A DNA stretch of 46,533 bases from a bacterium (GTDB lineage Bacteria; Spirochaetota; UBA4802; UBA5550): assembly GCA_024224995.1 (NCBI GenBank), contig JAAENB010000241.1:1-46533 (forward strand). The letters are read 5' to 3'. Position 1 is the first letter of the stretch. Each line of letters starts with the position of its first letter. Below the pieces are notes generated by a model. It made no database searches and was not told where the DNA came from. It worked only from the letters and a program-made list of their open reading frames with translations. The translations under genes and the position numbers were made by a program. Shown piece by piece: positions 1-46,533 of this stretch.

Positions 1-2
1 AT

Positions 3-101
3 GATTACCTTATGGTTCTGGAACACGCCTGGGAAGGCACTCCTCTTGACCGGAAGAAGATTAAGAAGGGAAAGAGCACCAGTAAGATTAAGGTTAAGTA
101 G
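3..101 (+). CDS. C-terminal end of an unidentified protein (partial)
   Basis: One frame is open from the window edge to a TAG at 99-101. It gives 32 residues that end in a lysine-rich tail (KKIKKGKSTSKIKVK). The basic tail and the intergenic palindrome straight after the stop suit a real gene end whose body lies left of the window. Nothing in the visible piece identifies the family. It could also be chance coding. Confidence 0.45.
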   Translation, partial: DYLMVLEHAWEGTPLDRKKIKKGKSTSKIKVK

Positions 102-114
102 GCGGAACCGGTTT

Positions 115-182
115 TGAAAGCGACTTTGTTGTATGTAGAGGAGAGGCATGCCTCTCCCATACATACAACAACGTCGCTTTCA
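115..182. repeat. 68-bp near-perfect palindrome, copy 1 of a GCATGC-centred repeat
   Basis: The left arm begins TGAAAGCGAC and the right arm ends GTCGCTTTCA. The arms match except for a few bases and meet at the core GGAGAGGCATGCCTCTCC. The core plus flanking GTATGTA/ACATAC is shared with the palindrome at 1533-1570, so this is a dispersed element and not only a local hairpin. It could fold as a strong stem after the upstream gene and end its transcript, but no clear T-tract follows. Confidence 0.85.
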
Positions 183-190
183 GGGTTTTG

Positions 191-219
191 TTGACAAATC
201 CAGGATTTATGGTTATCTT
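191..219 (+). promoter_or_regulatory. Sigma70-type promoter of the first toxin-antitoxin pair
   Basis: TTGACA (191-196), a 17-bp spacer and TATCTT (214-219) lie upstream of the antitoxin ATG at 242. A GAGG ribosome-binding site sits at 231-234. Spacing and -35 match are good; assignment is by eye. Confidence 0.55.
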
Positions 220-241
220 TATATAAGTGTGAGGTAGAATT

Positions 242-454
242 ATGGAAACAGGTAAGATCTTACTGGAAAAGGCATTGAAGTTAAAGCCTCAAGAACGATT
301 TCTGCTTATAGAGAGTTTGATTCAAAGTTTGGATGAACCAAATAAGAGTATAGATAAAATCTGGGCGGAGGAAGCAGAGAAAAGGCTGAAGGCTCATAGA
401 GAGGGCAAAACCAAAGGAGTTTCATATAAAGAGGTCTTTGGCGAAGAGCTCTAA
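242..454 (+). CDS. Antitoxin, addiction-module (RelB-like, PF09720-type)
   Basis: A 70-residue acidic protein. The N-terminal half (KALKLKPQERFLLIESLIQSL) reads like the short helical dimerisation part of PF09720 addiction-module proteins, which begin with residues such as LxLPxxERxxLxxxLLxSL. The C-terminal half is charged and would wrap the toxin. The start ATG has GAGG about 8 bases upstream. The stop is at 452-454 and the toxin ATG at 456, so the two are translated as a coupled pair. Such antitoxins usually repress their own promoter with the toxin as co-repressor; no operator was clear here. Confidence 0.8.
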   Translation: METGKILLEKALKLKPQERFLLIESLIQSLDEPNKSIDKIWAEEAEKRLKAHREGKTKGVSYKEVFGEEL

Positions 455-455
455 T

Positions 456-755
456 ATGAATATAATCTTTGATGAAATCGCACAAAATGAATTGCATGAT
501 ACGATAGTATTTTACGAGTTGGAAGTTAGTGGTCTGGGAGAGAAATTTAGAGAAGAAATAAAAAAATCAATTGAACGAATAATAAATTATCCTGAAGCCT
601 GGTCTGTAGAAATAGGAGATGTAAGAAAATACCTGCTTCATAAATTTCCATATAAAATTTTATATTCAATTGAAACAGATTATATTTATATTATAGCGAT
701 AGCCCACCTGCATAGACGACCAAATTATTGGATTGATCGGTTTAATAAACGCTGA
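456..755 (+). CDS. ParE/RelE-superfamily toxin
   Basis: The 99-residue product (MNIIFDEIAQNELHDTIVFY...) has the family layout: an N-terminal strand, the AxxEL helix with the FYE pattern, a central FREEIKKSIERI helix, and C-terminal strands containing RKYLLHKFPYKILYSI and IIAIAHLHRRPNYW. The last motif (hxHxxRxPxYW) is typical of ParE-like toxins paired with PF09720 antitoxins. I chose ATG 456, not an in-frame TTG 18 bases earlier, because it directly follows the antitoxin stop. Whether the target is gyrase (ParE-like) or mRNA on the ribosome (RelE-like) cannot be told from sequence alone. Confidence 0.87.
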   Translation: MNIIFDEIAQNELHDTIVFYELEVSGLGEKFREEIKKSIERIINYPEAWSVEIGDVRKYLLHKFPYKILYSIETDYIYIIAIAHLHRRPNYWIDRFNKR

Positions 756-772
756 AAATTATAGAACGTTGC

Positions 773-1174
773 TTAAACTTCCCAATCTTCCAATTGCAAT
801 TCTTGAATCCTGTTGAATTCTTGTGTATTATGTGTCACAAGTGTTAAATTGTTGGCAATGGCAGTTGAGGCGATTAAAAGGTCATTTGGGCCAATAGGTT
901 TGCCTATTTTTTCCAGGTCTGCCCGAATGCGGCTATATACCCGGGCAGCTTCATCATCAAAAGGGATTGATACGAGCTGGTTTACAAATCGAAGCTGTTT
1001 TTTGAGAGTTTTGTCCGGATTATTGCTTTTCATTGCGCCGAAGAATAGTTCAGCTTTTACAATCGAGCAAAGCGCAAGTTCACCCTGCCTTTTAGATTCC
1101 AGTTGAAGTTTTATTTTTTCGGAGCGGCCGTTCAGAAATACAATGCAGGTATTGGTGTCGAGAAGGTAGGTCAT
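773..1174 (-). CDS. vapC: VapC-type PIN-domain ribonuclease toxin
   Basis: This is a 133-residue PIN-domain protein of normal length for the family. The acidic metal-binding residues are visible: D6 in YLLDTN, the Glu of KAELFFGA near residue 42, and the Asp of GPNDLLIASTA near residue 98, followed by the late THNTQEF motif. PIN toxins cleave RNA, often initiator tRNA or rRNA, in a Mg-dependent reaction. The gene lies 2 bp behind its antitoxin gene on the same strand and convergent with the ParE-like toxin, so two independent modules sit tail to tail. It looks intact. Confidence 0.92.
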   Translation of the reverse strand: MTYLLDTNTCIVFLNGRSEKIKLQLESKRQGELALCSIVKAELFFGAMKSNNPDKTLKKQLRFVNQLVSIPFDDEAARVYSRIRADLEKIGKPIGPNDLLIASTAIANNLTLVTHNTQEFNRIQELQLEDWEV

Positions 1175-1176
1175 TA

Positions 1177-1443
1177 TTATTCAATGGGCTCTCTAATCTC
1201 GAAGGCTCCCTGGTCTCCTCGGGAAATAGGATCGTCTGCTAAACAACCGTAAGTTTCATTGATGAAGCCGGACCAGTCTTTTTGAATCTCTTCTTTTGAT
1301 GCGATTGAATATACACCGGGACTTTCTTTTGCCTTTAATGGTGATTCAAGGGATTTGACTACATTGTAGAGTGTGTCCAGGTGTTTGTCGTCAACTTTTT
1401 CGATTTCTTCTTTGATTTCTTTTTTGCTTTTCATAATTATCAT
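1177..1443 (-). CDS. vapB: Antitoxin partner of VapC
   Basis: An 88-residue acidic protein directly upstream of vapC. The N-terminal part (KKEIKEEIEKVDDKHLDTLYNVVKSL) resembles the helical start of antitoxins that pair with PIN or RelE toxins. The C-terminal part includes KDWSGFINETYGCLADDPI, a tail like that seen in VapB-type proteins that occupy the toxin active site. Translation could start at the first ATG (AGGGG lies about 4 bases upstream) or at the ATG three codons later. Identification rests mainly on position and general composition. Confidence 0.72.
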   Translation of the reverse strand: MIIMKSKKEIKEEIEKVDDKHLDTLYNVVKSLESPLKAKESPGVYSIASKEEIQKDWSGFINETYGCLADDPISRGDQGAFEIREPIE

Positions 1444-1446
1444 TAT

Positions 1447-1490
1447 CCCCTGTTGCTATACAAATAACAGCTATACAGGGGTAAAGTCAA
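1447..1490 (-). promoter_or_regulatory. Promoter and likely operator of the vapBC pair
   Basis: On the minus strand TTGACT (1490-1485), a 17-bp spacer and TTATTT (1467-1462) form a promoter. It overlaps two direct TGTATAGC repeats and is bounded by the inverted heptamers CCCCTGT (1447-1453) and ACAGGGG (1475-1481). Toxin-antitoxin operons are usually autoregulated by the complex binding over the promoter, so this symmetric block is the natural operator. Binding is inferred. Confidence 0.5.
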
Positions 1491-1532
1491 GAGTTTTTTC
1501 GATATCTACGAAAAAAATACTGAAGGCGGCGT

Positions 1533-1570
1533 GTATGTATGGGGAGAGGCATGCCTCTCCCCATACATAC
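1533..1570. repeat. 38-bp perfect palindrome, copy 2 of the GCATGC-centred repeat
   Basis: A perfect inverted repeat with no loop, with 19-bp arms running from GTATGTATGGGG to CCCCATACATAC around GAGAGGCATGCCTCTC. It ends 6 bp beyond the plsB stop, between that gene and the vapBC promoter, both read leftward from here. The core is shared with 115-182. It could form a stem at the end of the plsB transcript, but its presence twice within 1.5 kb suggests a dispersed repeat. Confidence 0.85.
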
Positions 1571-1575
1571 TCTTC

Positions 1576-4179
1576 TCACCCCTGGGAAAATATACTGAGG
1601 CATTCTTTGATGGAATCCCTGGTATCGCCGATCTTTTTTATATCAACAGGAGTAAGATCTATGTTCCTGGCTTTTTTTCCAACCTGTTTTTCCGAGGTGA
1701 AGCCGTTCTCTTTTAACCAGCCAAGAGCGTTCGTGTAATTGGGCATGGAAAGTGATTCCAGCAGCTGGATCTCGCCCAGGTGATACATTTTGATCCCGTT
1801 TTTACGAATATCATATATGATATCTTTTTTACTTCTTTTCTTTTTTCCGTTTGGAACAAGAGTGCTCAGAACAATCAAATATGATTCAAGGTAATCCTGG
1901 ACAACGCGCGCGTAAAAAGTCAGCTCATCTAAACCGGGTTCCGTAATAGTGATTTTCGCATTGTCAACGGAAATGATCGATTTTTTTTCCAGGTATTTGA
2001 GAATAGAAACAAGAGATTTGTCTATGTCGTCCATATCTTCGGTAAAAATGAACTCTTTTGAAAACAATTCTTTTATCTCTTTATAGAGTACAGTAATTTT
2101 TTCCGAATTAGTTCCACTCCTGCCGACTGAACGCAGTACTGCCAGGGAAATTAAGGAAACAGGAACAAGAAAATTGATGATATTATTCTTGTAAAAGTTG
2201 ATCCTTGCCCTGTCTTCCTCGTTAAGAACATAAAGATCCGTGAGCGGGTTGGAATTGTCTGATTTGCTCTCTTCAATCTCCATCTGCGTAACGATCTGGT
2301 CTTCCGAGTAGGCCTCCAGAACATAGTCGATAATATCATCATAACTCGATTCCGAATAGAGAAGGTCCGACATCCTGATCCCGAGATATTTAAAATAATC
2401 ATGAAGATCGATAAATTTTTCTTTGATCATGTCCCGCGAAAACCCCCGTTTTGACGATAGCAGGATCGCCGCCGTGGTAAGAGCGAACGGGGTAACCATG
2501 GTAATATCATTTATTTTTTGCAAAATATGGTTTGCCACTGACGTGGTAATATCTTCACTATCGCCATACTTTTTCCGGAGATCCTGGAAACTGATGGGCT
2601 TATTGAACGAGAGATATACCCTGCCGTATTTTCTTTTCAGAAGTTTCCTGCTTTGAACAAAGCCTGAAGTGGATTCGCTTTCTTTATCTTTTCCTTTCAG
2701 CTCTTTATGGTATGACGTTTCCTCTAAAATCCTGTCGTAATTAATGGTAATAGGAACCAGCATGAGATCCTTGTTGTATCCTTCGTCAATTGATTCAATC
2801 AAATATTTTAATATCCCCATTTTGGGAGGAGACAGCTTGCCGGAACGGGTTCTTCCGCCTTCAATAAAGAATTCAATACTATAGCCTTCGTTAACCAGGC
2901 TTTTGATATATTGTTTTAACAGGGATGTATAGAGCGTCTTTCCTTTAAAAGACCGCCTCATGAAAAAGGCCCCGGACCGTCTGAATATTTTTCCCATGGG
3001 AAAAAAGGTAAGGTTGGACCCTGCCAGAATGTGAGGAGGAATAAGTTTATTCTGATAAAAGATACTTGATATAATGAGATAGTCCATATGGCTTTTATGA
3101 CTGGGCATAAGAATGAGCGGGCCATTCTGAGATGCTTCCCTGAGCATTTTAAAATCTTCCTGGTCAAAGTAAACACCATCGAATATCCGGTGGAAGATAT
3201 AATCGAGACTTTTCTCAAAGAACCGGATATAAATAATGGAGAAATCGGCAGCGATCTCTTTGTAATAGTTATATGCTTTTTTTCTTAATTTTTTCTCGGA
3301 AGTCCCTTCTTCTTTCATAACCTGCTGAATGGCATCGAGAACATTTTTATGATATAAGACCTTTTCCATCATCTCCTGCTGCGATTTAATAACGGGGCCA
3401 AGGATACTTCTTTCTTCATGGTTATAAACTTCCAGCAGTTTATCCCTGATCCTGCGAGCCATATATTTGGGATCATAATCGGGCGTTTTTGCGATTTCTT
3501 CCTTCAGGTTCAGGGGTTCGCCAACCCGCATAAATGCCGGAGTGGCACTTTTAATTTTGGTGAACAACGCGGAAAGGAGCCCCCTGTCCCCCGTAGCCTT
3601 TGAGGTAACCAGGGTTTTGGTCCGTTCGGGATTCCTGTTCCAGAACATGATCTGGGGAAATATGAATATTGGCGTGTCCATTTTTTTCTGAGCTTCAATG
3701 AGGTATTGAATGGAGTCGGTCCGGGTTTGAAGGTATCTTCTCAGGAACAGTTTCCTGGCGAAGAGGGCCAATACCATACTCTTTTTTTCAGTTAGTTCCT
3801 CAACAAGATATTGAAAGTCGGGGATTTGCTCATACTTTTTTTTACGGAAAAACCTGCTGAATATTCGTATAATCCTTCTAAACAGGTTTGTAATAACCTG
3901 GTGCCAGTACGGGGTAAATCCCCTGGCATAGACCGGTACGGTCAGTTCATGTTTTCTTAAAAGATGGACCAGTAAAAGAAGGGATGTATTTGTAGTCTGC
4001 ATGGTTGTGAATATGGGAGCACCCTGGCCCGCATATTTTTTTAAGGTCGTAAGGCTTTCATCATCGAAATCAACCTTTCTGAATAGAAAACGGACTATTT
4101 TTTCGAATATGATATTTGATCTTCTCTGTATGAGTCCTTGAGAAATATTTGGAGAATATGAGCGAGTTTTTGTTTTCAT
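1576..4179 (-). CDS. plsB: Glycerol-3-phosphate 1-O-acyltransferase, PlsB/DHAPAT type
   Basis: An 867-residue membrane-associated acyltransferase predicted to put the first fatty acyl chain on sn-glycerol 3-phosphate, the entry step of phospholipid synthesis. The catalytic HX4D box is seen as PSHKSHMD near residues 355-362. The downstream phosphate-binding blocks are GAFFMRRSF and, near residue 436, FFIEGGRTRSGK, followed by the conserved PPKMG turn. Length is close to E. coli PlsB (about 807) with some extra sequence. The long N-terminal region and C-terminal helical domain match the PlsB layout and not the short PlsC type. The gene stands alone on the minus strand; the STAS gene at 4231 is 51 bp upstream in the same direction and may be co-transcribed. 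Confidence 0.93.
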   Translation of the reverse strand: MKTKTRSYSPNISQGLIQRRSNIIFEKIVRFLFRKVDFDDESLTTLKKYAGQGAPIFTTMQTTNTSLLLLVHLLRKHELTVPVYARGFTPYWHQVITNLFRRIIRIFSRFFRKKKYEQIPDFQYLVEELTEKKSMVLALFARKLFLRRYLQTRTDSIQYLIEAQKKMDTPIFIFPQIMFWNRNPERTKTLVTSKATGDRGLLSALFTKIKSATPAFMRVGEPLNLKEEIAKTPDYDPKYMARRIRDKLLEVYNHEERSILGPVIKSQQEMMEKVLYHKNVLDAIQQVMKEEGTSEKKLRKKAYNYYKEIAADFSIIYIRFFEKSLDYIFHRIFDGVYFDQEDFKMLREASQNGPLILMPSHKSHMDYLIISSIFYQNKLIPPHILAGSNLTFFPMGKIFRRSGAFFMRRSFKGKTLYTSLLKQYIKSLVNEGYSIEFFIEGGRTRSGKLSPPKMGILKYLIESIDEGYNKDLMLVPITINYDRILEETSYHKELKGKDKESESTSGFVQSRKLLKRKYGRVYLSFNKPISFQDLRKKYGDSEDITTSVANHILQKINDITMVTPFALTTAAILLSSKRGFSRDMIKEKFIDLHDYFKYLGIRMSDLLYSESSYDDIIDYVLEAYSEDQIVTQMEIEESKSDNSNPLTDLYVLNEEDRARINFYKNNIINFLVPVSLISLAVLRSVGRSGTNSEKITVLYKEIKELFSKEFIFTEDMDDIDKSLVSILKYLEKKSIISVDNAKITITEPGLDELTFYARVVQDYLESYLIVLSTLVPNGKKKRSKKDIIYDIRKNGIKMYHLGEIQLLESLSMPNYTNALGWLKENGFTSEKQVGKKARNIDLTPVDIKKIGDTRDSIKECLSIFSQG

Positions 4180-4230
4180 TAGATAGCACCTATTGTATGA
4201 TTAGTTTCGTAGTCTCTCTTATAATTCCCT

Positions 4231-4560
4231 TTATAACTCTTTTTCACTGGAAATTATATTAAAAAAAGTTTCAAGCCCAACCATATTTAACAGTGACATA
4301 CCGGATTCGGATACACTGATTAAGGTAAGTTCTATTTTGTTATCGGCTAACGTGTCTTTGATCCGGACCAGGTTCCCCAGAGAGTTGCTGTTAAAATGAT
4401 TTATTTGTGACATATTAAACGCCACTGCGTTTGATTTTTCATTATTCAGCTTAATAATTTCCCGGATAAAAACCTCGATTTCGTTGTCCGTAAGCCTGTT
4501 GTCATTATGCGGAATTGTTATAACTAATGTATTTTTTTTATAATGATGTAATAGATCCAT
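4231..4560 (-). CDS. STAS-domain protein (anti-sigma factor antagonist-like)
   Basis: A single-domain STAS protein of 109 residues. The phosphorylation-site region reads NHFNSNSLGNLVRIKD, equivalent to the DSSGLGVL loop of SpoIIAA/RsbV, and the domain ends with the usual LLNMVGLETFFNI helix. I chose the ATG at 4560 because GAGG lies 6 bases upstream; a TTG four codons earlier is possible. It sits 460 bp from, and divergent to, a predicted RsbW-like kinase gene, so it may be one of its partners. The position normally taken by Asp before Ser is Asn, and the Ser context is unusual, so phospho-regulation is inferred only. Confidence 0.8.
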   Translation of the reverse strand: MDLLHHYKKNTLVITIPHNDNRLTDNEIEVFIREIIKLNNEKSNAVAFNMSQINHFNSNSLGNLVRIKDTLADNKIELTLISVSESGMSLLNMVGLETFFNIISSEKEL

Positions 4561-4780
4561 AAAAAACCTCAATTTGTTGTGTAGTTATATCATAAAGGTT
4601 CCCTTGTATGTATATGTTGGGCATTCTTATCCATCTAAGTACTTATTGACCGGATAGCGAGAATGTATAAAATATCTATCCCATATGCAAGTGTTTTTTG
4701 GAATAGCATGAATTAATTGAATTGATGCTTAACTAATGTATAGCTGGCGCTGAATAATCATGGTATTTTCATAAACTTTT

Positions 4781-4800
4781 TTAGTTTTTTAAAAAACTAA
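4781..4800. repeat. 20-bp perfect AT palindrome
   Basis: TTAGTTTTTTAAAAAACTAA is fully self-complementary. It lies in the 313-bp gap between the STAS gene (minus strand) and tRNA-Pro, about 28 bp upstream of the tRNA promoter -35 box. It may be an operator or a chance AT palindrome. Apart from this and the promoter, I see no gene in 4561-4873. Confidence 0.5.
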
Positions 4801-4827
4801 TTGCAAATTTAAATTTAATATGTTCTC

Positions 4828-4857
4828 TTGACTACCTGATGGTTAAATTTGTATAAT
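4828..4857 (+). promoter_or_regulatory. Promoter of tRNA-Pro
   Basis: TTGACT (4828-4833), 18 bp, and a consensus TATAAT (4852-4857) place the transcript start just upstream of the tRNA at 4874. This is one of the best sigma70-type matches in the window. Confidence 0.75.
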
Positions 4858-4873
4858 TTCCATGAAAAATAGA

Positions 4874-4947
4874 CGGGATGTAGCGCAGCCAGGTAGCGCG
4901 CTGTGTTCGGGACGCAGAAGTCGGGAGTTCGAATCTCCCCATCCCGA
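4874..4947 (+). tRNA. tRNA-Pro (anticodon CGG)
   Basis: A complete cloverleaf can be drawn. The acceptor stem pairs CGGGATG with CATCCCG, with A as discriminator. The D arm lies around GCGCAGCCAGGTAGCGC. The anticodon stem CTGTG/CGCAG carries the loop TTCGGGA, giving anticodon CGG (Pro). The T arm is GGGAG-TTCGAAT-CTCCC. The 3' CCA is not encoded. It has its own promoter and no obvious integrated element beside it. Confidence 0.95.
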
Positions 4948-5023
4948 ATGGAATAATAACAATTCCTCCGGAATTTTGATTTAGTAACTTCATCTAGGAT
5001 ACTATATTTTTAGATAAAATGAA

Positions 5024-5440
5024 ATGGCTAAAAATGACTTTATAGAAATATTAGATGAATACTATCCTTCCAATAAAAGTTCTAAAAAGCATATTGTAAA
5101 TTCCATATCAGAACATATCGACGAGAATATAGATATAAACCCTGATGAGCTCAATTTGGTTATTGATGAAGCAATAACTAATGCTATGGAGCATGGTAAT
5201 AAATGGGACTCCAAAAAAAAGGTTCATGTTAAAATGAATATGGATTCCAAAAATTTATATATTAAGATTACCGATGAAGGCAGTGGTTTTGATACCGGCA
5301 ATATTGAAGAGAAGTTAAATATTAAAAATGTATTTAGCCAGAGGGGCCGCGGCTTATGCTTGATCAACGAGTTTTGTATTCCACGATGGAATAAGAAAGG
5401 AAATCAGCTGACTCTCCTGATAAAGTTAAAGGTGAACTGA
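5024..5440 (+). CDS. RsbW/SpoIIAB-like serine kinase (HATPase_c_2)
   Basis: A 138-residue stand-alone GHKL ATPase. The N-box is IDEAITNAMEHGN, the G1 box TDEGSGFD and the G2 box RGRGLCLINEF, in the compact order of anti-sigma kinases such as RsbW. Proteins of this class phosphorylate a STAS antagonist and bind either it or a sigma factor or other target. STAS genes lie at 4231-4560 (divergent) and 6320-6616 (downstream, same strand), so a partner-switching module is likely. The stop is 2 bp before the next gene start, indicating translational coupling. No sigma factor gene is in the window, so the controlled output is unknown. Confidence 0.87.
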   Translation: MAKNDFIEILDEYYPSNKSSKKHIVNSISEHIDENIDINPDELNLVIDEAITNAMEHGNKWDSKKKVHVKMNMDSKNLYIKITDEGSGFDTGNIEEKLNIKNVFSQRGRGLCLINEFCIPRWNKKGNQLTLLIKLKVN

Positions 5441-5442
5441 CG

Positions 5443-6216
5443 ATGAAAGATGCAATGAAGCGAATTCCGGAAATGATTTTTTCGTTTTTATTCGTGCTTT
5501 ATGCGATTTCCGGCTGTATTGATCTTATTGGTGTTGGTGAAGGTAATAATTTACAAAACATAAGCACAATAACGGCCGGTTTTGGAGAGACACTGGAGGG
5601 TATCGGTGAGACCCTGGATGATATAAAGAATACGTTTACCGGCATAAAGAATTTTTTTTCCAGGATAGCAATCGTTCTCGGTGAAATTGGTTTAAGTACT
5701 TTTGTACTGTTTCTGGCTGTTTTAATCTTTTCTTCCGGTCTTTCCGCTATTGGACTCTCTCAAGGGAGACAGTCTTTTTTTGTTTCTTTACTTGTTGCCG
5801 ATTTAATCTGGATATACTGGAAGGAGAGCTTTAATCCTGAGTCATTGGCCTATTTTGGCTCTATTATTAAGTCTAACCTGATGATTTTAATACCGGTTAC
5901 GGTTATTTTGGTATTACAACGGGGATTACCGGCTTTATACGATACAATCAGAAGACAATTCAAGAAAAGCAAACCCGTACTCAGTGTAAAGGATGGGCGG
6001 GAAATGGTTGAGGAATTTCAGGATGAAACCCTGAAATTTCAGAAATCTTTTCTTAAAGATATTTTTGATGCCGGAGATTCTAAAAAGGTATCACTGTCTA
6101 TGGATACGCTTAAATATAAAGAAAACCTTCAGGAAATGCTGCAGGTGCTTGAGAAAAAAATAAATGATCCGGATGAGCCAGATGATCCGGGTGAACCGCA
6201 AAACCCCGGTGCATGA
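5443..6216 (+). CDS. Membrane protein of unknown function in the partner-switching cluster
   Basis: The 257-residue product starts with a hydrophobic segment ending in YAISGC, which could be a lipoprotein signal or a membrane anchor. A Gly/Thr-rich amphipathic stretch (about residues 35-70) follows, then three likely membrane helices: about 75-105, a second around VSLLVADLIWIYW, and a third around LMILIPVTVILVL. A cytoplasmic-looking coiled-coil tail comes next, with an acidic Pro-rich end (DPDEPDDPGEPQNP). I do not recognise a family. Its position between the RsbW-like kinase and the second STAS gene suggests it could be a membrane input or output of that module. Confidence 0.8.
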   Translation: MKDAMKRIPEMIFSFLFVLYAISGCIDLIGVGEGNNLQNISTITAGFGETLEGIGETLDDIKNTFTGIKNFFSRIAIVLGEIGLSTFVLFLAVLIFSSGLSAIGLSQGRQSFFVSLLVADLIWIYWKESFNPESLAYFGSIIKSNLMILIPVTVILVLQRGLPALYDTIRRQFKKSKPVLSVKDGREMVEEFQDETLKFQKSFLKDIFDAGDSKKVSLSMDTLKYKENLQEMLQVLEKKINDPDEPDDPGEPQNPGA

Positions 6217-6319
6217 ATAAAAAAAGAGCTATGGAAATTCTTATTTGACTATTATAGTTGGATTGGTATAATTTTAACAGGCACTTCAAATAAACTTAAC
6301 AAGAGAGTGGTTACTAATA

Positions 6320-6616
6320 ATGGTTGAATTTATTGATACAAACGATGAAAGAACGTTTTTCATAAAAGAAGACATCGTTGCCAGCAAGTCCGTACATATT
6401 GAAAATTTACTCAATGATTTTATTCGAGACGATACCAGGGATATCGTTATTGATCTGATTGGAGTTACCAAGATTGATTCCATGTCACTGGCTTCTTTGA
6501 TCAGGGTAAAAAACAAGCTTGCGAATGAAGGGCGGAATTTGAGTATCATCCATCCCAATGAAGGGGTAATGAGAGTTCTTGAACTGGCCGGCCTGGATTC
6601 TTTTTTATTGGACTAA
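6320..6616 (+). CDS. STAS-domain protein (anti-sigma factor antagonist-like)
   Basis: A 98-residue single STAS domain. The phospho-acceptor loop reads IDSMSLASLIRVK, with the Asp-Ser pair expected of RsbV/SpoIIAA proteins, and the C-terminal helix is MRVLELAGLDSFLLD. It is better conserved at this loop than the STAS protein at 4231-4560, so it is the more likely direct substrate of the RsbW-like kinase at 5024. It follows the membrane protein gene by about 100 bp on the same strand. The pair of STAS proteins with one kinase may allow competition between two signals. Confidence 0.87.
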   Translation: MVEFIDTNDERTFFIKEDIVASKSVHIENLLNDFIRDDTRDIVIDLIGVTKIDSMSLASLIRVKNKLANEGRNLSIIHPNEGVMRVLELAGLDSFLLD

Positions 6617-6622
6617 TGGTAA

Positions 6623-6660
6623 GGTAATCGGTGGCCCTGTGGGCCGGGTGATCGGTAATC
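6623..6660. repeat. GGTAATC motifs flanking a small GC hairpin
   Basis: GGTAATC at 6623-6629 and at 6654-6660 bracket the hairpin GGCCC-TGT-GGGCC (6633-6645). The block lies between the STAS stop and the gpmI start. The same heptamer occurs five times in tandem at 8923-8957, on the other side of gpmI-mobA. The hairpin has no T-tract and is unlikely to be a strong terminator. Confidence 0.6.
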
Positions 6661-6677
6661 GGTTAAGAGAGGATATA

Positions 6678-8333
6678 ATGGAAATACTGAAGCAGAATGA
6701 TAAAATAAAGCGAAAAGGTCCTGTAGTCCTTATTATAATGGACGGAATGGGGATTGGAAAAGGGGATGAAGGAGATGCTTTTTTTCACGGAAGAACCCCT
6801 GTTCTGGACAGGTTGAGGAACGCGTATCCCTACACGACTTTAAAAGCTCACGGAACTGCTGTAGGACTTCCCAGTGACAATGACATGGGTAACTCTGAGG
6901 TTGGCCATAACGCTCTTGGAGCCGGAAAGGTCTACGAACAGGGTGCTAAGCTGGTATCGGAAGCCATATCTTCGGGTAAGATGTTTGAGGCGGGTATGTG
7001 GCAGAAACTGACAGTGAAGCCTATAAAAGAAGGTTCCACGCTTCATTTTATTGGGCTCCTTTCCGATGGGAATGTTCATTCTCATATTGACCACCTTCTC
7101 AAAATGATCGAGGAGGCTGCTGAAGACGGCATAAAAAAACTAAAGGTTCATATTCTGCTTGATGGCAGGGATGTTCCCGAAACCTCGGCTCCCCTGTATA
7201 TTGACCAGCTGGAAGAATTCCTGGGCAAATTTACTGCTAAAGGACTCGATTACCGTATCGCCTCAGGCGGCGGCAGGATGGTTACCACAATGGACCGCTA
7301 CGAGGCCGATTGGAATATTGTCAAGCGCGGCTGGGACGCCCATGTCCTTGGAACTGCCCGGCCGTTTAAGTCTGCCATGGAAGCCCTGGATACCTTCCGG
7401 GAAGAAGATTCCGACATTACCGACCAGTATTTGCCTTCTTTTACGATTGTTGACGATAATGGGCCCGTGGGCACAATAGAAGACCATGATTCCGTTATCT
7501 TTTTTAATTTCCGGGGAGACCGGGCTATTGAGATGAGCAGGGCTTTTGGTGAAAAAGATTTTTCCGTCTTTGACCGGGAGCGGCATCCTGAAGTGCTCTA
7601 TGCCGGTATGATGGAATATGACGGTGACTTAAAGATCCCTCATAACTATCTTGTTACGCCTCCTGAAATTGACAATACAATCAGTGAGTACCTGGTTCAC
7701 GCAGGGGTAAGCCAGTTTGCTATTTCCGAGACCCAGAAATTTGGGCATGTAACCTATTTCTGGAACGGCAACAGAAGCGGTAAGTTTGATGAGCTTACAG
7801 AGACCTATGTTGAAATTCCTTCGGATAAACTTGAATTTAACCAGCGGCCCTGGATGAAAGCTGCTGAGATTACTGATGAAGTTATTAAAGCCGTAAAAAG
7901 CGGTGAACATGACTTTATCCGGCTTAATCTTGCTAATGGGGATATGGTTGGCCATACCGGAGATTTCGAAGCTGCCATTATCGCGGGTGAGACAGTGGAT
8001 CTCTGCGTCCGAAGAATGATAAATGTTATTGAAGATTGCGGCGGCATTGCTGTTCTTACGGCAGATCACGGCAATCTCGATGAAATGTATGAGAAAGATA
8101 AAAAGACCGGGGAAATTAAGGTCGATAAAGAGACCGGTATCCGTAAGAATAAAACCTCACATACATTGAACCCGGTACCCTTTATTATTGTTGATCCCGA
8201 TTTTAATAATGAGTATAAGCTGGCAGACCTTGATGAGGCACCGGGTCTTGCCAATGTAGCGGCAACACTTCTCATGCTCCTGGGATTTGATCCTGTTAAA
8301 GAATATATGCCTTCGATTATTGAGTATATATAA
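6678..8333 (+). CDS. gpmI: 2,3-bisphosphoglycerate-independent phosphoglycerate mutase
   Basis: Interconverts 3- and 2-phosphoglycerate in glycolysis using two Mn ions and a phosphoserine intermediate. The 551-residue protein shows the first metal motif IIMDGMGIG (D22), the nucleophile in MGNSEVGHN (S73), the substrate loop LLDGRDVPETSAP, the second metal cluster ending in LTADHGN, and the late SHTLNPVPFI block. The length and inserts such as YFWNGNRSGKFDELTE resemble the longer plant-like iPGM branch and not the roughly 510-residue bacterial type. I chose ATG 6678, preceded by AGAGAGGA; an upstream in-frame extension to 6579 would overlap the STAS gene and has no motif. mobA starts 2 bp after the stop. 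Confidence 0.95.
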   Translation: MEILKQNDKIKRKGPVVLIIMDGMGIGKGDEGDAFFHGRTPVLDRLRNAYPYTTLKAHGTAVGLPSDNDMGNSEVGHNALGAGKVYEQGAKLVSEAISSGKMFEAGMWQKLTVKPIKEGSTLHFIGLLSDGNVHSHIDHLLKMIEEAAEDGIKKLKVHILLDGRDVPETSAPLYIDQLEEFLGKFTAKGLDYRIASGGGRMVTTMDRYEADWNIVKRGWDAHVLGTARPFKSAMEALDTFREEDSDITDQYLPSFTIVDDNGPVGTIEDHDSVIFFNFRGDRAIEMSRAFGEKDFSVFDRERHPEVLYAGMMEYDGDLKIPHNYLVTPPEIDNTISEYLVHAGVSQFAISETQKFGHVTYFWNGNRSGKFDELTETYVEIPSDKLEFNQRPWMKAAEITDEVIKAVKSGEHDFIRLNLANGDMVGHTGDFEAAIIAGETVDLCVRRMINVIEDCGGIAVLTADHGNLDEMYEKDKKTGEIKVDKETGIRKNKTSHTLNPVPFIIVDPDFNNEYKLADLDEAPGLANVAATLLMLLGFDPVKEYMPSIIEYI

Positions 8334-8335
8334 AA

Positions 8336-8917
8336 ATGGGAGAAAAAAATATAGTTCCCGCGTATATAATCGCGGGGGGGAAAAGCAAGCGTTTTGGCAC
8401 GGATAAGTCTCTGCATGATTATGAAGGCAAGCCCCTTATTCAGCATATTTTCGATGCAGTAAACCCGGTATTTGATAATATTTACATTTCAGCTAACGAT
8501 GGAGAGAAGTATTCTTTTCTTGGAGTGGAAACAGTGCCCGACATTGTTCCCGATCTGGGACCCATTGGAGGGCTCTATAGTGTTCTTTGCCACGCAAAGG
8601 AAAATGGCGCGGACAGTGCCTTTGTTGTTCCCTGTGATATGCCCAATCTTAACGCGGATTTAATTGAATATATGCTCTCCATTCCCATGGAATATGATCT
8701 AATCATTCCCGTGCTGGGCAGCTATTATGAACCTCTTCACGCCATATATTCCATTAAGTGTTTAGACCCGCTTAAGGAGCTTATCGACAATAATAAACGA
8801 AAAATTATTGAACTTGTTGATAAGGTTGAAATACGGCCCGTAGGGGAAGGGGAGATTGAGTTTTACGATGACCCCATGTTTATCTTCAGGAATATTAATT
8901 ACCAGGAAGACGCATAG
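8336..8917 (+). CDS. mobA: Molybdenum cofactor guanylyltransferase (MobA-like)
   Basis: The 193-residue nucleotidyltransferase begins with the signature GGKSKRFGTDK (residues 14-24), which binds GTP. It continues with DIVPDLGPIGGL and the metal-binding VVPCDMP. MobA joins GMP to molybdopterin to give the guanine dinucleotide cofactor. The gene starts 2 bp after gpmI on the same strand, so the pair is probably one transcript, though the two functions are unrelated. No other molybdenum gene is in the window. A different sugar-nucleotide or NTP transferase role is less likely given the DIVPDLGPIGGL block. Confidence 0.88.
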   Translation: MGEKNIVPAYIIAGGKSKRFGTDKSLHDYEGKPLIQHIFDAVNPVFDNIYISANDGEKYSFLGVETVPDIVPDLGPIGGLYSVLCHAKENGADSAFVVPCDMPNLNADLIEYMLSIPMEYDLIIPVLGSYYEPLHAIYSIKCLDPLKELIDNNKRKIIELVDKVEIRPVGEGEIEFYDDPMFIFRNINYQEDA

Positions 8918-8922
8918 GGGAT

Positions 8923-8957
8923 GGTAATCGGTAATCGGTAATTGGTAATTGGTAATC
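8923..8957. repeat. Tandem heptamer repeat (GGTAATC/T, five copies)
   Basis: Five head-to-tail units read GGTAATC, GGTAATC, GGTAATT, GGTAATT, GGTAATC, starting 6 bp after the mobA stop. Single copies of the unit appear at 6623 and 6654. This is a short tandem repeat; there are no spacers, so it is not a CRISPR. Copy number may vary by slippage. Confidence 0.85.
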
Positions 8958-9009
8958 GGTGGGGAGATAAGATTTTTCCGGAGTCTCCCAACCGACAACT
9001 GTAAACTGA

Positions 9010-9687
9010 CTAGTAGAACCGGTGGACGTAGCCTATTTGCGCCATTGCCTGTGGACTTGATATTTCTTTTGAAGCATCTGTTTTTTTAACAACAGCAATA
9101 CCAAATTCCAGGAAGAACCCCCTCAGGTTAAGGTTGTATACCGCTCCGTAAGATAGAAATTCCATGGGGTCAAAAAAGTTGAAATGGACAAAATTTCCGA
9201 TTATTGAGATTCCGTGAAGAACTCCGGCGCTTTCATGGATCTTTATCATGCAATTTAATTGAATTCCATGGTAGTTCTCACTCAGGTAAAAGCCGGATAA
9301 ATGGAAGCCCAGGTACCTGAAGTAATACCCGGCAACCAGGTTTATCGCAGATGGAGTCCCTATGGACGCGCCCAGGACAGGGTATTGCCTGCGCCCTGAA
9401 GCGGTCTCTTCCTCTGTACTATTATCATCATCATATTCAATTGTCCCTGTTTTTTTTTCATCGATTATTATCTCTTCACCATTTGAAAAAACGACCTTTT
9501 TAACATCTTTTTTGGGGTAAATGGCAAATTGTACTTCGCCCTGAGGGTCGTACTCAACATCATTGTTGGTGATCCGTACGATTTTTCCTCTTACAATGAG
9601 GCCGCTTTTTAGATAGATATAATCGGCAAACGCATTGCTGCTGATAAGAATAATTGCGCAAATTAACCATATTGTTTTGTTTTTCAT
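9010..9687 (-). CDS. Secreted protein, probably outer-membrane-associated; unknown function
   Basis: The 225-residue product starts with a clear signal peptide (KNKTIWLICAIILISSNAFA, cut before DYIYL). A small strand-rich unit follows, DYIYLKSGLIVRGKIVRIT, a pattern often seen in spirochaete and other Gram-negative envelope proteins. After an acidic linker (about residues 75-98) comes a region of alternating hydrophobic strands with aromatic residues that ends in RFY, like an outer-membrane barrel end. AGGAG lies 7 bp upstream of the ATG. It is divergent from purF across a gap with a perfect 23-bp palindrome. I do not recognise a named family. Confidence 0.8.
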   Translation of the reverse strand: MKNKTIWLICAIILISSNAFADYIYLKSGLIVRGKIVRITNNDVEYDPQGEVQFAIYPKKDVKKVVFSNGEEIIIDEKKTGTIEYDDDNSTEEETASGRRQYPVLGASIGTPSAINLVAGYYFRYLGFHLSGFYLSENYHGIQLNCMIKIHESAGVLHGISIIGNFVHFNFFDPMEFLSYGAVYNLNLRGFFLEFGIAVVKKTDASKEISSPQAMAQIGYVHRFY

Positions 9688-9767
9688 TTGTTTCTCCTAT
9701 AAAAATATAGTGCTCTTTTTTGCTTGTTTTGGACAAAGTTTTTGTAAATAATCCGGAAAAATGTTAT

Positions 9768-9790
9768 CTTAATATTATCATAATATTAAG
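9768..9790. promoter_or_regulatory. 23-bp perfect palindrome between divergent genes (candidate operator)
   Basis: The arms CTTAATATTAT and ATAATATTAAG flank a single C. It sits in the 253-bp divergent space, 81 bp from the minus-strand envelope gene start and 151 bp from purF. Its perfect symmetry suggests an operator for one or both directions, though AT-rich palindromes can arise by chance. Confidence 0.5.
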
Positions 9791-9872
9791 CTGGTGTTAA
9801 TTAATTGTTGAATAACTGATAAAATGCTTTACAATAACTCTCTCAAATCTATTTTGGACACGTCAATGTGAG

Positions 9873-9913
9873 CAGGGCAAGTATTTTTAATTAATACCCT
9901 GTATTTTTTTTCG
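9873..9913 (+). terminator. Hairpin plus T-run in the purF leader (possible attenuator)
   Basis: CAGG-(bulge)-GTATT pairs with AATAC-CCTG and is followed by TATTTTTTTT, ending about 28 bp before the purF ATG. On the plus strand this looks like a weak intrinsic terminator ahead of purF, which would make it an attenuator if the promoter is upstream. No known purine riboswitch core was seen in 9690-9940. Confidence 0.35.
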
Positions 9914-9940
9914 AGTAGAAAATTATAGTAACGGACAGTT

Positions 9941-11395
9941 ATGGATTCAATAGAAATCTCGCATTTTGAAGACAATGGCAAGCCAAAGGATGAATGTGGC
10001 GTATTTGGAATATACGGAAATCCCAGGGCTACAAATTTAACCTATTTAGGTCTTTATTCACTCCAACATAGAGGGCAGGAATCTGCCGGAATAGCTTCTT
10101 CCGATGGTGATCATATTTATCGAAAAGCCGGAATGGGAAAGGTTGTTGATATTTTTTCAGAGGATCATATTGAAAACCTGAAGGGTTATATGGCCATTGG
10201 GCATAACCGGTATTCAACTACGGGTTCTTCTTTTTTAAGGAATGCCCAGCCCCTTCGTGCTGATTCTATCCTGGGGCCCATTGTTCTGGCTCATAACGGT
10301 AATTTAACCAATGCCGGGGCCTTACGTCTGGAGCTTGAAAAAAAGGGTCATATTTTTCAAACAACCAATGACTCGGAAGTTATTGTTCATCTTATGGCCA
10401 GTTCCGGCATTCGGGATTTTTCCGATGCCCTGATCCACGCGCTCAAACTGGTTAAGGGAGCCTATTCTCTTATTATGATGAATAAGGAAAAGATTTACGC
10501 TGCTCGTGATCCTCACGGGTTTAGACCCCTGGTTTTGGGAGAGCTCGATAATTCATTTGTCGTTGCTTCCGAGACCTGTGCTTTTGATATTATTGATGCC
10601 AAGTATATCAGGGAAGTACGGCAGGGAGAGGTAATGGAGATATCCAAGTATGGTATCAATTCCTTTTTTCCCTTTGAGAACAAAAAACAGTCTCTCTGTG
10701 TATTTGAATATATTTATTTCTCAAGACCCGACAGTCTCATTTTTGGAGAATCCGTTCACGATATGAGAATTAAACTGGGCCGCATGCTGTCGAAGCAGGC
10801 CCCTGTTGAGGCCGATATTGTGGTACCTATTCCCGATTCATCCGTTTGCGCGGCTATGGGATACGCCAGAGAATCGGGCATCCCCTATGAAATGGGTATG
10901 ATCCGGAGCCATTATATTGGCCGGACATTTATTGAACCAAGCCAGAAGATAAGAGATTTTGGCGCGAAAATCAAGTTTAACGTGGTAAAATCTTCGGTTG
11001 AAGGCAAGAGAATCATTGTTGTTGATGACTCCATTATGCGGGGTACTACAATGAGAAAGATCATGAAAATGTTCAGAAAGGCCGGCGCCAAAGAGATCCA
11101 TGTGCGGATCTCGGCCCCTCCTACGAAGTTTCCCTGTTTTTACGGTATCGACATTCCTACGCATAAGGAACTGATCGCTGCTACACATACTATAGAAGAG
11201 ATCCGTAAATATCTCAGGGTCGATTCTATTGAATATATGACCGTTGAAACCATGATTGGAGCTCTTGACTCTAAAATGGAGTTTTGCACTGCCTGTTTTG
11301 ACGGGAATTACCCCTGCGAACTGGAAGAAGCTTCGGGTGTGGAAGATGATCAGAAGTATCTTTTTGAGGATATGGGGAATAGCGAGTATTACTAG
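9941..11395 (+). CDS. purF: Amidophosphoribosyltransferase
   Basis: Catalyses the first committed step of purine synthesis: PRPP and glutamine to 5-phosphoribosylamine. The 484-residue protein has the Ntn-type glutaminase domain, whose nucleophile C19 (DECGVFGIYG) would be exposed by removal of an 18-residue propeptide. The YSLQHRGQESAG and HNRYSTTG blocks follow. The C-terminal half holds the PRPP loop IIVVDDSIMRGTT. Cysteines in KQSLCVFEY, KFPCFYGID and the late CTAC suggest the Fe4S4 cluster of the Bacillus-type enzyme. A strong terminator follows. It stands alone here, without other pur genes. Confidence 0.96.
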   Translation: MDSIEISHFEDNGKPKDECGVFGIYGNPRATNLTYLGLYSLQHRGQESAGIASSDGDHIYRKAGMGKVVDIFSEDHIENLKGYMAIGHNRYSTTGSSFLRNAQPLRADSILGPIVLAHNGNLTNAGALRLELEKKGHIFQTTNDSEVIVHLMASSGIRDFSDALIHALKLVKGAYSLIMMNKEKIYAARDPHGFRPLVLGELDNSFVVASETCAFDIIDAKYIREVRQGEVMEISKYGINSFFPFENKKQSLCVFEYIYFSRPDSLIFGESVHDMRIKLGRMLSKQAPVEADIVVPIPDSSVCAAMGYARESGIPYEMGMIRSHYIGRTFIEPSQKIRDFGAKIKFNVVKSSVEGKRIIVVDDSIMRGTTMRKIMKMFRKAGAKEIHVRISAPPTKFPCFYGIDIPTHKELIAATHTIEEIRKYLRVDSIEYMTVETMIGALDSKMEFCTACFDGNYPCELEEASGVEDDQKYLFEDMGNSEYY

Positions 11396-11403
11396 GTTCT
11401 CGG

Positions 11404-11440
11404 CTCCGCTCGGACACCGGAGCGGGATATTTTTTTTTGC
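11404..11440 (+). terminator. Intrinsic terminator of purF
   Basis: GCTCCG (11404-11409) pairs with CGGAGC (11418-11423), with an alternative register CCGCTC/GAGCGG. The stem is followed by GGGATATTTTTTTTT. It separates purF from the tRNA-Trp promoter that starts at 11441. Confidence 0.8.
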
Positions 11441-11470
11441 TTGACTGATATCGGTGTTTTTCGGTATTAT
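11441..11470 (+). promoter_or_regulatory. Promoter of tRNA-Trp
   Basis: TTGACT (11441-11446), an 18-bp spacer and TATTAT (11465-11470) lie about 27 bp upstream of the tRNA 5' end. The layout is the same as for tRNA-Pro at 4828-4857, which supports both calls. Confidence 0.7.
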
Positions 11471-11496
11471 ATACATATATGAATGCAGCATTATTT

Positions 11497-11569
11497 AGGC
11501 CGTTAGCCTAACTGGTAAGGCACCGGTCTCCAAAACCGGCGATTGCGGGTTCGAATCCCTCACGGCCTG
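11497..11569 (+). tRNA. tRNA-Trp (anticodon CCA)
   Basis: The acceptor stem pairs AGGCCGT with ACGGCCT, with G as the discriminator expected for Trp. The D arm is GCC...GGC. The anticodon stem CCGGT/ACCGG holds the loop CTCCAAA, anticodon CCA. The T arm is GCGGG-TTCGAAT-CCCTC with one mismatch. CCA is not fully encoded. The part from 11515 to the 3' end recurs at 18994-19050, marking this gene as the integration site of the following island. Confidence 0.95.
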
Positions 11570-11570
11570 C
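11515..11570 (+). repeat. Left attachment site within tRNA-Trp
   Basis: From GTAAGGCACC to the tRNA 3' end. The first 32 bases (11515-11546) are identical to 18994-19025. The final stretch (TCCCTCACGGCCTGCATT) is also identical, with a small divergent patch in the T-stem between them. It covers the D-loop end, anticodon arm and T arm, the usual extent of tRNA att sites. Confidence 0.75.
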
Positions 11571-11583
11571 ATTTTTTAAGAAG

Positions 11584-11617
11584 AGCCCCGGCGAAAGTCG
11601 GGGCTTTTTGTTTTTTT
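11584..11617 (+). terminator. Intrinsic terminator after tRNA-Trp
   Basis: AGCCCCGGC, a GAAA loop and GTCGGGGCT form a strong stem followed by TTTTGTTTTTTT. It should stop the tRNA transcript before the island genes, so the methyltransferase operon needs its own promoter in the AT-rich 11618-11774. Confidence 0.9.
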
Positions 11618-11774
11618 GGGGTAGGGATTGCGGTTTTCGTGATATAATACTTCAGTTGACCTAAATTATGGTTTATTATCAATATTATTATTATTTTTAT
11701 TGAAAAATGATAATTAATATTTTACTTTGACTTAGTTTAATTGAAATTGATTTTATCTGTATTATCTATCCAAT

Positions 11775-12839
11775 ATGAAAAAGAATAACAAAAATAAATT
11801 ACATGCAATTGATTTCTTCTGCGGTGCCGGTGGGATGACATACGGTTTATCCAAAGCCGGTATTGATGTTATTGCCGGTATTGATATTGACTCGGAATGC
11901 AGGAAAACTTATGAAGTAAATAATCCCGGTTCAGAATTTATTAATTCCAATATTAAAGCCCTTAAATGTGAAGATTTGGAAGAAAGTCTTGGTATTAAGA
12001 AAAATGACGACAGCATGATTTTTGTTGGGTGCAGTCCATGCCAATATTGGACTAAGATGAATACTATTAAGGGGAAATCGGAAGCGTCAAAAAATTTATT
12101 AATTGATTTTAAACGATTTGTTGAGTATTTTAACCCCGGGCATATTGTAATTGAAAATGTTCCGGGCATATTTCGAAATCAGGAAGAAAGCGGATTAAAA
12201 GATTTTTTATTGTTTCTTGAAGAAAATAACTTCTATTCCGATTATGATACTATTTTCGCTTGTCATCACGGAGTTCCGCAATCGAGGAAAAGATTTTTAT
12301 TGGTTGCCAGCCGTATTATTGAAGGAATCAAATTACCGGAAAAAAGAAAGGGTAATCCCCCAACTGTTCAACAGTACATTGGTGAACAAAACGGATTTCG
12401 TAAAATTGAAGCCGGAGATACGGATGATAGCCTTTTTATTCATAGCGCTGCCAGTCTTACTGAAAATAATCTGAAAAGAATTAAGAAGACAAAACATGAC
12501 GGAGGAAATCGTTTTGCCTGGAAGGATGATGATGAACTTCAAATTCCTGCTTATAAAGACAAAGATCATCTTTTTATAGATGTTTACGGACGTATGTACT
12601 GGAATAAACCAGCCCCAACCATAACTACAAGATTTAACAGTTTGTCAAATGGTAGATTCGGTCATCCGGTAGAAGATAGAGCAATTTCTTTACGTGAAGG
12701 TGCTACTCTGCAAACTTTTCCGAAAAAGTATAAATTTTTTGGTCCTAATCAATCAAGTATCACCAGACAGATCGGTAATGCGGTTCCTCCCGAATTATCC
12801 AAAAGAATAGGTAAGGTTTTTACCAAATCATTCAAATAA
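11775..12839 (+). CDS. DNA (cytosine-5-)-methyltransferase
   Basis: A 354-residue C5 methylase that would transfer methyl from S-adenosylmethionine to cytosine in a specific DNA site. Conserved blocks appear in order: motif I DFFCGAGG (residues 13-20), motif IV GCSPCQYW with catalytic C89, motif VI IENVPG (E127), motif VIII QSRKRFLLV, and motifs IX/X with RQIGNAVPPEL at the C-terminus. The target-recognition region between VIII and IX is about 110 residues and its specificity cannot be read. It is the first gene of the island operon; the next start is 14 bp downstream. No partner restriction enzyme of the ordinary type II kind is visible. The vsr gene at 17476 fits a C5-methylating enzyme, as Vsr repairs T:G mismatches left by 5-methylcytosine deamination. 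Confidence 0.95.
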   Translation: MKKNNKNKLHAIDFFCGAGGMTYGLSKAGIDVIAGIDIDSECRKTYEVNNPGSEFINSNIKALKCEDLEESLGIKKNDDSMIFVGCSPCQYWTKMNTIKGKSEASKNLLIDFKRFVEYFNPGHIVIENVPGIFRNQEESGLKDFLLFLEENNFYSDYDTIFACHHGVPQSRKRFLLVASRIIEGIKLPEKRKGNPPTVQQYIGEQNGFRKIEAGDTDDSLFIHSAASLTENNLKRIKKTKHDGGNRFAWKDDDELQIPAYKDKDHLFIDVYGRMYWNKPAPTITTRFNSLSNGRFGHPVEDRAISLREGATLQTFPKKYKFFGPNQSSITRQIGNAVPPELSKRIGKVFTKSFK

Positions 12840-12853
12840 CCGGGGAGTCATAA

Positions 12854-15832
12854 ATGGCTACATTTAAAACCAGAGCTCGTGCTCTCGACATGCTGGGCAG
12901 ACAGCAGATTGCCGGTATTCCCAATGCGATCAGTGAGCTATTTAAAAATGCCCATGATGCCTATGCCGACAATATTCGTGTCGATTTTTTTCGCAGTGAT
13001 CAGTTGTTAGTTCTCAGGGATGATGGGTTTGGTATGACTCATGAGGAATTTGAAGAGAGATGGCTTACTCTTGGTACTGAGAGTAAACTCAAAGGTTCGG
13101 ATGAAGACGGATTCTTGCCAATAGAGGTTCCTAAAGATAAGATAAGAGCAATTTGTGGTGAAAAGGGAATTGGTAGATTGTCGATTGCTGCCATTGGTCC
13201 GCAGGTTTTAATTTTATCGAAAGCTAAACGAAAGAACAGGATCAATCCGCTTGTTGCCTGTTTTATCAACTGGACTATGTTTACAATACCCGGTATTGAT
13301 CTGAGTGAGATTGTAATACCTATCAGGGAGTTCTCCAAAGATCAATTGCCGGGGAATAGTGATGTTAAAGGAATGGTAAATGAAGTTGTAAAGAATCTTA
13401 AATCTATTTATAAAAATAAAAAATATCCGGAAGATATATATAATATAATTCATAAGGAATTAAAAGAGTTCAATCTTGATATTGAAGAAAGCTATGATTA
13501 TCTTGGAGTGCCTTCTTTAAAAGAGAACAATACAGGAACACATTTTTATATACTGCCTACCGATGAAATGTTTATAAATGAATTAATCCCGGAAGATAAT
13601 AATTCGGTCTCACCAATAAAAAAGACATTATTGGGCTTCAATAATACTATTAATCCTAAGAAAAATCAGCCTGATGTAAAGCTTACATTTTTTGACTTTG
13701 AGACAGACACTAATTATAAAGACATTATTGCCGAAGAAGAATTTTTTACATCTGATGATTTTGAAGCTGCTGATCATGTAATTGATGGTAAATTTGATAA
13801 ATTCGGAACTTTTCACGGAGATATATCAATCTTTGGTAAAAAGATAAAGGGGCATACTGTCCCATGGAGAAAATCGGAAGAGGGGGAGACGCTTTGTGGT
13901 CCTTTTTTATTGAAATTCGGATATGTGCAAGGCATGCCAAGAGATACACATGTTGAGTTAGATAAGCATGGGGAAATAGTTCGCAAGACAAATAGAATTG
14001 GAGGCCTTTATATATACCGTAATGGAATAAGGGTTTTACCCTATGGGGATATTGATTTTGATTTTCTTGAAATTGAAAAAAGGAGAACATTATCTGCAAA
14101 GTATTATTTTTTCTCTCATAGACAGATGTTCGGAGCTATAGAAATAGATAGTGAAAATAATTCACGATTGGTAGAAAAAGCAGGGCGAGAAGGTTTTAGA
14201 AGAAACAGGGCCTATATACAGTTTCGAAGTATTCTTATTGATTTCATATTGCAGTTAACCGCAGATTTTTTTAGAGAGGAAGGGAGTGGTCTAAAAAGTG
14301 ATTTATGGATAGAAGGTCGTAAAGAGAATCAAAGACGATATAAAGCCAAACAAAAGAGAGAAGAAGAATCCGAAAGAGCATTAAAAGCTTTTGGGAGGAA
14401 AGTCAGCGATTTTTTTTCTAAATATGAAAAAGGAAAACCGAAAAAACAGTATGATGCGTTGTATAATGATGTAAAAGACAGGATTGATTCCATAATAGAA
14501 AGCAAAAAAAATATTTCCCAATGGCTTTCTAGGTATCGCTCGGAGGCATTTAATTTAATAAACGACCTGGAAAGTTCATATAAAATTGAAAGACCTCATG
14601 GTTTTGGCCTGAATCCCGATCTTGAAAAAGATTGGGTTTATTATAACGAATTGTTTGAGAGACTAAAAGAAGAAGTTTTTGGTGTTTACCGGAAAAAAAT
14701 TACCGATCTATTTTATGAAAGTGAAGATATTGCCAAAAATGCAAAATCACCGGAAGAGATATTTGAGGATAATATTACTCATGAGATTGAGTCTTCTATA
14801 TCGAAAGTTGATGCTGAAAAAGAAAGTGTATCTAAAGATATTACGGCAAGTATTAATAATACGGAAAAGCTGGTACAATCGATATTCAATGATTATGAAA
14901 AAGAAATCAAAAAGTTAACTAAGAAGTTTGAATCAGCAAAGAAGAAAAAAGCTGATATGACCGAACTTGAGGTTCTGGCACTTGGCGAGATTCATATAAT
15001 AACAGAGAAATATAAAGAAATTCTGGCAAGAGTTAACGAGAAAATCAATGATATAAAATTTACACGAGATAAAGAAGGTTATGTTATCTCTTCTCTAGAT
15101 GTTACGGAAGCTCAGGAACATGAACTTTATGAATTTAAAGAACGAATAGATGCCGAGTTGGATTTAGTACAAATTGGCTCTGCTGTTAGTATAATTCATC
15201 ATGAATTTCATACAGTAGGCAAGGCAATTAGATCTAATTTAAAAGAATTAAAAAATTGGGCTGATATAAATGAAAAATTGTTTTACCTTTATAGTCGATT
15301 AGTCGACAATTTTGATCATCTCGATGCTTTTCTTGCTCTTTTTACACCTTTAAACAAAAGAAAAAATTTAAAAAAGAGATTGATCAAAGGATCAGATGTT
15401 TCAAAATATATTGCCGATGTATTTGTTGACAGTTTTGAAAAGGACGCTATTAAGCTTGAAAAAACTAATGATTTTATGAATTACAAATTCGAAGGATTTA
15501 TTTCATCATTTTATCCTGTTTTTTTGAATATTATTGATAATGCTATTTTTTGGCTTAAGGAAAAGAAAAGAAATCGAATAATTAGACTTCACACCGAGAA
15601 GAATGGTGACTTTATAGATTTATTAATATCAAATAATGGTCCGCCGGTACCACTAAGATCAAGAAATCGGATTTTTGAAAGAGGATATACAATAAAACCG
15701 GGCGGCAGGGGGCTTGGTTTGTTCCTCACTAGGCAAGGGCTTGCTAAAAACGGTTTCGATATTTCACTCGATGAAGAGTCATATTTCAAAAATGGTGTAA
15801 CTTTTCGAATATCCAAGATAGAAGAGGAATAA
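12854..15832 (+). CDS. Dual-GHKL protein: MutL/MORC-like ATPase fused to a histidine-kinase-like module
   Basis: The 992-residue protein has two separate GHKL folds. The N-terminal one carries an N-box SELFKNAHDAYA (E28, N32, D35), G1 RDDGFGM (D56, G58, G60) and G2 GEKGIGRLSIAAIG near 102-112, the HATPase_c_3 pattern of MutL, Hsp90 and MORC proteins. A long helical, coiled-coil-rich middle runs about 490-770. The C-terminal part looks like a sensor kinase: SIIHHEFHT near 780-787 as a phosphorylatable His box, N-box LNIIDNAIFWL near 890-901, an F-box IFERGYTIK, and GGRGLGLFLTRQ (950-961). Its G1 box is NNGPP instead of DNGPG. The next gene encodes a receiver-domain protein 4 bp later, so phosphotransfer is a natural idea. 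No membrane segments are seen, so any signal is cytosolic. Role in phage defence is inferred from context. Confidence 0.88.
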   Translation: MATFKTRARALDMLGRQQIAGIPNAISELFKNAHDAYADNIRVDFFRSDQLLVLRDDGFGMTHEEFEERWLTLGTESKLKGSDEDGFLPIEVPKDKIRAICGEKGIGRLSIAAIGPQVLILSKAKRKNRINPLVACFINWTMFTIPGIDLSEIVIPIREFSKDQLPGNSDVKGMVNEVVKNLKSIYKNKKYPEDIYNIIHKELKEFNLDIEESYDYLGVPSLKENNTGTHFYILPTDEMFINELIPEDNNSVSPIKKTLLGFNNTINPKKNQPDVKLTFFDFETDTNYKDIIAEEEFFTSDDFEAADHVIDGKFDKFGTFHGDISIFGKKIKGHTVPWRKSEEGETLCGPFLLKFGYVQGMPRDTHVELDKHGEIVRKTNRIGGLYIYRNGIRVLPYGDIDFDFLEIEKRRTLSAKYYFFSHRQMFGAIEIDSENNSRLVEKAGREGFRRNRAYIQFRSILIDFILQLTADFFREEGSGLKSDLWIEGRKENQRRYKAKQKREEESERALKAFGRKVSDFFSKYEKGKPKKQYDALYNDVKDRIDSIIESKKNISQWLSRYRSEAFNLINDLESSYKIERPHGFGLNPDLEKDWVYYNELFERLKEEVFGVYRKKITDLFYESEDIAKNAKSPEEIFEDNITHEIESSISKVDAEKESVSKDITASINNTEKLVQSIFNDYEKEIKKLTKKFESAKKKKADMTELEVLALGEIHIITEKYKEILARVNEKINDIKFTRDKEGYVISSLDVTEAQEHELYEFKERIDAELDLVQIGSAVSIIHHEFHTVGKAIRSNLKELKNWADINEKLFYLYSRLVDNFDHLDAFLALFTPLNKRKNLKKRLIKGSDVSKYIADVFVDSFEKDAIKLEKTNDFMNYKFEGFISSFYPVFLNIIDNAIFWLKEKKRNRIIRLHTEKNGDFIDLLISNNGPPVPLRSRNRIFERGYTIKPGGRGLGLFLTRQGLAKNGFDISLDEESYFKNGVTFRISKIEEE

Positions 15833-15836
15833 AATA

Positions 15837-17504
15837 ATGGGGTATAAGACTTTTCAGGAATTCACAAAAAATATAGTAAAGGAGTTTATTCAAACCGTTG
15901 TCTTTGTGGATGATAAAGCATATGAATTTCCGTCGGGATCATCCATCGGTCCAATCGCAACAGAGGTAGACGAACCTGAGAAAAAGAAAAGGGAAGTGGT
16001 TGATGAAAAAGAAGAGGACAAAATTAAAGAACCTATCCTTAGCAGGCCGGATCATTCCCTACATGTAGCAGAATTGGTAAAGGCATTTACTTCTTCTGGA
16101 GTAGTTTGTTCGGTAATAAATCCGAAATTTGATAATATTTATGAATTGATACCCACTATTGCAACAAAAGCTGATGTTGTTGTACTTGATTGGGAATTTG
16201 AAATGCTCGGGGCAGGGAATGGATATCCTGAAGATCCGGCACTGGATATTATTCTGAAAATTATTAAAAATGATGAAAAAGATTTTCCACGTCTTAGACT
16301 TATTTTGATTTATACAACTGAGATTATAGAAGATGTTGCTGAAAAAACTGTTAATGCAGTAGAAGCAAATGGTACTAAATTTACACATAAAGAAGAAGAT
16401 TTACTGGCATATGCCAATGAAAGCCTAAGAATTAGAATTATTGGGAAAAAAGGATTTGGTAAAGATAAAAATAAATATGATGAGGAAGAATTACCTGAAA
16501 TCATATTCGAAGAATTTGCAAAAATGGCTGATGGTTTACTGCCTAGCCTAGTATTAAAATCATTTTCTACAATAAGAAATAATACTCATAGAGTATTAGC
16601 CCGTTTTAATAAGGATTTGGATCCGGCAATAATTGCTCATAAATCTTTACTGGATAGTCCGGAAGATTCAATTTTGAATTCCGAACAGTGGATATCTGAT
16701 GAAATAAATTCATTAATAATGAATTCAGATAGTGGGCAAGTCTTAAATGATGAAAATATAGACTTATGGATCGATGAAAAGTGTAAAAAAGGATATAAAA
16801 AATTAAACTATAAAGGAGTTCCTATATCAATAAATCATAGTCAACTAAAAAAAATTCCAAAAGAAGGATTTTACTCTTACCTGAAGGAGAACAGAACAAA
16901 AAAATTACGGAAAAAAAATGAGAATACCCGCGAAATTATCAATCATATCTTTATGGATTTACCTAGCATTTATTATCCGTTAAAAAGTGATAAAAAGAAA
17001 TATGACATTGAATATAATTTTTCTCAATTAACATCATCTCTATTTAATTATAATCATAAGCTACCCACATTGAAACTAGGTACAATATTATTTCATCAAG
17101 ATAAATACTGGCTTTGTCTTCAACCTCTATGTGATACTGTAAGAATAAAAACAAAGAAAAGAGCATTTTTACTCGTAAAATTAATAATTAAAGAAGGTAG
17201 AGATTTTGATTTTGTAGTGAACGATTCTGATAATTGGATTCCATTAAGGATATCATATCGTATTTATGATTCAAAACTTATCATTTTTAAGTCAAATCCA
17301 AAAGAAATAGTTGAAGGAAAAGAAAGTGAAACAGGTGGTTATTTTTTTGAAGCTTTTGCTGATAATTCAGATAGCAAAGAACTCGTTCAATACAAATTTA
17401 TCAGTGAATTAAAAAATATGTATGCACAAAGAATATTGAATAATTTTGCATCAAACCTTTCAAGGGTAGGACTTGATGAGTTCGAATGGCTACGACGATC
17501 CTAA
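15837..17504 (+). CDS. Receiver-domain protein (Response_reg_2-like) with large unassigned C-terminal region
   Basis: The 555-residue protein starts with an atypical receiver fold: acidic pair in TVVFVDDKA (D25, D26), likely phospho-acceptor D118 at the end of strand 3 (VVVLDWEFE), the Thr of LILIYTTE (160-161), and a Lys in IIGKKG (204-205). A charged insert at about 45-70 separates strand 1 from the rest, unlike CheY. Residues about 215-555 carry no motif I recognise; they are rich in Lys, Asn and Ile and contain no obvious nuclease or HTH signature. The gene begins 4 bp after the dual-GHKL gene and its end overlaps vsr by 29 bp, so it is the likely phosphorelay partner. Its output might be to control Vsr or DNA binding. 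The whole gene is very A-rich. Confidence 0.8.
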   Translation: MGYKTFQEFTKNIVKEFIQTVVFVDDKAYEFPSGSSIGPIATEVDEPEKKKREVVDEKEEDKIKEPILSRPDHSLHVAELVKAFTSSGVVCSVINPKFDNIYELIPTIATKADVVVLDWEFEMLGAGNGYPEDPALDIILKIIKNDEKDFPRLRLILIYTTEIIEDVAEKTVNAVEANGTKFTHKEEDLLAYANESLRIRIIGKKGFGKDKNKYDEEELPEIIFEEFAKMADGLLPSLVLKSFSTIRNNTHRVLARFNKDLDPAIIAHKSLLDSPEDSILNSEQWISDEINSLIMNSDSGQVLNDENIDLWIDEKCKKGYKKLNYKGVPISINHSQLKKIPKEGFYSYLKENRTKKLRKKNENTREIINHIFMDLPSIYYPLKSDKKKYDIEYNFSQLTSSLFNYNHKLPTLKLGTILFHQDKYWLCLQPLCDTVRIKTKKRAFLLVKLIIKEGRDFDFVVNDSDNWIPLRISYRIYDSKLIIFKSNPKEIVEGKESETGGYFFEAFADNSDSKELVQYKFISELKNMYAQRILNNFASNLSRVGLDEFEWLRRS

Positions 17505-17934
17505 AGCCAAAAATTCAACGGATATTTATTCCGCAACAAAACGAAGCGAAATCATGTCCAAAATCTCCGGTAAGGACACAAAACCGGAATTAATTGTAAG
17601 AAAATATTTGTTTTCAAAGGGATTCAGATTCCGGCTAAATGACAAAAGATATCCGGGAAAACCTGATATCATCCTTCCAATGTATAAAACTGCAATCTTT
17701 GTCCACGGATGTTTCTGGCACGGACACGAGGGCTGCAAAGCATCCAGACTTCCCCAAACCAGAAAGGAATTCTGGGAAAAGAAAATCAACGATACAAAAG
17801 TGCGCGACAAAAGGAACATCCGGGAGTTAAAAGAGCAAGACTGGAAAGTTCTAATTATATGGCAATGTAAGATAAAGAATAAGAAGGACAGAGAGTCATA
17901 TTTGGAAGAAATCGTCCGCCAGATATTAGATTGA
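17476..17934 (+). CDS. vsr: Very short patch repair (Vsr) endonuclease
   Basis: The 152-residue protein matches Vsr almost throughout: SATKRSEIMSKISGKDTKPE at the N-terminus, the catalytic PGKPDI (D64), then FVHGCFWHGHEGC with H77, C79, H82 and C87, and late LIIWQCKI supplying the last zinc cysteine. Vsr nicks 5' of the T in T:G mismatches from deaminated 5-methylcytosine. In E. coli it follows dcm; here two signalling-like genes lie between them. I used ATG 17476, which overlaps the receiver gene by 29 bp. The canonical WEC is WQC here. In this setting it may be a repair enzyme, or an effector nuclease redirected to defence. Confidence 0.93.
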   Translation: MSSNGYDDPKAKNSTDIYSATKRSEIMSKISGKDTKPELIVRKYLFSKGFRFRLNDKRYPGKPDIILPMYKTAIFVHGCFWHGHEGCKASRLPQTRKEFWEKKINDTKVRDKRNIRELKEQDWKVLIIWQCKIKNKKDRESYLEEIVRQILD

Positions 17935-17935
17935 A

Positions 17936-17962
17936 TGATGTTTTCAGGAAATAGAAACATCA
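17936..17962 (+). terminator. Stem-loop after vsr, weak terminator candidate
   Basis: TGATGTTT at 17936 pairs with AAACATCA ending at 17962 around a loop of roughly ten bases. It lacks a T-tract. It sits right after the vsr stop and 24 bp before the decayed ATPase gene, so it could mark the end of the four-gene operon. Confidence 0.35.
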
Positions 17963-17985
17963 AATTAACTGAGATATTAATATAA

Positions 17986-18722
17986 ATGAAAGATCTTTTT
18001 ATACATAAAATTGCAATCAATAAGGTGCGGCATCTTGAAGGGATTGAAATTCCGCTTTCAGATTCGGAAAGAAAGCATCTTATTTTAACCGGAAGAAACG
18101 GAAGTGGAAAATCGCAAGTTTTGATAGCAATGAGTGAGTATTTTGCTGATATCACAAATAAAGAATTCATTCATAATTATTACAGAGAAGGAGGCTTTAT
18201 AACCGCCCATTTTGATGCCAAAAGAACTTCACAGTTAAAAAAGCCCAATGGGATAACCAAAATAGACCTGAAAAAACATATTCTATTGAAGAAAAAGCCG
18301 GTGAAAGTTTCATCCAGTACATTGTAAACCTCAAAGCAGACCGTTCATTTGCCCGGGACGACAATGACATGGAAACCGTAAAACAGATTGATGACTGGTT
18401 CCAAAAATTTGAAAACGGCCTGAAAGAGATCTTCGAAGATGAAACCCTTGAACTGCAGTTCGATAAAAAGAATTATAATTTTAATATAATCCTGCAAAAC
18501 AGAGAAAATTTTGATTTTAACACCCTGCTGGAAAACAGGCTCTTAATTGACGATATGTCGGGATTATCATACGACGGAATCGTAGAAAGCTATTTCAACT
18601 CAGATAAATACTCTCAAATAGTAAAAGAAAAAATTAACGAATACGAGTCTCTTTCAAACAAGGATAACCCAAGTCCGGATGAAAAAGAAAAACTTTTAGA
18701 GTTAAAGATCTTTTTTACATAA
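17986..18722 (+). pseudogene. Decayed AAA/ABC-type ATPase (COG3950-like)
   Basis: The start encodes an intact ATPase N-terminus: MKDLFIHKIAINKVRHLEG and the Walker A GRNGSGKS near residues 43-50. The frame breaks near 18260. The continuation in another frame (EKTYSIEEKAGESFIQYIVNLK...) runs to 18722. Within it, FDFNTLLENRLL jumps straight to MSGLSYDGIVESYF and a charged DNPSPDEKEKLLELK tail, which in COG3950-like ATPases lies after the signature, Walker B and H-loop. Those are absent, so a large internal deletion has occurred as well. An active enzyme is very unlikely. Family assignment is from memory of these motifs. Confidence 0.75.
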
Positions 18723-18991
18723 TGAAAACTGATGCTTATGGTATTGTTGAAAATAATACAGGTAAACCGGCTATTAAAATATTTGACCAGGCTTCAGATT
18801 CCTCATTAGTATATTTTTCTGTAAGTGAAGAATGGGCTATGGTTACTAAGAAAACCGGGGGATTTATATTAATTGTTATTTTGGATAACGAAATAGAATT
18901 AGATAATCTTAAAGAGTTATCTAAAGACCAGGTTATTAATGATTATTATGAAAAAGGCCTGGTTGATATTTTTTCACTTTCCGCGGAATGA
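18722..18991 (+). CDS. Small protein of unknown function at the island end
   Basis: The 89-residue protein starts with ATG overlapping the stop of the broken ATPase (TAATG), typical of a translationally coupled partner. The sequence is mixed beta/alpha with a hydrophobic GGFILIVILDNEIEL stretch and an acidic C-terminal half; no family is recognised. The stop is 2 bp before the tRNA-Trp remnant. It may be the second gene of the former ATPase unit, or itself a truncated remnant of a longer gene. Confidence 0.5.
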   Translation: MKTDAYGIVENNTGKPAIKIFDQASDSSLVYFSVSEEWAMVTKKTGGFILIVILDNEIELDNLKELSKDQVINDYYEKGLVDIFSLSAE

Positions 18992-18993
18992 AA

Positions 18994-19050
18994 GTAAGGC
19001 ACCGGTCTCCAAAACCGGCGATTGCTCACTTCGAGTCCCTCACGGCCTGC
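18994..19050 (+). repeat. tRNA-Trp 3' fragment, right attachment site
   Basis: A 57-bp copy of the tRNA-Trp 3' part: 32 identical bases, then a diverged T-stem (GCTCAC in place of GCGGG, one base longer), TTCGAGT for TTCGAAT, and an identical CCCTCACGGCCTGCATT. The 5' acceptor half and most of the D arm are missing, so it cannot form a tRNA. The mutations in the T-stem show it is no longer under selection. It marks the right end of the island. Confidence 0.85.
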
Positions 19051-19321
19051 ATTCTTTGTGTTTTTTTATCAGGGGAATGTATGAATTTTTTACCGAATAG
19101 AAGTTGTCTACAGATTTTGTTATACTAAATAAATACGACTGCTGGTGTAAAGCATAATTTAAAAAAAATATGGGGACAAATCTGTACCAACATTTTTTTT
19201 CGTATTGGTCTTGACAGGCATTTGTTTTATTGAGGAATATTTTTATTCTATGTGAAAGCTGCATTCCTACCCTGCCCGCTTTCAGGAAAAAACTTTTTAA
19301 AAACATCAGGAGTCAGTGGAC

Positions 19322-21124
19322 ATGAATATCGTAAAAAGAATAGCCTTAATCTTTCTGGTATTAATACTTTTTTCAAACACAGTACTATCTGCGGCAATAA
19401 GAGAATCGGTTGCTATAATAGAATGCAAACCAAATAAACAATTAGTAAACGCGCTGGAAAATATTGCAAAATATTTTGAAAAAAGTGGTTACCGGGGCAC
19501 TGCAAAATTATTAAGAGAACATAAAAAGGGGTGGAGTGGCAGTGGTTTTGTTGTCCGTGCTAATGGTCAAAATTTTCTTGTAAGCAATAAGCATGTACTT
19601 GGCAATAGTGGAAGCATAACAATAAAGTTTGAGGACAAAAAAGGAAACTTGTTTGAGATTAAGGAAAAAAGTACGGTCTTTGAAGATAGTCAGCTTGACC
19701 TTGCGCTGCTTGTTTTACCGGAAGGAATTAAGAATATTGAACCATTACGGCTTTATGATAAAGAAATCATAGAGGGAGACGATGCGTATGCGGCAGGATA
19801 TCCTGATTTATTAGGTCAGCCCTCATGGCAATTAACAAAAGGAATTGTATCAAATTCTTTTACAAAAGTTCCAACTATAATTGATCCTGAAATTTGCAGA
19901 CTCGTTCAGCATTCCGCATCAATAGATCCCGGAAGTAGTGGAGGGCCGTTGCTGGTAAAAAATGGAAATAATAAAAATTGGTCTGTTATTGGAGTGTCTT
20001 CATATTCAATAACTTCAAGGAGTAATACTTTCTTTGCAATTCCCGTAACAAAAGTAAAAGAACTAATTAAAAAATATCATACGAAAAAGAAGAATGCTAA
20101 AAATAAAGAAGCCATAAGAAAAGAAATTGAGTTGTTTGTTAAAGATTTATATAAGCAATTAAAAGAGCCGGCCTGGAATGCTTCCAAAGAACACCGTTTT
20201 GTTTCAATTGACAAAACGGCTCAAAAAGGTTGGGATTCAATATTAAGATTGTTTGATGAAGGTGACAAAGAGATTATAAAAAAAATGAATCATCGATTTC
20301 AATCATTAAGTTTTTTTGACGCCATGAGAGAAAGTGTATCCTGGTCAATATGGCATATTTTTCAAAATCAGGAAATTGATAAAACTCAAGAGTTTAATTA
20401 TGATATAAAATCAATTCCGGTTAGCCGGGAAGAAGGATCAATTATTAAAGTTGATTTGATAATGGCTCAAAAATCACTTAAAGCTGATTTAATATTTGAA
20501 TCCGGTCAATGGAGTATAAAAGAAATACAGTTTAGTGAGAAACCAAAATCAAAAGAAGCTGAAATTGAAATGGAACGTTCAATCGGTTATCAGTTCCATA
20601 TCGGTGTTGGGTTAGCGCCTTCTTTTGAAAATGAACAATATAGTGGGAATGAGACTCTTGCAGGATATGGAATGCTGCTTGCTTTAGAAAGTGGTCATTA
20701 TAAATATCTATCTACCACTCATGGTTTATATGTTGGTATGTATTCATTTACGTCTACTTATGATAGTTATGGTTATAGTTCTGGTTATGGTTATAGTTCT
20801 TATTCCCAAACAACAACAAAAGAATTATGGGAAATTGACTATCAATTCAGCATTAAATTGAGATTTCCCATAGCGTTTAGCTGGGGGTATGTAATACCAT
20901 TTGCTAATGCAGGGGTTGATTTAATTTTTTGTCTGGGTGCTGGTGCTGTGGAGAGTGGTACATCTGTATTATATTTGCCGGTAAAAGGTGGAGGTGGATT
21001 GGGCTTTCTAAGTCGAAGAGGCTGGGGGTTTGGAGTTAATATATGGAAAAGATCTAATGTTATAGGAGATGGAAAATTAGATGATATTAAAACTGATATA
21101 TATTTTACAATTGGCTCTTTTTAA
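19322..21124 (+). CDS. Secreted trypsin-like serine protease fused to an outer-membrane barrel-like region
   Basis: The 600-residue product has a signal peptide (about residues 1-24, ending LSAA). A trypsin-like domain follows with the full triad: H91 in VSNKHVLG, D126 in SQLDLALLVL and S206 in DPGSSGGPLL. After a linker and a helical-to-strand middle part (about 255-420), the last 180 residues alternate hydrophobic and polar residues, with GHYKYLSTTHGLYVGMYSF, a Tyr/Gly/Ser-rich YGYSSGYGYSS loop, and end in YFTIGSF. A terminal Phe is typical of outer-membrane beta-barrels. ATG 19322 has AGGAG nine bases upstream. The protease may be held at the outer membrane. It stands alone just outside the tRNA-Trp island. 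Confidence 0.82.
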   Translation: MNIVKRIALIFLVLILFSNTVLSAAIRESVAIIECKPNKQLVNALENIAKYFEKSGYRGTAKLLREHKKGWSGSGFVVRANGQNFLVSNKHVLGNSGSITIKFEDKKGNLFEIKEKSTVFEDSQLDLALLVLPEGIKNIEPLRLYDKEIIEGDDAYAAGYPDLLGQPSWQLTKGIVSNSFTKVPTIIDPEICRLVQHSASIDPGSSGGPLLVKNGNNKNWSVIGVSSYSITSRSNTFFAIPVTKVKELIKKYHTKKKNAKNKEAIRKEIELFVKDLYKQLKEPAWNASKEHRFVSIDKTAQKGWDSILRLFDEGDKEIIKKMNHRFQSLSFFDAMRESVSWSIWHIFQNQEIDKTQEFNYDIKSIPVSREEGSIIKVDLIMAQKSLKADLIFESGQWSIKEIQFSEKPKSKEAEIEMERSIGYQFHIGVGLAPSFENEQYSGNETLAGYGMLLALESGHYKYLSTTHGLYVGMYSFTSTYDSYGYSSGYGYSSYSQTTTKELWEIDYQFSIKLRFPIAFSWGYVIPFANAGVDLIFCLGAGAVESGTSVLYLPVKGGGGLGFLSRRGWGFGVNIWKRSNVIGDGKLDDIKTDIYFTIGSF

Positions 21125-21149
21125 TTCATAGTATAGGTCACTTCTTTAG

Positions 21150-21180
21150 AAGCACCGGAAATATCTCCGGTGCTTTTTTA
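21150..21180 (+). terminator. Intrinsic terminator after the protease gene
   Basis: AAGCACCGGA (21150-21159) pairs with TCCGGTGCTT (21166-21175), followed by TTTTTA. It lies between the plus-strand protease gene and the minus-strand MATE gene and may work in both directions. Confidence 0.85.
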
Positions 21181-21211
21181 ATAATTTATGTGGCAGACAT
21201 AATTTACCAGT

Positions 21212-22567
21212 CTAAATTTTGTTTATTGCAAGGCGGGGTCTATGCCTCAAGAATAACCAGGTGCCCATTAAAAAAGTCACACATTCACTTACCGGTAATG
21301 CCATGACAAATCGATAATCATTAAAAACAGAATAAAGAATCATAAGAAAACCGGCAGGCAAAACCAGGCTGCGGCAAATGGCAACAACCCCGGACTGAAA
21401 AGGCAAATGAATGGCCGTGAGGTAACCGGTAAAGAGCATATTAATACCGGCAAATAAAAACAGGGGCCAAATATAAGCTATGAATTCCTGAGCTAGCGCT
21501 ACTGTTCGAGCGGTGCCCTCTGGTTTTAAGAATAACATTATTAACGACTTATTGTAACTCGTTAAAATTAGAATGCAGAGTACACTGACCAAAGCAATAT
21601 TGACAAACGCCGCATTTAGAAATTGTTGAATGCGGAGTGTATTCTTAGCGCCATAGTTTTGTGAAATCATCACCTGGCTGGTATCACTGATGGAAAAAAA
21701 CACCATGAAACCAATCATAAGCAGGTAGTTTACCACAGTGATGGCAGCAACGCCTTCTACTCCAGCCCTTTGAATAAGCATCCGGTTTAAAATAAAGGCT
21801 ATGCCCCCCGCAGAGATTTCATTGATAAATTCAGACATACCATTATAAGCAGAGTGAAAGACTTCACCCCAATTGGATTGTTTAAAACTGAATTTCAATT
21901 TACGTTTTTTACTAAAAAAGTAAGTGACTAAAACCAGCATAGGCAGTACTTGAGAAATTCCTGTAGCCAGGGCAGCTCCATGTAGTCCCCAGCCAAACAC
22001 TGCAATAAACAAATAATCCAGTATGATATTAACAATGGAGCCGGCAACCAGAGCCATGGCAGACAAAGAAGGGTATCCATCGAGACGAACAAAGAAATAC
22101 AAAACAATGGTTCCTAACTGAAAAATTAAAAAGGGCATGATGACAAGGTAGTACTCACTCATTACTGGAAACAACGACGCGTTTGCTCCTAAAGCTTTAA
22201 ACAAGGGAATCTCAAAAATCACACCCAGCAAGATGACAAGAGTACCATAGATAGCTACTACAATAATGGTTTTGCTGAATACAGCAGACGCTGCGGAATT
22301 GTTTTTTTCACCAAGATATTTACCTCCACGGACGGACCCACCAATGGCCAGCATAAGCCCTACACCAAATAACAGGGACAGAATAGGCATAATCAAGTTC
22401 ACTGCAGCTAAGGCTTTGATTCCCACTACATTACCGATAAAAATACCATCTATGATTGAAGCTGAAGTCATAGCTAATATACCGACTACAGAGGGTAGCA
22501 AATATCGAAAAAAGGTAGCTATAATAGGACCATCAAGAGCATGAGTTTCTTTATTATTAGTATTCAA
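21212..22567 (-). CDS. MATE-family efflux transporter
   Basis: A 451-residue protein with about twelve hydrophobic helices and the MATE two-lobe layout. The N-terminal LPSVVGILAMTSASIIDGIFIGNVVG is the typical first helix pair, and the second lobe contains NEISAGGIAFILNRMLIQRAG and a conserved YNGMSEFINE lead-in. Such exporters of the inner membrane remove drugs or metabolites in exchange for Na+ or H+. It overlaps the upstream DUF2293 gene by 4 bp (minus strand), implying co-translation. The substrate cannot be read. Confidence 0.92.
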   Translation of the reverse strand: MNTNNKETHALDGPIIATFFRYLLPSVVGILAMTSASIIDGIFIGNVVGIKALAAVNLIMPILSLLFGVGLMLAIGGSVRGGKYLGEKNNSAASAVFSKTIIVVAIYGTLVILLGVIFEIPLFKALGANASLFPVMSEYYLVIMPFLIFQLGTIVLYFFVRLDGYPSLSAMALVAGSIVNIILDYLFIAVFGWGLHGAALATGISQVLPMLVLVTYFFSKKRKLKFSFKQSNWGEVFHSAYNGMSEFINEISAGGIAFILNRMLIQRAGVEGVAAITVVNYLLMIGFMVFFSISDTSQVMISQNYGAKNTLRIQQFLNAAFVNIALVSVLCILILTSYNKSLIMLFLKPEGTARTVALAQEFIAYIWPLFLFAGINMLFTGYLTAIHLPFQSGVVAICRSLVLPAGFLMILYSVFNDYRFVMALPVSECVTFLMGTWLFLRHRPRLAINKI

Positions 22568-23241
22568 GTGATACCTTTAATTGCCCATAGTAAAGGACAA
22601 TTCTCAGGAATGTTTTCCCCTTTTCTGTATGTGTCAAGAATTTGAGTTGAACGTCTTGCCAGGAGTCTTCTGGTCTCTCTTCTCTTCCCCTTTATCCGAG
22701 GAATGACCATGGAATCGTAAGCTGTTGTTTTGTGCCGCATCCAGGCGACCACGGCTTTTGCGGCACGCTCTTCAATGGGTATCATTGCCGTTCGAGCTAC
22801 TGTTCCGCTTCCCACCGGTACAGCATGAAGAGTTACCGCTTCAGCGAGTTTCTGCTCCAGTTCTTTATAGCATTGACTAAATGAGAGGAAATTTTTAACC
22901 GATTTGAAAAAGTCTACCTCATATTCAGCCTGCTTCTTTTCGCGGGATATACGGCTGCTTTCAAGCTTTTTTTTGTAAGAGTCAGTTGACCTTACTGTCT
23001 CTACCGCGCGCTTCGCATCTTCTATGATATCAAGGGGGGCCCATACTCCCTTTGAGATAGTCCTTTTTCCTTTCTTAATCTGTACTCGCCAGAAAATACC
23101 CTTTGCGGTTATTTTCCTGGTTATTCCCGCGTCACCCGCAGGTAAAAATCCCCACCCCCTGGGAGGATGAAGTATCTCGCCATTTTCTCCAATGAGGGTA
23201 TTCCCTTTACCTGGTTTTACTATTCTGCAATCGTTGCTCAT
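22564..23241 (-). CDS. DUF2293-type protein
   Basis: The 225-residue basic protein carries near its C-terminus YDSMVIPRIKGKRRETRRLLARRS and a QILDTYR tail, the pattern I associate with DUF2293, where it ends close to the protein end. The N-terminal part includes a short GWGFLPAGDAGITRKITAKGIFWRVQIKKGKR segment that may form a small strand-rich DNA- or RNA-binding fold. It overlaps the MATE gene start by 4 bp. Function is unknown; the basic Arg-rich helix suggests nucleic acid binding, as an inference. Confidence 0.7.
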   Translation of the reverse strand: MSNDCRIVKPGKGNTLIGENGEILHPPRGWGFLPAGDAGITRKITAKGIFWRVQIKKGKRTISKGVWAPLDIIEDAKRAVETVRSTDSYKKKLESSRISREKKQAEYEVDFFKSVKNFLSFSQCYKELEQKLAEAVTLHAVPVGSGTVARTAMIPIEERAAKAVVAWMRHKTTAYDSMVIPRIKGKRRETRRLLARRSTQILDTYRKGENIPENCPLLWAIKGIT

Positions 23242-23322
23242 TTTTTATCCTTAAAAGGAGTGTATTATTTTCAAATGTTAAAATATTGGAATAAGCAACC
23301 TGAATGCAAGACTTTTTTGAAT

Positions 23323-24135
23323 TTAATCTTTTTTTAAAAAAAACAATACTTCATGTCTGAATTCCTTACCGAATATAAGATGCCCCTTGTTTTTAAACAT
23401 CACAAGCCGTGCACCAGGGATACCTTCCGCTGTTTCACGAAAAAGCTCCGGCATATAGTAAGGATCTTTATCTCCTCCCAGAACAAGAGTTGGGGCTTTA
23501 ATATTGGGGAGCTTATTTTTAAAATTATGATTATCTTCTGCGTAAACCGTAGCAATAAAGTCATGTGCGTCTCCTGGGGCGATACCGGGTATAGACCCAA
23601 TAATTGACAATATTCCGGTTAGCATTCTTATTACAAAATTATGAGGAAGCAAAAAACGGAGTGATGCTGAAATAAATTTTTTCCACTGCCCTTTATCCGC
23701 AAACCCCGCAAGAGCTATTTGGAATCGTTTCCCTTCATCACCAAGCTTATAAGCACTTGACCAGAGTATAAGTTTCCTTACAAGGTGGGGATAAACGGCT
23801 GCGAATTCCTGAGCAATAGACCCGCCTGTGGATGTTCCAATGATATCTACAGGGACACTATTGAGTTCCTCTACAATCATTGCGGCATAATCATCTGCCA
23901 TATCTTTAATTGTCACCTCTGATGCCAGGCCTTGTTTGCGGTTAACCAGAAATATAGTATAATCATCTTTAAGAGACTTAAAATCAGTAAAAGCGGAAAA
24001 AACTGTAAATTTTGATAACGGCTTATTTTCAATCTGCAGTCCCAGAAAAATTACAAGTACGCGCGGTCCATTTCCGTACCTGTTATACGGTAGACCATTC
24101 TTAAAATATCCTTTTTTAGGCCATTTTTTTTTCAT
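23323..24135 (-). CDS. Alpha/beta-hydrolase fold protein
   Basis: The 270-residue protein has the fold's catalytic set: nucleophile elbow GTSTGG near residues 100-105, acid in GGDKDPYYMP near 219 and His in NKGHLIFG near 251. The N-terminal YGNGPRVLVIFLGLQ resembles the oxyanion-hole region of small esterases/lipases. It starts 3 bp after the broken acyltransferase gene on the same strand, so the two once formed an acyl-transfer/hydrolysis pair. The substrate is unknown. Confidence 0.85.
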   Translation of the reverse strand: MKKKWPKKGYFKNGLPYNRYGNGPRVLVIFLGLQIENKPLSKFTVFSAFTDFKSLKDDYTIFLVNRKQGLASEVTIKDMADDYAAMIVEELNSVPVDIIGTSTGGSIAQEFAAVYPHLVRKLILWSSAYKLGDEGKRFQIALAGFADKGQWKKFISASLRFLLPHNFVIRMLTGILSIIGSIPGIAPGDAHDFIATVYAEDNHNFKNKLPNIKAPTLVLGGDKDPYYMPELFRETAEGIPGARLVMFKNKGHLIFGKEFRHEVLFFLKKD

Positions 24136-24138
24136 AAT

Positions 24139-25156
24139 CTAACACTTATCTATGCTATATCTTTCAAGCTCATTTAACCATGGATCATCTTTCTTCATCT
24201 TATTAATTCTAGCATAATTTCTTCCGGCAAAATATACTTCTAATCCTCCCTTAGAAGGGTGTGCCGGCCAGATTAAAACCGGATCATAAAGATCATGGGG
24301 AAGTACACATATTGGCTTTCCATATCCAAAATTTGCATCATATATATGAAAACGTGAAAAATTATTGATATATATTGCAGTTGGCTTCTTTGTAAGCATA
24401 TTTGTGATATTAAATACATAAAATGGTATATTGTAATGCACAGTATTTAAAGTTAATGATAAAAATTCTTTTAAGTGTTCAGATGGTTTTCTTCGAAAAG
24501 GTTCTATTGCTTCAAATATATATTTTGCAATATCATTGAGTCCGGAATTTGATGAAAATTCTTTAGAAGCTATAACGGTAGAGGCATTTCCAATGAATGT
24601 TCCGGTAAAATTTTCATGACGCTCTCTCATATCGAGGACAATTGCAGCCGTTATACTGCTATTACTTTTATGGTAATGTAGTTTTATGCTTAAATATGTC
24701 AATAGTGCAGATATTGCCACATTGGTTGAAACAGGATATCCTGTAGATTTCAATAATTCATCCTTAAGCCCGTCAAGGGATGAAGAAGAGAAATAAAATC
24801 CATTAGTACGATTAAACAGCACGCCTTTTAACAAAGAAAACCGGATAACAAAAGTAATTATAGATAACTTTTTCCATCCCAAAGATAATGCCTTTTGTTT
24901 CGTCTCCTTTTTGTTAAGTTTCTCCGGTTCAGGGAATAGGGACTGATTAAGGATTGGAGTCTCAATTTCTTTACGCTGACATAGTTTGCCCCAATTGTAT
25001 ATCATTCTCAAAGATATAGGTGCTCCTTATTATCATAGAGAGACCTTTTTTATCAAAGGGGGTGAATTCCCACATACCCCCTTGTACGGTTTCATTAGAA
25101 GCTTTTATGTATTCTGCTGTTTTATTTTTATTCATCATATCATGCCAATTGATCAC
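24139..25156 (-). pseudogene. BAHD-type acyltransferase, disrupted by internal deletion and frameshift
   Basis: The downstream open frame (24139-25011) reads as the C-terminal two-thirds of a BAHD-like acyltransferase: WGKLCQ, the STNVAISALLTYLSIK helix and the DFGWG-like motif as ANFGYGKP. The catalytic HxxxD, which should precede WGKL, is missing. The upstream frame (24971-25156) begins like such a protein (NETVQGGMWEFTPF and SMIIRSTYIFEND) and then runs into a stop. The two overlap in different frames, which fits a deletion of the central HxxxD region. The C-terminal frame could start at a TTG (25011), but it would lack the catalytic motif. Family assignment is by motif reading only. Confidence 0.65.
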
Positions 25157-25645
25157 CTATTTAAAAGGCAACTCTTCAATTATTAATGACCTGTCCATTA
25201 GAGGAGTCTTTTCCCAAATTTCGGAACCTAACAGATATTCTCTGGTGTCGGGGTCAATTTTTAAATTAGCTTCCTGGGGATATAATAAATTGTGTTTTTT
25301 TATCAGTTCATTGACGGCTTGAAAATCATATGACTCTAATAAATCATTCCAGGCTTTGTTAAACGTAACACTGTTATTTCCCAATTTTTTATCCAGATCA
25401 TTATATTTCTTTTGTAAACCTGATTTAATCCCGGATATTTTTTCCTCAACAAGTTTCGCGCGTTTCATATATTCAGGAACACCAGCATAAGCCAAAATCT
25501 GTTTTTCCAGTGATACTGTAAAATTGACCGATCTTATTTTTAGCGGTTTGCCTTTCAATTTATCTGAAAATGAATGAGATTCCAGCTTTTCACCGATCAT
25601 TCGATCCATTGCGTTTTTTTGTGATATTCTATCAATAGTTCCCAT
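25157..25645 (-). CDS. Unknown helical protein
   Basis: A 162-residue charged, mostly helical protein with no signal or membrane segment; helical stretches around AYAGVPEYMKRAKLVEEKISG and KYNDLDKKLGNN may form a coiled coil. The C-terminal part is rich in acidic and hydrophobic residues. The stop abuts the GTG/ATG start of the broken acyltransferase gene, so it belongs to the same operon. I do not recognise a family. Confidence 0.6.
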   Translation of the reverse strand: MGTIDRISQKNAMDRMIGEKLESHSFSDKLKGKPLKIRSVNFTVSLEKQILAYAGVPEYMKRAKLVEEKISGIKSGLQKKYNDLDKKLGNNSVTFNKAWNDLLESYDFQAVNELIKKHNLLYPQEANLKIDPDTREYLLGSEIWEKTPLMDRSLIIEELPFK

Positions 25646-25720
25646 AATAATTCTCCATATATATTTTACTCTAATGATGGTACAATTTTTAAGATATATA
25701 ATTTTGGAGAATTGGTCTTC

Positions 25721-25786
25721 TTATTTTGTTGGAATCTGAAGAATTGATAACTGTTTTTCTCTATATTTTGAAGGAGTTATCCGCAT
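25721..25786 (-). pseudogene. C-terminal scrap of an AraC-family gene
   Basis: On the minus strand the last codons read ...MRITPSKYREKQLSILQIPTK-stop. The TPSKYREK stretch is the end of an AraC HTH domain. The DNA at 25754-25780 matches 29432-29458 (end of the intact AraC gene at 29426) with two mismatches in 27 bp. Nothing else of the gene remains in 25787-25918. It could also be an independent gene end, because the motif is conserved across the family. Confidence 0.5.
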
Positions 25787-25918
25787 GGAAGTCAACGATG
25801 AAACGGTGTCTGACCTGGGAGTAATATTAAACATAAATTACTTGACTTACATTAATTAACTTTATATGTATATCTATCCTGATATATATTTCAAATTACC
25901 AATAAGAAAGAGGTAAAA

Positions 25919-27295
25919 TTGGCAGCAAAAAAAAGTTATAATAAAACAAGCTTTATTGAACAGGTAAACCTGGACCAGAAACGGTATTCAAGATATGTCT
26001 GTGATTCAAGGGCAATTCCCAATGAGATTGACGGGATGAAACCTGTTCAAAGGCGAATATTGTGGACTATGTGGAATTCTGTAGCAAAAAATAATTTTAC
26101 AAAGACTGTAAAAGTGGCAGGTCTGGTTATGGGGTATCATCCCCATGGCGATGTGTCAATTCAGGATGCTATATCCGCAATGACTCAAGATTTTACATTT
26201 GCAAATAACTATCCTCTGATACAGGGTGAAGGAACATTTGGCGATGTCCTTGATCCAAAGGCCATTGCATCTCCCAGGTATACAGAGGTTAAGCTTTCTA
26301 AATTTGCCGGAGACGTTGGACTTTTTGAATCAATTCAGGATATCGAATATATTACAAATTATGATGATACAAACCAGGAGCCTGTTTACTTTGTGCCGAA
26401 GGTTCCTGTTGTTTTATTGAATGGTATAACCGGAATCGCCACAGGGTTCAGGTGCTCAATACCCGCCCACCGGTTAACAGATATTGTAGATGCAATGATC
26501 GCGATATTAAAAAGAAAAAAACCTGGTGAGGTTGTTCCATGGTATAAGGACTATGCCGGGGATACCCTATACAGTAAGAATGAATCAGGCAACTTTGTCC
26601 ATATAACGGGATTTGGCTTTACTGAGAAAAATAAAAAAGTCTATTTAACATGCGCGCCTCAGAACTGGAACAGGGAAAAGGTTATAGATTATCTTGAGCA
26701 GACTATCAGCAATCCCAAATCCCCCTTACGGGATTATATCGATTATTCCACTGATAAGTTTGACATTGAATTAATCAGTAAAAAAGGTCAGAAATTTACA
26801 GTGGAGAGTGCAAAAGAGTTACTGAATAAAAAGAACAATGAAACTGTTGTTATGAATGTAATCACATCTGAAGGAAGACTTATAAATACTGATAGCATTT
26901 CAATTATTAAAAGATTTCTTGTTGTAAGAAAAGAGCACCTTGTTGAAAGATTTAAAAGGCTTTCAAAACTGGAAAAAGAAAAAATTGACAAAAATTCTGA
27001 ATTGATACGTTTTATTGAGGAAAAATGGAACCAGAAAGTCATTACCATTAAGAATAAACAGGATTTTGAAAAAAAATTAAAAACTGCAAAGTTTGTTTAT
27101 TATGAATGGTTATCTTCAATACCTGTGTACAGGATGACAAAGCAGGAAGTAGAGAAATCTAAAATGGCTATTGCTGAAGCAAAGAAGCAGTTCAAAATGT
27201 ATAAGGAATTATATACTGAAAGTCCTAAACTTAATAAGTTTATAATAAATGAAATCACAGAATTGAAAAATAAATGGGACCACAATGACAACTAA
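25919..27295 (+). CDS. Type IIA topoisomerase, A (GyrA/ParC-like) subunit, short form
   Basis: The 458-residue protein breaks and rejoins DNA with the catalytic Tyr at 121 (SPRYTEV), preceded by GYHPHGD near 72-78 and IQGEGTFGD near 101-109. It is much shorter than GyrA (about 800-880) or ParC (about 750): the C-terminal beta-pinwheel that wraps DNA is missing, and the protein stops after a coiled-coil arm. The start seems to be TTG 25919, preceded by AAAGAGG. The B-subunit gene begins inside its end (11-bp overlap), so the two are co-translated. The pair may be an extra topoisomerase from a phage or plasmid, since it is neither standard gyrase nor standard topo IV by length. Confidence 0.9.
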
Positions 27296-29405
27296 AAAAA
27301 ATAAACGAAACTTTAGAAAACTTTCAAACGTAGAGCATGTACGTCTCAGAACCGGTATGTGGCTGGGACAGAACTCCATGTCTGTTTACACTCAGCACTT
27401 TTTTGTTCCTGATAAAAAAGGGGAAAACTATACAATCAAACACGAAGAGATTCAAGAGATTCCGGCCAAGCTGAAATGTCTTGATGAGGCATGCATGAAT
27501 TGTGTTGATGAATATATTCGCAATCAGAATGACAAAACAATACCAAAATCTAAAAAAATGAATACCTTGACCGTGGTACTATCAAATAACCGGAAAAGAG
27601 TGACAATAGCAGATAATGGCAGGGGTATACCGGAAAAAAATGCAGAAGGTGTTTTCCTGCATCTCATGTATGGTGAAAACTTTGATGATAAGCTTAAGGA
27701 AGACCATATTGCCGGACAAAACGGTGTTGGTGTTTCTCTTGTTAGAATTGTGTCTTCATATTTTATGGTTGAAACAAACAATGATGGAAAATCCTATAAA
27801 AAACTTTTTACCGTAGCTGATGAATTCAAAAAAAAATTGAAAGACCTCAAGTACAGTGATGAAGATATAGCAAAGATATGTCTTCATTTTGATGAGCATG
27901 GAGAAATTACTACATATAATGATATTAATGAGAAGCACCGGAATACGCTGGAACAGGTCATGAAAAAGACGAAAATGACTAAAACAGTAAAAAAATGCTT
28001 ACCAAAGGAACATGGCACAACCGTTATTTTTGAGCTTAATGATGAATTTTTTGATGGTTTCGATGTGAGCTTTGATGTAGAACTAATGTCACAATTTTTA
28101 CAGGACATCGCTATGACCAATCCCGGGCTCACTGTGACATTTAAGCATAAGAGTTCTAAAAAGAATTATTTTTTCAAAAAAGGCCTTGAAGATATTCTAA
28201 AACTGTCCGGGATTAATCATCATAAATTCACATACACCAGTAAAGCAGAAGGATTACAATTAAACATACAATCTTTTGTTATTGAAGACAACAACAGGTC
28301 ACTATCATGGGTCAATTCCAACTTCGCGAGTCTTGGAGGAAGCCCTTTTGAGTATTTAGAAAACAGGATTTGTGATGAAATTAGAAAAAAGCCTTCAATT
28401 ATTGCCTTTGAGAAAAAATTGAAGACCACGGCAACACGGAATGATGTAAGAAACTGTTTTCACCTGTTTAATAACTGGCATATGCTGAATCCCAGGTTTA
28501 AGTCCCAGGATAAATCTTATTTGATTAATAATTTAAATGAAGAGATTAGAGAGGCAGTGGACTTAAACCTGGACAAACTTATCCGGAAACTGGATTTAGT
28601 AAATGCCATTAAAGGGCAAATGGAAAAACGGGCCAGGATTAAAGAAATTGATGACGCAGCAAAGAACCTTAGAAAAACCGCCAGAATAAAGATTGCCAAA
28701 CTGATTCCTGCAACCGGGAAAAACAATGAGCCCGGGAGAACACTGTTTATTGCAGAGGGAGATTCTGCTATTGCGGGACTTCGTCCAGCCAGGAATCCAT
28801 TGAAACACGCGCTCTTTCCTCTAAGGGGAAAGCCGCTAAATGTTATGGGAATGCCAATTGCTAAAGCAATGAAAAATGAGGAAATAAAAAACATTATATC
28901 CATTGTCGATTTGCCTTTAGATGGAAAAGTTAAAAGTATTGACCAGCTTAACTATGAAAGGATTTCTATTATTACTGACGCGGATTTTGATGGATATGCA
29001 ATTCGAAGTCTTATATTTTCATTCTTTTTTGAATACTGGCCGGAGCTTTTCCAGCTGGGATTTATCTATTATTCTTCAGCCCCCCTTTATGAGGTGGATG
29101 TTAAACTTAATAGTAAAAATTCTAAAATTGAAACCATTTACTGTGTTGATGATGATGAATATATGTCTCTTGAAAGGAAATTAAAAAAGCAAGGTGGAGA
29201 GATAGTGAGAAAAAAGCGGAATAAGGGATTAGGCGAGACAAGTAAAGCTGCAATGAAATATACTGTGGAAAATTGTCTTACAAAAGTCACTGTTGACGAT
29301 ATCAAGAAAGCCCGTAAAACACAGAGACTCTGGTTCCATAAGGATAATGCTGGGGATAGACGAAAAACTATATCTGAATATTCGCATCTGTTTCTGGATG
29401 ATTGA
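27285..29405 (+). CDS. Type IIA topoisomerase, B (GyrB/ParE-like) subunit
   Basis: A 706-residue ATPase/TOPRIM subunit. The GHKL boxes are [21 protein letters not shown] and [12 protein letters not shown]. The TOPRIM domain shows [22 protein letters not shown] and the metal pair in [13 protein letters not shown]. In gyrase/topo IV the G2 box reads HGVG, but here it is QNGVG, and the EGDSA box is followed by IAGL instead of GGSA. Those features are nearer to T4-phage or eukaryotic enzymes than to bacterial GyrB, as far as I can judge from memory. The gene overlaps the A gene by 11 bp. It should supply ATP-driven strand passage for the partner. Confidence 0.9.
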
Positions 29406-29425
29406 TTTATTTCATAGCTGCCTTC

Positions 29426-30955
29426 TTAATATTTTTCTCTGTATTTTGAAGGAGTCATACCCTTTTCACTTTTAAAGACCCTGTTGAATGTAGCAAGGTT
29501 TTCAAAACCGGTAGAAAAGGCTATGTCAATAATACTATCATCACTTTCTATAAGTTTAGCCGAAGCATCCTCTATTCGTAGAGAATTAATAAACTCATTT
29601 ATTTTTTTCCCGGTATATTCATTGAAGAGACTGCTGAAATAATTGGGATTCATATCAATAGCAGCTGCCAGTCCCTCTCTGGATAAATCGGAGGTAAAAT
29701 TTTCTTTCATAAAACTTATCACACTATCCAGTTTTTCCCTGGAGGAATCAGTGATAGTTACAGTTTTATCACTCTGTATTTTTGACGTATTTAGTTGTTT
29801 GTATAGTTTATTGATTTTCAGCCTTTTTTTTCTTGAATCAAATGCTTCGTAAATTATTGCCGCTAAAAGAAAAAACAGGAACTGGTACATGTTTGCAAAC
29901 CTGGGATAATAAAAATCAAAAAAAGGAATAAAGATCTGAAAGAACAGACTTACAATAGTCATACATATGCCGGTTACAATCAATCCAAGAAGCGTGTTAT
30001 TAGATTTTACCTGGTGTAATTTATATAAAAGATAGATCAAATAACCGATGAAAATAATCACAGAAAGACTTAGAGCAATTGTTTGTATAATAAATTTACC
30101 TGCAATAAAATAAAATAATAATGAAAAAAGCAATACTGTTGCAACTGCTAACCTGTTTATATAAGAAAGAAAAATACCATATAATGCCTGGATGACATAT
30201 AATACATATAATAATTGCAGTGGTATACATGAAAAAAAGAAGGTAACAAGAATTGTAAGGTTTATCTTTTCGAGTTTTAGAAAAAGAATAGACAATAATG
30301 CCATACAGTAAAGAAGCCCGGATAAAAAAATAAGCCTGGTTCTTGTTCTTTTGTCAATAAAAAAGTTTATGAGCTCCATTACAATAAAACAGAAAAAAAT
30401 TATTATCATGCCAATAAGGCCATAGTAGTATAGAAAATTGTTTCTAAATTGTAGTGATTTTGATTCGGTTTCCGGTAAGATCTGAATATGAGATGAAAAG
30501 TTAACATACATCAATGGAGGTATTCCAGTGTAGACCAGTATTGTATTTTTACCCTTTTTAAATACTGGTGAATTTATGGCATAGAAACTGGGTTTACTTA
30601 AATCTATGATTTTTTTACAAACCTTTTGTCCAATGAAATGATTATTCAAATAAACAATATCTGTCATGATATCATTTCTGAGATATATGCCTGTGTATTG
30701 TGTTGGATCTTCCGTAATGGTAAATTCTCCCTTGATCCAGACATGAGTGTAGTTGTTTAATGATAACTTTCTTTTTTCTATATATACAGGTTTATCAATT
30801 TTTTCCCAGTCAGATCTTTTTGCTATTAAGTTTATTGACGGATTTTCTGAATATATTATTTCCATATTCTCTATGAGAATAGATTCATCGGTACTGCAGG
30901 AGACCAGGCTGAGACCTGTCAGAAAGTAAAAAACAATGATTATTCTGTTTATCAT
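29426..30955 (-). CDS. Membrane-bound AraC-family regulator (7TMR-DISM-like)
   Basis: The 509-residue protein starts with a signal segment whose LSLVSC could be a lipobox. Residues about 25-155 form a jelly-roll-like extracellular domain (VWIKGEFTI, GIYLRNDIMTDIVYLNN). Seven or so hydrophobic helices follow from about 170 to 365. The C-terminal 100 residues are an AraC double HTH: LSREGLAAAIDMNPNYFSSLF and DIAFSTGFENLATFNRVFK, ending TPSKYREKY. It would sense an outside ligand and act on DNA at the membrane. It is convergent with the topoisomerase genes. Its target is unknown. Confidence 0.87.
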   Translation of the reverse strand: MINRIIIVFYFLTGLSLVSCSTDESILIENMEIIYSENPSINLIAKRSDWEKIDKPVYIEKRKLSLNNYTHVWIKGEFTITEDPTQYTGIYLRNDIMTDIVYLNNHFIGQKVCKKIIDLSKPSFYAINSPVFKKGKNTILVYTGIPPLMYVNFSSHIQILPETESKSLQFRNNFLYYYGLIGMIIIFFCFIVMELINFFIDKRTRTRLIFLSGLLYCMALLSILFLKLEKINLTILVTFFFSCIPLQLLYVLYVIQALYGIFLSYINRLAVATVLLFSLLFYFIAGKFIIQTIALSLSVIIFIGYLIYLLYKLHQVKSNNTLLGLIVTGICMTIVSLFFQIFIPFFDFYYPRFANMYQFLFFLLAAIIYEAFDSRKKRLKINKLYKQLNTSKIQSDKTVTITDSSREKLDSVISFMKENFTSDLSREGLAAAIDMNPNYFSSLFNEYTGKKINEFINSLRIEDASAKLIESDDSIIDIAFSTGFENLATFNRVFKSEKGMTPSKYREKY

Positions 30956-31036
30956 TTCTGCAAATTAGAAAAACATTTTATAATAATCAAATCATTTTTT
31001 ACCGCTATGGAGTTTTTTATCTACGGGGTTTTTGCG

Positions 31037-32602
31037 TTAGCTAATCCTCACCCCCTGCTTTTTAAGACGCTCCTGAACAGTGGAAATATTGACCCTTCTA
31101 CACGACACCTTATCTTTGATAGAAACAGCCGCAGCCACACCGGCACCCTGGCCCGTAACCATACAGCAAACCATCTGGCGGGTAGCGGTATGGGAAATTT
31201 TGTCACCAGCAACAGCACGGCCCGCGACCAGAAGATTCTCAACTTTTTCCGGAAGCATTATTCCATATGGAACCTGGAAATATCTGCCTGTAGTGGGCAG
31301 GTACAAAATATAATATCCGTCTAAAAACTCAGGGCAAATGCCGATTGAATCTTTGAATTTTGCCTGATTTTTAATATCATGTTCAGTAATATTGTAGGTC
31401 CCAATAATTTTTCTCGATTCTCGAATGCCCAGCTGCGTGTGAAAGTTGCGGATACGCGCGTCGGAAAAGCCGGTTTGATATTTGTTTAAAGCTTCCATGG
31501 CCAATACAGCCTGCCTTCGGCCTTCCATCTCCGCCCTGGTAAGATCGATTATATCGGTAGGATCGATATTGTCCATATGAACAGCATCCATTGAAAGAAT
31601 CTCTCCTTCACCGGTAAGGCCGTCCCACAAACCAACAATAGTCCAGTCTTTTTCAAGTAAGCCGGCCTTTTTAGCTTTTTCAAAAGGATCTTTGAGGATG
31701 GCACTGGCCGACATTTCATCTTCCTTCCCTGATGTCTTTAAGTTAAAGTCTTTCATTTTGCTGGTACTGAGCATGTTTGAAGACATAAAGGGGAGAACAC
31801 TAACACCGCTGCAGCTGAAATTTGTAGTCACACCATGAAGTTTGTCTTTGGGATCTTTCCGGTAATCCGCACCGGCAAAGTGGGCAACATCGGCATCACC
31901 AGTGGCATCGATAACACGTTTGGCAAGAATCGCCTGCCTGCCCGATTTACTTTCAGTAATAACACCTTCAATTGTGCTGCCGTTCATAATAGCGCCAACA
32001 GCCAGGCAATGAAGCACGGGAATAGTGCCGGACTCCAGGAGCATCGTGTCGGCAACATGTTTAAACATCTCAGTATCCAAAAGCTCATGGGTTGCTTTTC
32101 CATCTACCAGCAGCCCCTCTTTTTCAAGAATTCCCGTAACAAAGGGAATTTTTCTCATCATCTCAAAAGTATCAATACTTGCTCCCATTTCTTTTGCTTT
32201 TGTTTCAAATTCCGTACAAATGCCGCCCGCGTCAACAGTGTCGGCATAACGGTACCAGGCGATTGATCCCATATTTACCTGGGTAATAACACCGCCGAAA
32301 AAACCATACCGCTCTAAAAGAATTGTATTAACACCCTCTTTCGCGGCAGACAAAGCAGCGGCCAAACCCGATGGCCCGCTGCCAACAACCAGAACATCGG
32401 TTTCTGCCAGTACGGGGATTGATCTGGAATTTTCCCTGATCCGTTTCGTTGATTTTTCCGGCTTGGGCGGTTCAATAGCTCTGGCCTTCTCGGGAGTTGG
32501 TTTATTATCGTCCAGACCTAATACCAGTCCTGTTCCAACTGCGGCTGCCGATACCGCGGATACGGCAAGAAATTTTTTTCGTGATATTTTTTTATCTTTC
32601 AT
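31037..32602 (-). CDS. FAD-dependent oxidoreductase (FAD_oxidored type), exported
   Basis: The 521-residue protein has an N-terminal export signal with SRKKFLAVSAVSAAAVGTGL; the RK pair in place of RR is a weak Tat motif. The dinucleotide-binding motif VVGSGPSGLAAALSAAKEG lies at 72-90, followed by LLERYGFFGG, the pattern of FAD_oxidored (PF12831) proteins. The late LLVAGRAVAGD block and the AGADYRKD region support the assignment. It likely acts outside the cytoplasmic membrane. The electron partner and substrate cannot be read. It is divergent from the IDH gene. Confidence 0.88.
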   Translation of the reverse strand: MKDKKISRKKFLAVSAVSAAAVGTGLVLGLDDNKPTPEKARAIEPPKPEKSTKRIRENSRSIPVLAETDVLVVGSGPSGLAAALSAAKEGVNTILLERYGFFGGVITQVNMGSIAWYRYADTVDAGGICTEFETKAKEMGASIDTFEMMRKIPFVTGILEKEGLLVDGKATHELLDTEMFKHVADTMLLESGTIPVLHCLAVGAIMNGSTIEGVITESKSGRQAILAKRVIDATGDADVAHFAGADYRKDPKDKLHGVTTNFSCSGVSVLPFMSSNMLSTSKMKDFNLKTSGKEDEMSASAILKDPFEKAKKAGLLEKDWTIVGLWDGLTGEGEILSMDAVHMDNIDPTDIIDLTRAEMEGRRQAVLAMEALNKYQTGFSDARIRNFHTQLGIRESRKIIGTYNITEHDIKNQAKFKDSIGICPEFLDGYYILYLPTTGRYFQVPYGIMLPEKVENLLVAGRAVAGDKISHTATRQMVCCMVTGQGAGVAAAVSIKDKVSCRRVNISTVQERLKKQGVRIS

Positions 32603-32662
32603 GTAAACCCCGGTAATAAAATGTTTTTTGCAAAGGTAATCAATGGTTCAATTAACTTGTAA

Positions 32663-32679
32663 TACTCATCTGATGAGTA
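32663..32679. promoter_or_regulatory. 8-1-8 inverted repeat between divergent oxidoreductase and IDH genes
   Basis: TACTCATC and GATGAGTA flank a single T. It is 61 bp upstream of the oxidoreductase start (minus) and 212 bp upstream of the IDH start. Position between divergent genes and perfect symmetry suggest an operator, perhaps for the oxidoreductase; no regulator can be named. I see no gene in the rest of 32603-32890. Confidence 0.4.
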
Positions 32680-32890
32680 GTCAAGGCATCTTTCCAAAAT
32701 AATAAAAAATAAATATCACCTCGCAAGGAAATGCGACTATTATTTGATATATCCCCGTATTCAGGGCTCAATTATTAAATTAGTGTAAAATACTAGCTCA
32801 ATAGATCATTTATTTATAAAAAAACTTTACATAATATTTAAAACCTACACTTATATACTAAAAAACAATGAGATCATATAAGGAGATCAT

Positions 32891-35125
32891 ATGACCACCG
32901 CAAAAATAATCTACACAAAAACCGATGAAGCTCCCGCTCTCGCAACATATTCGCTGCTGCAAATTATTGAAGCCTATGTTAAGGGAACAGGAATAACCAT
33001 AGAGACAAAAGATATCTCACTTGCAGGCAGAATAATAGCTGCTTTTCCGGAAAATCTCACTGAAGATCAAAAAATATCAGATCATCTTACTGAATTAGGC
33101 GAACTGACCCTGAAACCGGAAGCTAATATCATAAAACTTCCGAATATAAGCGCGTCAATTCCACAGCTTAAGGCTGCTATAAAAGAACTTCAAAGCCAGG
33201 GGTATAACATCCCTGACTATCCTGAAGAGCCGGGGGATGATAAAGAAAAAGAGATACAGGCCCGTTACGCAAAGGTTCTTGGCAGCGCGGTAAACCCCGT
33301 ACTCAGGCAGGGCAACTCCGATCGCAGGGCTCCTTTATCCGTAAAGGAATACGCGAAAAAGTATCCCAAATCAATGGGGCTGCCATTACGTGAATGGAGT
33401 TCCGGTTCCAAATCTCATGTGGCTCATATGACAGGGGGGGATTTTTATGGAAATGAGAAGTCCATAGTGAGCGCGAAAGATGACATCTTGAAGGTTGAAT
33501 TTTCCGGAGCAGACGGCACATCAAAAACATTAAAAGATGGTAATGAGGTTCTTAAGGATGAGATAGTGAGTGGAACCTATATGAGCAAAAAGAGCTTAAG
33601 GAAATTTTTTGCTGAGCAGATAGAGGACGCGAAAAGCAAAGACCTGTTATTTTCTCTTCATATGAAAGCAACCATGATGAAGGTCTCTGATCCCGTAATA
33701 TTCGGTCATTGTGTCTCAGTTTATTATAAAGATGTTTTGGAAAAATATGAAGATGTTCTCAATGAAGTGGGTGTAAATGTAAATAATGGCATTGGCGATC
33801 TTTATTCCAAATTAGAGAAGCTGCCCGATGATAAGCGGAACGCTATAGAAAAGGATATTGAAACGCTGTATGAAAAACAGGCAGGATTGGCTATGGTTGA
33901 TTCTTCCAAAGGCATAACGAATCTTCATGTACCCAGTGATATAATAATTGACGCGTCCATGCCTGTTGTAGTAAGAGATGGCGGAAAGATGTGGGGAGCG
34001 GATGACCAGCTCCATGATGTAAAGGCTGTTATTCCGGATAGGTGTTATGCTGCTATGTACCATGAAGTTATTGAAAATTGCAAAGAGCATGGGGCATTTG
34101 ACAGGGCAGCACTTGGAACAGTTCCGAATGTTGGACTCATGGCACAGAAGGCAGAGGAATACGGCTCGCATCCCACAACATTTGAAGCACCGGGAAATGG
34201 AACCATTAAGATTGTTGACTCTTCAGGTGCTGTGTTAATGGAACATGACGTTGAAGAGAGCGATATCTGGCGAATGTCAAGAGTGAAGGATATCCCGGTT
34301 CAGGACTGGGTGAAGCTCGCGGTATCCAGAATGAAGGCAACGGGGGCTCCGGCAGTTTTCTGGCTTGATGAAAACCGGGCTCATGACGCGCAGCTGATAA
34401 AAAAGGTTAATATATATATTAAAGACCATGATACCGCGGGAATGGAATATCATATAATGGCGCCGGTAGACGCGATGAAATTCTCACTAGCCAGGATCAG
34501 GGATGGAAAGGATACCATCTCTGTTACCGGGAACGTGCTGCGGGATTATCTGACTGATTTATTTCCAATTATAGAATTAGGCACCAGTGCCAAGATGCTT
34601 TCGGTAGTTCCGCTCTTGAATGGCGGCGGATTATTTGAAACCGGGGCCGGCGGTTCCGCTCCAAAGCATGTACAGCAGTTTGTGAAAGAGGGCCATACCC
34701 GCTGGGATTCACTGGGTGAATACTCTGCTTTAACAGCATCATTTGAACATATTGCTGTTACTTGCGGTAATAAAAAAGCTGAAGTGTTAAAAGATACGCT
34801 TGATACGGCAATATCGGATTTTCTTGAAAATGAAAAATCACCTTCACGAAAGGCGGGTGAGCTGGATAATCGCGGCAGTAATTTTTACCTGGCTTTTTAT
34901 TGGGCTAAAGCCCTTGCTGAACAGACAGAGGACTCAGAATTAAAAGATCGTTTTAAAAATGTGGCCAGTGAACTTGAAAGCAATGAATCAAAGATAGTTG
35001 AAGAACTCAATTCTGCTCAAGGCAGGGCGGTTGATATGGGAGGATATTATCATCCTGATTCGAAAATACTGGAAAAAGAGATGCGGCCAAGCGCAGCTTT
35101 TAATGCTATTATTGATAGCATGTAA
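32891..35125 (+). CDS. icd: Isocitrate dehydrogenase (NADP+), monomeric type
   Basis: Converts isocitrate to 2-oxoglutarate and CO2 with NADPH formation in the TCA cycle. At 744 residues it fits the monomeric IDH family, not the 400-residue dimeric enzyme. Recognisable parts are the N-terminal [20 protein letters not shown], the substrate-binding blocks [17 protein letters not shown] and [17 protein letters not shown], and [14 protein letters not shown] [20 protein letters not shown] near the end. The ATG has a strong RBS (AAGGAG, 7 bp upstream). A strong terminator follows the stop. It is transcribed alone. Confidence 0.96.
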
Positions 35126-35140
35126 GTAATCTGAAACCGG

Positions 35141-35173
35141 AAAAGCCCCGGGTATTTTTTGCCCGTGGCTTTT
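35141..35173 (+). terminator. Intrinsic terminator of the IDH gene
   Basis: AAAAGCCCCGGG pairs with CCCGTGGCTTTT with one mismatch around a TATTTTTTG loop, followed by TT. It lies 16 bp after the IDH stop and just before the next AraC gene start at 35189. Confidence 0.8.
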
Positions 35174-35188
35174 TAATGGTGATGAATC

Positions 35189-36088
35189 ATGGAAAACATA
35201 ACAAGAAAACATATACAATATAGATGGTATAAACCAAAAAATCCCATATTAAAACGATTAATAAAATATTTTTATTCAATAGAAAGTGATTCGATTATTC
35301 ATTTGAAGCATAAAATATTACCTACTCATGAAGTAAGAATTTCTTTTAACTTATCAGAGGATATAATAACTCATGAAATTAATAATGTTAAATATTCAAA
35401 TGGAATTTTTTCCAGCGGGATATGGAATCAACCTAAGTTGGTGAATCATAACTGTAAGCTAAATATAATAGGATTCACAATCTACCCTGGAGCAGCATAC
35501 TCATTATTAAAAATACCAATATCGGAATTTTTAAACAAAATAATCAATATGGATTGTCTCATAAAAGATTTTTCATTAGAAATAGCAGAAAAAACAGGTA
35601 AAATTGAATCAGCATCAAAAAAAATAAAAGTTATTGAAGAGGAATTAATCAAGATGATTGATCCTGATTATTTTGCAGGCAAAGAAATTTTTCATGCTAT
35701 GTCTTTGCTTGGTTCCAAAAATAAATTTATATCCATTAATCAATATTGCAATGAATTTGGTATTAATCAGCGCAGGCTTGAAAGAAATTTTAATAAATAC
35801 ATTGGAATGACTCCAAAACAATTCCAAAAATCGAACCGCTTTCAAAACATGATGGACAAGCTGATACTCAATAAATATCCCGATTTAATCGATCTGGCTT
35901 ACGATAGAGGTTACTATGATCAGGCCCATTTTATTCATGACTTTAAAACATATACTGGTGAATCACCCAAACAATTTATGCTACAGTATAAACACTTAAA
36001 TGATGGAATGAAAGATAAAAACGCGTCATTGGATATTGATCATTCTCTTAGTTTAAGCTCTAATTCAAATCTTTTTCTTTCAAATTAA
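35189..36088 (+). CDS. AraC-family transcriptional regulator
   Basis: The 299-residue protein has a roughly 110-residue N-terminal domain of the DUF6597 kind (LPTHEVRISFNLSED, SGIWNQPKL, GFTIYPGAAYSLLK). The C-terminal AraC HTH includes ISINQYCNEFGINQRRLERNFNKYIGMTPKQFQ and IDLAYDRGYYDQAHFIHDFKTYTGESPKQF. A Ser/Asn-rich tail follows. It starts 16 bp after the IDH terminator and about 94 bp before an acyltransferase-3 gene on the same strand, which may be its target. Confidence 0.88.
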   Translation: MENITRKHIQYRWYKPKNPILKRLIKYFYSIESDSIIHLKHKILPTHEVRISFNLSEDIITHEINNVKYSNGIFSSGIWNQPKLVNHNCKLNIIGFTIYPGAAYSLLKIPISEFLNKIINMDCLIKDFSLEIAEKTGKIESASKKIKVIEEELIKMIDPDYFAGKEIFHAMSLLGSKNKFISINQYCNEFGINQRRLERNFNKYIGMTPKQFQKSNRFQNMMDKLILNKYPDLIDLAYDRGYYDQAHFIHDFKTYTGESPKQFMLQYKHLNDGMKDKNASLDIDHSLSLSSNSNLFLSN

Positions 36089-36181
36089 CATATCTGCGTT
36101 GTCGAATTTTTACAATACCAATACATTTATTTCCTGTATATTTATTACACAAAGATTATTTTTTAGGAAAGGAAAATATAC

Positions 36182-37336
36182 ATGAAAAAGGAACGCTTAT
36201 ACTATATTGAAAATCTAAGAATATTTCTAATTATATTAGTGATATTACAACATGTAGTCAGGGCTTACGGTTCAGTGGTATGGTGGTTTGTTCGGGATGA
36301 CAGAGCACCGTTATTAGAACATTTTACTGCTGTTAATTCAAGTTTTTTTATGAGTTTCTTTTTTATAATCTCTTTTTATTTTATGCCGGTAAATTATGAT
36401 AAAAAGGGAGTGGTTTTGTTTCACCGAATGCGTTTTTTTAAATTATTTATACCATTGAACATTTATATTTTTGTAATAATGCCTCTTATGATGTATTTTA
36501 ACTACATTACTGTTAGAGTTTCTGAAACAATAGAATTTCCAAAATATTATTATTCAATATACCTGGGACTTGGCTCAACTCCATCGAATTGGAATGGACC
36601 GTCCTGGCCGGAAATAAATGCCGGACACCTCTGGTTTGTTGAGCACTTAATTATTTATGGAATACTGTATTCCCTATTCCGTTTTATAATGAAAAAGAAC
36701 CAAAAATTAAATATTCAGAGATTAAAATCATTGACCTTTCCGAGAAATTCAGTGATTCTTATATTTATATTAATCCTGAGTGCTATTACATTTTTAATTC
36801 GTTTACAATATCCTCTGTATAAATGGATTGGATTTTTAGAGTTTATTCAAATCGAATTCGCTCATTTTCCTTTTTATATTTCTATGTTTTTCCTGGGAAT
36901 CTGTGCTGCCCGGAATAATTGGTTTGAGCAAATACCGCGAAAGACAGGGAAATTATGGTTTACTATCGGAATTTTAGGAGCTGCCCTGGTTGCACTCCAG
37001 CCCTTAGACAGCAATTCATTTGGCGGTTGGTCGCTTATGGCTTTATTATACGCAGTATCTGAAACTTTTTCATGTATTGGGCTTATAATTGGATTATTAT
37101 ATTTTTTCCGTGAATATTGTAATAAGCAAGGGAATTTTCTTAAGTTACTATCTCACAATACATATATGGCTTATTTAATTCATATTCCAATCATTGCGTA
37201 TTTCCAATATTTAATATTACCTGCTGATTGGAATCCATATATAAAATTCTTTTTTCTTTCAATTGTATCATTACCGGTAGTTTACGGAACTGGTTACTTG
37301 CTTGGAAAATTGCCTTATGCAAAAAAATATCTTTAA
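36182..37336 (+). CDS. Acyltransferase family 3 (OpgC/OafA-like) membrane protein
   Basis: A 384-residue protein with about ten membrane helices. The start YYIENLRIFLIILVILQHVVRAYG is the family signature, with the His of LQHVV probably catalytic. A second loop GHLWFVEHLIIYG and the late LSHNTYMAYLIHIPIIAYFQY are typical. Members O-acylate sugars or lipids at the inner membrane. RBS AGGAAAGG is 7 bases upstream. The acceptor is unknown. The preceding AraC gene is a candidate regulator. Confidence 0.88.
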   Translation: MKKERLYYIENLRIFLIILVILQHVVRAYGSVVWWFVRDDRAPLLEHFTAVNSSFFMSFFFIISFYFMPVNYDKKGVVLFHRMRFFKLFIPLNIYIFVIMPLMMYFNYITVRVSETIEFPKYYYSIYLGLGSTPSNWNGPSWPEINAGHLWFVEHLIIYGILYSLFRFIMKKNQKLNIQRLKSLTFPRNSVILIFILILSAITFLIRLQYPLYKWIGFLEFIQIEFAHFPFYISMFFLGICAARNNWFEQIPRKTGKLWFTIGILGAALVALQPLDSNSFGGWSLMALLYAVSETFSCIGLIIGLLYFFREYCNKQGNFLKLLSHNTYMAYLIHIPIIAYFQYLILPADWNPYIKFFFLSIVSLPVVYGTGYLLGKLPYAKKYL

Positions 37337-37358
37337 TTTAATTTTCCAATGTCTCAAC

Positions 37359-37397
37359 AGGGAAACCGGAAAGCCCCGGATTGGGGCGGTGTTTCCT
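37359..37397 (+). terminator. Long hairpin between convergent genes
   Basis: An inverted repeat CAGGGAAACCG/CGGTGTTTCCTG encloses an inner stem GCCCC-GGATT-GGGGC. It lies 22 bp after the acyltransferase stop and between convergent genes, so it may terminate either transcript. The T-tract is short. Its right arm overlaps a flavodoxin remnant. Confidence 0.55.
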
Positions 37398-37432
37398 GTT
37401 TGGCTGTAAAATGTAATCAGTACTTTTCTCAT
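37388..37432 (-). pseudogene. 5' remnant of a flavodoxin gene
   Basis: On the minus strand ATG at 37432 starts MRKVLITFYSQTGNTA and then loses homology. The intact flavodoxin gene at 42133 starts MKKVLITFNSQTGNTA, and the DNA of the two (37388-37432 and 42089-42133) differs at only a few positions. The remnant ATG overlaps the stop of the kinase gene (ATGA). Only about 15 codons remain, fused to the long hairpin at 37359-37397. Confidence 0.75.
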
Positions 37433-38616
37433 TCTTTAAACTCAATTGCAATCTTTGCACCATCTTCATCATCATAGGTTTTGAGGGTTCCTTTTATTTG
37501 TTTTACTAAAATTGAAATGATGTTGTAACCATATGAATCATACGTTTTTTCATTAAAATCATCAAGAGATCCATATCCATTCTCATAAATAACCAATATA
37601 TAGTTACTATTTTGTAAACTCATTGAAATATGTATTGAACTTTCCTTTTCTTCTTTTGACGCGAGAATTAAAATATTTGATAAGAGCTCACCTGCAATCA
37701 TTCCTAGAGGAATAGCTTTTGTAATTGGTAAAACTATACCAACAGCATCAATAGAAATTTTTATTTTTTCATTCAGTATTATATATACGTTATATATAGA
37801 CCTCACAAGATTATGAAGGAATTCATTAAAATCTATTGTGGAAAGATTTTTTGATTCATACACTAAATTGTGTACTAAGGCCATAGAATGAATTCTTTGT
37901 TGTAACTCCTTTGCGACCATGAGGATTTTTTCGGGAGTATATTGATTTAGATCGTCTGTAAATTGAAGGCTTACCAGGCTATTTATCAGTTGCATGTTAT
38001 TTTTAACTCTATGATGGACTTCCCGGATCAATAGGTCTTTTTCCTTAAGTGCTAATAACAAACCTTCTTCAGCTTTTTTCCTGGCTGCAACCTCTGATTC
38101 CAGGTTGACATTTCTTTCTTCAAGCTCCAGCATTTTTTGCTCAAGTTTGTGAATTAAAACCTCATTGTATAGTTTTAAAACCACTTCTTCATTATCAATT
38201 TTTTGATTCTTTAATGAATGTGTTTCTTGATTCATCTTACTATAAATTCCATGAATTTCATTAATAAAATTTTCCGGCTCCATTGGCTTTGTCATGAATG
38301 CGTCTGCGCCTAAACTCATTGCAAGTTTTTTATCCTTCGGATCAGTATATGTGGCTGTGTAAATAATAAATGGTATTTCTTTAAATTTCATGTTATTTTT
38401 TACTTCCTGGCAAAACGTGAATCCGTCCATGACAGGCATCAGGATATCGGATACAATCATATCAATAGTATCAATGTTGAGTTTTTTAAGAGCCTCTTTA
38501 CCATTTTGTGCCTCTACAACATCATAACCATGACCTTTAAAAAGAGTACTCAATAAATATAGATTTTCTTCTATATCATCTACTATTAAAATACACTTCA
38601 TATCTATATTCCTCAC
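37429..38616 (-). CDS. Receiver-histidine kinase hybrid (HisKA_2 type)
   Basis: The 395-residue cytosolic protein has an N-terminal receiver (ILIVDDIEENLYLL, phospho-Asp in IVSDILMPVMDG, Lys in FMTKPM), a coiled-coil linker and a HisKA_2 dimerisation box EVHHRVKNNMQLINSL near 199-214. The ATPase domain is less well conserved: IYENGYGSLDD takes the place of the DNGxGxP box, so kinase activity is doubtful. It overlaps the upstream MASE1 kinase gene by 4 bp (minus strand), and the two probably form a relay. Both genes run into the flavodoxin remnant. Confidence 0.87.
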   Translation of the reverse strand: MRNIDMKCILIVDDIEENLYLLSTLFKGHGYDVVEAQNGKEALKKLNIDTIDMIVSDILMPVMDGFTFCQEVKNNMKFKEIPFIIYTATYTDPKDKKLAMSLGADAFMTKPMEPENFINEIHGIYSKMNQETHSLKNQKIDNEEVVLKLYNEVLIHKLEQKMLELEERNVNLESEVAARKKAEEGLLLALKEKDLLIREVHHRVKNNMQLINSLVSLQFTDDLNQYTPEKILMVAKELQQRIHSMALVHNLVYESKNLSTIDFNEFLHNLVRSIYNVYIILNEKIKISIDAVGIVLPITKAIPLGMIAGELLSNILILASKEEKESSIHISMSLQNSNYILVIYENGYGSLDDFNEKTYDSYGYNIISILVKQIKGTLKTYDDEDGAKIAIEFKE

Positions 38617-40373
38617 ATTTCTTTTAGAGGGAGAGTGAAAATAAATGTAGAGCCCTCTCCTATTTTGCTTTCAACCTCAATATGGCCGCCCAATAACTTT
38701 GCAAGTTTATCGCATATGGCCAATCCAAGTCCTGTTCCCTCAGTCCTGCGGGATATTCCGTTGTCGACCTGGTGAAAAGGCAAAAAAAGTTCTTTTATAT
38801 CTTTTTCTAATATACCTATTCCTGTATCAATTACTTTGAACTGAACTGCTGTTTTCTTGTTTTCAACAATAGAAATATTAAGAGTGATTTCTCCCTCATC
38901 AGTGAATTTAACCGCATTGGATAACAGGTTTAACAGAACCTGTTCTACCCGGCGTTGGTCACTTGTAATATTACCAATAGAATTTCTTATTTTTACGCTA
39001 ACAGAAAGTCCTTCTTTGTCGGCAGAAGGTTTAATTGCTTCAATGACTTTTTCAATTAATTCTTTAAGATTAAAAAGATCTAAGTCAATCTCTAATTGAC
39101 CAGCTTCAATTTTTGATATGTCAAGAACATCATTAATTAAAGACAATAAATGTTTTGAACTTTTTCTTACTATGCCGATTTGCTTTTTTTGTTCTTTATT
39201 TAATGGTCCGGATAATTCCTGGTCAAGAATGCCGGAAAGTCCAATAATCGAATTAAGAGGGGTTCTCAGCTCATGTGACATGGTTGCTAGAAAAGCTGAT
39301 TTAAGGCGGTCAGCAGCTTCAGCTTTTTCCTTTTCACGAGCCAGGGCAGTTTCAACCTTTTTCTGTTTTTCAAGTTGAGAACTCAATCGATTATTGGCTT
39401 TAATCAGTTCTGAGCTCCTCAACTCAACAATTTCTTCCAGATGCTCCTTGTAATGGTGAATTTCTTTTTTAGCTTTTCTTCTGGAAAACATAGTTACAGA
39501 AATACAAAGTGTGACAACAGACATTACCCCAACAAATGATTGAAGATATAACAAAGAGGAATATGCTGTAATATCAGTTGATGTGTTAAAAAGATCCGTA
39601 ATAAATATAATCGCGATTGAAGAAACCAGGAAAACAGCAAGAGCGGAGTAAAACCGGTCAAATCGTATTGCCAGCCACAATAATAGTGGAACAAGCAAAT
39701 ACTCAAGTTTTAGTTTATTATTGAATATTACTATAGACAATACTATTAAAACAATGAATATTACTGTTCCTTCAAATATTTTATTTGCCTTAATTCTGAT
39801 GAAAGCTTCTTTATTGAATAATACTATCAACGGAGAAACGATTAAAATGCCGGTAGCATCTCCCAGCCACCAGGTAAACCATAACCGGTAAAATAAAGAC
39901 CAGTCGTCGCCTAAAATACAATAACTTGAGACACCAATTGTTGCGCTTGCCATTGTACTGACAAGACTACCCAAAAAAATAAACATAAAAAGATTTTTTA
40001 TTTTGTTAAAAGGTCTATCTCTTTTGCTGAATCGTTTTATTAAATAAGTGCCCAGTACTGCTTCAAGCGTATTCCCAATTGCTGTTGTAAAAGATGCTGA
40101 AACAAAAAAGACCGGCGCAAGCCCACTGCTTTTTAGCGATAAAATATTTGCAGCAAAAGCTCCAATAAAAATGGCGGGACTTAGTCTGTACCCTTTGAGA
40201 ATGATTATACCCAGCGCGATTCCTGATGGCGGCCAAACTACAGTAGCATTACTGCTGCCAACTGCAAGACGCAATGACAATCTTGCGGTAATAAAATAAA
40301 CGGCAGTTGTCAATATAAAGAAAAATATATCATATGATGTTGAATTTTTTTTTTGTTGTGTGATTTCACTCAT
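38613..40373 (-). CDS. MASE1-domain sensor histidine kinase
   Basis: The 586-residue membrane kinase has a MASE1 region with about eight helices (residues 15-300), including RLSLRLAVGSSNATVVWPPSGIALG and FTWWLGDATGILIVSPLIVL. A coiled coil (about 305-360), HisKA box FLATMSHELRTPLNSIIGL and HATPase with NLLSNAVKFTDEGEI, VIDTGIGI and GTGLGLAICDKL follow. It has no C-terminal receiver; the receiver is supplied by the overlapping downstream gene. MASE1 ligands are unknown. Confidence 0.93.
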   Translation of the reverse strand: MSEITQQKKNSTSYDIFFFILTTAVYFITARLSLRLAVGSSNATVVWPPSGIALGIIILKGYRLSPAIFIGAFAANILSLKSSGLAPVFFVSASFTTAIGNTLEAVLGTYLIKRFSKRDRPFNKIKNLFMFIFLGSLVSTMASATIGVSSYCILGDDWSLFYRLWFTWWLGDATGILIVSPLIVLFNKEAFIRIKANKIFEGTVIFIVLIVLSIVIFNNKLKLEYLLVPLLLWLAIRFDRFYSALAVFLVSSIAIIFITDLFNTSTDITAYSSLLYLQSFVGVMSVVTLCISVTMFSRRKAKKEIHHYKEHLEEIVELRSSELIKANNRLSSQLEKQKKVETALAREKEKAEAADRLKSAFLATMSHELRTPLNSIIGLSGILDQELSGPLNKEQKKQIGIVRKSSKHLLSLINDVLDISKIEAGQLEIDLDLFNLKELIEKVIEAIKPSADKEGLSVSVKIRNSIGNITSDQRRVEQVLLNLLSNAVKFTDEGEITLNISIVENKKTAVQFKVIDTGIGILEKDIKELFLPFHQVDNGISRRTEGTGLGLAICDKLAKLLGGHIEVESKIGEGSTFIFTLPLKEM

Positions 40374-40500
40374 TTCAATCTCAGCTCAATGATATATTTT
40401 GAATGTAATTACTACATGTTAAATCAACTCTTTTATAAAGTAAAGTACAATTGTGTTACGGAGTTTAAAAAAAACTGTATTGAGAGAATAGGTTTTTTAA

Positions 40501-41165
40501 TTGACTTTTGTTCTTTTATATACTATTTCTAATAATTTTTCAGCACAGCTTTCAAAAAATCATACAAGAGTCACTGTTTGTATTTATGAAAATAGTCCTA
40601 AAATAATTATAAAAGACAACAAAGCTTCCGGGGTTTCATATTGATATTATTAAAGCAATTGCTAATACTGAAGGATGGGGTATAATATTTGAAATAGATA
40701 ACTGGGATGGTTGTTTGAAAAAATTATACTATTTTAATAATGAAAGTATCCTGGTTAATTGGGTAAGGATCAAAATTTGTCAGGTTACCACATACCTCGG
40801 TGGGTATATATATCACTGTATACCAGTGTTTCTGTTTTAGGTCTAATGAGGCAATAAATTTAGACAATATATTGGACGAAGTAATGAAATCGTTAGTTCC
40901 CCTGACAGCAAATAAAGGATTACAATTATCAATAGAGAAAGATCTAGCTGCCAATATTATTCATAATGATAAAAGAAGATTTAAACAGGTCCAACAACTT
41001 GATTCCGGATTATCACGTCAATATGAAGGAACCGGGCTTGGATTATCTATAAGCTCGAAAATTATCAAAATGATGGGAGGGAAAATTTGGATAGAAAGTG
41101 TTTATGGGCATGGATCAACCTTTAGCTTCACAATACCACTTAACCTGGAGAGAAATATACCATGA
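40501..41165 (+). pseudogene. Wrecked hybrid-type sensor kinase (SBP_bac_3 plus HATPase fragments)
   Basis: A TTG at 40501 begins a signal-like segment and HTRVTVCIYENSPKIIIKDNKASG. After a frameshift near 40633 it continues FHIDIIKAIANTEGWGIIFEIDNWDGCLKKL, the start of a periplasmic binding-protein (SBP_bac_3) sensor. The rest of that domain, any PAS domain and the HisKA box are lost. From about 40850 the HATPase resumes (NLDNILDEVMKSLVPLTANKGLQL), but after KRRFKQV it jumps to QQLDSGLSRQYEGTGLGLSI, so N-box and G1 are gone too. The final 80 residues are in frame and reach the receiver gene start by a 4-bp overlap. No functional kinase remains. Confidence 0.8.
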
Positions 41166-41530
41166 AGAAAAAAATATTAATAATTGAAGATAATGAACAA
41201 AATATGTATTTATTAACTTTTTTGCTGGAAAAAAATAATTTTGAAATAATACAGGCAAGAAACGGTAAAGCCGGGATTGCTTCTGCTTTTGAAAACAAGC
41301 CTGTTTTAATTCTACTTGATATCCAATTACCGGTAATGAACGGATATGAAGTTGCGAAGAAGCTTAAAGAAAAACCTGAAACATCATCCATTCCAATTGT
41401 CGCGGTTACATCATACGCGATGGCGGGAGACAGGGAAAATGTTCTTGCTGCCGGTTGTACCGGGTATATTGAAAAACCCATTGATCCTGATACTTTTGTT
41501 GATAGAATATTGGCTTATGTGATTGAATGA
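41162..41530 (+). CDS. Single-domain response regulator (CheY-like)
   Basis: A complete 122-residue receiver: acidic pocket in IIEDNEQNMYLL, phospho-Asp in LILLDIQLPVMNG, Thr in VAVTSYAM and Lys in YIEKPID. It has no output domain. The ATG overlaps the stop of the decayed kinase (ATGA), which was surely its partner. With that kinase gone it is an orphan, unless it takes phosphate from the kinases at 37429-40373. Confidence 0.9.
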   Translation: MKKKILIIEDNEQNMYLLTFLLEKNNFEIIQARNGKAGIASAFENKPVLILLDIQLPVMNGYEVAKKLKEKPETSSIPIVAVTSYAMAGDRENVLAAGCTGYIEKPIDPDTFVDRILAYVIE

Positions 41531-41559
41531 CTCCCGGGCTGTTTGTCCCTGGGAGTCAT
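41527..41559. terminator. Hairpin between convergent receiver and flavodoxin genes
   Basis: ATGACTCCC (41527-41535) pairs with GGGAGTCAT (41551-41559), with an inner GGG/CCC pairing. It overlaps the receiver-gene stop and lies 17 bp from the flavodoxin stop. The following T-run is weak (ATGTTTTT), so it may act mainly as a bidirectional stop. Confidence 0.6.
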
Positions 41560-41575
41560 CTAGCAATGTTTTTAC

Positions 41576-42133
41576 TTAACTGGCCTTGATCTCTGTATTT
41601 TCGGAAGCATCTTGAACCGAATTAATCACATCCCTGGCAAATTTCTTCGCGTTTGCAAGGTCAGTATTATTGGGATGTCCCTTCATCATATTTACCTTTT
41701 CTTCCCATTCCACATCGGAGAATCCCTTCCTTTCTTTAATGAAGTCATGGATCTCAGGGTTTAGAAAACCAGTGCAGCTAAAACTGCCCGCGTATGCTAT
41801 GCCTTTGTCCATGCAGGTCTGCTGCATAAATTCAATGCCATGGATATAGTCTTCTGTCTTATGTATTGCTGCCGCGTGAGTCATAAAAATTGCCACTGTA
41901 CAATTCGCTGAAATTTGAAGTTTTTCCATGAAATTTTGTGCCGGTTGACTAACCTCCGCGGCAATAATGGGAGAACCAATAAACAACACGTCATAGTTAT
42001 TTAAGTTGATGCTCGCGCACTCTTTTATTGGTTTGATATGAACATCACAATCAGAAAGTTCTTCGGAAATTGCTCCGGCGATTTTAGCAGTATTTCCTGT
42101 TTGGCTGTTAAATGTAATTAGTACTTTTTTCAT
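41576..42133 (-). CDS. Flavodoxin-family protein
   Basis: The 185-residue protein begins KKVLITFNSQTGNTAKIA, the FMN phosphate-binding loop of flavodoxins. The later FIGSPIIAAEVSQPAQNF block is the part that lies over the flavin ring, and FMTHAAAIH follows. It is somewhat longer than a classical flavodoxin, as in the FldA/WrbA-like family. The gene sits downstream of marR on the same strand, and both have a TAGTTGATATATC-type site upstream, so MarR probably controls it. It may act in oxidative or quinone stress. A 5' duplicate remnant lies at 37388-37432. Confidence 0.88.
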   Translation of the reverse strand: MKKVLITFNSQTGNTAKIAGAISEELSDCDVHIKPIKECASINLNNYDVLFIGSPIIAAEVSQPAQNFMEKLQISANCTVAIFMTHAAAIHKTEDYIHGIEFMQQTCMDKGIAYAGSFSCTGFLNPEIHDFIKERKGFSDVEWEEKVNMMKGHPNNTDLANAKKFARDVINSVQDASENTEIKAS

Positions 42134-42183
42134 TTTAGAAACCTCGTATGTATTATTTATATTATCGAGATATATCTATATTG

Positions 42184-42196
42184 GATATATCAACTA
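42184..42196 (-). promoter_or_regulatory. Candidate MarR operator upstream of flavodoxin
   Basis: GATATATCAACTA is the exact reverse complement of TAGTTGATATATC at 42650-42662, in front of marR. It lies 51 bp upstream of the flavodoxin ATG, between marR stop and flavodoxin start. A further GATATATC occurs nearby, at 42170-42177. Shared use by the regulator and its neighbour supports an operator role; binding is inferred. Confidence 0.55.
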
Positions 42197-42209
42197 TATG
42201 CTGGAAAAT

Positions 42210-42632
42210 TTATTCCAGAGTATCGTGAAGAACAGAAAGCAAGCGAATCAGTTCATCATGTTTTTTTTGGCCAAAATTTTTGATTAGAACAGATGTCATA
42301 TTTTGAATAAATATGTCTGCTTCTTCCCTGGTTTTCTTTCCATGGTCTGTAATAAAAATACAATATGCGCGTCTGTCTGTTTCATGTTTTTTACGTTTGA
42401 TAAAATCATTCTTTTCCATTGAATCAAGTATTCTGGTTATACCTGTTTTATCTTTTTCTATAATATTGGCGATTTCACTTTGCGTAAGACCATTGTTGTT
42501 GTTAATAATATTCAGTATGGCAAATTGATCCGCTGTTATATTAAAACCATTTTCCTTAAGCCTATTGTTAAGGTTATTTTTCATTTTTAGGGCAGTTTTG
42601 TTTATTAAATATCCAAGATATTTTTTTTTCAT
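42210..42632 (-). CDS. MarR-family transcriptional regulator
   Basis: The 140-residue protein has the MarR winged helix: ITADQFAILNIINNNNGLTQSEIANIIEKDKTGITRILDSMEKNDFI and the wing KRKKHETDRRAYCIFITDHGKK, followed by dimerisation helices. MarR proteins repress their own and neighbouring genes and are released by ligands or oxidation. A symmetric site at 42650-42682 lies upstream of its start, with a matching half ahead of the flavodoxin gene. There is one Cys, in the wing (AYCIF), which could be redox-sensitive. Confidence 0.93.
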   Translation of the reverse strand: MKKKYLGYLINKTALKMKNNLNNRLKENGFNITADQFAILNIINNNNGLTQSEIANIIEKDKTGITRILDSMEKNDFIKRKKHETDRRAYCIFITDHGKKTREEADIFIQNMTSVLIKNFGQKKHDELIRLLSVLHDTLE

Positions 42633-42649
42633 TCAGTGTTTCCTTTAAT

Positions 42650-42682
42650 TAGTTGATATATCTAATATAATATAGTCAACTA
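42650..42682 (-). promoter_or_regulatory. Inverted-repeat operator upstream of marR
   Basis: TAGTTGA (42650-42656) and TCAACTA (42676-42682) form an inverted repeat, with an AT-rich centre containing TATATC and TATAATATA that may hold the promoter -10 region. It lies 18 bp upstream of the marR start (ATG 42632). The left half TAGTTGATATATC is repeated, inverted, upstream of the flavodoxin gene. Confidence 0.6.
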
Positions 42683-42767
42683 GATTTGTCAAGTGGAAAT
42701 GTGAATTTTTTTTAAAAATGTGTAATTATTTTGCAAAATCAATGACTCTTTAGTTGAGTCGTGTTTT

Positions 42768-42785
42768 CTTTTTGCATGCAAAAAG
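42768..42785. repeat. 18-bp perfect palindrome in the metalloprotease upstream region
   Basis: CTTTTTGCATGCAAAAAG has a GCATGC centre. A TTGACA follows at 42787-42792 with a weak TAAGTT about 16 bp later, so it may sit over the promoter of the metalloprotease gene. Nothing else is clear in 42683-42917 apart from the RBS at 42906-42912. Confidence 0.4.
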
Positions 42786-42917
42786 CTTGACAAAATCTCG
42801 TTTATGACTAAGTTTTGACAGTATTGCAGAGCAACGTAATTCCACTCTCTAGCAGTTATTTCCCTTCCGTGCTCTATTTTTCTGGTTCGCATAAAATAAA
42901 TTTTTAAAGGAGATGTT

Positions 42918-45900
42918 ATGAAAAAAAAATTCTTATGTTTCACTGTTTTTGTTTTACTGTGTTTTTCCTTAGCAAATTGCAATACGGAAAACATGAACAA
43001 CAGGACAGTCCGGTCGCCTCTTATTCCAGACGATGGGCCGGTAGGTGTTTTAGATAAGGGCATATTGCAAAAAGGCAGCCGTTCTTATATGAAAATTGAC
43101 GGCGAGCTCTTTCGAGAGTTAAAGCAGGGTGTTAAGAACAAAGAAGTCAAAGCTATCACTGGTTTCCCCCTTTATGGCGACAAGCCGGTTACGATTGAAG
43201 ACATTGAAGAGGTAGAGACCTTTGCGGAAAAAACCGCTATTTATCATGGCAGCAAGAGAATTTTCCGTAAGCCCGATATAGTTGCAATAAAAGGAAAAAT
43301 CGCTGAGAATGGCGGCTCAATATTTCTTACACTGTCTCCAAGAGGTGCCTATGGCTTTTTCAAAGATGCCAATGGTAAACCTGAGCGAAACATCAAGTAC
43401 TCACCCAATAGTGTCTACAGTATGTCCAGTGATGCAGGCGAGGAGGATATTCAAGACTTGAACCTGATGAATGACATAATTGAGAATGAGGCAGGCCGGG
43501 ATACTGTATCAGCTGTATCCAATAAATCTCTTACTGCTGCCAGGGGATTAAGCCAGATGGGCTATTACAGAATTGCAATAGATACAACAGAAAACTTTCT
43601 TAACAAGTTTGATGGCGATACAGAAGCGGCCGAAGACTATATTTTCGCGTTATTTGCTTATGTGAATCCTGCTTTCAACGATTTTAACGCGCATTTGTAT
43701 GTAAACTATATCCGTTTGTGGCCTAATGGTAATGATGGGTATTATAGTACCGGACTGCGGTCTTTGCTCAGTGAATTTGGTTACCGGTGGAGAAATCCGG
43801 CCAATCCTGAATATAGTATTCCCCGGCATGCCTCAGTTATATTGTCACTGTTCAGGGACGGTTCGGCAGTGGGCTGGGGAGGTATAGATGTAGTATGTAA
43901 CAAAACCGGGAGCGCGTCTGCATACCAGGGGTACTCTTCCCTGTACATGAATGCGATGATAGTGGCCCACGAACTTGGCCATGTTTTTGGGTCCGGCCAT
44001 ACATGGGATTATGATCCACCTATTGAAGAGTGCACTATCATGAGTTACTGCAATACAGAAGACAATTTCGTGTTCCATCCAAGGGTTATTGAGCTCTTCA
44101 ACAGCTTGCGCTCATGGGAAAATGACAGTTGTGTACCTCTTACAAATCCTGAGCTGGATAGTTGTTCCGCGCCGGAAGTCAGTGTTACCGGCACTTTAGT
44201 AGACAGTATTTCAATAGTCTGGAATGATGCAAGAGCTGATAGTTATACTGTCTCTTATATGCCATCGGGCGCTTCCAACTGGACAATAGCTGCTTCGGGA
44301 TTGACAACGTATAATTATGTTCTTTCAGATTTACCCGGGAGCACAACATACACTATCCGTGTCCAGAGTATTTGTTCTGACGGTTCAGAGTTGTCTACTA
44401 CTGTAACAGCAGCAACAGGCACCTGTACCGCGCCAACAGTTACTGTAACGGATACTTTTATAGACTATCTCACAATATCCTGGGATGATGAGGGTGTTAA
44501 TAATTATAATATTTTATACAAGGAAGAAGGGGCTTCCAGCTGGACAACAGCTGTTACAGGATTCACCGGAAAAACGTACCAGCTTTCCGGTTTAACCGAT
44601 GAAACAACATACAATATCCGTGTTTATAGTATTTGTCCGGAGGGACAACAGCTATACACTGAAGTTACGGAAACAACAGATGAGATTAAAAATTGTATTG
44701 TTCCTGTTGTGAGTGTAACCGGCACTTCTACAACGACTATTTCTATTTCCTGGAATGATGCCGGTGCAGACACCTATAGTGTATATTCCAGGGAATCAGG
44801 CGCAAGTGATTGGGTAGCCAAAGCAATCAATATAAAATTAACCGCTTTTGAAGTTAGATATTTAGAAAAGAGTACAACATATGATATTCGGGTTATCAGT
44901 AATTGTCAGGATGGATCAACTATAAGCAGCAGTATTATTTCCGAAACAACGGATGAACTGGTGAATGGCTGTTCTGCCTCAGAACCCCGTATTGCCTACA
45001 CAACCGCTAGCAGTATAGCGCTGGCATGGGATGATACAGGCACTGTAAGCCCGGACAATTATGATGTCCTGTACACTATAGCAACCCACAACAACTATGT
45101 AACTGCTGCAACAGGATTAACTGCAAAAAGTTATACGCTTAACGGACTGATTAAGAATACAACGTATTCTATTCTTCTCCGTAGTAATTGCTCAGGCGGT
45201 ACACAACTGCAGGATTACGTATATGGAAGAACTGATGAAGCACAGGGAAGCTGTAGTGTGCCAACAATTAATGTGAGCGGCACTTCGGAAAGCAGTATTT
45301 CTCTGTCATGGAATAATACCGATGCTGATAGCTATACTGTATCTTACAGGGCATACGGTTCTTCCAGCTGGACAACAGCAGTTACCGGACTGACCGGTAC
45401 ATCTTATGTAATTAGCGGTTTAGCTGATAATACCACTTATAGCATCCGAGTTTACAGTGTTTGTTCGGACGGGTCCCAGTCCTCTTCCACAATAACAGCA
45501 ACAACTGGTGAAACTCAGGTAAGCTGTACTGCACCGGAAGCCAATGTAAGCGGCACTTCGGAAAGCAGTATTTCCCTGTCATGGAGCAATACCGGTGCTG
45601 CTGATTATACTGTCGAATATAAGGTCTCAAGCGCGTCCACCTGGCAAACAGCAGCAGCAGGATTATCCACTACCGGTTATACCCTTTCAGGCTTAACCGC
45701 TAATACAACCTATAACATCAATATTTACAGTAATTGTTCCGACGGATCAAAGCCATATGACACTGTTACAGCAACGACCGATGAAGCACAGGTAAGCTGT
45801 ACTGCACCGGAAGTTACTGTAACCGGCACTTCGGAAAACAGCATCTCCCTGTCATGGGACGATGAAGGCGCTAACAGTTATAGCGTCTATTACAAGACAG

Positions 45901-46533
45901 GCAGCGGCAGCTGGACAAATGCCGCATCAGGACTTACCACTACAAGTTATGTTATTACCGGTCTGGCTGAGAATACAACATATGATATCGTTGTGCAAAG
46001 TTTTTGTCCGGACGGAACATCTCCCTATACTATTACCGCAGCAACAACAGATGATCCGGGCGGCACCGGTTTAACGATCAATGATATTCCCGGGCAATAT
46101 GTTCGAGAGCCTGCTGCCAATGGATGGCACACCGGTACCATATCACTGGCCGGAGATTCTTTGCAATGGGAAAACGAAGCGGGAGCAAGCTGGACACTAA
46201 TTCCTGACCTGGAAAATGGACAGCTTCTTACAACTGATGACTGCGCCTACCCGGGAGAAAATTTTACACTGGTACTGAATCAAAATGGTGATGGAACTGT
46301 GGAGCTTACGGGTTTTGTCTTTCTTAACGAAACCTATATATTGCAGGAAGAAGAAGCTGGTGATATGAGTGCCAGCTGGTTATTTAATTATGACCTGCTC
46401 GATTCCTCCGGAGATAATGACCTCACTTCCGGAAATAATCCTGTGTTTTCTACAGACAGTGCGGAGGGAAGCTATTCTGTTGAATTCAATGGTGTTGATG
46501 ATTATCTCTACACAAACTCAGGTCAATCATTTA
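42918..46533 (+). CDS. Secreted zinc metalloprotease with fibronectin-III repeats (partial, open at 3' edge)
   Basis: The frame is open from ATG 42918 (AAAGGAG upstream) to the window end, at least 1,205 residues. A signal segment ends in FSLANC (Cys 21), possibly a lipoprotein. The reprolysin/M12-type zinc site HELGHVFGSGH (H351, E352, H355, H361) is followed by a Met-turn in CTIMSYC (M375). From about 416 come seven fibronectin-III repeats (to about 1049). An intervening domain then leads into a LamG/concanavalin-like start (GSYSVEFNGVDDYLYTN) at the edge. It probably cleaves extracellular protein while anchored by repeats. The C-terminal sorting or anchoring region is outside the window. 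Confidence 0.93.
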   Translation, partial: MKKKFLCFTVFVLLCFSLANCNTENMNNRTVRSPLIPDDGPVGVLDKGILQKGSRSYMKIDGELFRELKQGVKNKEVKAITGFPLYGDKPVTIEDIEEVETFAEKTAIYHGSKRIFRKPDIVAIKGKIAENGGSIFLTLSPRGAYGFFKDANGKPERNIKYSPNSVYSMSSDAGEEDIQDLNLMNDIIENEAGRDTVSAVSNKSLTAARGLSQMGYYRIAIDTTENFLNKFDGDTEAAEDYIFALFAYVNPAFNDFNAHLYVNYIRLWPNGNDGYYSTGLRSLLSEFGYRWRNPANPEYSIPRHASVILSLFRDGSAVGWGGIDVVCNKTGSASAYQGYSSLYMNAMIVAHELGHVFGSGHTWDYDPPIEECTIMSYCNTEDNFVFHPRVIELFNSLRSWENDSCVPLTNPELDSCSAPEVSVTGTLVDSISIVWNDARADSYTVSYMPSGASNWTIAASGLTTYNYVLSDLPGSTTYTIRVQSICSDGSELSTTVTAATGTCTAPTVTVTDTFIDYLTISWDDEGVNNYNILYKEEGASSWTTAVTGFTGKTYQLSGLTDETTYNIRVYSICPEGQQLYTEVTETTDEIKNCIVPVVSVTGTSTTTISISWNDAGADTYSVYSRESGASDWVAKAINIKLTAFEVRYLEKSTTYDIRVISNCQDGSTISSSIISETTDELVNGCSASEPRIAYTTASSIALAWDDTGTVSPDNYDVLYTIATHNNYVTAATGLTAKSYTLNGLIKNTTYSILLRSNCSGGTQLQDYVYGRTDEAQGSCSVPTINVSGTSESSISLSWNNTDADSYTVSYRAYGSSSWTTAVTGLTGTSYVISGLADNTTYSIRVYSVCSDGSQSSSTITATTGETQVSCTAPEANVSGTSESSISLSWSNTGAADYTVEYKVSSASTWQTAAAGLSTTGYTLSGLTANTTYNINIYSNCSDGSKPYDTVTATTDEAQVSCTAPEVTVTGTSENSISLSWDDEGANSYSVYYKTGSGSWTNAASGLTTTSYVITGLAENTTYDIVVQSFCPDGTSPYTITAATTDDPGGTGLTINDIPGQYVREPAANGWHTGTISLAGDSLQWENEAGASWTLIPDLENGQLLTTDDCAYPGENFTLVLNQNGDGTVELTGFVFLNETYILQEEEAGDMSASWLFNYDLLDSSGDNDLTSGNNPVFSTDSAEGSYSVEFNGVDDYLYTNSGQSF
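44163..46065 (+). repeat. Seven tandem fibronectin type III repeats
   Basis: Units of about 270 bp start with Cys (CSAPEVSV, CTAPTVTV, CIVPVVSV, CSASEPRI, CSVPTINV, CTAPEANV, CTAPEVTV). Each carries ISLSWDD-like, YTVSYK-like, a GLT...YxLSGL turn and TTYxIxVxSxC. Repeats 5-7 share nearly identical DNA around CGGCACTTCGGAAAGCAGTA, indicating recent duplication or gene conversion. The paired cysteines are unusual for Fn3 and suggest a disulfide in each unit. Confidence 0.9.

Follow-up and report, generated by a model that had tools for sequence, protein, structure and literature searches.

A methylase-linked operon with a MORC-like clamp, a histidine kinase and a receiver protein: a candidate DNA-state-sensing phosphorelay

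What purpose might be served when one operon combines a MORC-like clamp and a relay of histidine kinase and receiver with DNA methylation? The question is raised by a locus in a Spirochaetota genome (UBA4802; UBA5550) on contig JAAENB010000241.1 of assembly GCA_024224995.1, to which all coordinates refer; the whole stretch analyzed, 46,533 nt, is called the window. We read the locus as a DNA-state-sensing phosphorelay with a core of three genes, the methylase, the kinase and the receiver (hereafter the triad), and Vsr as an accessory, and assign this reading a probability of roughly 0.55.

The operon and its domains

The four ORFs of the operon all lie on the + strand, with gaps of 14 bp between the methylase and GHKL genes and 4 bp between the GHKL and receiver genes, and are located in a 7.5-kb island that extends from a tRNA-Trp gene to its 63-bp repeat:

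11497..11570, + strand: tRNA-Trp (CCA), found with ARAGORN; left edge of the island
11515..11577, + strand: att-like direct repeat, left copy, within the tRNA gene and just past its end
11775..12839, + strand: C5-cytosine DNA methyltransferase, 354 aa, with intact PCQ motif (Cys89); ORF, Pfam
12854..15832, + strand: GHKL/HEF_HK protein, 992 aa, with MORC-like ATPase clamp, coiled coil and histidine kinase
12866..14174, + strand: MORC/Hsp90-like GHKL and S5 part, residues ~5-440, its end placed by eye on the model
15170..15364, + strand: HEF_HK phospho-acceptor helices, residues 773-837, with His782-His783-Glu784
15512..15811, + strand: HATPase_c kinase domain, residues 887-986
15837..17504, + strand: Response_reg_2 protein, 555 aa; ORF, Pfam, alignment of 71 receiver proteins
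15885..16454, + strand: receiver domain, residues 17-206, with Asp25/Asp26/Asp118/Thr160/Lys204
16455..17501, + strand: C-terminal half of the receiver protein, residues 207-555, helices followed by a beta part; conserved motif LCLQPxCD
17473..17934, + strand: Vsr endonuclease from a TTG start; alternative ATG at 17476
17986..18327, + strand: PtuA-like ATPase, N-terminal piece; ORF and PADLOC
18369..18722, + strand: PtuA-like ATPase, second piece, in another frame; ORF and PADLOC
18722..18991, + strand: 89-aa ORF with no significant Pfam family
18994..19057, + strand: att-like repeat, right copy, repeating the 3' part of tRNA-Trp; sequence comparison

The gene order and spacing given in a preliminary description of this DNA were recovered, including a 29-bp receiver/Vsr overlap, which is the count from the ATG; from the TTG, with the stop codon included, the overlap is 32 bp. 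Its gene identities also hold, as all four proteins match Pfam families above the curated cut-offs: the methylase PF00145 (1.6e-49), the large protein PF13589 (5.7e-12), PF19191 (HEF_HK, 2.2e-21; 76.6 bits vs a cut-off of 24.1) and PF02518 (3.9e-13), the receiver protein PF19192 (Response_reg_2, 4e-33; 115.5 bits vs 27), and Vsr PF03852 (8.4e-34). The residues it had named are present in intact motifs, namely methylase Cys89, GHKL Asn32, His782/783 and receiver Asp118, as is the Vsr aspartate, which is number 64 from the ATG and 65 from the TTG. It was silent on the tRNA-Trp repeat and on the PtuA-like ATPase pieces in two frames after Vsr. The repeat copies are identical at 32/32 and 26/28 (93%) positions with a spacing of 7479-7480, and no integrase was found in the 7.5-kb island.

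The predicted structure of the large protein contains a MORC/SMCHD1/Hsp90-like clamp, followed by a coiled coil and a complete histidine kinase, and the protein has the N-terminal GHKL ATPase and S5 module that mark MORC and paraMORC proteins. The kinase model is of moderate confidence (pLDDT 79.0, pTM 0.59; residues 774-779 and 825-838 <50). His783 and Glu784 are invariant in 43/43 kinase-like sequences, and Asp25, Asp113 and Asp118 in 71/71 receiver proteins, while Asp26, Thr160 and Lys204 are each present in at least 90% of the latter. The features of a two-component pair, an acceptor histidine and a receiver aspartate with its acidic pair, threonine and lysine, are therefore retained, and these invariant positions support the His-Asp signaling that had been proposed earlier.

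The C-terminal half of the receiver protein belongs to no Pfam family; when the 71 receiver proteins were scanned with Pfam, the best recurring weak match was to zf_CopZ (5/71, best E 0.019), and no DNA-binding output domain was recognized. Two structure searches with this half returned no match at E 0.001, which gives no ground for calling the fold new; in another search, made with the receiver protein, the matches were all taken up by the receiver domain. When a restriction endonuclease cognate to the methylase was looked for, the only nuclease recognized by Pfam in the operon was Vsr.

Relation to described systems

By its sequence, the locus belongs to the methylase-linked HEF_HK/Response_reg_2 family of two-component-like elements, which genome comparison has linked to restriction-modification (R-M) systems (Bellieny-Rabelo et al., 2021; PMC8011034): the two genes are adjacent, the large protein has HATPase_c_3 at its N-terminus and HATPase_c at its C-terminus, and a C5 methylase is nearby. 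According to the available part of that paper, its elements have in common with this locus both domains, their adjacency and the order HATPase_c_3, HEF_HK, HATPase_c, as well as an upstream C5 methylase and Vsr 3' of the receiver gene, with HNH_2 as an alternative, and no feature separating the locus from the family was found in this text. The gene set can hence not be called new, the position of Vsr having been included in 2021. The preliminary description had known of no experimental account, and indeed no experimental work on an HEF_HK/Response_reg_2 operon was found among the papers listed by our searches, but the set itself had been described by genome comparison (PMC8011034). Relative to the available text, the tRNA-Trp island, the MORC/SMCHD1 match, the kinase–receiver co-divergence and the cassette exchange (the last two discussed below) are additions.

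The paraMORC/MORC ATPases likewise combine GHKL and S5 modules in C5 methylase/Vsr-type operons (Iyer et al., 2008; PMC2292703), whereas the window protein adds a coiled coil, a complete histidine kinase and a receiver partner; in contrast to those operons, no helicase was recognized in that of the window, and the available text of PMC2292703 contains neither "receiver" nor "response regulator". VcSduA, a GHKL-Shedu protein that was tested against phages, shares the N-terminal GHKL ATPase and a proposed control of an effector, but it acts alone, with a PD-(D/E)XK nuclease domain in the same polypeptide, and the accessible part of the report describes no kinase, receiver or methylase for it (PMC12137116). 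The large protein is not a member of BbrUII/HgiDII (NCBIfam NF050001), because it scores 58.5 bits vs a cut-off of 550; the match is confined to its residues 9-128, which correspond to the N-terminal part of that family. Druantia and DISARM were likewise rejected, as the methylase matches the DruM and DrmMII models but the other subunits were not found. With PADLOC, the receiver protein gave no match and the large protein one weak match (C3a76, 0.0039). Dcm-Vsr very short patch repair also combines a C5 methylase and a Vsr-family endonuclease in one operon, from which the window differs by the two signaling genes in between. Two-component-like proteins are used in phage defense by the Detocs phosphorelay, which has a nucleotidase-type effector and, to our knowledge, neither a methylase nor a GHKL clamp.

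Distribution and exchange around the kinase–receiver pair

Sixty loci from bacteria and archaea were retrieved with two receiver-protein peptide patterns, and the set is biased because of this mode of retrieval. The 60 rows counted here are 59 loci and the window; L057 was dropped because no receiver gene was labelled there, and L092, which is on the same contig as L013, was excluded from identity correlations and from the grouping into families, and counted among the 17 loci mentioned below. Genes were predicted by a greedy ORF script; the profiles that served to label kinase, receiver, methylase and Vsr were built on the window and locus proteins. In two phylum samples, all 19 of the 19 loci over the cut-off have a kinase-profile match adjoining the receiver gene, and of the 13 HEF_HK loci over the cut-off in the second phylum, 11 are these receiver loci. 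The arrangement is not due to chance, and the family extends across bacteria and archaea.

In sequence comparisons, kinase and receiver diverge as a unit (r 0.96), and in comparisons of distant pairs the divergence of the methylase does not track theirs (r 0.07). In one cassette exchange, the kinase–receiver pair was replaced between a near-identical methylase and HNH nuclease. The nuclease neighbors of the core vary (Vsr, HNH_2, AAA, NOV_C or none recognized), and 9/17 loci have a triad without recognized Vsr or HNH among the genes shown. Methylases and nucleases thus swap around a fixed kinase–receiver pair, and therefore those two genes are the invariant machine; the core consists of three genes, the methylase and this signaling pair. 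At L099, Vsr and HNH were left unlabelled by the profiles, yet a broken Vsr stretch (29.9 bits) adjoins the methylase.

In E. coli, the triad is present in 194/5,426 complete genomes, in copies that are at least 99% identical across the locus and may come from few lineages. It is kept intact there, and its function is directly testable in a laboratory strain.

Proposed mechanism and competing explanations

In the phosphorelay reading, the methylase would mark host DNA, and the large protein would be a MORC-like ATP-driven clamp, probably closing on DNA, which we regard as its rather likely ligand. DNA in the wrong state at the clamp, be it unmethylated, damaged or invading, would turn on the histidine kinase by way of the coiled coil, so that His783 is phosphorylated and the phosphate is passed on to Asp118 of the receiver protein, a transfer that we hold to be quite probable. 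The C-terminal half of the receiver protein is a candidate effector, or adaptor to one. Vsr would repair the T:G mismatches that arise when 5-methylcytosine is deaminated, and could in addition bind the methylase to the cell. We somewhat favor an action of the system against mobile DNA.

Vsr is likely an accessory to the three-gene core. In the preliminary description, His-Asp signaling was inferred to control the nuclease or another response. That Vsr is the nuclease effector, licensed by the clamp-kinase and the receiver to nick or cut unmethylated or mismatched DNA, we consider unlikely. The Vsr gene overlaps the receiver gene in the window and is next after it in 15/60 rows (13 on the same strand), but it lies at most four genes away in 30/60 rows and is absent within that distance in the other 30, some of them cut by contig ends, and around two intact E. 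coli triads it was not found over 7.9 kb on the upstream and 4.5 kb on the downstream side. When taken anywhere within four genes, Vsr correlates with kinase identity (r 0.49, 300 pairs; 0.34 in 234 distant pairs), whereas in distant pairs that have Vsr as the next gene downstream its identity does not go with that of the kinase (r -0.19, 53 pairs). By its score, the Vsr of the window is an ordinary mismatch endonuclease (TIGR00632, 133.4 vs 97.85 bits), and it can be aligned to E. coli Vsr across residues that we take to be those of the active site and the zinc site. What the effector proposal retains is the phylum sample of G003, where Vsr is beside 6/8 triad methylases (one broken) vs 32/140 other listed C5 methylases (Fisher p 0.004; 148 methylase places among the matches listed, with split matches entered once, and 56 over-cut-off Vsr places among 58 listed). 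Because it is commoner beside triad methylases there, Vsr may be more than accessory in this sample; in that of G001 it is found at 2/8 loci. DNA damage dependent on VsrA upon methylase loss in Caulobacter (PMC12907096, available part) would also fit an effector role, as would the functional interaction of MutL with Vsr in E. coli that is named in the title of a reference of PMC2292703.

Alternatively, the pair could sense methylation and control the expression or activity of the adjoining methylase and nuclease, without itself acting against foreign DNA. Signaling that controls R-M systems is a speculation of PMC8011034, in its available part, and the pair is located, and was exchanged, between methylase and HNH; however, triads without recognized Vsr or HNH are common, in E. 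coli as elsewhere, and the lack of a recognized DNA-binding output domain in the receiver protein also speaks against such a regulator, which we find doubtful. A selfish cassette, in which the methylase and Vsr (or another nuclease) are an addiction pair on the island and the kinase–receiver pair times or damps post-segregational damage, would agree with the att-like repeats of the tRNA-Trp island and with the proposal that vsr-like genes stabilize solitary methylase genes (PMC12907096, available part), but is very unlikely given the many triads without Vsr found nearby and a kinase–receiver bond that is tighter than that of either to the methylase. In a last reading, the three-gene core would be a MORC-type system that silences or arrests without a nuclease: the clamp, related in its predicted fold to MORC2/MORC3 and SMCHD1, which are silencers in eukaryotes, would recognize DNA without host 5-methylcytosine, and the kinase and the receiver effector half would compact or silence that DNA or stop the cell, with no cutting. 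We hold this to be quite unlikely; if true, bacteria and archaea would have a counterpart of methylation-linked MORC silencing, operated by a phosphorelay.

As for the genomic setting of the proposed phosphorelay, the defense-island context considered in the preliminary description found little support. With PADLOC at E 1e-20, every family besides Vsr/HNH matched at most one of 113 flanking proteins (nearest first, from 148 selected). An equal number of control proteins, three of whose contigs were short, gave one CRISPR locus and one mad3 match. A dense defense island was thus rejected as the usual setting, and so was a tRNA-bounded island as a general habit, with a tRNA in the available stretch of 13/78 sequences and a tRNA repeat beyond the operon at the window only. 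The receiver protein had no match in phage records and the E. coli triad none in a near search of plasmids; the receiver protein is found in 1/72,556 plasmid records, and the kinase-like protein in four phage records, none reaching 80% covered, and in 111 plasmid records, three of them with at least 80% covered.

Operon and tRNA-Trp island

The preliminary description had proposed a four-gene defence operon, and its observation was confirmed as a whole: ORF calls recovered all four genes in full, with order and spacing as described, and the residues it named are correct, the Vsr aspartate being residue 64 when the start is taken as the ATG at 17476. The kind of system was already known, Bellieny-Rabelo et al. 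(PMC8011034) having proposed a paraMORC-related, soluble two-component-like system; among the papers listed by literature searches limited to open-licence PMC papers, none is experimental work on the HEF_HK/Response_reg_2 family. The present analysis adds the distinction between invariant and variable genes, a structure of clamp plus kinase, the direct exchange of the kinase-receiver pair and the tRNA-Trp island; the function of the operon remains putative. Each protein matched its Pfam families above the curated cut-offs, and genes 2, 3 and 4 are each preceded by a ribosome-binding-like stretch, as read by eye from the sequence. The upstream PurF gene points to a Spirochaetota source: where organism names are given for its 120 best listed relatives (73-80% identity), they belong to Spirochaetota or Spirochaetes.

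Features of the operon and its upstream flank
9941-11395, PurF gene
11497-11570, tRNA-Trp
11775-12839, + strand, C5 methylase (PF00145)
12854-15832, + strand, large protein, "kinase" (PF13589, PF19191 and PF02518)
15837-17504, + strand, receiver protein (PF19192)
17473-17934, + strand, Vsr (PF03852)

The 3' part of the tRNA-Trp gene recurs as a 63-bp direct repeat (11515-11577 and 18994-19057; identical at 32/32 and 26/28 bases in two blocks, with a spacing of 7479-7480 bp). The enclosed 7.48-kb island holds the four operon genes, an 89-aa ORF and, directly 3' of Vsr, an ATPase resembling PtuA (Septu), present as two pieces in different frames (17986-18722; PADLOC E-values 2.1e-16 and 1.6e-21). 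No integrase was recognised by Pfam among the island ORFs, and the island is probably a site-specific insertion whose integrase was lost or never present. Some tRNA is present in the stretch covered in 13 of the 78 sequences given, none of the others having the window's arrangement. Just beyond the island lies a protease of the HtrA/trypsin type whose C-terminus is extended by ~330 residues (19316-21124), and further on, at 25919-29405, the genes for the A and B subunits of a type II topoisomerase overlap, the ORF for A being 458 aa long.

Invariant and variable genes

Two phylum samples were drawn with the receiver family alone, each including the genome used as its centre, and this family exceeded the cut-off in 8/296 genomes of the first and 11/398 of the second. 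A gene matching the kinase profile adjoins the receiver gene at all 19 of these loci, and 11 of the 13 HEF_HK matches over the cut-off in 396 second-phylum genomes are the same receiver loci. On one further contig (G348, C779), a HEF_HK match lies beside methylase and Vsr matches, and PF19192 was not detected there. Among the 17 loci with longer flanks, a C5 methylase is found within two genes in 16; the exception, L103, lies near Vsr and an Mrr_cat gene. At these 17 loci, Vsr was labelled nearby in six and an HNH homologue in three (once on the opposite strand), and nine have neither of these two nuclease labels among the genes shown, one of the nine (L099) retaining a broken Vsr stretch.

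The set of 60 rows (59 loci and the window) was found by two receiver-protein peptide patterns, hence it is biased, and loci cut by contig ends count as misses. Here, 51 rows have the kinase no more than two genes upstream of the receiver, and 41 have the methylase no more than three genes upstream; Vsr occurs within four genes in 30 (directly downstream in 15, of which 13 on the same strand) and HNH within three genes downstream in seven (one on the opposite strand). Other occupants of the slot 3' of the receiver gene include AAA ATPases (AriA/OLD-like by PADLOC) and a NOV_C protein; for both, Vsr comes next at some loci. At L019, L034 and L048, a second C5 methylase lies 3' of the receiver gene, giving two methylases per operon. 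At L069-L076, PF19192 matches under the cut-off fall in ORFs of ~245 aa, each adjoining a same-strand ORF of 320-331 aa; these are perhaps ordinary receiver proteins.

An alignment of the window Vsr with its E. coli counterpart runs through the catalytic and zinc-site residues. In the phylum sample named after genome G003, Vsr lies within 7 kb of 6/8 triad methylases (one being the broken copy at L099), as against 32/140 for the remaining C5 methylases listed (p 0.004, Fisher test), and in the G001 sample it is found at 2/8 loci, so that Vsr is a frequent but dispensable neighbour. The DNA-damage response to methylase loss requires a Vsr-like enzyme, as shown in PMC12907096, which leaves room for a role beyond repair that Vsr may have here too.

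Predicted structures and exchange of the kinase-receiver pair

The model of the large protein (43-sequence alignment, pLDDT 79.0, pTM 0.59) shows a GHKL/S5 part resembling Morc3, MORC4, SMCHD1, MORC2 and Hsp90, then long helices at ~450-735 and a histidine-kinase core. In that of the receiver protein (71 sequences, pLDDT 88.2, pTM 0.85), the receiver fold spans residues 17-231 and is accompanied by a C-terminal half, helical and then beta, modelled mostly at high confidence and with invariant Gly415, Cys427, Cys432, Asp433 and Arg436. No Pfam family is common to this half in the 71 receiver proteins scanned. A search with it returned 94 proteins including the query, 91 of which have PF19192, hence it is nearly always fused to a receiver; the other three are shorter (334-397 aa) and have no listed domain.

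Co-divergence was assessed at the 49 loci, from 77 available (window included), where the methylase, kinase and receiver genes follow one another on the same strand. Kinase and receiver identities correlate with r 0.96 (Spearman 0.91), and still with r 0.90 when only the 942 pairs below 50% kinase identity are taken, whereas kinase-methylase gives 0.48, falling to 0.07 in such distant pairs. Each kinase half tracks each receiver half (r 0.90-0.92). Vsr within four genes gives r 0.49 with the kinase and 0.47 with the methylase for 300 pairs; restricted to the 234 distant ones, the values are 0.34 and 0.31. In a looser version, none of 2,000 label shuffles reached the observed correlation, whichever two of the four families were compared, thus methylase and Vsr are linked too, though less tightly.

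L024 and L036 share 88% methylase identity with L090, and 92% and 85% HNH identity, but only 27-28% in the kinase and 17% in the receiver. The DNA homology spans the methylase and ~120 bp of the kinase gene, within which only a ~270-bp patch (68-69%) remains after the loss, and returns from the HNH start codon on, at 90% for L024 and 78% for L036. Judged from these sequences, the kinase-receiver pair has been replaced between near-identical methylase and HNH genes. Homology is also lost early in the kinase gene between L033 and L093 (~120 bp in) and between L038 and L088 (~210 bp in, with one further 68% patch). Conversely, L025, L028, L038 and L041 share 71-73% kinase identity with L039 but just 36-38% in the methylase, and L038/L039, with 64% in HNH and 38% in the methylase, runs counter to methylase and nuclease forming a simple unit. 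From these exchanges, the fixed unit is the kinase-receiver pair, tied to no single methylase or nuclease, which would speak against the sensing of a single fixed sequence mark.

Escherichia coli triads and plasmid relatives

Triads (methylase, kinase and receiver) turned up in E. coli when a related kinase gene was used as a DNA query; of 5,426 complete genomes, 196 match the triad of strain 4/0 (194 with coverage of at least 80%, all at 99% identity or more). Compared with the window's proteins, the E. coli methylase shows 42% identity, the kinase 41% and the receiver 30%, and 14/14 kinase and 17/17 receiver residues checked are retained. Around the two intact copies inspected, in 18 kb (7.9 kb upstream, 4.5 kb downstream), the Vsr profile gave no match and the annotation lists no restriction nuclease. 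The neighbourhood includes transposase pieces and the toxin-immunity genes cdiA and cdiI. The copy in strain NN5 (L182) carries IS elements in the methylase and receiver genes, with tRNA-Leu and an annotated integrase alongside. Campylobacter accounts for 42 records in the plasmid tally for the related kinase gene, and Campylobacter plasmid genes named histidine kinase (H18-H33) are ~25% identical to its residues 5-465, the clamp part.
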